Assembly (NCBI GenBank): GCA_030247885.1
Contig: JAPDRO010000008.1
Location: forward strand, 124,001 to 188,000
Length of the DNA stretch: 64,000 bases
DNA from: Taxawa tesnikishii (nom. ined.)
Taxonomy: Eukaryota > Ascomycota > Dothideomycetes > Dothideales
Direction of reading: 5' to 3'
The notes beneath the pieces were generated by a model. That model was not told where the DNA came from. It saw only the letters and a program-made list of their open reading frames with translations, and made no database searches. Shown here piece by piece: positions 1 through 64,000 of the stretch. Each line of letters starts with the position of its first letter. Positions within the stretch are counted from its first letter, which is position 1. The translations under genes and the position numbers were made by a program.

Positions 1-964
1 TGGTTTTGCTCGACAAACACATCGAGGGCCTAGACCGCTTTCCAGGTGATGGCGATATCCCGCCAGCTCAGCTGGCACGCCAATCTAGAGTCTACTAGAG
101 ACTGGGTGCGGGAATCCGATAATAAGTACCGAATTGATCGGGTAATGACTATATAAGGAATTTGGGTCAGGAATCAGGTAGCAGATCAGAAGGTTAGAGA
201 CTGGAGTTCAGGAACTGGATTGAAGGGTGAGGTAGTCCCAAGAGACGTGTTAACCGATGAGAAAGGAAGTCTGTCTAGTAGCAAGGGGGCACTGAGTATA
301 AACAGTTAGTGTCCAAAGTGTGTTGGCAATCACTAACTGATTACCCAACACTTTGTCTGACTAATTGGGAAGCGGATTGCTTGAGAGGTGAACAAAGGAG
401 ACGAAGACAGCAAAGAGAACTACATTTGTAAATCCGCAAAAGAATAGCAAACAATAGATGCAGCCTAAGGGAATGATCAAGGAAATGGATGAGGGGAGGC
501 AGGGAAGCAAGGGCAGGGTATCTGGTTCCCCTAGGCCGAGTTCGTGACAGTGTCCCCTCCCTAGAGTCGAGGTCCTGCGAGACACTGTCTAGAGGGACCT
601 CATTTCTTCACAATCTCGATCAGCCAATTCCAACAGTATGGTTTGTACCACTTGCATTGCAGGGATGTGTATCAGCAGAAAAGCTCGCTTCACTGCTAAA
701 TGTCAGGCAAGGGCAGACCACTTCTTTGCCGGAAGCAACAAATGCTCTCTCTCTCCCCAACAAACTATCCAAAAAGAAACCCCTGCCGTACAGATGCAAT
801 GGTTTTTCGTAAACGCTCATGAGGCTAACACACCAGACACCGCCAAGTGGCTGAAATGCATTACAAGCCACAGATGGAACCGAGAGCGCAATATCAAATC
901 TTCCCCAACGCCATCGCCAGATCACCATGCACAAAGCGGAGAGTGGAAAAGCCCACCCAAAACT
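1..964. other. intergenic, no gene recognised
   Basis: AT-richer stretch downstream of the histidine kinase gene. Short open frames occur on both strands but none has a recognisable protein motif or matching splice pattern. It probably includes the 3' UTR of the kinase gene next to it. Confidence 0.5.
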
Positions 965-5455
<4,491 letters not shown>

Positions 5456-6445
5456 AGTGTGGCCCCGTTCCTCTTCCTACGTCCCCTCGGTTCCGCTCAT
5501 GGGCCCAGCTCTTCCAAGTATTGCCTTCGCTGTCCGGTGAGAAAAGGGGTGTGGTTCGGTAGAGCAGCCCAGCGGACGATTCGTGGAATTACGTAGTGCA
5601 GAAGAGATGGCGGAAAGCGGCTCGGAACATGTATTTCGTGTGGCAGAGCGTACAGAGATATTCCAGGGAAGCAGATGATATCGGCGACGCGGATGAGCTT
5701 GGATTAGAGCACGCTCAGTTGTGTTCGGGGCAGTCTGATTGAGCGGAGGGAAGCGCGATGGCTGGATGCATAGTTTGCCTAGACCTTTCACATCCAAGTT
5801 CGGTGACGTCGCGCGGAAGTCAAATAGAAACGCTTTGACGAGTGCGCGGTGCGGTAGGCGTAGCGACGGAGCGCGCTGCGTTTACTTGCGACACAAGCTA
5901 CGGGCGTCAGCGGCCGTGTGCAAGCAATCAACTGGCTGTTTGCGCACCAGCAGAGGACCAGGAAGAGGTCCAGTCCAACGCTGTCTTTGACCCTTTGCAG
6001 CACAACGCGGTGGGCTGCCACAGGGCGATCGGCTTCGTTCCTGCAGCTCCACTCGGTCCGGGCATCTCCATAGTTTCGCCAAGCTTCAATAGAAGCGTTT
6101 GAAACATGCACCCAACGACAGATTGAAGTATAGGTATGTAGCTCGAGCGCGCCTTGTGGTTAGACGCACAGCACACCTTTGTCACCAGCAGTCGAACAGC
6201 TCCGGTTCTAAGCCAAAACAACAATCAGGTCCGTTTTCGGTGCAGTTCGGTACGTATCGAACGTGTGTTGGCGCTGCATTCACCGGGGATCGTCACTGCC
6301 GTTCTCGGCAACCGTCTCCCGAAGCGCCACTTCCAATGTTAGGCTGCTCGGCCAAAGTAACCGAGTCTGCCCTTATCTTCTCTCCTTGCTGATTTGCCTG
6401 CACTCTTGCGAGTATCACCATCGCTGCTGGTTTCGCATCGTGGCC
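5456..6445. other. divergent intergenic / promoter region
   Basis: About 1 kb between the oppositely oriented histidine kinase and palmitoyltransferase genes. Short overlapping open frames on both strands lack recognisable motifs. It presumably carries both 5' UTRs and promoters. No motif was assigned with confidence. Confidence 0.5.
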
Positions 6446-8085
6446 ATGCCGCTACCCACTGTCCAGCAGTGCGCCGTTCCAGCCACTCTCCTCATTATCG
6501 GCTTCCTCGCCCTGCCCTCCCAGTTCCTCTTCTTCTACATCGAGCCTTATGCTTTGACAAGATCACAGGCTATCAAGTTCAACACGCTCGTAGCGTCAGC
6601 TGTCATATGCTACCTCAGGTCATGCTTTACAGATCCAGGACGCATACCAGTTGGTTGGACCCCGCGGCAGAACGTAGATGAATCAGCTGCTTCTGGCGAT
6701 CGTGCGGACGGGCTGCCACAGAGGCAGCGTTGGTGCCGGAAATGTGAAGCTGTCAAGCCACCACGTGCTCATCATTGCAAGACATGCAAACGGTGAGCAG
6801 CTTCGCGTTCTCGTATGGTCTGAGGATGGCTTTAATGGGTGGTTGTAGATGCATTCTCAAGATGGACCACCACTGCCCCTGGACGGGTAGGCCACTTTCC
6901 TAGCCTCACGAACTTCGGTTGTTGAAAGTATTCGCAGCAAACTGCGTATCTCACGTAACTTTTCCGCACTTCACTCGCTTTCTTTTCTACTCGGTACTCG
7001 CCATGATCTATCTTGAGTATTTCCTTGCCGGAAGGGCACACGTCATCTGGAGGAACAGGCATCTTCCGAGTGTAAGTTTCGCCCATGTAGGATCCGGAGT
7101 ATGTTTTGCGCATGCTGAGGTGATGCAGTACTTGGGTCCAAGTGCAGGCCAACTTGGCCTTTTGTTTGTCCTGGTGGTGGTAAACTCTCTCTTGCTCTTT
7201 GCCATGTCTGTTCTTTTGGTACGCACTCTGTGGTGTCTAGGGGCGAACACGACTACAATTGAGGGCTGGGAGGTCGAACGCCATAGCACGCTGCTTCGCC
7301 GCGCGCGCATATCAGGCGGCTACCTTGACGGTCCGAACGGACAAAAGGTCAGAATCACCAAACAGGAGTTTCCTTGGGACATAGGCATATTCTCCAATGT
7401 TTGTCAAGGGATGGGCAGTCGCAATGCATTCGCATGGTTCTGGCCCTTCTCTGCATCGCCGTCGGTAGAGAGTGGTTTGCACTTCGAGGACAATGGATTG
7501 GAAGGTATGATACCACCTCTCGGATCACATAGATATGAGAACCACTAATCTTCGGCAGATCCTTCTACTTCCTGGCCGCCGGTGGATCCAGGTAATGCAT
7601 GGTTGGCCCACCTGTACTCTAGACAGTTACTAATCCAAACAGATCGCATGTTCCGCTTCCAAGGGACTTTTCATGAATCGCATGCGTTTACGCAAGTCCT
7701 GGACGTCGACGCTTTTCGGAAAAGACAAGAAGCGGATCGCTCACGCTACAGCGCAATGTCCAGTGAGGGAGTTCAGCGTAGAGTCCCGTTCCACATGCGT
7801 TTCAACCCGGATATGACCGAGTCTTCATATCTGACCAGTCACTATTACGAGCAGGATCATGACCCTGAGGAGTATACGAGCGATACGGACGAAGATACGC
7901 CGGAACACCACGGTTCTCGGCAGGGACATCCCGATCAAGGAGAAGAGGGTTGGCGCAACAGCGAAGGCGAGCGGCTGGCTGACTTCGGCGTCGATGAAGA
8001 CGTAGAATTCTACGACGAAGACGACCTTCCTTTGGCGGAACTCTTGCGTAGGAAGAAAGAGACTCCCGGTATTTCTGAAGCGTGA
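6446..8085 (+). CDS. pfa4: DHHC palmitoyltransferase, Pfa4-like
   Basis: Protein S-acyltransferase of the ER membrane; yeast Pfa4 palmitoylates chitin synthase Chs3 and amino-acid permeases (family knowledge). Six exons: 6446-6792, 6849-6886, 6938-7071, 7129-7504, 7559-7591 and 7643-8085, joined at GT-AG borders and all in frame. Two N-terminal membrane segments (residues ~8-30 and 45-60), then the Cys-rich domain [36 protein letters not shown] with the catalytic DHHC split across exons 1-3, two more membrane segments (FLFYSVLAMIYLEYFL; LLFVLVVVNSLLLFAMSVLLV), then the TTIEGWEVERH and FPWDIGIFSNVCQGMG blocks typical of Pfa4. The tail is acidic (DEDVEFYDEDD). The start is the first ATG directly before the first hydrophobic segment; the longer open frame upstream lacks similarity to the family. 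Confidence 0.9.
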
Positions 8086-8270
8086 AACGAGATATTACTG
8101 GCGAGTCATCATCTTCATCAGCTTCAGTACAAACAATGGTACGGCCGATGACGGAGCCCACATCTTCCGATATCGCAGTCTGAGATTCTGACCTCAAAGC
8201 ATCTGGTATATCCATATTTCCAACATCGAGCGGGTAAGTTTCTTCAACCACGCTGCTAACCAGCATCGAG

Positions 8271-9342
8271 ATGGGTTCTGGAAAGGATCACTGGTCATCA
8301 AAGGTTTGTACCTTGTCTACATCGTCTCCTCGGTTCTCTTCTATAAATTCAAAGCTACGTGTCGACTGTGTCCCTGCACGAGCTCGCTCAACATACATTT
8401 AACCTGGTCGTATCCGTCGTCCTTCTCTTAAACGCTTTCGCTTGACGTTTTAGCCATCTACATACATGATGAGCTCTCACTTCCTTCACCCTTGCATGAA
8501 CATATAATCCCGAACCTAAACATTAGTCATGCTTATCCCAGTAGGCTTACAACGCCGCCGCCTCCTTCGTCCCGAAGCTCACGTCTACGGTGGTATCATA
8601 CCTCGACGCTTCGCCCAACGACCGGATTCTCGACATCGGCTGCGGCGACGGTCCACTTACCGCTCAGATAGCCCAGTCAGCTTCCTCTGGCGTGATCCTG
8701 GGTCTCGATGCTTCACCTTCCTTCATCTCCACCGCGCAAGAAAAGCATACGAGCAAGAACTGCAGCTTCCGTCTCCACGACTGCACCAAGCTAAGCCAGT
8801 GTGCCGACGCAGTCAATGGGTCCTGGGATAAGGTCTTCAGCAATGCCGCCCTACACTGGATTTTGCGGAACCCAGAGACGAGGATGGATGTCTTGCGTGA
8901 TTGCTACTCCGCGTTGAAGCCTGGTGGCAGATTCGTCTTTGAAATGGGCGGCAAGGGCAACATTGCCGAGATCCATGCTGCCATGATCGCCGCACTAGTC
9001 GCTCATGGTGTGCCGCTGCAGAAAGCCAGGGATTCGTCTCCGTGGTTCTTCCCGAGTGATGTTTGGATGCGTCAGGCGTTGACAGAGGTTGGGTTTGATG
9101 TTGAGAAGGCCGAGCTCGAGTACAGACCCACCAAGTGTACGCCTAAGTCTGAGGATGGGAGCGGTGGACTCGAGGGCTGGATCAAGTTGATGGGAGCGCA
9201 GATGCTGGAAGCTGTGGAAGAGGCGAAGAGGGAAAGCGTAGTGAGGCAGGTTGTGGAAACGCTCGAAACTATTGATACGAGAGAAGAGGATGGTAGCGTT
9301 TGGATTGGGTATGTGCGGCTGAGGGCTGTGGCAAGAAAATGA
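8271..9342 (+). CDS. SAM-dependent methyltransferase (class I, trans-aconitate/UbiE-like)
   Basis: Small-molecule methyltransferase of the Methyltransf_11/25 type. Exon 2 starts at 8545 and encodes AYNAAASFVPKLTSTVVSYLD followed by motif I ILDIGCGDGPLTAQIA (SAM glycine loop), an acidic post-I residue in LGLDASPSFI, NAALHWI, and LKPGGRFVFEMGG. I place a 33-nt first exon at 8271-8303 (MGSGKDHWSSK) because it supplies the W-S-x-x-Y-N start that this family has before the SAM motif. The joining intron of 241 nt (GTTTGT...TAG) is longer than others here and its donor is weak, so the first exon is less certain than the rest. Substrate unknown. The nearest relatives by eye are trans-aconitate methyltransferase-like fungal proteins. 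Confidence 0.8.
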
Positions 9343-9975
9343 GGATTCTTTCACAAAGTCATTCAGGCATCGATGTTGCAGTATGCCATTGCTTCTCACG
9401 ACGATACGCTGCCACAAAATGAAGTTCTCATGAAACATACGTGGATTGTGATCTTTGCGTTAGCCGCGTGCGATGCCCATAGCAAGGGATGAACTGAGGG
9501 CTATGACATCGAGGCGCAGCACAGCGGGGCGGCCACTGCAGCCTCTCGCCACGACGAAGGCACAAGTACACGACCATGCCCGCCCTCGATTCTGGATCCT
9601 CTTCGCACTCTTGTTCTTCAAACCTGCTTACCTAAGGCGATAAGCAAACTAACTGTTTCAAGTGTTTATGGCTTTATTCATGGCGGTCCAAAGTCATTGT
9701 CATTCATGTGAATGTTCATTGCTCTGTCATATGCCAATCCTCTGGTCTGACCGAGTAGACGGTGATAGCGGTTGCTTGTTTCTGAACATTACTATGAGCT
9801 CGCTTCACCTTATCAGTGACCAGATTAGGTTGACCGGCCCCACAAAATGCACGGATCGGGGCGGTGTGGGGATGATGCGGAGAGCTGCGTGTACCTGCAG
9901 GAGCTCATCAGCTGCCACCCTGCTTGCCATACCATCATCCACGCCTAGCTCTTCATCCCTGAAACGAACCTCACA
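9343..9975. other. intergenic, promoter of the mannosidase gene
   Basis: No gene supported. Contains the 3' end of the methyltransferase transcript and the upstream region of the alpha-mannosidase gene. An in-frame stop just upstream of 9976 closes the mannosidase reading frame. Confidence 0.5.
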
Positions 9976-12900
9976 ATGGGTGGCGAGACGCACGCAAGCA
10001 TGTCTTCGACATCGTCGTACCCACAGCTAGCCGCCAAGCCGGTAGGCAAGCAGGTACGTCACGTCAGACTAGATAACGCGTCTCCAAGCTGATAAGCTCG
10101 ATAGATTCATAGAATCTACCGGGACAGGCTGGGTCAGTTCACCGACAATGGCCAGTATCGTGAACAAGGTCTTCGTCCCAAGATCATCGAAGGCCAGGCG
10201 TCCGGCGAACCTCACGTCAAGCTTGAGGTCTACTCTCCGCCAAACCTGTCCCGTCCCACTTTCAAGGAAGCTACCTCGAACGAATTTCGCCCAACCAAGG
10301 TCGGGGAGTTCTTTGGACCAAGTTGGTCGACACATTGGTTTCGTGTTCATCTGACGGTGCCCTCGTCGCTGGCGAAGAAGGACCACCTTGAATTCCATTG
10401 GAATGGCAACAACGAAGGTCTCATCTGGACGGAACACGGAGAGCCAGTGCAGGGCCTGACAGGAGGAGGCGAAAGAGAAGAATGGATCTTGCCGGAGGAA
10501 TACAGAGACGGGAACGAGCACATCTTCTATGTTGAGATGGCGTGCAACGGCATGTTTGGGAATGCTCCGGGCGGAGACAGCATACAGCCACCCAACCCGG
10601 ACAAGTACTTTCAGCTGTCAAAAGCAGAGATTGTAGCCATTGATCTCGAAGCGAGACAGCTGTTTGTGGATTTCTGGATCATCGGAGGTACTATAATACT
10701 CGCGCAGCACTTTGCTTTGACTGTGTTGCAGTAGGCTAACCGGTAAACAGACGCCGCAAGAGAGTTTCCCGAAGATTCCTGGGAAGAGCACGAAGCACTT
10801 CAAATATGTAACTCGATCATGGATACGTTCATTGCAGGCAACGGCAGCCACGAGTCGATTGTGGAATGTAGGAAGATTGCAAGGAAATACATTGGGGACG
10901 TCGATTCGGCCAAAGTGTACGATTCCGACAAGGATGCCATTGTCAGTGCTATTGGTCACTGCCACATTGACACATGCTGGCTTTGGCCATGGGCGGAGAC
11001 CAAGCGTAAGGTTGCTCGCTCTTGGGCCAATCAATGCGACCTCATGGATCGATACCCCGAACACCGGTTCGTCTGCTCTCAAGCGCAGCAGTACAAGTGG
11101 CTGGAGCAACTCTATCCGTCTCTTTACGACCGCGTCAAGGCCAAAGTAAAAGCGGGTACCTTCCAGCCTATTGGAGGTAGCTGGGTTGAGCACGACACCA
11201 ACATGCCAAGCGGAGAATCTCTGGTCAGACAGTTTGTGTATGGACAGCGTTTCTTTGAGAGTCATTTCGGCCAGCGCTGCTCAACTTTCTGGCTACCGGA
11301 CACTTTTGGCTACTCTACGCAGTTGCCTCAGTTGTGTCGTTTGGCAGGAATGAGCAGGTTCTTCACTCAAAAGTTGTCGTGGAACAACATCAACAATTTC
11401 CCGCACACTACCTTTAACTGGGTCTCGTTAGATGGGAGCCAGGTGATCTGTCACATGGCACCGTCTGAGACTTACACTGCCGAGGCGCATTTTGGCGATG
11501 TCAAACGGAGTGTCACGCAACACAAGTCAATGGACCAGGATCCGACCTCGCTGCTGGTCTTCGGTAAGGGCGATGGTGGCGGTGGTCCAACGTTCCAGCA
11601 CCTTGAGAAGCTGAGGAGGTGTCGCGGCATGAGTGACAAAGTGGGATTGCTGCCTCGCGTCAAGATGGGCGACTCGGTCGACGACTTCTTTGCTAGGCTC
11701 GAGAAGAAAGCCAAAGAGGGTACGGAATATGTGACCTGGTACGGTGAACTCTACTTCGAGTTGCACCGGGGCACCTACACGACCCAAGCCAACAACAAGC
11801 GAAACAACCGCAAGTCGGAGATTCTTCTCCACGACATTGAATATCTCGCGACGCTCGCCAGCATCAAGGACACGGTGAGCGGCACCAAAAGTGGATACAA
11901 GTATCCCAAGGAGGATATCGACGATATGTGGGAGGCCGTCCTACTGTGTCAGTTCCACGATTGTCTACCAGGAAGCTCTATCGAAATGTGCTATGACGAT
12001 TCCGACGAGGTGAGGTGTTGCCTGGAGACTTTATATCCTCAGCTAACACGCAACACAGCTCTACGAAAAGGTCTTCGCTACAGGCGAGAAGCTCCTTACT
12101 GATGCCTTGAAAGCCTTAGGCTTCAGCGAGAAGCCCTCAGACAAGGAAAGTCTCGTTGGCCTCAACACACTTGGCTGGGCTAGATCCGAGGTTGCCGCGC
12201 TTCCGGACGTTGCAGGCATGTCTCATTACGGTCTTCTGCAGGGTGAGACTGGAATTACCAGTGCAGAGTCTATGAACACTGCCTCCACCGCTACAGCATC
12301 CATTAAAGAGACGCAAAGGGAACGTTCCTGCTGTCAAACCACCAGTACGATGTTGAGGTTACCAACGGAGTCATCACTTCCCTCTATGATAAGGCCGCCA
12401 AGCGCGAGGTGATTCCCAAAGGTCAGAAAGCAAACCAGCTTGTCCTCTTCGACGATAAGCCTCTGTACTGGCAAGCCTGGGACGTTGAGGTGTTCCACCT
12501 GAACTCCCGCAAGGAGCTACATGCGACTCATTCTTCCACGATCACCTCCCGTGGCCCTCATCGCGTCTCTGTCACCACCACCACCGCTATCTCTGACAAG
12601 TCCAGCATCAAGACCACAATCTCCCTTTCGGCAGCCGTAGATCCCTCTGTCCCCACCTATGTCGAGACCGAGGCCGAAGTTGACTGGCATGAAACGATGA
12701 AGTTCCTGAAGGTCGAGTTCCCGGTCACTGTGACCAACACAGAAGCTTCCTATGAGACACAGTTCGGCATCGTGCGCCGGCCCACTCACTACAACACGAC
12801 CTGGGACATGGCCAAGTTTGAGGTCTGCTGTCACAAATGGGCGGATCTGTCCGAGAACGGCTACGGCGTCTCCATCCTCAACGACTCGAAGTACGGTTTC

Positions 12901-13422
12901 GCGACGTGCGGTAACTTGATGAGACTGAGTCTGCTTCGTGCGCCGAAGGCTCCGGATGCGCACGCTGACATGGGACGTCACAAGATCAGGTGGGCAGTCC
13001 TGCCGCATCGCGGACCGCTGGATCACAGAACCGTCAGGAGTGGATTCGAATTCAACCATCCAATGAAGGTTCACTCGCACCCCAGAGCGAACGATGTGCG
13101 CGCGCTCATGTCGTCGTTCAAGTTGAGCAGCGACAGCGACAAGAGCCTCGTGCTGGATACCATCAAGCGAGGAGAGGACGACGAGGACGTGAGCCGAGGA
13201 GAACTTCCGAAGCACAAAGGTAGAAGCGTGATATGCCGCGTCTACGACAGCTTGGGAGGCAGAAGCAGGGGAGTCATTGAGTTTGGACCGGTGAAGATTG
13301 CAAAGGCCTGGAAGTGTAACTTGCTGGAAGACAATCTGGAGGCGCTCGAGATTGGAAAGGATGGTCTGGAGATTGAGCTGAGAGCGTTCGAGGTCGGAAG
13401 TTACAGACTGCTGCTGGAATGA
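9976..13422 (+). CDS. ams1: alpha-mannosidase, GH38 (vacuolar Ams1 type)
   Basis: Hydrolyses terminal alpha-mannose from free oligosaccharides; in yeast it reaches the vacuole by the Cvt/autophagy route (family knowledge). Exons 9976-10053, 10105-10687, 10751-12009 and 12059-13422. Visible: N-terminal Ams1 domain; GH38 N-domain starting [21 protein letters not shown] with the zinc-binding H-x-[32 protein letters not shown] with the nucleophile-type Asp; middle domain near [17 protein letters not shown]-terminal beta domain ending [10 protein letters not shown] frame break lies at about 12315-12320 (AAAGGG). One more A would read [20 protein letters not shown] continuously, so this is probably a sequencing error, not a stop. 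No signal peptide, as expected for Ams1. The large antisense open frame at 12517-13515 is a shadow. Confidence 0.93.
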
Positions 13423-13814
13423 TGGGTCGCCTAGGGCTTGCGAGTCACGTAACGCATCCCTGTGAATGTCAATGCCCCTGTTTTTACGAATCTTTGGACG
13501 ATCCTTGTGCTTCACAGGAGCTTACACAAGCTTGCATTGAGCTTCAGTGCGGGGGCGAGAGACTATTGCTAAGGAGAGGCTGAGCAGGTCTCTCTTGACT
13601 GACAAAGGCGTGGGGCGTCTGTGTCATCTTTCCCTGTCATACGGACTTAGTTGATCCTTCCGCTGTATAGAAGTTTGTGGAAGCTTGTTTCGTGTCTGAT
13701 TGTTTGGGATTTTCAGTATGTTGTTCGTACATGCAACTTTGGCACCGAATGAGAGTGAGACTAGAGTGCTGTGCTCTGACATTGTCTTCCGGTGTGCTGG
13801 AACATCAGGCAGGA
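13423..13814. other. convergent intergenic region
   Basis: Gap between the 3' ends of the mannosidase (+) and the six-hairpin-like gene (-). No gene or clear structure seen; expected to hold both polyadenylation regions. Confidence 0.5.
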
Positions 13815-15038
13815 TCACTTCTCATCACCCAGATATCCTCTCCTGAACGCACCAGGACACAGCGCAGCCGCATACATGACGAGGTCGATTGGTTCCAGGC
13901 TCTCCATTCCACTTCCCTTATGCGGCACCGGCACTCTTCCGTGCTCCTCCCAAGCCCTCACGATCCTCTCCGCAACCGGTTCCAACCCCTCATCCCCCTC
14001 GCCCTGATACCCAGACAGGTACCGAATTCCCTGAACGCCAGTCTCCGCCTGATGTCGTGATCGAGATACCGATCCTCCTCGAACAGATCGCGCATATCGC
14101 GTTCCGCGGCGTTGGCAAGCCCGCTCGCCCACTCCTCGTCTCCGGCAAACCAGTGAGCGGTCCACAGCGTCATACCCAGATCCAGCGTATCCGAGGAACT
14201 GTAGTCGCGCCACTTCGTGTCCAGGATCTTCTTGTAGTCTGCGATTTCCTCCTTCAGGACGTCGCCGCCCGCAGTCTGCTGCAGGAGTTTGTACACGACG
14301 TAGCCGTCGATCGGGTCGAGGTTGCCTTCGCTGCGTACGAGCGGTCGTGATAGGTCCATTGACATTTTCCATACCATGCGCGGCCGTGCCGAGTCACGGT
14401 TGTACACGAAACGTGGATGGATGGCTTTCGCTAGCTCGACGGCTTGGTCGTTGAAGTTACGATCGCGGGTCACCACACTTAGCCGGTTGAGCGCAAACAT
14501 CCACAGGGTCAGGTAGTGGTGGTACTGGCCGTCGCCGTCGGAGCCCTCGGCGTCCTCTTTGCCGATACGCAGGCCGCCGGAAAGGGGCGAGGCATCTGTT
14601 GCGCCAGGAAGTCTGGAGGAGAGGTCTCTCGTCCGGCCAAGGGTTTCATGGACAGTGTGGGTGAGCGACGTGGCGTAGTTGAGGTAGTGCGGATGAGAAG
14701 TTTCCTTGGATAGAGTGATGAGATTAAGCACTCCAAAGGCGTCGGTCCAAAGGTAGCGGCCCCGGTGGCCCTCTTTCATCGGTGGCGGCGTCCACCTAGG
14801 GCTGTAAAGGTCAGATGGAACGTGTCTGTGCCGGATTGTTGCTTGCAAAGAGCGCCAGAGACAAATGCAAAGAAACGTCTAATTTGAGGCTGTGCGTCGA
14901 CAGACAGCAGTTGATACCAAGCTTGTCGGGTCACAGCTCATCCTGACTGAACGTAACCTACCTCTGCTCTCCAAGCGGGAACTGGTATACGTGCCGCATG
15001 GCTTTCGTGAACTTGTCCATTGTCTCCGGCGGTGCCAT
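13815..15038 (-). CDS. six-hairpin glycosidase-like conserved fungal protein
   Basis: Two exons: 14962-15038 (MAPPETMDKFTKAMRHVYQFPLGEQ) and 13815-14795, joined by a 166-nt intron (GTAGGT...CTAG). Conserved-looking blocks are WTPPPMKEGHRGRYLWTDAFGVLNLITL, a repeated helical pattern, LPGATDASPLSGGLRIGKE, GSDGDGQYHHYLTLWMFALNR and the C-terminal EPIDLVMYAAALCPGAF. The alpha-helical repeats suggest an (alpha/alpha)6 barrel, but I cannot name catalytic residues or a substrate. A one-base frame break at the CCC run 14010-14012 (+ strand) interrupts the last ~60 codons; one extra base gives FGTCLGYQGEGDEGLEPVAERIV. It is likely a homopolymer under-call. No signal peptide, so probably intracellular. 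Confidence 0.75.
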
Positions 15039-15464
15039 GATGGAGTAAGGTCGGGTGGACGTGTATATACGAACAATTGAAGATTTCGTGAGACGCATCT
15101 AACACCAGATCGTGTCAATTGTAAGTTGTGATTAGGAGATCAATGGCCCTCCCTGGTCGTATTGTGGTGTTGCGGAGGCATCATTACATCAGAGCGCAGA
15201 CACGGTAAACACGGATGGAAGTCTCTCGAGAGCTTCTTCAGCACAAGAGTTGTTCTCTCGCCTCAAAGCGCCACTGTTGATATTAGAGATGTTCAAGAGG
15301 ATAGAAAGGCAAACACTCGCAGAACTGCACGGATACAAACGAAACGCAAGCCATTCCGAGAGAGATCCTGATCACGTGAGGGCGCGGTTTCTTGATCCGC
15401 CAATCAAAACCATCCAAACACTTCACCCGTGCATGCAGTTCATACGGTATATCACTACACAGCG
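15039..15464. other. divergent promoter region
   Basis: Short region between two divergently transcribed genes. No motif assigned. Confidence 0.4.
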
Positions 15465-16772
15465 ATGGAGTCCAGATTACACTGCCCAATACCCGCAGTA
15501 GAGGAGGCATTGAGCCCCTACATTGGCACCCGCGAGAATATCTACAAGACCAGGCAGGCTCTCAGCTCTGCATTATCTGCCAGTACAGGCGCCGACGACG
15601 CTCCGCTCTCGCCATTGACATTGATCGACGGTATCGTACCAGCAAAGGATGAGCAGCCGCCCATTACGTTCAACGGGGTCCGCAAGGCCTATGTTGCAGC
15701 GCTGCGAGCACACCAGGACGCCCAATCCCGATTCACAGCGCTGAAATCCGAAGTCGCAACTCTTCAGACGGATATTCTGGACATCGACCAGCACGCAGCA
15801 GAAGCCAGCCTCTCTCGTGCGAACGAGCGCATAACATTTTTGCGTCAAGAACAGCGACGTAAGAAGTTGCAACTCATCCAGAACGCCTTCCAAGACGTGG
15901 CCACAACGAAGGGACATCCGACCACGCTGGACGAAATCATTCAAACAAGCCACAGGGACCAGCCTGTCCCACCACCGACAGGTCCGCAGCTCCAGCAACC
16001 CCTGGATGAGACCGAGGCGCATGTTTTCAAATTAAAGAAAGCTGTGCTGCAAGCCCGTAACGAACTGGAGCGGCCAGAACCAAGCACGTTGACGCTGGAA
16101 AATGGATCAACACCTCAAGACCGAATGGTGTCGCCGCTTCAGCTGGCTCGCGATGAGCTGATCGCCTGGATCGAAGGCGAGCTGGCCAAATTGCCCGACA
16201 ATCTTGATGGAGGGGATGATCCACTCGAGAGAGACGAGAGCCAAGCCACGCCTTCAGAGAACCCATCAGAAGGGCTTGATACGACAAGCAATCTCGACAC
16301 TATCCGCGAGTCATACGAGCGGTATATCGCGGCTCGGCAGGCGCTCGTGTCCGTCGCCAGCAGGCCAGCCTCGCAGACACCTGCTTCCTCTGGTCCCTTA
16401 TCCCGGATTTCGCAGCCAGCAGCTCCTACAGCAGCTCCGTCGGGACCAGCGTTGGCGTCGTCAGTGCTGCCATACATCTCGCCTCTACTCGGCACCTCTC
16501 TCACCGAGCGTGCCCTTCTACAACAAAGCAGTTACCTGCGACGACAGCTAGGGACGGCGTCTTCCGCCACCAGCCAAGCCATCGCACGTCTGGCCGACGA
16601 GAGCCACCTCGTCGGGTCTGGAACGGGCGTTATGGCAGCATGGTTAGACGCATGCAGGGATGCCGAAGAGGAGACTACTGCAGCGGTGCGTGCGCGGGTC
16701 GAAGCTGGCGAGGAGAGTCTGGCGCGCGCCATGGAAGGGTTGGGGCGATTGATGAACGGGGGGCTTGAGTGA
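15465..16772 (+). CDS. coiled-coil protein of unknown function
   Basis: Single exon of about 435 codons starting MESRLHCPIPAVEEALSPYIGTRENIYKTRQALSSALS. I do not recognise the family. Visible features: an N-terminal helical segment; a coiled coil (residues ~80-140, AHQDAQSRFTALKSEVATLQTDILDIDQHAAEASLSRANERITFLRQEQRRKKLQLIQ); a second helix (HVFKLKKAVLQARNELE); a Pro/Ser/Ala-rich linker (~290-340); and a C-terminal helical region (YISPLLGTSLTERALLQQSSYLRRQLG). Alternation of coiled coil and helices resembles cytoskeletal or kinetochore scaffolds, but that is only a guess. An upstream ATG at 15429 would add 12 residues; 15465 was chosen because the added residues are not protein-like. The frame has no breaks. 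Confidence 0.7.
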   Translation: MESRLHCPIPAVEEALSPYIGTRENIYKTRQALSSALSASTGADDAPLSPLTLIDGIVPAKDEQPPITFNGVRKAYVAALRAHQDAQSRFTALKSEVATLQTDILDIDQHAAEASLSRANERITFLRQEQRRKKLQLIQNAFQDVATTKGHPTTLDEIIQTSHRDQPVPPPTGPQLQQPLDETEAHVFKLKKAVLQARNELERPEPSTLTLENGSTPQDRMVSPLQLARDELIAWIEGELAKLPDNLDGGDDPLERDESQATPSENPSEGLDTTSNLDTIRESYERYIAARQALVSVASRPASQTPASSGPLSRISQPAAPTAAPSGPALASSVLPYISPLLGTSLTERALLQQSSYLRRQLGTASSATSQAIARLADESHLVGSGTGVMAAWLDACRDAEEETTAAVRARVEAGEESLARAMEGLGRLMNGGLE

Positions 16773-17815
16773 GATGAGCTTGTGTGGACCGAGACCGAGG
16801 AACTATGGAACCAAAAAAAAAAAGAAATTGGGTGTCGTGTGCTCGCTCCCGAGAGAGGCAGGTGCAGCAGAAAGGTGTGGCCGCGCAGGTTGACGCTAGC
16901 GTGAGACGCAGGCCACCGAAACGGGGATGGTTTGGTAGGATCATTAAGTGATGGGGGAGAGCCGTGATCATACATCCCTTGGAACCCAAGGTACTGGTAC
17001 CCTTGAAGCCAGAGATTCTGAATACGCAAGCCTCGTGTGTCATCCTACTTGTATCACAAATTCACCGTAAAGAAAGAAGCAATGGGAGTTATGACTCCCC
17101 AGCGCACAATCCCGTCTGGCGTGATCACATAGAGTGGGCTTCGGGTCGAGCACGAAGGAAAAGGTCTCAATCACGCAATCCCGTTTACGTCTGCAGCGGT
17201 TCGCCGTCACATCACTCTCTGCGATTGACGGTCAATCCAGAGGATTGGACTCGATGGACAAACTGGACCATTGTGAGTTGGATTTTTTTTTTTTAGAAAA
17301 TAGTAATGCAGTACCGGCATAGCGAAGGTGTGTGACTGACCGTATGCCATTGAAAGCAAACGAGATATGGGCTACACAACGCCAGAGCGATTGTCACGTC
17401 AATCATCGACGGTAGGAGAACTTCAAGATAGTCCATGGATTTGAACATCTCAAGGACTATTGGGTAATTGGACAAACCACTCATGGTGACAAGGATGCGA
17501 CTCAGAAGCACAAGTGACATGGAATGTGTATACACTGGGATCTTTGATGAACTGGACCCCATAGGCAAACAGTTTAGGTGGCATTATGTACGAGAATCAT
17601 AACGAAATGGCGAGTTGTAGACGGACTGTAAGAAACATGGCACACTCGTCTCATCGCGCAGCCAACAACCCAGAACTGTTCGAGAAACAGTTCTTACAAG
17701 ACTTCTCCCCGGTACAAGAAACCCGGGCGACGGGATATCATCAAAATTAATAAAATCACAAAACCAACGACCATCTATACAACCTTTCATGTAAGCAAAA
17801 CTTTTGTCTTCGCGT
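16773..17815. other. convergent intergenic region with poly-A and poly-T tracts
   Basis: About 1 kb between convergent genes. It holds a 12-13-nt A tract near 16815 and a T tract near 17283. The open frame at 17293-17568 (-) shows no family motif and no splice partner. Nothing else supported. Confidence 0.5.
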
Positions 17816-20484
17816 TTACGCAGGCTTGAAAGCCGGGTCGGGATCCTCCTGCAGACTCTTGCCGTTGCCCAGGATGACATTAGGCTCCTCGTGCGGGTGC
17901 CGTGGAGCGTTCTGAATATTGGCAATGGCGCTCTGCAAAGCGCTGGTCAAGTCGATGTGGAAGAACGGTCTGTTCAGACCCTGCACCACGGCGACCCTAA
18001 CGTTCGCGTCGGGTTTGTATGCCTTGCTGCTGCGGATTGCCTTCTCAACACTATTGCGGCTCGAATCGCTATCGGGAGTGTTGATGCCTTCCACCTCACG
18101 TGCGCCTTCGGAGTGGGCTCGCTCGAGGTCGTGCGTTCGCTGGCGCTTGAGTTCGTCCTTGTTGAGTTTCCACTCCGCGGCCGCGGCAGCGCTGGAGTCA
18201 CCACCAAGTTCGGCAACGCTGAAGATGGGCTTCCAGCGCGAAATCACGCCATCGGCTTCAGGGGTTGGGTAGCCGAATCCGGCGGCGGCCAGAGCGCGCT
18301 TTGTCCAGCGGTTGGTGATGCAGGCGAAGTGCCATTGCACAGTCTCTGGAGATGTATAGCGGTCGAGTTGGTTGCGAACGTCAATCAAATGCTGAGTGGA
18401 TGTAATATCGACGTTGTTGACCGAAGAAAAGTCGAGGATGATAGCCTTAAGGGTAGGCTTGTCCAAATCAACCTTCGGAGCCTTGCCGCGACGTGGGCCG
18501 GGATCGTTCCATGGGCGATCACCCGGTCTGCCATAAGCATTCGGGTCAGTGCGTCGCGTGTTCGCAAAGATGTGTTCAACCATGTAGTCAAGGTAGTGGT
18601 TCGCGTTCGGGTAGTTGTAACCCTCGGAGAATCTGTAGATGAAAACGCCCGGGTATGGTGCATCGACTTCGATCATTGGATTGGATCCATCACGATGGTC
18701 GATAGGCAAGAAAATGTTCCTGACGCTCGTCTCCGGGTCGTTGTCTGGGCGGCGGTTGCTGCCGGCTGGTTTGTCCTCATCGATGAGGTGATCTCCCACG
18801 ACTGAGTGAACCTTCACCCTACCCATGAAGCGACCACGAGCCTTGAAGACACGGAAAAGCAACACCGCCGCAGACACCGAGATGGTGACGTAGACACCTA
18901 TTTCAATGGTGGTGAAGACAGTGACAATGACACCAGCAAAGAAGATGAACACCTCGAGAGGCGAAATCCTCCAGAACTGGTAAACAGTGTTGGGAGGTGT
19001 AATCAAATCTCCGACAGCGTGAATGATGACTGCGGAAAGCACCGCGCTTGGAATATAGAAGAAAACCGCTGGCAAGGCGTAGATGGCCAGAAGAACCACA
19101 ACGGCAGTGATGACACCAGCGAATGGGGTACGGACACCGGCCTTGGACTTGATCGCAGTACGGGAGAAGGAACCGGTCGCTGGGTAACCTCCTAAGAATG
19201 GTCCCAGAAGGTTAGAAACGCCGATAGCGACCAGCTCTTGAGATGGGTTGATCGTGTAGTTGTTGACACGACCGAAGGACTTCGCAATGGAAATATGCTC
19301 AATGAGCAGCACGATGATGGATGCTGGAAGTTCGCTGGCGAAGAGGCTGACGATCTCGCTATCGACCTGTGGTACGGCAGCATGTTTGAAACCTACGTCG
19401 CGTGTCAGTAGGCCACACATGGTTCAACGCCAATAGACTGCGACTTACCTCTAGGTACGGATCCGAGGATCTTGAAGGGCGACTTTTTGAGTTGTGGTTG
19501 GGAAGGTGCATGTTGACCAAGTAGCTGATCAAAGTGTAGAGAAGGATGACAAACACCGTCCGCAGAGTGGACAGGAAGAAAAACAGTCTCCTGTGCTTTG
19601 GAATCTTGTTGCCTAGAAACGTGAATCCGGATCTGATGATGTAAAGCATTGCAAGAGCTGTAAGACCCATTGCGGCATTCAGGTCAGACCGTCCCAGATG
19701 CTTCAGTATGTTGATGAACACCTGGTAGGTGGCATCACGAGTCGAGAAACCAGTAATTCCCATCATTGTAGGCACTTGACCAACTGCAATATTCAGCGCA
19801 GAGCCAGTCATAAAGGCGGAAATCGAGGTGAGCGAGATCAAGTCGACGAGCCATCCCAGGCGAGCAAGTCCAAGGAAGCACACGATGCCACCGACGATGA
19901 TGGAGAGGGCAGATGCGATAATGTGGCCAGGAATATCTGGGCGTTCCTTTTGCGCGGCAAGGACGATGTTACCGACTATCGTGGACATGACTGCGACAGG
20001 CTGATGACGGTCAGCATACACTGCATCCATGCTTCCGGGGCAGATGACTTACACCAATGGTAATATCTTTGGACGTTGCGAAGAACCAGTATATCAGAAC
20101 ACCCATGAAGGAAGAGTACAGTCCGTACTCGACTGGGAGTTCAGCCAATTGAGCGTAGGCCATACCTTGAGGAACGACCACGGCACCGATAGTGATACCG
20201 GCGACCAGATCTCCTGCAAGCCATTGCAAGTTGTACCGACCGATCCAGTGAGTGAATGGGAACAGGCTGCGGGCGTATCGTGCAAGATCTCTGCCGCTGG
20301 GAATAGTATCGGAGACCCATTCTGCAACGGTTGGTTCCTGTTCAACGTAGGTGTCGGCGCTGGATACCGAAAAGACAGATTCGCCCCGAGTAATTTTGTC
20401 GGCGGCAAGCTCGTGGCGGTAGTCAAGCTTGATTCCAAGGACCTTAGCAAGGCCGTGGCCAATCTTGGTGCTGGTGTTGGCCAT
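17816..20484 (-). CDS. SulP sulfate permease with STAS domain
   Basis: Plasma-membrane sulfate transporter of the SLC26/SulP family. Exons 20053-20484, 19449-20000 and 17816-19392 (introns 52 and 56 nt). The N-terminus (MANTSTKIGHGLAKVLG) leads to the SulP signature GDLVAGITIGAVVVPQGMAYAQLAELPVEYGLYSSF, about ten hydrophobic segments with GGIVCFLGLARLGWLVDLISLTSISAFMTGSALNI, then ISPLEVFIFFAGVIVTVFTTIEIGVYVTISVSAAVLLFRV and a cytosolic STAS domain (KAIILDFSSVNNVDITSTQHLIDVRNQL) with a long acidic/basic tail. A frame break sits in the T-run 19484-19488 (+ strand); one more base gives HNSKKSPFKILGSVPRGFKHAAVP. The antisense open frame at 17804-18805 is a shadow. Sulfate as substrate is inferred from family resemblance. 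Confidence 0.92.
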
Positions 20485-22051
20485 GTTGATGCTGTTTCAG
20501 CAGACGTAGATCCGGTTAGACGGCACTGCTTGAGACAGGCAGCAAAGGCGGATGCCCTTATAGGGAGAAGGGTAGAAAAAGTACTGCGGTGGCTGCAATC
20601 GCGTGCTGGAGGTGTTCTAGGTGAGAACCGAACGTTGTACGCCGACAGACTCTGAATGACACAAGCGTGAAGGGGAGATCTGGTCGATCGACGCAGGATT
20701 CACGCGGCTTGATGTAGGAGATGCAGCAAAGTTGTCGTGTACGCCGCGTAAAAGATAGTCCAATAGAACGCCACCCAAAACGAGTAAGGGGTGAGGATGG
20801 GGGTCCAGACGGATGAGGCTTGAGAGGGTCAACCGCCGCGATGGCACGAGTATAGCGTGGATGGTCCAGAAATCGATACCACCAGCAGGGAGTCAACGCG
20901 AGATTGCCTAAGGCTACGCCGAAAGCTCGCAAGCAGGGATGAGAGTGGTGTGGATGGGTGAGAAAGCACGAGACAGACCAAGAAAGGACAGATTTGAATT
21001 GGGGTCGGTTTAAAGGCGCGCTGGGCGTGTCTGATGTCGTTGGGCCCAGATCATGACGGCGGCGAAACCGCAGTTTTCGGCGCAGGGAAACACATTCTGT
21101 TGCGGTCTTCTGCGGAGCGTGCGATGATGTGATCGACTAGAGTCCGTAAAGGGTTAAGGTGGCCGGCATCGTTGCATGCTCCAGCGTTCGGCTACGTGCA
21201 GGGGTCGTGCGCTTAATGCTGGCGTGGCTGTCCCCAAAGAGCCCAATGAAACGGTGTATTGATTACGTGCTTGAGCACTATACTGTCGTCTTCGCAGCCG
21301 CACCATACTTTGACTTTGCTGTTCGCCGGTCAGCGCTGCTGTGTTTCCAAATCGTGCAGGATCTTCTGGGGAACACTGGTATGGGCCGTCGCATGAACGG
21401 CGTCGACAGGCTATGACGGCAGCGGAAGGCAAAGAATGTTTTGCAGTGGACCAACAAAGGGTCGGCCTTGCTTGAACCTGTCCGCAGAACTCAATGGAGA
21501 CGCGAGAATAAGGCGTGATCGATGCCAAGCTATTAGCCCCATCTGTGTGCGTAACAGCTTGCATGTGTCCGGCAGATACCAACGGGCCGTCAAATCGAGA
21601 ACCCCCAGCCAAGTCAACCGAGTCGACGCGTACTTGTACCGCCGATGTGATGCCAGACATCGCTCGACTGCACATCGAACGGCACAACGACTTGTCTCTT
21701 CACCGCCGGGTCGGGTCATTGCTGTCTCTCCCTACCACGTGTGGAAGTCCGGGAACAGAAGCATACAGCGGTGGACTTTTGCGCAGGGATGCAAGTGGTA
21801 GAGACCGTCTAGCCTAACAAGCATCGTTGCGTTCTGTTCCTGCGTGCTGTTTCTTCAACAGACTGTGGGAAAAGCAACAGCCACCACGTGACTGCGCATC
21901 CGTAGGGCTGAACCCGTGGGGTCGGTTGGAAACGCCGCAGCCACGGTTTGAAGCGTTTGTTTAGACTACGCATTCCGTGCGATACAGCAACACTCGTGTT
22001 CACTGCCATTCGAGCCCCCAATCTTTTTAATACGCGCACACTCCCGCCAGC
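20485..22051. other. divergent intergenic / promoter region
   Basis: About 1.5 kb between the sulfate permease (-) and bub2 (+). Short overlapping open frames on both strands have no recognisable motif. It presumably holds both promoters. Confidence 0.5.
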
Positions 22052-23171
22052 ATGAGCAACCTCGATCTTCTCATGCTCAAAGGCCCCCGGCCGGGGATCT
22101 CGCGAGTGGACTCGAGCAGCTTCGATACAACGTCCTCACCGACGGCATTCCCAGTAACAGCGATGGCATGGTTGGTGTCCGACAGCAGAGCAACCGCAAG
22201 CTCCTACTTACAGTAACCACAGTCAGAGCTTCGCATATACATCTGGCTAACCCTGCTCAATGCGCCGCCCCTGCGCACCGACGTCTATCTCGACCTTGTC
22301 CGCCAAGGGGCCTCCCCGCGTATGCGAAGATTCGTAACGACACCTTTCGCACTCTCACCACGGACCCTCTCTTTCGTCGACGTGTCACAGAAAACAGCCT
22401 GACACGTGTGCTCAATGCCATAGCCTGGAAAATGCATGACGCTCATGAGGCGAGGGTCAACGGCTGGATGTCTCCCCGACACTGGGTGTTCCAAAGAGCA
22501 TAGACGGAGATCATGTGTACCCCTCTCCTGGTTCGGTCTCAGCAAGGACACGCGGTTCCGTTACGGGAACAGAAGGCTCGGAAGCTGGTGATGCCTCATC
22601 GCATGTTGGCTATGTTCAAGGCATGAATGTTTTGGCTGCCCCTTTCCTCTACGCTGCAAGAAGCGAGGTTGAAGCGTTTGCGGCATTCGATCGATTTATC
22701 ACCCATGAGGTTCCTGGATACGTAAGGGGATCTATGGAAGGAGTTCACAAAGGTCTTGCTTTGGTTGACAAAATCCTTGCCATCGTTGATCCCAAGCTTT
22801 CATCGTATCTTGCTTCCAAAGGAATGGAGGCCAGAATCTACGGGTTTGCCAGCGTCCTCACAATGTGCGCTTGTACCCCGCCATTGCCAGAAGTGTTGCA
22901 GCTGTGGGATTTCTTTTTCGCATACGGACCACACCTGAACCTACTGTGCATCGTCGCCCAGCTTGTTCTGATCAGAGACCAAATCCTGAGCAGCCCAAGG
23001 TACGAGCAGAATGGTTGTTCATCACATGATGGTACTGACCCTCGACAGTCCAAACCAAATTCTGCGCTCTCTTCCCCGCTTCAAGCATCCAACATTAAGG
23101 CTATCGCGATATCTTTCCTCAGGAAAATCCCTGATGATCTTTACGCACAGATCGTCAGTCATGCGAAGTGA
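22052..23171 (+). CDS. bub2: Bub2-type TBC GAP, spindle-position checkpoint / septation
   Basis: GTPase-activating component that, with Bfa1, restrains the Tem1-type GTPase at spindle pole bodies (family knowledge; byr4/cdc16 equivalents control septation). Start MSNLDLLMLKGPRPG; exons 22052-22170, 22223-22999 and 23049-23171. Blocks typical of Bub2: LEQLRYNVLTDGIPSNSDGM, ELRIYIWLTLLNAPPLRTDVYLDLV, YAKIRNDTFRTLTTDPLFRRRVTENSLTRVLNAIAWK, YVQGMNVLAAPFLYAARSE, FITHEVPGYVRG, EARIYGFASVLTMCACTPPLPEVLQLWDFFFAYGPHLNLLCIVAQL, and IKAIAISFLRKIPDDLYAQIVSHAK. Four one-base frame breaks lie at G/C runs 22093-22096, 22314-22317, 22474-22477 and 23074-23077. Adding one base at each restores a protein that matches the family end to end. 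Sequencing under-calls are far likelier than four independent mutations. Confidence 0.9.
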
Positions 23172-23900
23172 GGCCATCCGCCTATCATCTCGAAGCCGTC
23201 CCTTGACCTTGATGAAGCCATCGGTTTTGTTGCAAGGACCCCTCCAGCGACAACTACTGCAGTCTTGCAGCTGCGAGTGCAAGAAGCGCCAAGTCCAGCT
23301 CGTGCTTTCATCTGTATAGAGTATTGATGAATTCTTGAGAGACTGCATGACAGGGTTTCAAATCCCTTCATCGAGCCACTCAAGTATGACGATTGAACCA
23401 ACGACGCCCAGCGGACCAGTTTCGGCACTTCAGCTTGCAGCCGTACATTGGAATGACACGAGACGATGCGAATATGGGCAGAGTGGAGCGCCCAAGTAAA
23501 CCCGCGCGGGAAAGCACGGAAGCGGCGGGTATTTCGGAGGTTTAGCTGAACGTTGAAGAGCTGATGAATTGTGTGTCGTACTGCGTAAAACGCGATATAG
23601 CAGGAAGTGCTGTGTAAATGTTTAACGAGATGTCTGATTGTTTCTCCCGTCAACCAAGAAATCGGATGTATGACAATGCCAAGGCCATCAATCAGCGGCT
23701 GACCCGCATGCTCATGCTGCGCCTCGTGCAGAGTGCATGATTGATGCGCCTTCCACTGCATCCTACGTCCAAACCCCATCGAGAGCCATCACAATATCGC
23801 TGTATTCATATCGACACATATATCTCTGTTTCGGTGCTCTCAGTTTCTCTCTCTCCGATCCGAGTACTGCTCCCCTCCAAGGAAGCCGCGGCGACCAATC
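23172..23900. other. intergenic, no gene recognised
   Basis: About 0.7 kb between bub2 and the next gene on the same strand. An antisense open frame (23159-23779) overlaps the bub2 3' end and has no family motif, so I left it out. Confidence 0.45.
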
Positions 23901-24377
23901 ATGGAGGAAACCCCAATCTCGCCCGTCCAGCCCAGCAGGCCTGAATTGAGTGTGGACAGCGCAGCCATTGATACAGTTCCTGTCGAATTAGACGGTACAC
24001 CTACCTCACCAGAACAGCTGAAGGCCAAATTACGTCCATCCGCACATCCTGTGGACGGCGCATCAGCAAGCGCAGAAGACCAACAGGTACTAAAACCAAT
24101 GCCTTCTTTAGACCTTCTGTGGCGGTCGTGCGATGTTGTATACAAAAGCAGCTGCGTTTTCTTCACCACTGCCATGTTTTGCAATGGTATAGGTGGCTTT
24201 CTGACATCAATGGTGAAACAGAAACTTGCAGAGCTGATCTCGCTGCGAAAAAGTGATCCGGCAGTGATGCAGGACATACCTATGACACCTGGAGCCGAAG
24301 AGTTCGACATCGCCGGTGTCACAAAGGAATTGTCAAATGGCAGCGAAGCTCCAAAGGGAACTTCAATGGCGTCTTGA
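23901..24377 (+). CDS. small protein of unknown function
   Basis: Open frame of 158 codons, MEETPISPVQPSRPELSVDSAAIDTVPVELDGTPTS..., with a disordered acidic Ser/Pro-rich N-terminus and a C-terminal helix KLAELISLRKSDPAVMQDIPMTPGAEEFDIAGVTKEL. The middle 45 codons (24087-24221) are hydrophobic, unlike the flanks. They are bounded by GTACTA and ACAG and are exactly a multiple of three. They could be an intron whose removal joins AEDQQ to KLAELISLRK, giving a 113-residue protein that stays in frame either way. No homologous family recognised. Start is the only ATG before the frame; moderate confidence that it is a real gene. Confidence 0.5.
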   Translation: MEETPISPVQPSRPELSVDSAAIDTVPVELDGTPTSPEQLKAKLRPSAHPVDGASASAEDQQVLKPMPSLDLLWRSCDVVYKSSCVFFTTAMFCNGIGGFLTSMVKQKLAELISLRKSDPAVMQDIPMTPGAEEFDIAGVTKELSNGSEAPKGTSMAS

Positions 24378-24773
24378 ACTGTAAGGTGATGGGGTATATG
24401 CATGGCTGCTGGAATGTGGCTTATGTTCCGAAGAACCTCAACCTCGTCGCACACAACCCAACTTTCTCCCGTCCTTTCTCATCTCATGTCCCGCATCAGC
24501 TCCTTGGATGTTTCGTTTAGGTCTTTGGAACTGTATACATGTGGCCGCTTCCGGCAATGGCCTCTCACTCGCTTTCTTTGTTTGCCCGCCTTTGTCTTGA
24601 GCGATACGTTTTCGGTCGTCACGCCTCAAGGCTCCGTCTAAGTCATGTCTTTCTTTGTCTTGGTTCACGCCTGCCGGTACACGTCGCTCGGTACATACAC
24701 CTCATGGCTGTCCAAATCCTACGTACAGGAAATTCGACCCCGTCATAAACTATATCAATTCCCAACTGGGAAA
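24378..24773. other. intergenic / 5' leader of next gene
   Basis: The reading frame of the following gene is open back to an ATG at 24645, but the residues added there are not distinctive. No other gene seen. Confidence 0.4.
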
Positions 24774-26954
24774 ATGCAGAGCCCGCAGCCACGGTTCAGA
24801 AAGCCGCCTGATATTCTCAGTCATACACCTCCGTCTTCCCTTAGTGGCATGGAAAGAACAGTTCCGTCTTTCCAGAGCTTCGTTAAACGGACCCCTACAC
24901 CAGACCAGCACAAGCCGTTACCGCCTCCACCGCCTCAAGAGCAGGAAATAGTTTCTCCGTATCTATCGCGCAGAAGATCATCGAGTGTCTACAGCAGAAC
25001 GATTAGCCAATGGGCATCAACACCAGAATCGTGGCACAGCCGCGATCTTGCTGTAGCGGACATGTTCCTGCAGCCCACAGCATACAATCTGAGCACGCCG
25101 CAGCTGATAGACAAACCACCAGAGCGATTAGAACAGCCTCTGCTTCAACCACGAACGTATTCTCCACTACTCGCGAGCCCCTCACCGAGTCCGCCAACAG
25201 GTCGTTCACCAGCCCCGAGCCCACGTCCTGCTTTCCATCAATCGCCATCGCCAGCAGAAGCGCCAGGGCCCTCTGTGCTCCTGCCGCCGCCGCCCAAGCC
25301 GATGACTAACTGGAGCCCGCAGCACTTTGAAACGATGTCACTGAACAAGGCAAAAGCTACCTCGCGCTTGAAAGGCGCCACCCCGCTTTGCCGGAAGAGT
25401 TAAGAGCAATGTCGAAGGCTCGCGTACGCTCGCCGCTCCGGCGTAGCCGTTCGCTAGAGCCTATAGGTTCTCCGAACAACTTCACAGGTCCACCAGCTTT
25501 GTTTACCTTTCACCAGTTTTCGGAGTCAGAGACATCTTCGTTGCGGCCTCCTCTGACTGCAAAGCGACTGGATGGCAAGGATGTTTTCCCGGTCACACCT
25601 TCCCATGCTCATTTCGGTATCCCACGGGTGGACCGTACACAATCTAACACCTCATTCGGTGGGAAGGACGCAAAGTACAGTCCTGGGCCGCCGTTGATGG
25701 CTCAACCCAGGAAATCCTCCAGAGAAAAGGTGGTACAAGCGCTTGGTATGTACGATTATGAGGAGCCTGCCTATGAAGCTCGGGGGCGGACGCGGCGGAG
25801 GTCTACAACAGGGCCTCGAAACATAAAGTATACGCATTGTATGCCACCGCACGGTGTGCCAGCTGCCGAAGAAGACGAATTGGAGCTGTCCGAAGCGCAA
25901 CGATTGGCGGAAGAGTACCACGACCTCCTGAACCAGCAGAAACTCGGACTGAAGACTGTCGACACCGAAGAATCCGAAGGCGCAGGAGCAGACATCAGGC
26001 TAGTACCGCAGCCTCTTTTCCACAGCCTTAAGGCTTCTTCGAAGCGGCCATCTATGCCGTACAGGGCCAGCTCACGCAACAGCAGTGCTGCGACTCCTGC
26101 CATTAGGGACACACGTCAAGACATACGCAAGAAGAAACGCCGCTCGAGTCTGAAAGAAGCAATGCGAATGCCTTCCTTCCCGCTCAAGCTCTCTCTAACA
26201 CCCACCCCGACCAAACGCCGCAGCACCAGCGGCAGCATTCCCATTTCTCCACCCATCTCTCCCGACTCCAACGCCAGCAGCCCGCACCAGTCACCCACCT
26301 TTGCACCTCACTACCAACAACCTGCCCTCCGCATCGAGACCGACCCCTCTCGCTTCGACCCCTCACACCGATTCCCATCCACTGCGCACCGCATCTCCCG
26401 AAACGGTGGCAATGCGTCACCCCAATCGGCGCCGTCGCTCATCAGTCCTCGCTCACCACCCCCAGCCGTCGACGACAATCCAACTATAGGACACCGACGC
26501 ATGGCCTCCGACGACGGGAGCACCGTCTCATCCGAAAAGTTCTTCTCCCGCCTCTTCCAGCGCCGTAACAACGACCACCCCGTCCCTGCCATGACTACCG
26601 CTGGCGTCAAACCCATCGACGGCACCTCCGCCCTAGCCACTCGCAGTAGTCCCTCCGACAAGAGCCCCAAGGTCAGCCAATGGTCTCCAGAAACGCCGAC
26701 GCCGAAGACGCCGCGGCTGGTCCACAGTATCGCGCCATCGCGTCCGACGGACGAGAGAGGAGCCGCGTTGAGGGAGGGTTTGACGCAGGAGGGCCAAGAG
26801 CGGGCTTCTGGCCCGCGTGCAAGAGACGAGGAAGGAGAGCAAGGCGAACAAGAGGAGGGAGGAATTGAAGAAATTGATCAGGGTAGTGCCGAAGTCGGGA
26901 GTTGGGCCTACGCCCCAGAGGGAGGAGCCAGAAGGTGGGAGGGAGTGGTTGTGA
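24774..26954 (+). CDS. large Ser/Pro-rich disordered protein of unknown function
   Basis: Start MQSPQPRFRKPPDILSHTPPSS. Nearly all of the protein is low-complexity Ser/Pro/Arg sequence with many SP/TP sites, e.g. RRRSSSVYSRTISQW, KPLPPPPPQEQE, RSPLRRSRSLEPIG and TPTPKTPRL. More ordered islands are EDELELSEAQRLAEEYHDLLNQQ and the C-terminal basic coiled segment ARVQETRKESKANKRREELKKLIRVVPKSGVGPTP, ending at the TGA 26952-26954. The frame changes at the C-run 25381-25384 (one extra base gives GATPALPEELRAMSK) and twice more near 26791-26804 (GGG runs). The C-terminus given here is therefore inferred from coding character, not read directly; the uncorrected frame would end about 40 bases later. 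The pattern suggests a phosphorylated regulatory or scaffold protein, but no function can be assigned. Confidence 0.65.
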
Positions 26955-27495
26955 CTGGGGCGGTAGAGGTCTTCTCAGCTCCCCTTGCGATATAACCTCT
27001 GTATGACATGCTTGCTGGTGCCATACTGGTGATATGCTGGAGTCTTCTGTCTGGGTCAGTGGCGCGTTTGTTACTGTCAGGATAAGCAGATGCAATTCGC
27101 ACTATCACGCATCGTATCCGTGGTCGCACCTCATGGCAGTGCCGAAAGAAAAGAAAAGGCATCGGGATGCAACAAGTGATGGAAAAGCGAACTTGGATCC
27201 AATTCATTCAACCGAATCAGTTGAGAACATGGTCAGATGATGCTTTTTGCCTTTTTGCCCTTGATACCACCATGATCACCATTCATGCCTGCCTAAAGTA
27301 CAGTCCCGAAGAAGAACCACCACCACCACCACCACCGGCAACGCCATGCTTCCGAACCAACTCATCTGATCAACGTCGTCTAGAATGACCGTCCCACGAT
27401 AACGCCTTGTACCTCCCTTAGCCTGTTTGCGCGCTCAAACGCCGAGGTCCAGAACGCGTCGGGTACGATGCTCTCCCCGACCCGGATGCTACTAC
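26955..27495. other. convergent intergenic region
   Basis: About 0.5 kb between two convergent genes, with a CCA/CCACC tract near 27318-27338. No gene supported. Confidence 0.45.
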
Positions 27496-29405
27496 CTAAG
27501 CGTCGTTCTTACCCATGACTTTGGCTGCCTGCACGGCGTTCATCTTTTGCGTCCAGCCCTGGGCTGGCTGGAACTTGCGCACCGTTCTGACTTCGTCAAG
27601 CGAGTACCCGGGAACGCGGATGTTGTAGTTTCGCTCGAGCACGATCTGGACGTCGCGGATGTCGAGGGTGCTGTTTGGACGGATCTTGGCGAGACGGCAG
27701 GCGGATGTTATCAATGTGTCGACGAAGTCATCGGTGATGGAAAGGAGTGCCTGGATGTGAATCGTCAGTGGACAAGAAGAAGATCGGGTGCGCTAAGGAT
27801 AAGGAGACATACCTCCTCAACTTCAGGCGTCAGGCCATCGTTCTCACCACCACCCGTCACCTGCCTGACCAACTCATCCAGCTTTTTCTTGCTCAACACC
27901 CTCTCTCCGCCTTCCAGTTCGAAGCCCGGAGGCTTGACGATCGCTGGCGCACCCATCATGTTTTGCGGGGCGCCGCCTCCGAATGTTGGGCGCGCAGGTC
28001 CCATGGCGACGGGCGACGGGCTCGGTACGTTCAAAGTTTTGGGAATCGGCATTTTGGCGTTCGGATTGTTGATCGCGTTGTTGATCGAAGGGAAATTTGC
28101 GCCGGGAGTCGTAGCGACGGGAGTGCTGCGTGCGGCTTGCTCGGAGTAAGTGCGCGCAACGGCGCTCATAGCGGCCTGATGGCTGAGTGCTTGTGGCGGA
28201 CCTTGTTGGTTGTTGGCGCTCATCGGAGTGGCAGGAGTTTGATGTTGTTGTTGTTGTTGTTGTTGTTGCGCATACGCTTGTTGTGGGTTGGGGAGTGGCC
28301 GGCCTGGCATCCCGGCGGATGGTTGTTGTTGTTGCGTCATCGGCATCGTAGGCTGCTGCTGCTGCTGTTGCGGCGTCTGTTGCTGCTGTTGTTGTTGTTG
28401 CTGCTGCTGCGACTGATTTTGCATCGCCCCTTGGTTCTGGGGTGGAAACCCCTGCGGAGTGCCGGTGGCGGGACTCATAGCTGAAGGTCCGCCTGTTTGT
28501 TGACCTTGTGTGTTGCCGCCGACGGCAGCATTGTACATGGCCTGTGCCGCGTTTTGTGGTTGCTGTTGTCTCACTTGTTGTTGCGCTTGCATTTGATTTG
28601 GCATCTGGGTTTGTGAAACGGCTCCATTAGGCGAACCAGCGTCACCTCCAGTATTGTTCTGCGCTGCCTCCTTTTGTTTCGCCTGGAATGCTTCCTTGTT
28701 TCTCTCGTTCTCCAGTTTCAGTCTGCTCACTGACGCCTTTGCCTGGTTCATTGCTGTTTCAGTCTCGTTGATGGCTTGGACGAGATCAGCGGGCATTTCC
28801 TGGCCTTGGGTCTGAAAGGCCGCTTTTCGTCGATTGTAGTGTGTAAGCCGTTGAGCGGCGTTGTCTTGTTGCATGATGGCTGTTTGCATCATACGCATTG
28901 CCCTCTGCTTGTAAGCCTCCCATTCTGGTCCGCTTGCGTTCATGCTTTGAGAAGGATAGATTATGTGTCCTCGCAGGAAGGACTTGGCCTGCTCCGACAT
29001 CTGATAGCCCTGCTGTTGTCCCTGACCCTGGCCCTGTCGCTGCGCTGGCTGCTGCTGTTGAGGCTGCTGCTGTGATTGCTGCTGCGGTTGCTGCGGTTGC
29101 GACTGGTTCTGTTGTTGCTCCTGCTGAGACTGCTGCGCCTGTTGCGGTTGCTGGCCTTGTGACGGTGGCCTTCCGGCTTGCTGAGCTTGGCTTGCCTTCC
29201 ATTTTGCTATGTTCATCATCAACTCTTTCGAGACATCCTTGATCTTGGCGATGGCCTTCTGCTTGGTTTCGGGGTCGGCTTGAGGATTGTCAACGGTAGC
29301 CCACAGCTTTGTCAAGCCCTCCTTCCAGTGCGCTTTCTGCTGGTCATTCAAGGTGGGTATCTGCGCAATATGATGCGGGCGGATCATATCCAGCGGTTGG
29401 CTCAT
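27496..29405 (-). CDS. taf12: TFIID/SAGA subunit TAF12 with polyglutamine
   Basis: Histone-fold subunit shared by TFIID and SAGA (pairs with TAF4 or Ada1; family knowledge). Exon 1 is 27813-29405; exon 2 is 27496-27750; the 62-nt intron splits the histone fold between LTPEVEE and [15 protein letters not shown]-terminus [35 protein letters not shown] is followed by several hundred residues of Gln-rich sequence with long CAG/CAA runs. The H2B-like fold reads [14 protein letters not shown]...[45 protein letters not shown], then the usual TAF12 tail [29 protein letters not shown]. No frame break despite many repeats. Antisense Val/Leu-rich open frames across this gene are shadows of the CAG repeats. 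Confidence 0.95.
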
Positions 29406-29939
29406 GTTGGCGGTGAGCGCGAGGCAGGAGCTTGCCGTTTCCTGGCTTCAACTCGCAAGTCGCGTGGTATGCAAATATGGTGTGTCAGGCGGAGGTTGTT
29501 GTGTGTCAGTAGAGGTGTTGACAGGAAGGTCAAGACCTCTTTGGTACGAGTCGGCTTCGGTCGAGTCGTTCGCTCACAAGCGATGTTTGCGCGCTCCGGA
29601 GTTGTGCTATTGTGCTATTGTGCTATTGTGGCATGTGAAGATGTTGACGGACGAGAAGTGACGAAGTCGGAATGGCCGGGCCTCGATCCGATCCGCTGCT
29701 CACTCCAACGCCCGTGCCAAGGACCATATGGTAGGTCCTGCACAACTACCTGTACATACGTCCCACCTGAAGCCTTCATGCTGAGCCTTTGTGCTCGTAG
29801 TGCAGGGACATCAAGAGGACAGTGGGAGGTCAAGTCACATCTGTAAAACCACAGATGATCGCTTTCGCATGGCCCACGTGCAAAGGCCAAAAGCGCCGCG
29901 ACCAAACCACGCGTCGTAATTACAACAATCCCCTCCCGC
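29406..29939. other. promoter region of taf12 / 3' flank of shm
   Basis: About 0.5 kb between taf12 and the SHMT gene, both on the minus strand. It contains the 8-base tandem repeat listed separately. No gene supported. Confidence 0.45.
29602..29630. repeat. short tandem repeat, 8-base unit TTGTGCTA, ~3.5 copies
   Basis: Perfect head-to-tail copies about 200 bases upstream of the taf12 start. Function unknown. Being perfect, it is either recently expanded or selected as a regulatory site. Confidence 0.85.
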
Positions 29940-31740
29940 TCACGAGTTCTTCTCCCACGGCAACATAAACGTGCCCACCCAGTCCTCCACCTCCCGCCTC
30001 AGCTGCACAATCTCCGTGACCTCCTCGCCCTCACCCACATACTCTCTGAACGCATTAACACTGCCCGGGTTCTTACGGCCCTTCTTCTCCGCACTCTCCT
30101 TCGCTACGCCATCCAGCCGCTTCGTGATCTCAACAGCCCGGTGGACAACATCGGCCACGCGCGTGAAGTCGTCAGGCTGGAAGCCGCGCGTCGTCATGGC
30201 GGGAGTGCCCATGCGGAGACCGCCGGGCTTCATGGCGGACTTGTCGCCAGGCACCGTGTTCTTGTTTGCTGCGACGCCGACCAATTCGAGGATGCGTTCG
30301 ACACGTGCGCCATCTATGCCCTTGTCTTTCAGGTCTACGAGCACAAGGTGGTTGTCCGTGCCGCCGGAAACGACGGTGTAGCCGAGTCCGCCTGCATCCT
30401 TGGAATCGCCGAGGCGCTTGGCGAGAGATTTAGCGTTCGAGAGAACGGTGCGTTGGTAGTCCTTGAATTCGGGGGTCTGCGCTTGCTGCAGCGCGACAGC
30501 CAGCGCGGTGATAGTGTGGTTGTGCGGGCCACCTTGGTGTCCTGGGAAAACGGAGGCGTTGATGGGCCCTTCCAGGTCGTACATCACTTCTATTCCCTTC
30601 TTGTCAGTCCGACGAACGCCCTTGCGGAAAAGATCATGGCACCGCGCGGTCCGCGGAGCGACTTGTGCGTGGTCGTGGTAACGACATCGGAGTGCTCAAA
30701 AGGCGACGGGATGACACCTGCAGCCACGAGCCCGGAAACGTGAGCCATATCCGAGAGAAGGTAAGCCCCGACTCCGTCTGCGATCTTACGGAAACGGTCG
30801 TAGTCGATAAGCCGGCTGTATGCAGATGTTCCGGCAATAATGATTTTGGGCCTGTACAGAGTGGCAAGCTCCTCTAGCTTCTCGTAATCAATCAAGCCGG
30901 TCTTCTCATTCAGTCTGTAAGGAAGTGTCTCGAAATACTTAGAAATCGCGGAGATCTTCTTGGTTGGGGTCTGGTAGCCGTGAGACAGATGGCCTCCATG
31001 TGGGAGATCCAGGCCCATAATGCGGTCATGCGTGTTGAGAAGTGCCGAGTACGCGTACAAGTTCGCCGGAGACCCCGAGAGTGCTATAAGCTGTTAGGTA
31101 TTGCAGAATGGCAGTATCTCCGGTAGACCCACGTTGTACGTTGACGCCCCATTCCTCCTCTTTCAATCCGAACGTCCGCAGCGCCCTCTGTTGACATAGC
31201 CGTTCTGCCTCGTCAATGTGCTCGTTTCCGCCATAGTAACGCGCGCCTGGGTATCCTTCCGAGTATTTGTCTGCGTCACACTCTTAGCTCGTTGCGCTGC
31301 CGGAACTCGAACATGCGTTTCTCGTACTCTGCATAACACTGCCCAATGCATCCAGAACGGCTTGCGATGTGAAGTTCTCCGAAGGTATAAGGTTGATGAA
31401 GTGCTTCTGCCGCCTTTTCTCCTGTATACTTGTCAGTCGCTGTGGCGCTTCGAGGGACGGTGTGGAGGCGGCGCAACGGCGAACGTACCTTTTGGATAAT
31501 GTCGTACACAGTCGGGTCAGCTTCCTCGAGGTCTGCGGACAGCAGCTACAACGCATGGTTAGCACGCTGTGTGGCGTGAATCGGATGCATGGATTCTTCT
31601 CTTACCCTGTGCTGGCCATCGATCGACATGCCCCGCCATGCGGTAGCTTGCAGTGACCGGCGTGTTTCAGCAATCGGTCTCTTGCAGCTCCTGTTTGCGA
31701 GCAAGCTGGTCGCTCTGAAGGTCGACCTGAAAGACGACAT
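29940..31740 (-). CDS. shm1: serine hydroxymethyltransferase, probably mitochondrial
   Basis: PLP enzyme converting serine and tetrahydrofolate to glycine and methylene-tetrahydrofolate. Exons 31606-31740, 31489-31545, 31328-31421, 31133-31270 and 29940-31083. An Arg/Ser-rich presequence ([37 protein letters not shown]) suggests mitochondrial import. Catalytic blocks: [120 protein letters not shown] with the PLP lysine in THKS, and a C-terminal domain through [15 protein letters not shown]. One frame break at the A-run 30628-30631 (+ strand); one more base gives [25 protein letters not shown], as in the family. The start was chosen at the presequence; an internal Met (MSIDGQHR) could give a cytosolic form. 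Confidence 0.95.
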
Positions 31741-32301
31741 GTTTGTCGCTCGCGGCAATCTGTCGGTACAGAACAGAGCTGCCGGCGGCGAGACGTGCGC
31801 GGCGTTTTGTGTGACGGAGCATAGATGGGGTTGGAGAAGCGACCATGCCGTTTGGGGCTAGTTTCCATCCGGGGTCTGGCCACGCTGGATGATTTCTCTC
31901 GTGACGGGTCCTGGACCTCCTTTCTTTCTCTTCCTACACAACTAATTCCCAGATGATGAGATGGCTTCTACGGCAGACAAACTCACTTGGTCGGACTCGT
32001 GCCGGGCAACGTGGGTGTTGCTGACACGTTCCGGGCCCGCAGTCACCACATTTCGAGGGACAATGAGAACTTCCGATGGGATTGTTGTGTATCTCTTTCG
32101 TGCGGTCTTGCAGCATGGCGTTTTGATCGGTCGGCGGTGGTACATACACACGCAGCATCGTTGTATATCCCAGCAATCCTACTGCTTCCTTGCGGCACCT
32201 TTGCTCTATACCCTGCCTCCCTGTATATGTGATCGATGGCGTCCATGTGAAAACCAGTTGACCGCGATTCCCATTGATGAAGACACAAGTGCCACGCGTA
32301 C

Positions 32302-32333
32302 CCGTCTCCGTCTCCGTCTCCGTCTCCATCTCC
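32302..32333. repeat. CCGTCT microsatellite
   Basis: About four tandem copies of a hexamer (pyrimidine-rich on this strand) decaying into CCATCT at the right end; intergenic. Confidence 0.85.
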
Positions 32334-32570
32334 CCCATCTGCCTGCGGTCGGATAGCCGCTCAGACAAACGACTCCAGGTGCTGCTTTGGTGTAAGGGCG
32401 CCTGGCATCGGATCATGAGTGGGCAGGCGTCGCTTGGCTGTAGCAGGTACCGCTATACGTGCCCCCGCGCGGCACGGCCGTGGTTGGTATACAATGTCGT
32501 CAGCGGTGCTGAGTAGAGTCGCCCGCTCGAGCGTTGCAGCAATCCGCGAGCAGCGCGCCTTCCCTTCTGT

Positions 32571-32617
32571 CCATCCATCCATCCATCTTCCATCGTCCAT
32601 CGTCCATCGTCCATCCG
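32571..32617. repeat. CCAT / CCATCGT tandem repeat
   Basis: A tetramer repeat (CCAT, four copies) passes directly into a heptamer repeat (CCATCGT, about three copies). It lies about 430 bases upstream of the 2EXR gene. Confidence 0.85.
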
Positions 32618-33048
32618 TGCGCATGTCTCTCGGTCTCTTGCTCGGACGCGTTTGCCTGGGCCGAGGCGGCAAATCGGTCAAGGTCAAGCTTTCAGACTGG
32701 GCTAACAACGCAGGGACTGAGAGATCGTGACATGCACGCCCACCGCGCTTTCTGAAAAGCCATCTGTTGACCTTGGCCTCAACCGAACGACTGCATCGCA
32801 GAACATCGCCGCCAGACAACCAACACGCACAAACCGGGACCACGGATACGTCTACTCAAGGACTGTCACAGCCTGCTCGATAGCACCTATGGACGTTGTT
32901 TTTCGTGCCGTATAGAACCTGGACGGCCAAAGCTACCCACCCACGTCGACATATTCACACACCTCTGCTGTCAGACTGTAGCGAAAGCCAAAGCATCCAG
33001 GTCAGTCCATGTGTTGCTCAATCAAGATCCGTCTGACATCTCGGCAGA

Positions 33049-34277
33049 ATGCCTTCGCGAGCCACCCGCAAGTCCGCTTCCAAGCGTGCCGTCAGCGAGG
33101 AGCTTGGAGACGGAGATCTTAGTCTCTCTTACAATCCTCGGACAGGCCGGCCAGTCAGGCGCAGTGCTGGCCGCAAGTCAACCAACTCGGATTTCATCGA
33201 TCCGGTCCAGGCCATCAGTGATGCAGAGGACCACGACACTGACGAGGAGAAGTACGTCCGTCCAAGGAAGCGACGCCGCAGTCCCTCGCCACCGGTCAGT
33301 CCAAGAATGGAGATAGACGAGCCGTATTCGCCCGTCCGCAGTCCGGAAAGATCTCTCACTGAAGAAGCAGCAACTCCAGTCTCTGATGTTTCCCCAATCT
33401 CTCTCACTTTCAATGTGCCTCCAGGCCACTCTGGACCTTTCGTGATCAATCTGGATGTCGCGGCGCTGATGGGGATGACCATCCAGCCCAACAGGAACGC
33501 GAAACATAAGAAGACGAGCTTACGTCTGTCTACTGACTCTGACCTCTCAAGCCGTCTAAGCCGCAAGTCAGAACGGCCACAATCACCGGTCCAGGAACGT
33601 GCCGGTTTCCTCAGTCTGCCCCCGAACTTCGCAATGAGATCTACCGTCTTGCATTTGTACTGCCTCGTAAGGAACGATTCGACCTAGGAAAGCCTTCAAA
33701 CTTCGCAAGATCTTCAGCTTTGCTTCGAACATGTCGCCAAGTGCACGAGGAAGGCCGTACTATCCTGTACTCTGAAAACACATTCCTCTTCCAGCGCAAC
33801 ACTTCAGCGCGTACCCAACGCTGGACGACCGACGTTCGCGAAGTGGGTTTCAAAGACCTGCGCTTTTTCCTCAAATCCATCGGCCCCACCAACATATCTT
33901 TTCTTCGACACATCATCTTCCTCTTGGAGGACGCCGTTCCTTCGCTCAACCCACATCTCACTTCCGCCGAGGAGCGACGCTTCGTGCACGACGACTACCT
34001 GATGGCATCCCTGAAATTGCTCGGGTTATATGGCGCACTCTCACACCTGGATCTGGCCTTCTACGGCCGCAAGACCGTCTCCAAGACCGACGTCCGCTTC
34101 CTCGATTACCTGCGTGGTGTTAAAGCTGACAAGATCCACTTCATCCACCATCCGCTAATGTTCACCTCTCCGTGCACCAAAATCGATCTCTCGCTTCGAC
34201 AGGCTCTGCCTAAGGAGATGGAGCGCTCTACGCCACTCCACGGCTTCGGTACCAAGAAGAAGCACCAGGATTGGTAA
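33049..34277 (+). CDS. 2EXR-type (LPPELRNEIYR) fungal protein with disordered nuclear-type N-terminus
   Basis: The N-terminal ~180 residues are Ser/Arg-rich (MPSRATRKSASKRAVSEELGDGDLS; RPRKRRRSPSPPVSPR, a likely bipartite nuclear signal). After them comes the LPPELRNEIYRLAFVLPRKE motif of the fungal 2EXR/F-box-like family, then SSALLRTCRQVHEEGRTILYSENTFLFQRN, a conserved R-Q-V-x-x-E block, and a helical C-terminal domain ending KKKHQDW. The family is large in Dothideomycetes and of unknown biochemical role. A frame break at the C-run 33619-33623 interrupts the signature motif; one more C restores it exactly, which argues for a sequencing under-call. No intron needed. Start is the first ATG, with the N-terminus open. 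Confidence 0.8.
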
Positions 34278-35382
34278 TGCACCCAACACTTTTCTCACGT
34301 TGCTTCTAATGGAGGATCTTGTGATGGCTGTATACTTACTTCGTTACTAGTGACCTTGAATGCGAGCCTTATTGCTGATCCTTTTTTCTTTTGGCTTACG
34401 TTCTGCTTTCAGCGACTGGCGCTCCGGGTTGGGGCGCAAATATATCCAGGCATGGCTTACGATTGCATTGCATTTATGAGGAGTTGTGACAAACGCAACG
34501 TCAGATCCTGCCTTTTGTCTGTTTTGCTCTTCGATTGCGACTCGCACGAGCGCGGCTCTTTTGTTACATAATAGCTAGTTCAGGATCGTAATGAAAACAT
34601 AGCTTCTCCGCACGCTCTGAGATGGTTGCACCACAGGGGTTGCAATTCCGACAACCCGAAGAGAGGACACTCTATCATCTTGAACGACAGGATATAGCAG
34701 AAGGAAAAGCATGGCGTTCTTGTTGGGCAACACAAGTCAGAGAACAATACTGGTCGCGTAGGACGATGGATATTCTAGAGTTTGAACCCCTCTGCAGACT
34801 AACTGGACGTTGATCCGACAATGGGACGCCCGTGATGCTTGGGAAATCTTCTCGCCCGCTCTGAGGTCGAAATCTGAGCGTGTACAACGAGCAGGAGAAG
34901 ATGGGGATGGAGAGGGAGAAGAGGCCGCTTGTCCTGCTAGAAAGAATCATGCTAGCTAAGGCGGTGAACAATAGCGTGCTGGCATTACCAAACTGTGTTG
35001 GAATGCACACTCTTTGGCAATTCGCCTTGCCACAACCCGCGATATGACATGCCCAGGCTTGGGAGTATAGTAGTAAACTAACCCAGACTTCTAGATTCAG
35101 TTTCTTCTAGTAAGTAGGGCATATTTATTCCTTACTGAATATGCTAAAGGCAAGGAATGTAGCTAGCGCGGGTCTAAGCTTTACAAAACCTCGGTTAATT
35201 GTCCTCGTAACGTTCATACTACTCCTTAGGCAAGCACCTTTGCATGGTTGTGTAAGTAGCATCACAAGACGATCTACACACATGGAGACCCGTGGAGATA
35301 CATTGGACTATCATGACACGGAACAGGAGTATGCTCGAGCCTAGAAAGAACTTGCTAAGTAGTAAATGCTAACGCATCGCCA
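34278..35382. other. AT-richer intergenic region
   Basis: About 1.1 kb with no recognisable gene, transposon termini or RNA. It is noticeably more AT-rich than the flanking genes, and presumably holds the promoter of the downstream transporter. Confidence 0.5.
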
Positions 35383-37569
35383 ATGGAGATCCGACGAGCC
35401 CTTACTTTTGAGGATATCGTCGCGTCAGCGTTCGCCAACCCCTGGGTGAGCCGATTTCTATCTGGAGCCATGTCGTTCTTCAGGGCATCTGACAGCCCTA
35501 GCAGTGACAGAATCTCTGGCGCATCCAAAGATGAGCTGTTTGCCGACGTGGAAAGCTTCGTCGCGAGCAATGGACTGGCGAACGAGCAATCCCTGTTCCT
35601 GAAAGCTGCACTCGTACTGCAAGGAGAAGCCGCGCACGAGAGTATCCCCGGAATTACGCCCGCAGAGATTGAAGCACTTTCACGCGAATCTGAACGGAAG
35701 TGGCGCCAACCGTGGACACTATATTTCACCATCTTCGTCTGCTCGCTTGGTGCCATTGAACAAGGTTGGGCCCAGACTTCGACGAATGGCGCAACTTTGT
35801 TCTTTCCAAAGTACATGGGCATTGATTCGACGAGCACACACGATACGCTTCTGGTTGGTCTCATCAACGCCGGGATCTACATTAGCACGGGATTGTTGTA
35901 CGCTCCTCCCACGTCCACCATCGAACCCGCAGGCATCGTTGACATGACTTTAGCGGCTCCTGGATCTCAGATCCGATCAACAATCAGTTTGGGCGAAGGG
36001 GCTCTATCTTCCTTGGCAGCGTTTTCTGCTTGATCTTCACAATTGGGTCAGCGGTGACGACTACTTGGCAACAACTCCTTCTGTGTCGACTGATGCTTGG
36101 AATTGGCCTCGGTGTCAATGCTAGTACTATAGGCCCCTACATTGCCGAAACTGCTCCCGCTGCCATCAGAGGCGGCCTCGCAGTATCTTGGCAGATGTTG
36201 GTTGCTTTCGGGATCTTTCTGGGTTTCGTAGCCAACGCGGCGATGTACAATGTGCGTCTCCGTTTTATCAGCAAGGCCTGCGCCGCGGCTGACTTTACCG
36301 CCTAGTATGGAGAGAATGCCTGGAGACCTCAGTTGGCGGCCGCTTTCCTTCCGACAGTCCCTCTGTTGGTCCTAGTCTATCTCGCCCCTGAGTCTCCTGG
36401 GTGGTACATCAGGAGGTTTGGCCGTTACGACCTTGCATACAGATCGCTCTGCCGCCTGCGCAACACGGAACTTCAAGCCGCGAGGGAGGTGTATTACACA
36501 TTCGCACAACGTAGCGTGGAAGAAGAAAGCGCAAGTTCCGAGAAGACATTTCTAAGGAAGGTGATTGATCTATTCACGGTACCACGCATCCGTCGAGCGA
36601 CCTTGGCTTCGTACGTCGTGATGCTTTCCCAGCAACTTTGTGGAAGTAAGCCTTGTCTTCACCAGACCGTATGACGTGTTGAGTCCCTCTGGCTAACACG
36701 CTTATCTTTATAGTAAACATTATAGCATTTTATTCTTCAACGGTAAGCGAATAGTCTACTGCCAGGCACACATACCGCAGATACCGTAACTCGCGAACGC
36801 CGTCTAAAGCGCACCAGATCTTCACAAACGCAGGCTTCACCACCATCGCCGCGCTTGTAGCATCTTGCATCTTCGGCTTCCTGAATTTCCTCTTCGCGTT
36901 CCCAGCAGTCTGGACAATGGACACTCTGGGCCGGCGCACACTCCTTCTCATCACCCTGCCTCCGATGGCCCTAACAATGTTGGCAGCAAGCCTCGTCTCG
37001 CCGTCAACCCACGCCGTCAATCAGCCCGCAACCACAGACCGCCCTTCATCGCTCACGTCACTCCTGCCAATCGCATCCCTGATCTACCTCTTCTGCATCC
37101 TCTATAGCCCAGGCATGGGACCCGTCCCGAACCTCTACAGCGCGGAAATATTCCCCTCTCCCACCGCGAAGTCGGCATGTCCTTCGCGGTGAGCACGGCA
37201 AACGTCTGGGCATCCATCCTATCGCTGACTTTCCCGTATCTCTTAGCCGTGCTGGGCGGCGCGAGGGGCGCCTTTGGACTGTACGCCGGCCTGAACGTCT
37301 TGGCGTGGGGTTTGGTCTTCTGCTTCGTAAGAGAGACCAAGAGGTGCACGCTCGAGGAGGTCGAGGGCGTTTTCGGCAAGGTCGGCGTCGCCGCCTTTGC
37401 GGGACAGAGGCTTGGGGCGGCCATTGCGGCTTTGAGGGACTTGATGGGGAGGGGCAGGGATGGGGCAAGGGGATCGTACACGGCGATCGGTGCTAGTGCT
37501 ACTGAGGGAGACGATGGAGGAGGGGAGCAAGAGGGGGAAATGCGGCAGGGGGTGGGTGATGAACGGTAG
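35383..37569 (+). CDS. MFS sugar transporter (lactose/hexose permease-like)
   Basis: Proton-coupled sugar porter of the plasma membrane. Exons 35383-35897, 35954-36251, 36306-36645, 36714-36742 and 36818-37569. A long cytosolic N-terminus ([44 protein letters not shown]) precedes twelve predicted membrane segments. Family marks: [18 protein letters not shown] (loop 2-3), [63 protein letters not shown] (the PESPR-like motif), [12 protein letters not shown], and [20 protein letters not shown]. The last block requires one more C in the run 37153-37156; without it the frame stops early, so another probable under-call. The C-terminal tail is Gly/Glu-rich. Substrate not predictable; the N-terminus resembles plant-pathogen and lichen-type polyol or lactose permeases only loosely. 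Confidence 0.88.
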
Positions 37570-37605
37570 GTGGGTTTACCCTCTTAATCTCGCCACTTTT
37601 CTTCG

Positions 37606-37640
<35 letters not shown>

Positions 37641-38033
37641 TGCGGGACCAAGATGGATTCATCCATACAAAATCGTGGACGTAGGTACAAGCGGTTGCCC
37701 AGTCACCCCCAGGTACAGCCTAGAGTCAGAGGCGGACACACAAGCCACAGTACATCCCCTCATACAGATTCTAGGTCCCTCCTGCCATGCTGTGAGCGTC
37801 AGTCACTTATACGGAGTGATTGTTCGAGTTGACCGTCTTCTGCGTTTGTGACGTTGTTTCGTTTTGGGAAACAGCAATTCCTCGATCGATGCCAATGCAC
37901 TGCCCCAGAAAGTCAGGCCCAGACGCACCTAAGTAGCTGTCTAGTCTATATTACACATCCCTGCGCCGGTCCACGCACCATCCAGTAACGCTGATATCGT
38001 ACATCCGGCGCCCCTTGTCTCCGCTTTCCCCGT
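37570..38033. other. convergent intergenic region
   Basis: About 0.46 kb between the transporter and rpn3 3' ends; contains the TA microsatellite listed separately. No gene. Confidence 0.5.
37611..37637. repeat. (TA)n microsatellite
   Basis: About 13 perfect TA units shortly after the transporter stop codon, within its probable 3' UTR. Confidence 0.95.
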
Positions 38034-39652
38034 TCACATACCCTCAAAGCCCTCGCCAGCGTCGTCCTCATCGATGTCACCCTCCTGGATCTCCTTGGCC
38101 AACTCCCTCTCCCTCTCCCTGGCCTCCTGGGCATTCTTCAATTCCTGCCTGTGCTTGTTCATTGGGTATCTCATGGCCATGACGCACTCATCGTGGATGC
38201 CCAAGCAGGCTTTGATGCGCTCGTGGAAGGCCTCGGCGGGCTCGCGGGTCACGTAGACGTCGCCCGCCTGCTTGGACTCCATGAAGCCGTGCTCGTGGTC
38301 TAGCGTGGCTTCGATGACGCCGTCGCGTATCGCCTTGGCCACGATGTACTCGGCGCTCTCTTCGGACTCGACGCCGAGGCGGAGACAAATGTCACGCAAA
38401 GAGATGCGTGAGTAGGAGAGTGAGAGCATGCGTACGCCTGTCTTGATGACGTTCTGGCGCAGACGCAGGATCAGAGTGTAGGTGCCGTCAGCCCGGAATT
38501 GGGCTGCGTTGTCCTCGACCACGCGCAGGAAGCCTTGGAGGTCACCCACACGCACCGCTTGTACGAGGCGGAAGTAGGGGAAGAGGGGCCGCTCAAGCGA
38601 CGGTTGGCGGAATGTGGCCCGGTCTGGGATATCGCCCATGAGAAGCTCGACGACGACGAGCAGCTTCATGGCGGATTGGTAGAAGCCGGCGGCGATCTTG
38701 CTCGTCGGCGACTTGCGCGTTGCGCTGATCAAGTGCTCGTGAGCGGCAGTGTAGGACAGCTGGATTGCACGGATCCGGCCCAGGTAGTAGAGATAGCGGC
38801 ATACTTGGTTATTCGAGGCGTTTTGTGGAAATTGCGTCTGTGCGACGAGAAGGTCGGCTTGAGTGATGTCGGCGGTGGAAAGGTAGTTGCGAAGGAGGAG
38901 GACAGTGACGGCAGCCTGGGTGTCTGCGTCTTTCCGCAAAACCGAGCTCCTGAGAGCTGCGAGTAGTCTCGAGCGCGTCTCAATGATAGGCGACTGTCTT
39001 GATGGTGGCTTGGGGTCGAGTTGCTCGTGGAACAGGTAGTAGTAGAAGTATGCCTTTGCACCTAGCACATCCAACGTCCTCCTGTTCTCCTCACGGATCT
39101 TGTCGACAAGAACGGCAGAGAACTTGGCACCCTCGGCGTACTTTTTGTTGTCGTAGAGACAGACCTGCACAATGTCAGTACTCAGCAGCCAGCCCCGTGG
39201 TGTGACGACGTCCGGAGCGTACCTGAACAAGGATGCCCAGGTATGCCCACACCTCCGGCAGCGGCCCGCTGGGCTCCTTTGCCTTGTGGCTCGCGTCGCC
39301 GTTTGCTGTGCCGTTCTGACTCTTTCCCAGTGCGCCTTCCAGGAAGTCCCTAGCCGGGTGGCCAGAGGGGATGGCGGAGGAGATGGCTTCTTGGAGAGGC
39401 GAAGGGAGATGGGGGCTTTCCCTGACGGTGGATATGGAACGAAGGGCTCTAAGAGTGAAGCGTGCATCGAACTGAGCTACCGCCTGCTCGAGCAGGCCGA
39501 AGTTTGTTGTTATGGCTTGATAGATGTGAGCACTTGACAGTCCCTCAAACGCCGACGCGAAACGTACTCTGTGCGACGTCTGCGCTGGTTGTTTCCTTGG
39601 GCTGCTGCTGCTCTGCAGGCACAGTCTCAACGCCCTCCATCTTGTCTGCCAT
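38034..39652 (-). CDS. rpn3: 26S proteasome lid subunit Rpn3
   Basis: Non-catalytic PCI-domain subunit of the 19S regulatory particle lid (human PSMD3). Exons 39568-39652, 39223-39515 and 38034-39164. The start MADKMEGVETVPAEQQQPKETTSADVAQ joins TITTNFGLLEQAVAQFDARFTLRALRSIST through a 52-nt GTACGT...CAAG intron with a CTCAC branch-like site. Other blocks: LPEVWAYLGILVQVCLYDNKKYAEGAKFSAVLVDKI, FYYYLFHEQLDP, LLLRNYLSTADITQADLLVAQTQFP, RYLYYLGRIRAIQLSYTAAHEHLISATRKSP, and the PCI winged-helix region SYSRISLRDICLRLGVESEESAEYIVAKAIRDGVIEATLDHEHGFMESK. The C-terminal tail is acidic (GDIDEDDAGEGFEGM). The frame is clean. It shares a 323-bp divergent promoter with spc34. Confidence 0.95.
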
Positions 39653-39975
39653 GATTGCTCGGAAAGGGTTGCTGAGGGGAGGATGAGTGGTGGTTCGGGA
39701 TGTTTCAATAGCTTCGTTTCGCTGCTGCTTGAAGTGACGACGGGAGCTGTTGCGCGCTGACGGAGCTGGAGCTGGACTTGGACCTGGGGCGGATTTGGCG
39801 ACTTTTGCAAGCGAGGCGGCAGATGGCGGATGGCGGATGGCGGGTTCGCGTTCACATGCAAGAATCGCGCGTCATGAACTGTGTTTACATGCACGTTTGC
39901 CATACATCCATCTCACAAATCACATGCGCACGCACGTCTTCCGCATCTCTTCTCCAACAAATTCTAACATGTGCC
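39653..39975. promoter_or_regulatory. divergent promoter between rpn3 and spc34
   Basis: The 323 bases separating the start codons of rpn3 (-) and spc34 (+) must hold both promoters. Three tandem copies of a GGCGGAT-type heptamer lie at about 39822-39844. No element matching a known proteasome control sequence was recognised. Confidence 0.6.
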
Positions 39976-40817
39976 ATGACTTCCTCGCTCCTGTCATCGC
40001 ATCTCGAGCAGATATCGCTATGCGCCGAGGCCATCGCCGAACTCCCTTTCCAGGTCCGAAGATCTTTACCAACGCTTTGCTGGCTCGCCATGACATTACA
40101 ACCCTCATCCGCGACACTGAGGCGCACGAGCGCGCTCTGTTCTCCATAGCTCCCCCCAGTACCCACAAAGTCCCAGATACAGGAGTTTACAGCATCGCTG
40201 TCGGGCTCTTTGGCGTCCAGCGCATCCAACCGCAGAGCGACTACCTTTCCTGGAAGCACAACAAGACAACCGAGAAGAAATACTGCCGTCGCTGCTGTGC
40301 TGGGAGGGGATCTGTACCGGAAAACAAGGACTGGAAACACCACAGACGGCAGGCCGAGATATGCGCGAGCTGCAGGAAGAGACAAGGGCGACATAGATGT
40401 TGAAGTGCTGCTTGAGGGAGCGGAGAAGCTCTGTGGGGTCTAGTATGTTTTTGGCAACGCAGCTCAATAAACATGACTAACAAGGTCCTCAGCTCCATAC
40501 CAGGCGTGATGGAGAGGATCGACAAGCTTAGAAGACGGCATCAGCAGCTAGCAGCGAACATCGCCCACTACGAGGAGCGCGTGTCGAGACAGGCAGAGCA
40601 ATTGGACAACATGTACCAAAGTAGGGATTTTGGTGACATCCAAGAAGACGACTACGAGGCGGAGGAAACCGCTCCTTTGACCCCCAGAGCTCCGGTGATG
40701 ACCAAGGAAGATCTGCTCAGAGAGGAGCAAGAGATCCGAGAACTGGAAAGGAAGAAGAAAGGGCTGGAGGAGCGTGTCACTGGCATGGAGAAAGATCTGG
40801 GCGGCTTGATGAGATGA
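39976..40817 (+). CDS. spc34: DASH/Dam1 complex subunit Spc34
   Basis: Subunit of the microtubule-encircling DASH ring that couples kinetochores to spindle microtubules. Exons 39976-40442 and 40493-40817; the intron joins LLEGAEKLCGVY to SIPGVMERIDKLRRRHQQL. Family blocks are LLSSHLEQISLCAEAIAELPFPGPKIFTNALLARHDITTLIRDTEAHERALF, RRNTAVAAVLGGDLYRKTR, DKGDIDVEVLLEGAEKLCGV, the coiled coil IAHYEERVSRQAEQLDNMYQ, and EEQEIRELERKKKGLEERVTGMEKDLGGLMR at the C-terminus. The first exon is not one open frame. One base appears missing near 40047-40051, and two more between about 40152 and 40174 (C-runs), after which the frame again matches the family. These are the same class of homopolymer breaks as elsewhere. 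Start ATG sits immediately before the conserved first helix. Confidence 0.88.
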
Positions 40818-42184
40818 TGCAAGACTGCATCTCAGCATCCGCCATGAGGGTTTGATGCGTTGTCGATTCCGCGAGAAGCCTTGCTCCGATCCCAGACTTA
40901 GGCGGAGATGGCCCGATTGGGGATTCCTGCCCACAGGAGAGCTCGCGGAACCACGCTCACCAGAATTGGTTTGTGAACAATCGATAATCACCCGGACCGG
41001 AGGCAGTTGGAACACACTAGATGTTTGCATAATGGGGAGAAGGCAATGATTTGCTCACAGATAGATGCGCTCGAGGAGGGGAAAGCCGACTGCGACTGCC
41101 CTAGAAAGAACCAGAGGCTTATCCGACATCGCGGCAAAGGATAATAGGGGAATGCCGAGGATGTTTAGAGGAGGAGGTAGAGGGAAACGGAGCTCCCATG
41201 AGCTTGCAAGCTATGCAAGCAAACCCGGTAACCGATAGTCGATCAAATGTCTTCTCGAACCGATCTTGCATGGAGAAGCCTGTGATCAGCGCTGCTCTTG
41301 GTAGTGCGTCTGCTCATACCTACATGTGTGCTGTAGCCGAGTTGTGCACGTCACGCTATCCCCACCGCCTCCACGAGCGCGAGTTTACATGAATGCACAG
41401 GCGACGTTTAAAGCACCTTTCAGCACCTTTCTTCTCCTTCTTCCTTTCATGCTTAGAGAACGTGACCGAGATCCAGGAAGAATCCGCGCCCACCTACCAT
41501 ATTCAAGTACGAGTCCATGTGCCCATTGTAGCGTGGCTCCATCGAATGTATCTACGCTCCACGCTGGTCCTCGAAGGAGTGAGCCCTACTCACACTGCCT
41601 CCTGCCTGCTACCATAGTAACCTTTACCTTTCCACAATCTTTGTCTTCCTCACTTGGCGGTATTCAAGCACAACAGACAAGCTCTTGCCAAGCTCCAACG
41701 CCCGTCTTGGCCGCCAAGGATATCGTCGACCTCCCCTTATGTCGGGTAAGGTATTCTTTACAGTCACGGTGAACATTTTGTTTCATGCCGGCTAGATGGA
41801 GTATTTGGAAGCAGACACAGCCTTGTGCGAGGGCATGGAGATACGAGCTGAAACGAGACGAACAAACACAGCCACGGGGCTCGATGCTCCGTTTCCGAGC
41901 CAATCGCACATGACGTAGTGCCAAACACGTGTGGATTGCATGTGGTCTAGACAACGCTACGTGATCAAGAGCTTGAGCTCACGAACACACAAAACTGACT
42001 CAACCCCCTTCTTTGTCTTCTGTCACTTCCTCCTCGTACTTGCTCTCAACCACATCAATCCCTTCCTAAAATTATATACCCTCGGACAGCCCTTCGATTA
42101 TCCATCAATCCCTACATAAGCAAATCTACGAGACCCCCTCGCCGACCCCTCGTTTGCGACAAAAAGCAATCAACGACAACAACC
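40818..42184. other. intergenic, no gene recognised
   Basis: About 1.4 kb. Short open frames such as 41326-41772 (+) and 41664-41954 (-) overlap one another and show no family motif. Presumably the long promoter of the WW-domain gene. Confidence 0.5.
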
Positions 42185-43065
42185 ATGGCCGGCTTTCTCA
42201 GTAACCTCGTCAACGAATTCACCCATCAAGGCGGCAGCAGCAGCGGCGGTGGAGGTTACGGTGGTCAAGGTGGCGGCTACGGAGGTGGAGACGAACGCTA
42301 CAGCCAACCTGTCTTTGGAGGAGGCAGCTCTCAGGGACCACCACCGCAAGTCTCCCCACCATGGCGTGCCGTCTGGGACGAACGCGAGCGCCGCTGGCTG
42401 TTCATCAACGAAGCCAACGGCGAGCGGACATTCGAGTACCCTGGCGGCGGCGGTTACGGCCAACAAGGCGGTTATGGTGGAGGCTATGGCCGACAAGGCG
42501 GCTATGGTGAAGGCTACGGCCAGCAGGGAGGATACGGAGGTGGTTACGAAGAGCCTCGCCAGGAGAAGAAGCATCACAACTACGGGGAATGGCAGTGGGT
42601 GCCGCAGCAGGACTGGCAGGCGGTGCGCTGCTGATGCATGAGGGTGAGGAGGTTAAGCAAGATTGGGATGAGGACAAGTACCGGATGGAGAACAAGTTCG
42701 ACAACGGAGTCGAAGACGTCGAATATGCACCCGAAAGAATGGCCGGATGGGCTGGTCGTAAGGTAAGACTGTCCTGTGTCATAGGCTCGTTTCGTTGCAG
42801 CGGCTGACGTATGTTGCAGGTTGGAGAGGTCGAGGACATCCCACAGGACATTGAGAATGATTACGACCGCGCCAAGTGGGGAGTCGAGAACCGCTTTGAC
42901 AACGCTGTCCAGGATGTCGAAGACATCCCGGACGACATCGCCAACAGGGTCGGAGAAGGTGTAGGCGACGTGGAGCGCTGGGGCGATGATGTTGATCGCT
43001 ATGGTGACAGACTTGACAACGCGTACGATGCAGGCCGCAATGAGGGTCGGGATGATGGATGGTGA
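42185..43065 (+). CDS. WW-domain, glycine/tyrosine-rich protein
   Basis: Exons 42185-42762 and 42820-43065. N-terminus MAGFLSNLVNEFTHQGG; a GGYGGQGGGYGGG repeat tract; a WW domain WRAVWDERERRWLFINEANGERTFEYP (two Trp bracketing about 20 residues, proline-ligand binding); a second GYGQQGGYGG repeat tract; then GMAVGAAAGLAGGALLMHEGEEV, a small hydrophobic glycine-zipper-like segment. The C-terminal acidic region has three degenerate repeats (NKFDNGVEDVEYAPERMAGWAGRKVGEVEDIPQDIE; NRFDNAVQDVEDIPDDIANRVGEGVGDVERWGDDVDRYGDRLDNAYD). A frame break at the G-run 42584-42587 lies just before the AAAGLAGG segment; one more G gives HNYGGMAVGAAAGLAGG. Such proteins are common and abundant in Dothideomycetes, some stress-related (inference only). 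Function unknown. Confidence 0.78.
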
Positions 43066-44043
43066 ATCAGTAACGTGAATGCAGAGGGCAATATGAAGAA
43101 CGAAACGATGTGACACGACAACCTGAGATGAAGAAGGACGCTTCGAGAAGGCAGAAAGCGTCTGGTGAATGAAACAGTCTACGAAATAAACAAAACATGT
43201 GTCTGTGGCGAAGTGACTATCCCTGACTTGCCTGAACAAAGATATCTTCGTATCACAGCCACTGTCACGGTCAACAGGCTGCTACTCGCATAAGCTCCGG
43301 GGTTGTTAGAGGGCCGGAGCGAAGTGGTAGAGGCCCCTCCAATGCAATACTCTGCATGCAAGTCGTTCCTCGAGACCAATGACTGCCAAAGCAATCTGGT
43401 TCTTCTACTTTTGCGTGGGAAACTGCCTGGATTGGATTGGATTGGATTGACGAAGGGCGGAGACCATCTCTGGCCGTTGCGGCGGCCGCTGACCGTTCCG
43501 TTCCGTCCAATCCAACGACAACGGTCCACTTCGACGGTCGGTATCTCACAAACGAACTTTGTGTGCACCGCACCTCCAAGAACCATCCGAAGATCATGAA
43601 CGATACTCAAGGCCTTGCCGTGGTAGACTATTGCGTGTTGCCGAGCAACAAATCAACTTGGCGGCTGTGGGCAGGGGCCGTGCCGCGCCAGCCATCCTGT
43701 TTCGAAGCGCGACCGACCAACCACCAGCTTTCTGACGAACAGCGTGCTCCCACGCTGCATGTCGCATTCACAGACCTTGTAGCCAACCCTTTACTGACGT
43801 ACACGTATACGTGCCGTCTAGGAAAACAAGGTGGCTGGCCTGCTAACTCTGACTTAAGAGGTCTAGCTGCTGCCACCCGTCCGTAAGCCATCGTACAAAG
43901 TACCTATCCTCTTCGCTTCCATACCACCGTCGTCCCCCACCCTATATTCCACACCCTCCATCGCTATCTATCCCTTCCAGCCCCGATCGCAGAAACTGGC
44001 AGCTCGCTCGCTTTCTGTTTGAGACGATTGTCCGACTTCGGTA
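43066..44043. other. intergenic / promoter of the Crh gene
   Basis: About 1 kb before the cell-wall glycosidase gene. It contains the CCAAT-like repeat listed separately. No gene supported. Confidence 0.5.
43429..43450. repeat. tandem ATTGG (reverse CCAAT) repeat
   Basis: Four head-to-tail GGATT units, i.e. four inverted CCAAT pentamers, with a further forward CCAATCC at about 43508. Lies ~600 bases upstream of the Crh start codon. Either a microsatellite or a cluster of Hap-complex sites. Confidence 0.8.
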
Positions 44044-45608
44044 ATGCTTCTCCTCGCGCAGCTTCTCCGTTTGGAGGCTCCCGTGCGGTTGGCCTCGATA
44101 GCCACCATCGCCGCATTGCTGTGTGCCTCGCCCTCCGCTGCTCAGACTTACACCACCTGCAACCCCACACAAGGTACATGTCCAGCAGACACGGCACTAG
44201 GGAAATCCATCAGCGTCAACTTCGCATCCGGTGCCTCGAACGACTTCTATGCCAGCGGCACACCAACCTATGACTCGAACGGCGTCTCTTTCACTGTGGC
44301 CAAGAGTGGCGATGCCCCTCAGCTGAACTCGAAATGGTACATCATGTTCGGCAAAGTCGAGATCACGCTCAAAGCGGCGCCAGGTGTGGGTATGGTCAGT
44401 AGTTCGGTGCTGCAGTCCGACGACCTCGACGAAATCGACTGGGAATGGCTCGGTGCGCAAGACAATCAAGTGCAGAGCAACTACTTCGGCAAAGGCCAGA
44501 CGACAACATACGATCGCTCCGCCGTGCATACTGTTTCCGACACCCAGACCGACTTTCACACTTACACCGTGGACTGGACCTCGACGCAGATTGTTTGGCA
44601 AATTGACGGCACCACTGTCCGCGTGCTCAAAGCCACGGATGCGAACGGCCAGTACCCGCAAACTCCGATGCAGCTCAAGTTCGGCGCCTGGAGCGGTGGT
44701 GATCCGTCTAACGCTGCGGGCACCATTGCCTGGGCCGGCGGCAACACCGACTATTCTGCAGGCCCATACACAATGGTTGTCAAGTCCGTCGCCGTGACCG
44801 ACTACTCAACCGGCACATCCTACTCGTACGGCGACACTAGTGGATCCTGGCAGAGCATCAAGTCCAACGGAGGCTCCATCAACTCCGGGTCCAGCAACAC
44901 CGACTCCGCCGCACCAGCCATTACCTCGACAACGAACGGAAACCCCGTCGTCTTTGGCGGCACGCACAAGGACTCCTCCTCCACATACACGACGCCGAGC
45001 GTCTACCCTTGGGTCCCCGAGTCGTCAACCATGTCCACAAGCACCGTGACCGCGACGACGTACCCCGGCCTGCCAAGCGGGTGGAGCGTTGACGGGAGCG
45101 GAAAAGTCGTGCCTCCGAGCGCGGCGCCCGTAAGTACGCACCTTCCTCCCCCAACTCCCTTCCCCTCGTACAGCCGCTAACGGTATCACAGTCGACGTAC
45201 CAACTCGCCTCATCTACCTCGTCAGCGCCAGCCTCGGGCTCGGGTTTCTGCTCGGGGGCTGCCGGCTTTGACACGGTGACCTCGTACAACGAGCAAGGAT
45301 TCCTGACGACTGCGACCATTGTCGCCGGCGCCAGCAAGTCGTACGACGTACACGGGTTCTTGGTCACTGCGTCTGTGACGCCGTGCCAAGCTTCTCCTGC
45401 TGTCGGTGCAGTCGCGAGGAGTGACAGCACCGTCACCGTCCTCGCGGCGTCGGCGGCTACTGTGGCTGTCGCTTCTGGGAGCGCCATTGCCGACTCCTCT
45501 GGGGGCAGCGCCAGCCCGACATCCAAAAGTGGCGCGTCTTCAGTAGTTGCAGAGGTTGCTGCTGGAATCCTCGGTGGTGTCGTCGCTGTGCTCATGCATG
45601 CCCTTTGA
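44044..45608 (+). CDS. Crh-type GPI-anchored cell-wall transglycosylase (GH16)
   Basis: Links chitin to beta-glucan in the cell wall (family knowledge for Crh1/Utr2). Exons 44044-45129 and 45192-45608. Signal peptide MLLLAQLLRLEAPVRLASIATIAALLCASPSAAQ with cleavage near residue 34; then a Cys-containing start TYTTCNPTQGTCPADTALG; the GH16 catalytic motif DEIDWEWLG (two catalytic Glu around an Asp) inside SSVLQSDDLDEIDWEWLGAQDNQVQSNYFGKG; and DFHTYTVDWTSTQIVWQIDG plus GAWSGGDPSNAAGTIAWAGG. A Ser/Thr-rich stalk follows, then a C-terminal hydrophobic GPI-type signal VVAEVAAGILGGVVAVLMHAL preceded by a small-residue omega-site region. The stalk contains two imperfect Tyr-Asn/Asp-x-x-GF-T-T repeats (DTVTSYNEQGFLTTATI and SYDVHGFLVTASV). 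The frame is clean. No CBM18 chitin-binding module seen. Confidence 0.93.
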
Positions 45609-46296
45609 ATGCTTGTTTATTCTGTTATTGGTTTGTACGTTTGGGATATCAAGGATCGACTGTACCGAATACCCGTGGATTTCCAAGGAAGGGAGCATTT
45701 TGAGCAAGAGCGGTTCTTCTGGTTTGTCGTTGCATAGCGCGGTTGGGTATGATTTTTCTTCTGCATAGCGAGGACGCTGGATGAGAACCGGGCAAACGAC
45801 CCACGACATGTACAGTATATAGAGTCACGACTGAGAAGTAATAGTGAAACAAACACAATCACCGTCAAAGACATCATCTAAATCACAGGTTCCCGGAAGG
45901 AGTGTTGAGTGTTCGGGCAGCGTCGGAGCTCCTCCCGTCCCCGAGTTACTTGGAGCTCCACTAACCAGATCCACGAAGCAGATTATTGATCAACCTGAAT
46001 CGACCAACCAAGTCGACCTGACAACGTTACATGTCGCATTACTACAGTTGCCCAGCATGGACGGGGCATTCAGAAAGGTGTTGAGTGGAAGGTGATTTGA
46101 AACTGGGCTCGATTTTGCGCTCGCTTGAGCATACCTCAATCTCGTTCAGCCAATTTCATGACATGCCATATGCAGAAGAACCGTCCTTGGCCTGCAACCC
46201 GCGAGCGATGTCCCATATAAGCATGTGCTTCTCTTCAGATATCTTGTACAGCCCGGCGACCCCTTCACTCCACTTACACCTCGAACACTCCCCTTA
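45609..46296. other. convergent intergenic region
   Basis: About 0.7 kb between the 3' ends of the Crh and RPA genes; no gene supported. Confidence 0.5.
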
Positions 46297-48340
46297 CTAA
46301 ACGAACAAGCTATCGGAGTTGATGTTATACTTTGCAATAACATCAGCAAGCTTCTTGGCCTCTTGCACGTAGTTCAGGGGCGCCGCGCTCTGGACCTGAT
46401 ACCGGACTCTGTATGTTCTCGTCAGTACGTCTTCGTCGGCCCTCCCTTTTCCAGAAGCCGAACACTCACCTCTGCTGATCCTGGAACGTGTCCATCTTGG
46501 CTCTGCACCTCCAGGTTAGCGTCTTGCAGTTCGCCTCGGCGAAGATCTCCGTAGTCCTTCTCTCATCCTCGTCCTTGATCGCCATAAGTTCGTTGGCTGA
46601 CATGCCCATGACGGTACGCGCCGTCTCGTCAAAGCAGTTCAACCACAGCTGACCCGTGTGATCGCTCACATTGACCGTCATGATGTAGCGGTACTCCGGC
46701 CTGGGGTGCGTCTTGTCACATTTTTCGCAGCGCCACTCGCCGGGGTCGACCTCTACCACTTTCTTGTTGCAGCCCTCGCTCAGACATGCGGGATAGCAGA
46801 AGTTGTCCTGCTTGACGTAGATGATGGTTGCCTTGAGGCTAAAGTAATCCGCCGTCTCGCTCATACCGAGGTTCTCGTCCTTTACCTGCGCGATCGTCTT
46901 GGTCGCGTCGGCGCGTCCGCCAGATGTGGCCACGGATCCCATCGTGGCGGCGTGTGACTGGAAGTTGTCGGTGCGGCCCTGTGCGTCGTACCAGCCCTTG
47001 AGTTTGTGTGCCTCGTCGATGTCCGGATCAACGGTCATAGAGCCTGAAGACAGAAGCGACAGTGAGCGGCCACCAAAGTCGGAGACCTTGACACCCTTGA
47101 ATGCAATGACGGATTCCGGCGGCGCATCGAATGACGTGGCGCTGTTGCCCCAAATGGTAAGGCGGACATTGTAGCCCGTGTTGTCAACGAGCGTCAGCTC
47201 GCGCTTGCTGAAGGGCTTGGAGGTCGTCTTGGATACTATCTCAGAGACTTCTCCTACCGACTGTAGCACTCCAATCGTGTCAATGGTTGTATCCTTCTCC
47301 ACCGATTGCAGGTCAGCGAGTGTGGTGAAGTTGTACCGCACCTGCGGCACGCCGTCGTTGTCCTCGGCTCGCTCGATTCGCGTGTCCTTCTCGAATGTCA
47401 ACTCGTAGTCGTTGTTGAGGTTCGAGAACTGCTTTTCGCCAGTTGGACTCGACACGGCGCAGACACGTAGTATACGCCGCCTTCGTGCAGCATGTCGTAC
47501 CACTGGTCCACGGCGTCGTTGAAGCCGGTAGCGCGGATCTCGCCGCTGTCGTCGAGGAAGTTGACGCTAAACAGCTTGCCCTCGCCGTTCTTGTTGTGCC
47601 AGGTTTTGATCTCACCCTTGTGTGTGCAACGCGCCTTGATCGTCCATTTGTGCGCATACGGCGAGAGAGCTTCGATGGGGTAGAGGTTTCCATGTGACGA
47701 GCTGGTGTTGTTTGAGCGGGAAGGCAACGAGCGTTGCTGTTGTGGCTGTGCTTGCTGTTGCTGGGGCTTGTTTCCGTAGAAGCCGTTGCTCGATATACTG
47801 CCGGGCTGTTGTTGCTGCTGCTGCTGTTGTTGCTGCTGTTGTTGCTTGGTATCTTCTTGCGCATCGGTCTTCACCACCTCCAGAGGTCCTGGTTGTCCCA
47901 GCTTCTCACATTCTCCATACTCTTCCAACACGTCCAGATCAAGGATTACGAGAATACTGCGGTGATCGGTTATCTTGCTGTCAGCGGGTGGAGGAGAAGC
48001 TTCGCACTCACGGCTTGTCCTTGACAGAGTTTGCCTGGAAGCTCTTCAGCCGGCAGATGGAGCCCTTCTTGAGTCTTCCTTCGTTCACGAGAAAGTTGCT
48101 CTCTGCACGTCATCAGTGACCGTTCAGGAACCAGCGATTATAGGGAGACTCACGCTGGGCGATCATGCTCTGAATGAAGTTGACAGTGTCGTTGAACACC
48201 ACCCTGTAGCGCTCCTGGTCGTTTGGTCCTTTGGCCATCGGCTTGATCTGCACACATTGTACAACCGGGTCTACCACGTTCTCGCCAGCGAAGACGCGAC
48301 GCAAGCAGCCGGCAGAGATGGCATTGTAAGGATTCGCCAT
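46297..48340 (-). CDS. rfa1: replication protein A large subunit (RPA70/Rfa1)
   Basis: Single-stranded-DNA-binding subunit used in replication, repair and checkpoint signalling. Exons 48154-48340, 48012-48102, 46470-47956 and 46297-46408. Start [20 protein letters not shown]; an upstream in-frame ATG at 48574 would add 78 non-conserved residues. In order: N-terminal OB fold ([20 protein letters not shown]...[23 protein letters not shown]), a linker with a run of about 13 Gln, DBD-A ([57 protein letters not shown]), DBD-B ([16 protein letters not shown]) and DBD-C with a C4 zinc ribbon ([38 protein letters not shown]). It ends [26 protein letters not shown]. One frame break at the T-run 47433-47436 (+ strand); an extra base gives [21 protein letters not shown]. 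Confidence 0.95.
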
Positions 48341-48882
48341 GGCGGTGGCGGAGCTCTGAGAGTCGGTATCTGGAAGGTTGTAGCCTGTCTCAGGGCTAGG
48401 TGGTGTGTGCGTAGCAGGTGGGCTGTTCGTGTTCTCGACGGTAGAGTCGGTTTCCGGTGCTGCGATATCTTTCTGGGATGTACCGACACAATGTTGCCCC
48501 GCCTGCGACGCGTCGTTCTGCGAACGCGAACACGAAGCGTGTAGAGTGTAGTCTCTTGGCACACGCTTAGTCATCTTCTCGATTTCTCCCCGTTTTGGAC
48601 GTGCTTCTGCACGGAAACGCGAGATATGTTCATATGTTGAGGCTTGACGGTGCCATCATCTTATACCACGATTGATGGAATGCCCTCTGCTCGCCACCGC
48701 ACCACGGGTCGCGTGTCACGGGTCACAATGTACAAACCGCTCTCCAGGCAGCACAACCCCTCGACTCCAATCGTGCGCTGTTGTGCAAGGCAGCATGTTT
48801 CATTCGACGCTAGCACTTGAACTCTCTGGCCTGGAGGCGAAGGTGGGAGCGTCCATGTCGAACCGACTTGCGTGCCATCACA
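48341..48882. other. promoter region of rfa1
   Basis: About 0.5 kb upstream of the RPA gene start. An in-frame extension of that gene to 48574 is possible but unlikely. No other gene. Confidence 0.45.
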
Positions 48883-49620
48883 CTATGCGCTGCTCCCGCT
48901 GTCGCCCTTCCCGTTCAGTTTACCATACACATTCCGGATGAGCACGTCTATACTACGAGCAGCGAAGATTTCTGGAACAGGAACATTCAGTCCAAGGATG
49001 GTGGTTTCCGCTTGGCCATCTTGCCATGTCTGGGGACAAGGACATAATCCTACCTTTGTGGAACCAATATTGACAAGAAACTCCTGCAAGCGAGTCCAGT
49101 CCGTATATTCCCAGCGCGTTGTTGGGATCGATGCCATTCACGGGGAAGCCGAGAAGGTCGGACACGAACTCCAAGAACGCACTTCTCAGCAGAACCCAAC
49201 CTTCCACGGTCTTCAGCAGAGATAGCCGTTTGCGCAGATCCTCGTCTCTGCCCTGGTCGGTTTGAGACGTCCATGTCTTACGATGCTTTTTGGCGAGCAG
49301 TGATGGACGTTCGGATTACAGAGTCCGCAGCAAAGCCGGAACAACGCCCGTGTAGGGGTCCTTGGCGACCTGCACCGTTACCCAGACAATCGATGCGCAG
49401 CATACGAGAAGATGCTGAAACCAGGGTATCAAGACATCCCTCTCCAATTACAGATAATGGGCGCTTCTGCCGAGTCGAAAACAATCATATCATAGAAATC
49501 TGTTTGACTCGCATCGCAAGATTCTTGAATTGCTTTTGGTGTCAAGGCGATGACCTCTGCTTGGGAAAATCGCTCGGTCAGTTCGGATCGTAAAGACTCG
49601 GCAACGGACAAGATGCGTGT
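48883..49620 (-). pseudogene. fragment of a highly reducing polyketide synthase, 3' end (ACP region)
   Basis: Degenerate remnant of the C-terminal end of a type I PKS. The clearest part is an acyl-carrier-protein domain, LEFVSDLLGFPVNGIDPNNALGIYGLDSLAGVSCQYWFHK, with the D-S-L phosphopantetheine attachment motif. After it come VPVPEIFAARSIDVLIRN and a short tail. Upstream pieces resemble the region before the reductase domains (IVWVT...GVVPALLRTL) and a helical stretch (SLRSELTERFSQAEVIALTPKAIQ). The fragment is a fossil: broken in several places, with no KS, AT or DH domain anywhere in the window, so it cannot make a product. It is the only sign of secondary metabolism here. Confidence 0.7.
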
Positions 49621-50299
49621 GATTCGCTTAGGTTAAGGACTCTTCGTTCCTTGCTTTGTCTTTCTCCATGCTGCCCACGCTCCTTCAATTGTGGCGATTT
49701 GTGTATATTCTGCAAGCCAGGAGGCCGTCAAACCATCGAAACATCCTTCAGACTGATCGAGACGAACTTTTTAGACATCTCGCATCCCCTGCTCCAACTT
49801 AGATTTCAGGGCTTTACTAATTTTGCTCTGCCAATTCAGGACGCCGGAAGGCGTCGTCTTGTCATGCCGGGGTTACGGGATTCGGAGTATACTTATACAG
49901 TCAGAGTGGCAACCAAGAACATTTCCATCATCTGGTATCACAGTATGCAGCGCGGTGAGCTTGGCAACGTAAGACAGCATGGTTGTTTGATGAGTGTCTC
50001 GTCACGCAGAGACATGCCGCTAACGTGGACTTCTGGAATTGCATTTGAACCAAAGCGGTTCCGCACGAACACGTAGCAGTAAGTCTCTCAATCGAGTATT
50101 CCGCTGGTCCCTAGACTTCACGTCGTCCTGATTACCCTGATACACTCCCAGCCCATCCACACCAGATTCCGAACGCCAGATGCGCCACGCTATGGACGCA
50201 GAAGATCAAGGAAGCTAGCTCATAGTCCAACATCCAACGAGTAATCACTATTGACGCCGAGCAGGGAAGAAACAGAAAGAAAACGAGGTCTTCAGAACG
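49621..50299. other. intergenic, possible further PKS debris
   Basis: About 0.7 kb. A short minus-strand stretch near 50000-50060 (EVHVSGMSLRDE) faintly resembles the start of a PKS enoyl-reductase domain, but not enough to annotate. The open frame 49651-50076 (+) has no motif. Confidence 0.4.
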
Positions 50300-52017
50300 T
50301 CAACCGGGGAAATCCTTGACTGCAGCATTTGCCGCCTCGACCGCCTGCAACCCCGTTCCACCATATGGGCTGACATAGTCGTTCGGTCCCGTGTTGCCGT
50401 CCCGCCGGATCTCCGTCACGCTCTCATTGTCCGCATGATCGCCGTTGGTGGTGCCATCTCCCCTCGCAGCTGCACCCGCGCTCTGTGTGTGGGAACGTCC
50501 TCTGCCGGCAAATCGGGCCGTCTCATCCTCCTCACCCATGCCGTCGACGTCGGGCCAACTCTGCTCCCACAGGTAGAGCACCTGTCTCCAAGCGCCCTCG
50601 CAGCGTTGCATTTCTTCGCGGCCGTTGCCGGAGGTCTGGGCGTTGGCGAGCTCATCGACGACGGCGCGGCAGGCGTCAACGAACTTGGCGAAGGCAGGGG
50701 ACGTCCAGTTGGGTATGAGGGAGTGGTGAAGGGCGGCTATGTGCTGGTCTGACGAGGCGAAGTGAGGAATTAGAGGTTGGTGGATGGAGGCGGTGAAGGT
50801 AGAGGCGTAGGTCCAGGACGTGCGGTAACACTAGCGGGGTCAGCAGGGCCGAAGACGGGGATACAGGGATAAGGGACTTGCGTGTTCGGTTGCCCATAGG
50901 ACGACCAGTCCTTCTAGCAAGCTGGCGGCAGGCGAACTCGCCGAGACCAAGAGATCCAGGTAGCTCCTAGTGATCGGGTTCGGCGTTTCGCCAGTAAGGT
51001 TGAGGTTGTACTTTGTCGCCGTGATCTCAAAGAAGCTCATCTCTCGACGCACGTTGTTCAATGCGCTGATGAGCAGATCCATGGCCCGGTAAAGAGGATG
51101 GAACTGTGTGTTGGGAACAGCAGGGAGCCTAATTTTGCTGATGAGAGCGCCAACGAAGCTGATGTATCCCCGCGAGTAGTGTGAATCTTGCGTAAGCCAT
51201 TGCCGCAGTGCGCCTGAGCTGAGGGTCCCAAGCCCGGCGTGCGAGAGGAAGGGTTGTTGGGTGGCATTGGTGAAGGCGGTGGGGTCGCGCGAGAGAAGGT
51301 GCTTCGTCAGACTGGGTTGCTCAACTGGACGAGCTGGCGCAATTGGTGGAGCCATTACTGGACGGCTAGGTGTGTTGTTCTTGTCGGCGCCATCACGGTT
51401 GCGCTTGTTAGGTCCACGACGCTGGACGATGAGGTTGGGATTGGGGTTCTGGCCGGTATAGATTCCAGGACGACTCGGGGTGGAAGAGTCAGCCTGCGTA
51501 GTACGGGGTTGTCGCTCCCAGGCGTGTTCATGGCGCGCTGTCCCTCGGGCGACTGCTGGTAAGCGGTGCACTCCTGGAGATGCTCTATCTGCCTGGTCGT
51601 GTTCTTTGCGCGTACGAAGCCGCAATGCACGCAACGGACTTTGGCGCACTGTACAGCGGTATTAGTTGATGGGGTCGTACGAGGCGACGACGAGGTAGGA
51701 ACGTACTCTGGCATCGGTGCCGTCGTCGCTGAACTCGACGAAAGCATCCTTGACCTCCGGGTTGCTGGCTCTGCAAATGGCATTGGAGTTAGCGAAACAT
51801 ACGCATGCAACCGGAGGGTGGATGAAAACGCAGCGTATGTCTCCAAGAGAACAAGGTGGTGTGCTTCGGTAAGATTGTAAGAATGAATGCGCGGTCGCTT
51901 CGTGACGACGTCCGAATCCGCTGGCCTTCGGAGCGGTCTAGTGGCCTGGCCATCTACGCGACCGACAAGCACAACTTGCCATATAGTCTGGGAAGACGTT
52001 GCGACTCACCTCGGCAT
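50300..52017 (-). CDS. zinc-finger (BED-like) / TenA-THI-4 domain fusion protein
   Basis: Four exons: 52010-52017 (only ATGCCGAG), 51707-51770, 50882-51648 and 50300-50830. The N-terminus MPRASNPEVKDAFVEFSDDGTDARCAKVRCVHCGFVRAKNTTRQIEHLQEC shows a BED-like C2-H-C zinc finger. A disordered linker follows, then a heme-oxygenase-fold TenA/PQQC domain: SLTKHLLSRDPTAFTNATQQPFLSHAGLGTLSSGALRQWLTQDSHYSRGYISFVGALISKIRLP, through LLEGLVVLWATEHCYRTSWTYASTF, to CEGAWRQVLYLWEQSWPDVDGMGEED. TenA proteins act in thiamine salvage, but here a nucleic-acid-type finger is attached. The third intron (50831-50881) uses a GC donor (GCAAGT). A frame break at the G-run 51505-51508 is resolved by one extra base (GSDNPRTTQADSSTPSRPG). 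The 8-nt first exon is inferred from splice signals and the continuity of the finger; an alternative start lies inside the first intron. Confidence 0.75.
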
Positions 52018-52478
52018 GTCTGCTTCGCGCACGACGAGTCTTGTCTTCTGGAACCGAACGCGTGCTGGCAGAAGGGAGACGGGGACATGTGTGCGTTAGA
52101 GGGGTTGCGAGGAAGCGTAATGTTGGCCGAAGCGTGCCAGAGCTGTTTGGGCATAGCGCCGCCCAGCTTGTCCTTACTAACCCAACCCACTCGAAACCTT
52201 CACCTCTTTGACACGGTTATCATAACAAACAGGATAATCCCAATACCATGCACCATGCACCATCAAATACACGCAGCGTTCCCACACGTTTCAACTCTAT
52301 CAGATAATGCAGCCAGTCTCTGGAATCGAAGCGGGACTCCTCGCCATACATAACTAGGCACTTGGCTCCATGTTGCTTTCCTTTTGCGAAGCTCTGGAAG
52401 GTCACGTTTGTTCTATACGACTTTCTGTACAGACGACGCATCGCTCTCCGTCACTTCGTTGCTGGGCTTGGGGGTTTC
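52018..52478. other. intergenic region
   Basis: About 0.46 kb between the zinc-finger/TenA gene and ridA. No gene supported. Confidence 0.4.
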
Positions 52479-53250
52479 TTAAGCCAGGGCAATGCACTCA
52501 ATCTCGACCGGAACGCCCTTTGGCAGCTCCTTGACAGCGACGCAGCTCCTGGCCGGCTTGTGTGCGAAGTACTTCTCATAGACGCTGTTCATCTCGGCGA
52601 AGTTGGCCATGTCGTCGAGGAAAACGGTGGTCTTGTCGCTTGTTAGCTTCATCTGATACCACTCACTGTCCCCTCGCCTAGGACGCGCTGGAGGTAGACG
52701 AGAATGAATCCATTCAGAAGACACTGACCTTGACGACCTTCTCAAGGCTGCTGCCCGCCTCCTCGAGGATTGCCTTGGCGCCCTCGCACGAGACCTTAGT
52801 CTTGTCCGCGATGCTGCCCTCGGTCAGGTTGCCCTGAGCGTCTGCTGGGATCTGGCCGGAGACGTAGATCTGTCCTCCGGCCTTGATTGCTTGACTCTGT
52901 GGTTCCTCAAGTCAGCATTTGCCGGGCTTCTTTGTTGGCGAAGATTATCAATCAATGCAAGCAGGGAAAGGTCGCAGAAGCTTCATTGATACTCCGTGAG
53001 CACGGGATGGCGGATGCACATACGTATGGGCCGACAGCTGTCAGTGGTTCAGTTGTACGCTCTTCCAATTATGCACCAACAGCATGCACTTACGCTGCAC
53101 AGACTTCTTGGTGTTGATGATCTCCATGTTGGACATCGCGCGTGCGGGTGTACAGGTTAGTTGGTTGAGAGTAGCTGTATAGACAATCGAATTTGCGGTA
53201 GCAGAACGGATGAGTGGTGGTATCACGGGTCGCAGTGGAAGACGTAGCAT
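52479..53250 (-). CDS. mmf1: RidA/YjgF family enamine deaminase (Mmf1-like)
   Basis: Hydrolyses reactive 2-aminoacrylate and other enamine/imine intermediates, protecting PLP enzymes. Exons 53094-53250, 53024-53037, 52729-52896 and 52479-52631. The second exon is only 14 nt and supplies PVGPY, so that the protein reads [119 protein letters not shown]. This contains the Y-SQ-I and C-terminal A-RS/VPVEIE family marks, including the substrate-binding Arg. The N-terminal [21 protein letters not shown]... resembles a mitochondrial presequence; an ATG at 53136 would give a cytosolic form. Length is near the usual ~130 residues plus presequence. Frame clean. Confidence 0.9.
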
Positions 53251-53633
53251 CCTTTTTGGATACTATTTACAGAGTAGTGGGCTTGTATGGCCATGGTGGG
53301 GTTTCGGTCCGGTCTTGTCGCGATGTCGGCGAGTCAGGATAGCCGATACGTATTAACAACCAAACAGTGCCTTTGTAACTTTCCATGTCACGTTTGGTAT
53401 CCTACGTTCACAGAAAAGCAAAGGCTTTTATTGGGGTGAAGGAAACCTGAGCTTGGTTGGCCGCCCTCGACTCTATGCAGGCTCTACATCAACCAATGCC
53501 GATGTCGCCTACAGTAACTTGGCAGCCCCTCGGGGTCGTGTAGGACAGCAAGTCGACGCAGAACTGCTAAGAACAACACTTTCTCGAGGGAAGATAAGAT
53601 GCGCATTGTCGCAACGAGTGCCGACTTGACGGT
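53251..53633. other. intergenic region
   Basis: About 0.38 kb between ridA and the SDR gene on the same strand. No gene seen. Confidence 0.4.
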
Positions 53634-54646
53634 CTACCTCGCAACCATGCCTCCATCGACGGCAATGACCTTGTTCGTCACGTAGCCACTCTTGACCATC
53701 CACAACACCGTTTCTGCAATCTCCTGCGGCTGGCCAAACCTCCCCACCGGTATTTTTCTCGCTAAGTCCTCACCACCTGCAGGCAACATGGCCGTACTCT
53801 CGATCAACGCCGGCGCGACCGCGTTCACTGTGATCCCCTTAGTGGCAAGGTTGCCGGCCATCCAGTGCAAAAGTCCATGCAGCGCGCTCTTGCTACTCGC
53901 ATAGTGCGGACCCACGACTCCACCGGTCAAGCCCGCAACACTGGAGTTGAAGACGATACGGCCCCAGCCTGCTTTCTCCATAGCTGGAAGGCAAAGCTGA
54001 GCCAGCAGGAAAGGGGACGCGGTGTTAATGCGCCACGTCTGCTCAAAGGTCTCGAGAGAGATGTCTGCGAGCGACTTGACGCCACTGGCGCCGCATGTGG
54101 ATCCAGCGTTCAGAAAGAGGACTTCCGGGTCACCTAGAGCAGAGACGACGTCCTGGTGAAGTTTGCGGACGGCGTCAAAGGAGGAGAGGTCAGCTTGGAA
54201 GGCTTTCACCTCAACGGCGGCGGGGAAGGGGCGCAGCCGCTGACGGCTTCAAGAAGAGAGTCAACGCTTGAAGAAGGAGCGGTGTTGTAGTGCAGAGCAA
54301 GCGTGTATCCTTCTCGGGCAAGGGTTAGGAGGTGGCTTTTCCTATGCCTCCAGTTGCGCCTTTGAATGTGTTCAGCCTGTTGTACTGAGGAGAAATAGAT
54401 TACAAAAGGACGTAGATTGCGGTCTCAATCCTGGAATGTTTCAGAGACCGTCGTATAGACATCGCCGCGTGGCCTAAGCTGTCGAACTGAGCTTCTCCAG
54501 AAGGGGTTCCTGTGAAGATGGTCGAAACGAAGGGATATTTGTTGCTTCACGTTACAGCAACCATTTGGATCAAGCACTAGGGAGAAAACCATAAAGGAAC
54601 ACTTACCCGTAATCAGAGCGACTTTACCACGCGAGACCGTTGGCAT
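53634..54646 (-). CDS. short-chain dehydrogenase/reductase (FabG-like)
   Basis: NAD(P)H-dependent oxidoreductase of the classical SDR family. Exons 54607-54646 (MPTVSRGKVALITG) and 53634-54359, with a 247-nt intron, longer than others here. Family marks: TGxxxGxG nucleotide loop as GATGGIGKATS, FLNAGSTCG (NAG-like), active-site Ser in IVFNSSVAGLTGG, catalytic YASSKSA (YxxxK), VAPALIEST, and QEIAETVLWMVKSGYVTNKVIAVDGGMVAR at the C-terminus as in beta-ketoacyl-ACP reductases. Two one-base frame breaks: at 54328-54329 (after KATS) and in the G-run 54228-54231 (one extra base gives SGCAPFPAAVEVKAFQADLS). Substrate unknown. Start chosen as the Met just before the first beta strand. Confidence 0.85.
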
Positions 54647-55238
54647 TGTGGGATCAGTGACGGATGAAAAGATCTTGCAAGTGAGGCACAAGCGATGATC
54701 TGCAACTGAAATAGTTTCACAAAAGGCAACCGTGCGTAGCGATAACTTCTAAGGCACAGATGAACAGAGGGAAGCTGTGGGAGTAGGGTTTCTAGAATCA
54801 GTTCGAGGACCGGCTCTAACATACTTGAATCTACTCTCGCGCTTGTTCATGACAAGATTGGTCTGACGTCATTATGTTCTCAGGACCCAGGTTGCTAGTC
54901 TTCATGCGAGTTGATCTCGGATCAATTGAGTAGCGAGAGCCAGAGGGGTTGTGAGGCTTGAATCCGTATGAAGCCGGTATCGAAATGATGGCTGGCGGTT
55001 GCAGCTCCGTATGTACCTTACCGGGGTGCTACAAGGAGTCCGGCTCTCTCCTGTTGTCGCTGGGAAAAAACCTTTCGTGCAATGTTCGCTCTCCAGAACC
55101 ACGTCTGGCTCTGACCGCTCGGAGTTGCCTCAAACAGCTGGCACAAAAGTCGTTTGTGAATCGTAGCAAGGGCCTCGGCCGCGACTTGGAGATGCCACCA
55201 AGAGCCTCCGAATCCCTCAAGTCCAAATGCGAACCGGT
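54647..55238. other. intergenic region
   Basis: About 0.6 kb between the SDR promoter and the 3' end of slc1. Antisense open frames here are shadows of neither gene and lack motifs. Confidence 0.4.
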
Positions 55239-56346
55239 TCAACTAGCAAGGCCGAGGTCGATTCCGGTAGCCTTGCCAGTCCTGCTACCTTGCGCACCCT
55301 TCTGCAGGTCTGCGATTCCCTCTCTCTGCGCGCGCTCAGAAATCCTCAGATATTCTTTCGCCATCATGTCCTCAATGCCCTTCAAAAGACTACCCACGTC
55401 GTCTTTTGTCAGTCCCTTCGTCTCCACAGGCTTCAATACGGAAACTGGAATGATCCCGGAGTTGAAAATCTTCCTTTTGATATCCAAAACGTTGCTGTAG
55501 TTTGCCACCACTACGGGGACGACAGGGACTTGCGCCTGGACTGCCAAGTGGAACGCGCCCTTCTTGAAGGGCAGCAGCTCAGGTTTGCTAGAATAGGAGC
55601 GCGTTCCTTCCGGGAAGATGAAGACGGATTGTTGGTGTGAGTGCATGGTCTCTGCGGCAGACGCGAAGGCTGCGAGAGCGGCGCTCCGGGAGGCACGGTT
55701 GATAAAGACTGTCTTTGAGAGATACACTTGACATGCGCAGTCAGATGTTTTGACCAGAACAACAATCTGGGTAGAGACGTACTGAACCACCCGAGAACGG
55801 GAACGTATTTCAAGCTGCTCTTTGCTGTAACGCTGCAGTATCTGGGGAACATTGCACCCAGCATGAGGACGTCAAGCTCTCTGAAGTGCGGGCCATGTCA
55901 GCTGTACATCCAAATGCCAAAACGAGACTCGCTCGTTCATTGCATATCATTGTACGTCTCCAGCCCGACGGCATCTGGTTGCCCTGCTCTTTTGCCCCGA
56001 ATCGAACACACTTACGTCTGGTGATTGCCCACAAACACTGCTGGCCTTGTATTCAGAGCCCCTCTTTATCCTCGATCTCGAACCAGACGCCTGTGAGGAA
56101 CCACATGGTCCACTTGAAGCTCCTCGCAACCGTCCATTGACCGAGACCGCCGTATCCCACCAATCTCAACACAGCCGAGGCTACCACACCATAGCTCGCG
56201 CATATTATGAGGGCGACATAGGAAGCAATACACCTAGCGATGAACGAGAGAATAGGCATTCTGGCAACGCCCGCCAGAAGGTGCAGGGCTGGGATGGCCA
56301 CAACAGTGAAGACTAAGCCGAAGAAGATGTATGAGAAGACCGACAT
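55239..56346 (-). CDS. slc1: 1-acyl-sn-glycerol-3-phosphate acyltransferase (Slc1/PlsC)
   Basis: Acylates lysophosphatidic acid to phosphatidic acid in the ER membrane, an essential step of glycerolipid synthesis. Exons 56016-56346, 55783-55881 and 55239-55726. N-terminal membrane segment MSVFSYIFFGLVFTVVAIPALHLL and a second segment (IASYVALIICASYGVVASAVL) precede the catalytic domain: NHQTELD (NHx4D block I), VPVLGWFMYLSKTVFINR (block II), VFIFPEGTRS (block III, substrate-binding Glu-Gly), and FHLAVQAQVPVVPVVVANYS (block IV). The NHx4D motif spans the first intron (134 nt). A frame break at the C-run 56059-56062 (+ strand) just before block I is resolved by one extra base: EDKEGALNTRPAVFVGNHQTELD. 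Start is the Met directly before the first membrane segment. Confidence 0.93.
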
Positions 56347-56540
56347 TATCACCGTTTTCTCATGTGAGGAGAAAGCAGTCGAGTCGAGCAGTAGAGCGCG
56401 GAGGTAGTGGGAAGGAAAACGGAGAGCGGATCATGAGACGCTTGATCATGGTGGGGTGTTTCCCGCCAAGTTTTAGTGGGCGGTGAGCGAGTAAAGCCTC
56501 ACTTCACCCCCACCTCCGTCAGGGCCTCATCAGGCCAAAG
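56347..56540. promoter_or_regulatory. short divergent promoter, slc1 / NAT gene
   Basis: Only 194 bases separate the start codons of slc1 (-) and the acetyltransferase gene (+), so both must share promoter elements. A CACCCCCACC-type tract lies near 56506-56515. No TATA box recognised. Confidence 0.6.
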
Positions 56541-57526
56541 ATGCCGCCTCCATCTTCCCGCTCCGTCTACACCAGCACCCAAATCCAGCAATACTACGAC
56601 CGCATCTCCCTCCCCGCCGTCCACCGTCATGAGCCGGGCGCCAAGTCGGCCTCCGTGGCCAATAGCACCGACGGCCTAGCCTACCTTTCCGCACTGCAAC
56701 GACACAACCTAACCTCGATCCCCTTTGAGAACCTCGACCTGCATTACTCCCCTCATCATACGATTTCTATCGATGTGGATCATTTGTTCGAAAAGATTGT
56801 GGCGAGGAAGGGTGGAAGGGGCGGTTACTGTATGGAGAACAACGCACTCTTCGGCACCGTCTTGCGCACGCTGGGATTCAACGTTACGAGTGTGGGCGCA
56901 CGCATCAACTCGGCCGTAGGCGCAAAACCCGGCAGCGGCAAGAGGGAGGAACTCACGTACAGCGGCTGGTCTCATATGGTCAACATCGTCACTCTCTCCT
57001 CCGGTGCGAAATACATGGTGGACGTTGGATTCGGGGCGGGGACCCACGCACCCACTGGCCCTCATCCACGACTCCCCGTCCTGAACGTAGCTCCCGAGCA
57101 GATGGTGCGGCTGCTACACGCGAGTATACCGGATGTTACGGATCCAGAGCAGAAGTTCTGGGTCTATGAGAAACAGAATACGAGCCAAGAGGAGTTCTGG
57201 CCGCAGTACTGTTTCACGCTTACTGAGTTCCTGCCGAGTGATTACAAGGTCATGAATCATTATACCAGCACGAGCAAGATGAGCTGGTTCACGTGGAGTG
57301 TCGTATGCGTTAAGATGCTGTTGGCTGAGAATCATGAGAGCATTGTTGGGGAGATCACTCTGTTCGACGGAAGCATCAAAAGAGGGTTTCGGGAAAGAGC
57401 GAACCATTGATGGAGATTAAGACTGAAGATGATAGGGTACAGGCGCTAGAGGAATATCTGGGTATTCGATTGAGCGAGGCAGAGAAGAATGGTATCAAGG
57501 GCACGGTGGCTGCGATCAAGGGATAA
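56541..57526 (+). CDS. arylamine N-acetyltransferase (NAT)
   Basis: Cytosolic enzyme that transfers an acyl group from acetyl- or malonyl-CoA to arylamines; fungal members can detoxify plant benzoxazolinones (family knowledge). Single exon. Catalytic triad visible: Cys in GRGGYCMENNALF, His in GWSHMVNIV, Asp in YMVDVGFGAG. Also SIPFENLDLHY near the N-terminus and FTWSVVCVKMLLAENHESIVGEITL toward the C-terminus. The frame runs to a stop at 57408-57410, but one extra base at the A/G runs 57378-57386 gives RVSGKSEPLMEIKTEDDRVQALEEYLGIRLSEAEKNGIKGTVAAIKG, the normal NAT C-terminus ending at the TAA 57524-57526. I therefore extend the gene to there. Full length about 328 residues, usual for fungal NATs. 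The substrate cannot be inferred from sequence. Confidence 0.88.
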
Positions 57527-58111
57527 GCAGCTGCGTGCATGTCTTAGCAAACAGAGACCGCTTAAAACCAAGGTGGTAAACACGGAACACAAGTGCAGTT
57601 CAATGACAAAGAACCGTGTAAAGGAAGTGGCAAACAGGAATCTACAATAACTGAGTCGGTTTGGCTTTCTGGGCCATAGAGTAACGCCATTGCATCGCAG
57701 CTTATGGCCTCGGAGCGCATGTCCTCCCTCAGATGCCGGTTGAGTACCATATGATTTTGCCAGCAGACTTCGGTTGTCTGTAACTAGTCCTCTATATCGG
57801 GATCGCGGTAAAGGACACTCACCTTTGAACCCGTCTTTCGTAAGAAGAGGGAGTGTTCTTCGACGTGCCTTGGAGATGATGAGCCGTCTGTGTTCACGTC
57901 ACGCACGAAGATTGAGCGGGATTGGAGTGGATAAGAAGGTAGCTGCATTTTGCAAGACGCTGGATGCTGTTCCTCATCGTACAACGCGTGGAAGGCACGT
58001 CCGAACCTGGCAAAGAAGTACGTCTCTTCTGTTTGGGGTGGAGCGACGGATTGGACACCAGAAAACTTCTTCTCCAGCATTTTGCCCAGGCAAAGAACTG
58101 ATGAAAAAGGA
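57527..58111. other. intergenic region
   Basis: Between the NAT gene and the U2 snRNA 3' end. Open frames on both strands at 57774-58215 are not genes; they overlap the U2 gene. Confidence 0.5.
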
Positions 58112-58351
58112 GGGTTCGCGTCAGCCCGAGGTAGTGCAATACGAGCGACACTGTGGTCGGAGCGGTAGGCAAGCCCAGAGCGCTCCAACCGAATTCCAAA
58201 AATAAGTATAATCATTGAATGTGACCGTAGTCACGTTTCAGAGATTAAACTGAAAAGAACAGATACTACACTTGATCTAAGCCAAAAGGCAACTGTAAAA
58301 CATTAGCAAATGCAGAGTGTAAGGGGAGATGGAGGGTACGCACAGAGAGCT
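58112..58351 (-). ncRNA. U2: U2 spliceosomal snRNA, with a candidate intron
   Basis: Pairs with intron branch sites in the spliceosome. On the minus strand, 58292 downward reads TTGCCTTTTGGCTTAGATCA, then AGTGTAGTATCTGTTC with the GUAGUA branch-recognition box, CAGTTTAATCTCTGAAAC (stem IIa region), an Sm site ATTTTTGG at about 58196-58203, a stem loop with GGAGCG...CGCTCC, and a terminal stem-loop IV, CTCGTATTGCACTACCTCG, matching the conserved U2 loop. Only the first nucleotides before TTGCC do not fit a normal U2 start; the expected CUCUCU is found 51 bases upstream (see the intron feature). Ends are approximate: 5' at the A of AGCTCTCT (58351), 3' near 58112. Transcribed toward the NAT gene; TATA-like sequence at 58401-58406. 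Confidence 0.95.
58293..58343 (-). other. putative spliceosomal intron inside U2 snRNA
   Basis: 51 nt, GTGCGT at the 5' end, GCTAATG branch-like site, TTTTACAG at the 3' end. Removing it joins CTCTCT (58344-58349) to TTGCCTTTTGGCTTAG (from 58292), giving CTCTCTTTGCCTTTTGGC, the conserved fungal U2 5' end. It also restores the UCU:AGA base pairs of stem I, which the unspliced sequence cannot form. Length and signals match the protein-gene introns of this window. Not proven without transcript data. Confidence 0.75.
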
Positions 58352-59006
58352 AAAGAAAAAAAGAGAGGAAGGGGGTTCGGAGAAGCGCGAGATTGGCCGC
58401 ATATATGTACAGCTGGGGTTGCGCACAAGCCACAGCGGTGAGCTTTCTGCCAGGATGATAGCGAGGTTCTACCGATAAAAAGTCGGGGATTGCAAAACCG
58501 ATCACGCATGTGGAGACGGGTTCATTCACCTCTTGACAATAGACTCACTAGTCATTTCTTACTCCAATGAAGCGAACAGGGAGTGAGGGATGAGTGAGGC
58601 CTGGTAGAAGGGTGAACGGGGAGTGATGAACAGGTGAGGTTGCACTGGTTGTTCCGCACATTGCTTGTCATTGACTTAGCAGTTTGTTGCTGTTGCGGAA
58701 TCATTTACTTCCGGACAATGGCTCCATTGAGAAGTTTGTTTGGACGCTGCTGCTCGTTGACGCAGCACATCATTCATTCCTCTTCCTATACGTGGCAGTC
58801 GTTCCGCTCTCATCTGGACTGGAGTAAAGACCATTCGGAATTCGGTTGGATCGTGTTCAAACATTTCCCAACATTCCATACGACTGTTCAAAATCCAACT
58901 TCAACGCCGAACCGTATGCAGGGGTATCAATGCACGTTTGTGTTCCATGAGGTCGTATGCCGTTTCGAAAACCTGTCGACCTCGCTTGCCTCTCGTCTCA
59001 GAAGTT
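58352..59006. other. U2 promoter region and intergenic sequence
   Basis: Upstream of U2 (minus strand): a pyrimidine tract next to the 5' end, a CCAAT at about 58392-58396 and ATATAT at 58401-58406, 50-55 bases from the U2 start, a plausible snRNA promoter spacing. The rest, to the STRAP 3' end, holds no recognised gene. Confidence 0.55.
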
Positions 59007-60131
59007 TCATCTCCAGAGACCGTACGGACCGCTGGTAAACTTCCACAATTTAATGGTTCCGTCCTCGCTGCCCGTAGCGTAGAGCTTGCCGTCTGGAGAG
59101 AAGGATGTAGTCCATATAGGTCCGTGGTGTCCCTTTCCGGTTTCTTTTCTAGTGTGTCAGTACAAGGTGTACGTAGAAGCGTACGGTAGAAGGTTTCGAA
59201 CGTACCAAGCTCCTGCTCCGTGTCAAAGTCCCAGACCTTGACCCAGGTGTCGCCAGGACTTCCAGTGACGAACCGTCTCTGCGATCCGTTTACCGCCACG
59301 CTCGCAATCTCCTGGTTCGTCTTGATACTCTTGATGAGCTGACCCGGCCGTCCACCGTCGAAGAAATAGATGCTTTTCCCGGCAGCTACGCTCAAGGTTC
59401 CCCAGGCGATCTGTCCAGTCCGTCATTGAGCTCGCACGAGCCAATCAGCCCATCCACATCATATGATGCGATGCTCGATCGCGAGCGCAGATCCCACCAC
59501 CTGATCTTCTTATCATCGCACGCCGTCGTCAGAATATTCGGATCCGCGGACCAGATAATACTCTTGATCGTCCCTCCATGCTCCCCCTGCCCGACCTCAT
59601 AGCACCCGGTCGCATCACCATTCGTCTGCGCCCCTCCATTGACCCCATACGCTGCCGTGTTCAGATTCCAGACCCGTAGTTTCTTCTCCATACCGCCAGA
59701 CGCAAATACAGTCGGTCTTTCTGCGCCAGGAAACGCGACTGCACGCACGATATGGTTGTGCTGCAGCGTGTGCAGCGTCTCTCCGGTGAAAGTATCCCAG
59801 ATCTTGGCGCTGAAGTCGGCGGAACCGGTCGCGGCGAGCGAGGCGCAGGAGGAGAGCCGCGCGGACCAGACGGCGCCTTTGTGCCCGACGAAGGTCCCGA
59901 TCCAGTCGCCCGTCAGCCCGTCTCGGAGCATGGGGTTGTTGTCTTTGCAGGCGGAGATTAGGTAGTATTGTGGTTGTGTGGAGCTGCTGTTGGGGGACAG
60001 GTGCGAGAAGGAAATGTGCGTGATGGGGCGCGAGTGGCCATGGCAGGTGAGGGGGACGACTTTGGTGGTGTCTGCGGGGTGGGTCAACGGATGGTCATGG
60101 TATAGGAGATCGAATACGCACCAGAGGTCAT
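59007..60131 (-). CDS. STRAP/Unrip-like WD40-repeat protein
   Basis: Seven-bladed WD40 protein resembling STRAP (Unrip), which in animals binds the SMN snRNP-assembly complex and also TGF-beta signalling components. Exons 60122-60131 (10 coding bases, MTSD), 59206-60071 and 59007-59148. Start [27 protein letters not shown]; then [39 protein letters not shown] (STRAP signature), [94 protein letters not shown] and, at the end, [38 protein letters not shown]. Two one-base breaks: near 59413-59416 (one extra C gives [12 protein letters not shown]) and at the T-run 59141-59143 (gives [13 protein letters not shown]). It could be mistaken for eIF3i; the [10 protein letters not shown] block favours STRAP. 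It sits beside the U2 gene. Confidence 0.9.
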
Positions 60132-60330
60132 TGTAAAATGCTCGTTTCCCTACGGCGCAATGATTTTGAAATCTAGCAGTTGTAGCACGGCTGTGTGTAA
60201 AAGAAGTGGTCGGGGCTTGTCGATAGCTAGTTCTAGGCCTGCAGAAGCAGAAGGCAGCGTGGTGAAAAGTATTAGGTGAAACAAGATACGATAATAGATA
60301 TCTGTCAAGAGAGTCGGAGAGGGAGTTGGA

Positions 60331-60361
<31 letters not shown>

Positions 60362-60841
60362 AACAAAGGAGAGTCGTGATACGAAGGAGCTTAACGCTGT
60401 GGCATGTACCAGTGCATGCGGGACAAGGAGTGGAAGTGGCAGGGGCTTGAACAAACAGAGCAAACTGCCACTTAATCTTGGGCTTGAATCAAGCACCCAC
60501 ATGTCATCGTTTGTTGATTGGAGACAAGGGTGCTTGCATATCCGACAACAGCAACAGCGACCGCCGACAAGCAACCATTACCGCAACGACAACACACCGA
60601 CATTGCGACGACCTGCCCGCAGCCTGGATCTGAACCTGGACTTGCGACAATCGACGACAGCAGTTGCTATACCCGGATATTACAAAACCACCACCGCTAC
60701 CGCCTGGAGGACCGCTACGGTGTCGACTGTCACGCAACAAGCCGGATTACAGTTCTTCGTATGCGTACCTGAGGCTTGGTCCATTACCAGGCCATGAAAA
60801 ATAGACTACACCCACCCGCATCGCTGAACGCTTTCCCCGGA
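60132..60841. other. divergent intergenic / promoter region
   Basis: About 0.7 kb between the STRAP (-) and nudE (+) starts. Contains a GCA/CAG-rich stretch near 60335-60355. Overlapping open frames on both strands are not protein-like. Confidence 0.45.
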
Positions 60842-62677
60842 ATGGACAACCCACCCTCCTCCCCTTTCCGCCCGGGAGCCACTCTGGAAGATGAACTGGC
60901 CTATTACAAGAAGAACTATGAGCAGTTGGAGATTGAACTTCAGGAGTTTCAGGCGTCAAGTAGGGAACTAGAGGCGGAATTGGAGAAGGATGTCGAAGCG
61001 TCGGAGAAGAGAGAGCGCAAGCTGAAAGAGCAAGTCGAGCGCCTGGGGTTTGAGGCAGAGGAATGGAAGGTACATGCTGCCATCTGCCCATGAATAATCT
61101 GCTGGGACTGACCGCGCGCAGACCAAATACAAACAATCCAAGACTGAGGCGAACACGGCGCAGACGAACCTACAGAAGGAGATTACGAACATGCGGGAGG
61201 CCAACAGGACACTGCAACTCAAGCTCCGGGATATCGAAGTGGCCAACGATGACTATGAGAGGCAAGCACGGAACACATCTTCCTCCTTGGAGGACCTGGA
61301 GTCCAAATACAACGTGGCGATCGAGAGGGGCGTTATGCTGGAGGAGGAAATACGTGGTGGAGAGCAGGAGAGAGAGGGTCTACGTATCGAAGCGCAGCGG
61401 TTGCGTGATGAACTCTCAGATCTGAGAATTGAGGCGGAAATTACACAGGAAAAGCTGCGATTGGCAGAAGCGACCATCGAGCGGTTCCATTCCAGAAAAC
61501 CTCAGCCACTTGCGAATATGTCACTGCGGGCGCGCTCACCTACCTCCGAAGCGTCAAGGACAACCGCTTCTTCGCCCACCTTCTCTACGCCGCCTCCTAC
61601 AAAATCAGAAGCATCCACCACCTCCGATGCACCCACACCGCCATCTCCGCCGCTCTCAGACGCACCATCTAAAGCACAGGTCCCGACGAAAACGCCCTTG
61701 CCGTCGAAAAGACGTTCATTTGTTCCGGACGCAAACAGTACACCGCGACCCGGGGCCAACGGAGTCGGCGCCAGACTGGCTCGGCATACACGCGGGCCGT
61801 CCTTTGCATCTTCAAGCAATGGCATGCCACCTCCTCGGTCCAGGCCGAGCCACATGCCGTCCGAAGGGCTTCCTAGATCTGGCTCCCTGTATCAGATCAA
61901 GGGCTTGATTGGCCGGATGCAGAGGATCGAGGAGAGGGTGCATTCGGTTCGATCCAAGCTGCCACCGTCTGACAGGGCAACGCCGAGAGCTTCCCCCGGA
62001 CCGGATCGGCTTTAGACAGTCACGTTCCTGCAAGCGTAACCTTGCGGAGCAGCAGAAAGCGAATCAGCACGAGCGAGGCTTCGTCTGTCAAGAATGCGGA
62101 TGACGTACCGGCGGCCGGCAGATCTTCCAGGACCAGCCAGCACGTAAAGCGGCTTTCCTTTGGGGTAGCGCCGCCCGCAACAGCGGTGGATCGACCAGCA
62201 TCCGCCCTTAGTCGCCCGAGCAGCCGGGCCAGTAACGCCAGCCACAGTGCTGCAAACGCTGCAAACCAGTACAGCAGCCGTCCGAGTAGCAGGTCCAGCA
62301 TGGGCGGCGCTCGGACACCACTCGGCCACTACCCATCGCACACCACCACCGCAGGTGCAGAGAGACGACCTCGATCGTCTATTGCTGGGAGCTACAGTGC
62401 TGTCCACGGCGCCCGCCATGGCCATAGTATGAGCATGAACGAAACGATTGAGACGGACGTCACTTGGACCACCCCATCAGCCAGAAGGACAACGCTCGAC
62501 AAGTCGGGCATTCCTACGCCATCAGCGAATAAGAGGATGAGCGGAAATTTTGCCAGCAGTGTGCATGGAGGTCGGCGGCCAAGCATTCCCGCAGTGAAGC
62601 AGCACGAAGGACCAATGGCGCCACCAGCCTCAGACTCGCGACGCAAGGTAAACAGCGGTGTTGGGGAGACGTTTTAG
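60842..62677 (+). CDS. nde1: nuclear distribution protein NudE (Nde1/Ndel1 homologue)
   Basis: Dynein/LIS1-associated factor needed for nuclear migration along hyphae. Exons 60842-61069 and 61122-62677. Start MDNPPSSPFRPGATLEDELAYYKKNYEQLEIELQEFQASSRELEAELEKDVEASEKRERKLKEQVERLGFEAEEWK joins TKYKQSKTEANTAQTNLQKEITNMREANRTLQLKLRDIEVANDDYERQARNTSSSLEDLESKYNVAIERGVMLEEEI across a 52-nt intron. This coiled coil is the dimerisation and LIS1-binding region of the family. The C-terminal half is Ser/Pro/Arg-rich and disordered, with GSLYQIKGLIGRMQRIEERVHSVRSKLPP, another conserved helix. A frame break at the C-run 61993-61997; one extra C gives SPRTGSALDSHVPASVTLRSSRKR. An upstream ATG at 60794 would add 16 residues. 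Confidence 0.93.
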
Positions 62678-63227
62678 TCATTGCGCAATAGCACAGACAT
62701 GTTCCCGAATAATAGACCAAGATGGATGAACAAGGATTAAGACTACTGGCTAAACGGAATGTGCAATGGGTGGGACATGAGTGTGGGGAGTTCCGTGCTG
62801 ACCGGGAGATCCGTGCTGAGTATGGCAACTACTCTCGGAGGATTTCCCGCCAAGCTTTTGGAAACGGAGACAGTGCTGGACCACCGGACGGAGTCATGGA
62901 ACAATAGGTAGGACGATGCGTATTTTCGGCTGCAAAGGATGTGCAGGATTACGAGAATCTGGCTTGATGGGATGGCAGTGATAAAACGATACCCGAGAAG
63001 AATCACAATGATATTGTGGTCGAACGTTGGCGCAACGGGCTTTCGCATCCATCCCAGTATTGTGTCAGTGTGCGTGTGACTATGTGGGCTCGAGAGCGAT
63101 CGAGCTCGCCAAGGGATAACGGGCGGACATGGTTCCTTGTTCGGTGGTAGGTGCGTGCGACGGGAAGTCGTGAGCAGTGTCTCAAAGCAGAGAAGATTGA
63201 TTGAGATTGTCCGGGCGATGGAGGAGA

Positions 63228-63256
63228 GCCGTAGCCGTAGCCGTAGCCGTAGCCGT
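63228..63256. repeat. GCCGTA hexamer microsatellite
   Basis: About four and a half head-to-tail copies, intergenic. Confidence 0.9.
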
Positions 63257-63331
63257 GCCGGGAATTTGAAGCATCGCCAGCGCAGCGACGGGCTTGCGGC
63301 TCGGGCAAAACGCTGATGTTGGCTGGCAACT

Positions 63332-63353
63332 GTTCAGCGTTCAGCGTTCAGCG
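63332..63353. repeat. TTCAGCG heptamer repeat, three copies
   Basis: Perfect direct copies, followed by a CAG/CGC-rich stretch; function unknown. Confidence 0.85.
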
Positions 63354-64000
63354 CAGGGCTGGCACCGAGCGCGTCAGGCTCGGGTGTTCCTAGATCCTGT
63401 TGCTAAATTTACGCTGGCTCCAAGGCTGCCGCATGGATAGTCTCCTAGATCCCGAGCAGTGCAGCAGCAGTCCGCTCGATGATGCCAACATTGCGCTCTA
63501 TACAGCTGTCAATCATCCATGAGCGGCAGTGCAGGCGCGAAACACAGCGCCTGCGCCAGCGCCAGCGTCAACGTCGAGACTCGATAGCAACGTAGCAGAT
63601 ACCTGTCAAGATGCAGCGCGATAACGAGACGGGAAGACGGTGGTGGTGATGGTCGTGGTGCCGCTGCTGTTGTTCCCCAAACTTATGCAGCTCCTCCGCA
63701 AGCTCAACAGGCTGCTCGCATGCTGCTCATCGTTTCCTCTGAGGCCGTCATAGCAAATCAAGTCAATCAATTCCCCGAGACCCCTGCCGCATTCCGCAAG
63801 CGCGCCATCGACGTCTTCCTTTGATACGGCATGGCATGTAAATCAGTCGCAGTCCCGGACAAGACACTCGGGCTAGTGCTCGGATTGGGAATGGTGGATC
63901 TCAACTGGCACCCCAAGCTCCGACACGCTCACTAAAATAATGTATTGGGACGAGAGACATATACCATTAGCCCCCGTCAGGCCGTCCTCTGTGCTCTCTT

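Follow-up and report, generated by a model that had tools for sequence, protein, structure and literature searches.

Predicted spliceosomal introns near the 5' end of the intact U2 snRNA genes found in a dothideomycete genome

The basidiomycete yeast Rhodotorula hasegawae reportedly has introns in its U1 and U5 snRNA genes, according to an account from 1996. For U2, the title of Takahashi et al. (1993, Mol Cell Biol), as cited in PMC2586383, announces an mRNA-type intron in the R. hasegawae gene, and to judge by that title the locus described here is similar in having a spliceosomal-type intron in a fungal U2 gene. It differs in that the host is a dothideomycete with four intron-bearing paralogues, one of them with shifted intron ends. 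As a U2 intron has been known since 1993, the kind is already known and ours is a further member of it. For U6, mRNA-type introns have been described in Schizosaccharomyces and other fungi (Tani & Ohshima 1989; Canzler 2016; splicing of S. pombe U6 in the sections consulted of PMC10484740). Like these, the U2 intron is short, of mRNA type and close to functionally central bases, in a genome whose U6 loci all have introns as well; unlike them, it divides the 5' strand both of U2/U6 helix II and of stem I, and U6 is normally a Pol III gene. For U3 snoRNA, introns near the 5' end occur in Pezizomycotina, with sliding noted in Dothideomycetes (Canzler 2017, PMC5832005, in the sections consulted). 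The U2 intron also lies near the 5' end, and the two U3 genes of this genome show the same 2-nt shift as its U2 genes, although the host of the U3 intron is a snoRNA outside the spliceosome. In its consulted sections the same paper states that, of the small structured RNAs, just U3 and U6 are known to have frequent interruptions. Among the literature matches listed we found none that describes an intron in an ascomycete U2 gene, which is a statement about those matches and not a claim of absence from print, and none of a U4 intron, the one match for 'introns in U4' concerning, as excerpted, a mitochondrial rDNA region. What appears to be new is a U2 intron in a distant lineage, in unusually complete form (all intact U2 genes and all U6 loci found), together with a U4 intron.

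The window, by which we mean the whole 64-kb stretch of DNA that was analysed, encodes an Rpn3 homologue that is 87% identical to that of Elsinoe fawcettii and 85% to that of Myriangium duriaei, the best named among 120 matches listed, and another protein that matches Aureobasidium, Phyllosticta and Cercospora at 30-35%. These matches point to a dothideomycete, nearest to Myriangiales among the named matches listed, and so bear out the ascomycete host that had been supposed when the DNA was read from sequence alone.

The minus strand of the window contains a U2 snRNA gene that matches the Rfam U2 model RF00004 at 135.3 bits (58303-58110, model positions 1-192; gathering score 46 bits), with a GUAGUA box, an Sm site and stems I-IV, and U2 is the sole Rfam family to reach its gathering score across the window. 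Because the match opens within the putative intron, the first model positions fall on bases of the intron, and of the three outer pairs of stem I one is flagged as non-standard in this unspliced alignment. For annotation, this means that Rfam alone gives a wrong 5' end for U2 genes with such introns. We place exon 1, AGCTCTCT, at 58344..58351 (cap-proximal, and 8 nt long if the RNA starts at the A), followed by a 51-nt GT...AG intron (GTGCGT...TTTTACAG) at 58293..58343 and by exon 2, which carries stems I-IV, at 58110..58292. Exon 2 begins at 58292 with TTGCCTTTTGGCTTAGATC, and its extent agrees both with RF00004 and with compensatory changes among the gene copies described below; within it we take the GUAGUA box to be 58264-58269 and the Sm site 58196-58203. 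The branch site GCTAATG lies at 58301..58307, with 58303 as the presumed branch A, some 10 nt upstream of the acceptor. Around the 5' end the minus strand therefore reads ...TTTAGCTCTCT/GTGCGTACCCTCC...GCATTTGCTAATGTTTTACAG/TTGCCTTTTGGC..., where slashes mark the intron ends. The sequence-only reading had proposed a 51-nt intron with precisely these ends, from 58293 to 58343 between exon ends 58344 and 58292, and the donor GTGCGT, the branch GCTAATG and the minus-strand U2 core were each found where it had put them.

In the 29.4-Mb genome at least five U2 loci were found with the covariance model, and a DNA search with exon 2 returned the same five; locus counts from this genome are lower bounds. 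Four of the loci are intact (L001 to L004, the last being the window copy), lie on four separate contigs and all have the intron. L001, L003 and L004 share the arrangement AGCTCTCT/GTRCGT...CAG/TTGCC, with introns of 58, 50 and 51 nt respectively. In L002, which reads AGCTCTCTTT, then a 54-nt intron that starts GTACGT and ends CTCAG, then GCC, both boundaries are displaced by 2 nt relative to the other three, and the joined product is unchanged. Removal of the intron thus yields one well-formed RNA from every copy: the joined 27-nt 5' end, AGCTCTCTTTGCCTTTTGGCTTAGATC, which includes the same 8 nt of exon 1, is identical in all four, despite the shift in L002, and this supports the original proposal that an intron interrupts U2 near its 5' end. 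Up to GACGCGAA the four joined RNAs are all 186 nt long and align without gaps. The four copies are mutually 82-86% identical, and their exon 2 sequences 92-93%. In the joined RNAs, 6 of the 55 predicted pairs show double changes that keep the pair, with one table cell broken or gapped; this count takes in L001 to L004 and leaves out the fifth locus. Equal length, gapless alignment and compensatory pair changes suggest that all four are constrained as U2.

The fifth locus, L005, is an intronless U2 copy that starts AGCTTCTCTGTGCC... and has the lowest covariance score (108 bits). Its branch-recognition box is mutated (GTATAGTG for GTGTAGTA), its Sm site is changed (ACTTGTCTTTTGAA), and at the junction it matches the joined product imperfectly, with one extra T and one T-to-G change. 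It is 81% identical to L001 and 74-76% identical to the other three; since L001 is its nearest relative, the intron was most likely lost from L005, possibly by way of an RNA that had already been spliced. About 16 kb from L001 lies a sixth piece, L033, an L001-like 3' fragment that retains the 3' hairpin. Neither the covariance-model search nor the exon 2 search found any other full-length U2 in the genome.

The splice signals are kept in all four intact copies: a GTGCGT or GTACGT donor, a CAG acceptor and a GCTAAT, GCTAAC or GCTGAC branch (GCTAAC, GCTGAC and GCTAAC in L001, L002 and L003). They agree with the fungal intron norms quoted in the consulted part of PMC5832005, namely GT, AG and an RCTRAY branch 6-36 nt from the acceptor, and are those of a U2-type intron. 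One protein gene of the window contains a 58-nt intron of the form GTACGC...TACTGAC...CAG. When the 120-nt stretch upstream of each copy was shuffled with dinucleotide composition preserved, the combination of TCTCT, GTRNGT at intron length, CTRAY and YAG appeared in none of 20,000 shuffles for any of the four copies, a result that is a rough guide only because the combination was defined after the copies had been seen. The recurrence of the arrangement in four of four intact copies is the stronger support for an intron. A self-splicing intron was also considered and rejected: a stretch of 51 nt is too short for a group I or group II intron, and in the region 57000-59500 no Rfam match other than U2, and so no group I or group II catalytic core, was found at E values up to 1.

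Joining the exons also affects the predicted structure. With the 3' end of the genome's own U6, the joined 5' end forms U2/U6 helix II at -13.3 kcal/mol, a value equalled or bettered by 4 of 2000 mononucleotide shuffles, as compared with unjoined values of -4.4 for the window copy, -3.9 for L003, -5.0 for L002, -14.0 for L001 and -10.5 for the degenerate L005. Stem I folds at -7.7 when joined, and at -4.4 (window), -5.1 (L001), -6.2 (L003) and -8.6 (L002) when not. In the window copy joining thus regains both stem I and the helix II strand, in line with the earlier suggestion that it restores stem I next to the U6-pairing region. Because L001 pairs well with U6 even when unjoined, and L002 forms a stem I as stable without joining as with it, these tests discriminate in some copies only, and they favour joining in most, not all, copies.

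Promoter spacing gives a further line of evidence. An ungapped scan, with the starts of the U1, U3, U4 and U6 genes assigned by eye, found the common upstream core CACCGCCTGGTCCAAGCG with at least 15 of 18 matching positions in 7 of these 12 genes, where it lies between -72 and -89 relative to the start; the other five (L006, L007, L015, L016 and L023) score 9-11 of 18 and are uninformative in an ungapped scan. Among the U2 genes, L003 has a core matching at 17 of 18 positions that lies at -73 from exon 1 and at -131 from exon 2, whereas L001 scores 12 of 18 (at -66), L002 10 and the window copy 9. By eye, the window copy has an snRNA-type upstream element, GGCAGAAAGCTCACCGCTGTGGCTTGTGCG (58422..58451, minus strand), that resembles the element upstream of the U1, U4, U6 and U3 genes. 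Its core part, 58422-58440, stands 89 nt before exon 1 and has one inserted base relative to CACCGCCTGG, which is why the ungapped script missed it. A TATA-like element, TACATATATG, also read by eye, lies about 50 nt before exon 1 at 58400..58409 on the same strand. The spacing of the L003 core to exon 1 equals that at the starts of other snRNA-type genes, which supports the intron reading.

We weighed these observations against a U2 RNA that simply starts just upstream of TTGCC, with AGCTCTCT as a promoter-proximal motif. Such a gene would account for the Rfam model stretching over the unspliced sequence at 135 bits, and it fits the pairing of unjoined L001 with U6 at -14.0 kcal/mol and the stable stem I that unjoined L002 retains; in addition, a first exon of 8 nt is very short, which counts against an intron. 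It does not explain, however, why donor, branch and acceptor are kept in all four copies within an otherwise diverged stretch, and the matching 2-nt displacement of both boundaries in L002 has no sensible explanation unless the two ends become joined. Without an intron, the L003 promoter core would also lie 131 nt, and not 73 nt, from the start. For comparison with other U2 genes, searches for the U2 loci of other fungi gave no matches among viral contigs and none in a first genome contig search, while a second genome contig search returned three eukaryotic U2 stretches that had strayed into records with a bacterial MAG label. An ordinary contiguous 5' end is seen in two of these (ATCGCTTCTCGGCC and ATACCTTTCTCGGCC), and the third starts too near a contig end to tell. 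On the splice signals, the L002 shift, the L003 spacing and the contiguous 5' ends elsewhere, we reject the uninterrupted gene as very improbable. We likewise reject, as extremely improbable, the idea of an intronless U2 as the working gene, with the intron-bearing copies as decayed paralogues. The sequence-only reading had itself named a second complete U2 gene, exposing the window copy as a decayed paralogue, as a finding that would count against it. An intronless U2-like locus does exist in L005, but this sole intronless copy found is itself degenerate, with its mutated box and Sm site, the lowest score and an identity of 74-81% against 82-86% among the other four; those four preserve U2 structure by compensatory changes, and the genome searches turned up no further full-length U2.

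The preferred reading, that the window holds one of four working U2 genes, each with a major-class intron of 50-58 nt after a first exon of 8-10 nt, is thus very probably correct. A narrower question is whether the L002 intron was inserted independently of the other three or is the same ancestral intron after sliding. The intron bodies are 60-76% identical between copies, compared with means of 0.50-0.52 and maxima of 0.58-0.63 in 200 shuffles per pair, and five of the six pairs exceed their shuffled maximum. Independent insertion could explain boundaries that are 2 nt apart and the L002-L004 identity of 0.61, which is within the shuffled range (maximum 0.63). Against this, the L002 intron exceeds the shuffled maximum both with L001, if barely (0.60 against 0.59), and with L003 (0.67 against 0.58), the same TT shift separates the two U3 introns of this genome, and the consulted text of PMC5832005 describes sliding of U3 introns in Dothideomycetes. 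We consider independent insertion unlikely; the intron most probably predates the gene duplication and later slid by 2 nt in L002 with no change to the product.

Other small RNA genes of this genome are interrupted too. All three U6 loci found (L006, L007 and L008) have an intron in the form CTGCACT/GTAAGC...CAG/AAGGATG, of 51, 55 and 56 nt. One of three U4 loci, L016 (G000:C19:370140-370273), has a 77-nt intron, GTAAGT...GCTAACATGCTCTAG, after 13 nt, just upstream of and overlapping the start of its Rfam match. Its joined form, with ATCTTGGTGCTCG before the intron and GGCATTACGCG after it, aligns colinearly with L014 and L015, which have no intron, and U4/U6 stem II in L016 is predicted at -17.6 kcal/mol joined and -12.3 unjoined, with -17.1 and -17.6 for the intronless copies. 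Both U3 genes found (L022 and L023) have introns, with boundaries that differ by 2 nt (TT) and a joined product that is identical there. We saw no interruption in the four U1 loci found (57-67 bits, under the 69.5-bit cut-off) or in the one U5 locus. This only U5 found, L013 (G000:C29:1237341-1237455), has an A+T-rich upstream flank and, by eye, lacks the common upstream element and 3' hairpin; a loop-plus-Sm pattern search of the genome found no second U5.

What can be read directly from the DNA is the gene, its splice signals, the fact that every intact copy found keeps them, and a joined product that is the same throughout. For expression we propose that Pol II would transcribe the gene from the common upstream element, which would act as an snRNA-type promoter, and that the RNA would begin at the A of AGCTCTCT or close to it. 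A pre-existing spliceosome would then remove the intron, the GUAGUA box of mature U2 pairing with the intron's CTRAY branch site. Splicing would join AGCUCUCU to UUGCC, 58344 to 58292, to give a U2 RNA that starts AGCUCUCUUUGCC, with a complete stem I and a newly formed strand for helix II, the pairing with the 3' end of U6. After splicing, the 3' end would be cleaved at the hairpin. Mature U2 would in this case derive only from spliced precursor.

No branch site of a major-class intron is recognised without U2, and since all intact U2 genes found appear to be intron-bearing, a spliceosome would already have to work before more U2 can be made. With every intact U2 gene and every U6 locus found interrupted, the organism seems to be without an unspliced fallback source, and if so its spliceosomes would be inherited and self-propagating. 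In three of the four copies the pairing of unspliced U2 with U6 at helix II is poor, so that the intron could act as a feedback control. That all the U2 and U6 supply and part of the U4 supply must pass through the spliceosome, and that the U2 intron is a feedback control on snRNP supply besides a tolerated relic, we regard as rather doubtful, and regulation by the U2 intron is speculation. The system offers natural tests on three points: whether splicing can be efficient when the first exon measures 8-10 nt; intron sliding, as one of the four paralogues has shifted ends and yet gives the same product; and the proposal that snRNA genes acquire introns through reverse splicing close to the active centre of the spliceosome.

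A common 3' hairpin (CTTTTTC.TCAG...CTGG.GAAGAAG) lies just after the U1, U2, U4 and U6 genes; in the window it occupies 58066..58109 on the minus strand, directly after U2, and is like those that RNase III (Pac1) cleaves after S. pombe snRNAs. Over 14 snRNA genes, 8 of its 17 consensus pairs show double-sided changes, and folding z-scores are -2.1 to -5.2 in seven of the eight hairpins tested (-0.4 in U6a). A plain pattern for its U2/U6 form occurs at 11 places in the 29.4 Mb, and one for its U1/U4 form at 3, as compared with none for the reversed control in each case. In S. pombe, according to the sections consulted of PMC8421224, Pac1 associates with U1, U2, U4 and U5, each closely followed by a predicted hairpin, and not with U6, so a hairpin at U6 is unexpected. 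All three U6 loci have a 3' hairpin of the U1/U2/U4 kind (weak in L006), and L008 also has the upstream element at 17 of 18 positions, which raises the question whether U6 here has Pol II-type transcription or 3' processing.

Similar elements flank some genes that we could not assign to a family. L034/L025 (G000:C31:1304204-1304816) and L036 (G000:C32:190718) are homologous RNA genes, 93% identical over 73 nt, and a DNA search returned just these two; L025 has no Rfam match at E up to 0.5, and L034 and L036 have none at E up to 2. Both have the common 3' hairpin, Sm-like sites and intron-like stretches, and L034/L025 also has the snRNA upstream element. For L028 (G000:C6:499014) the sole Rfam match is mir-207, far under the cut-off, and for L035 (G000:C32:181184) there is none. 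Each of these two genes has the 3' hairpin and, by eye, the common upstream element, and L028 contains an intron-like stretch, GTATGT...TTGCTGAC...CCAG.
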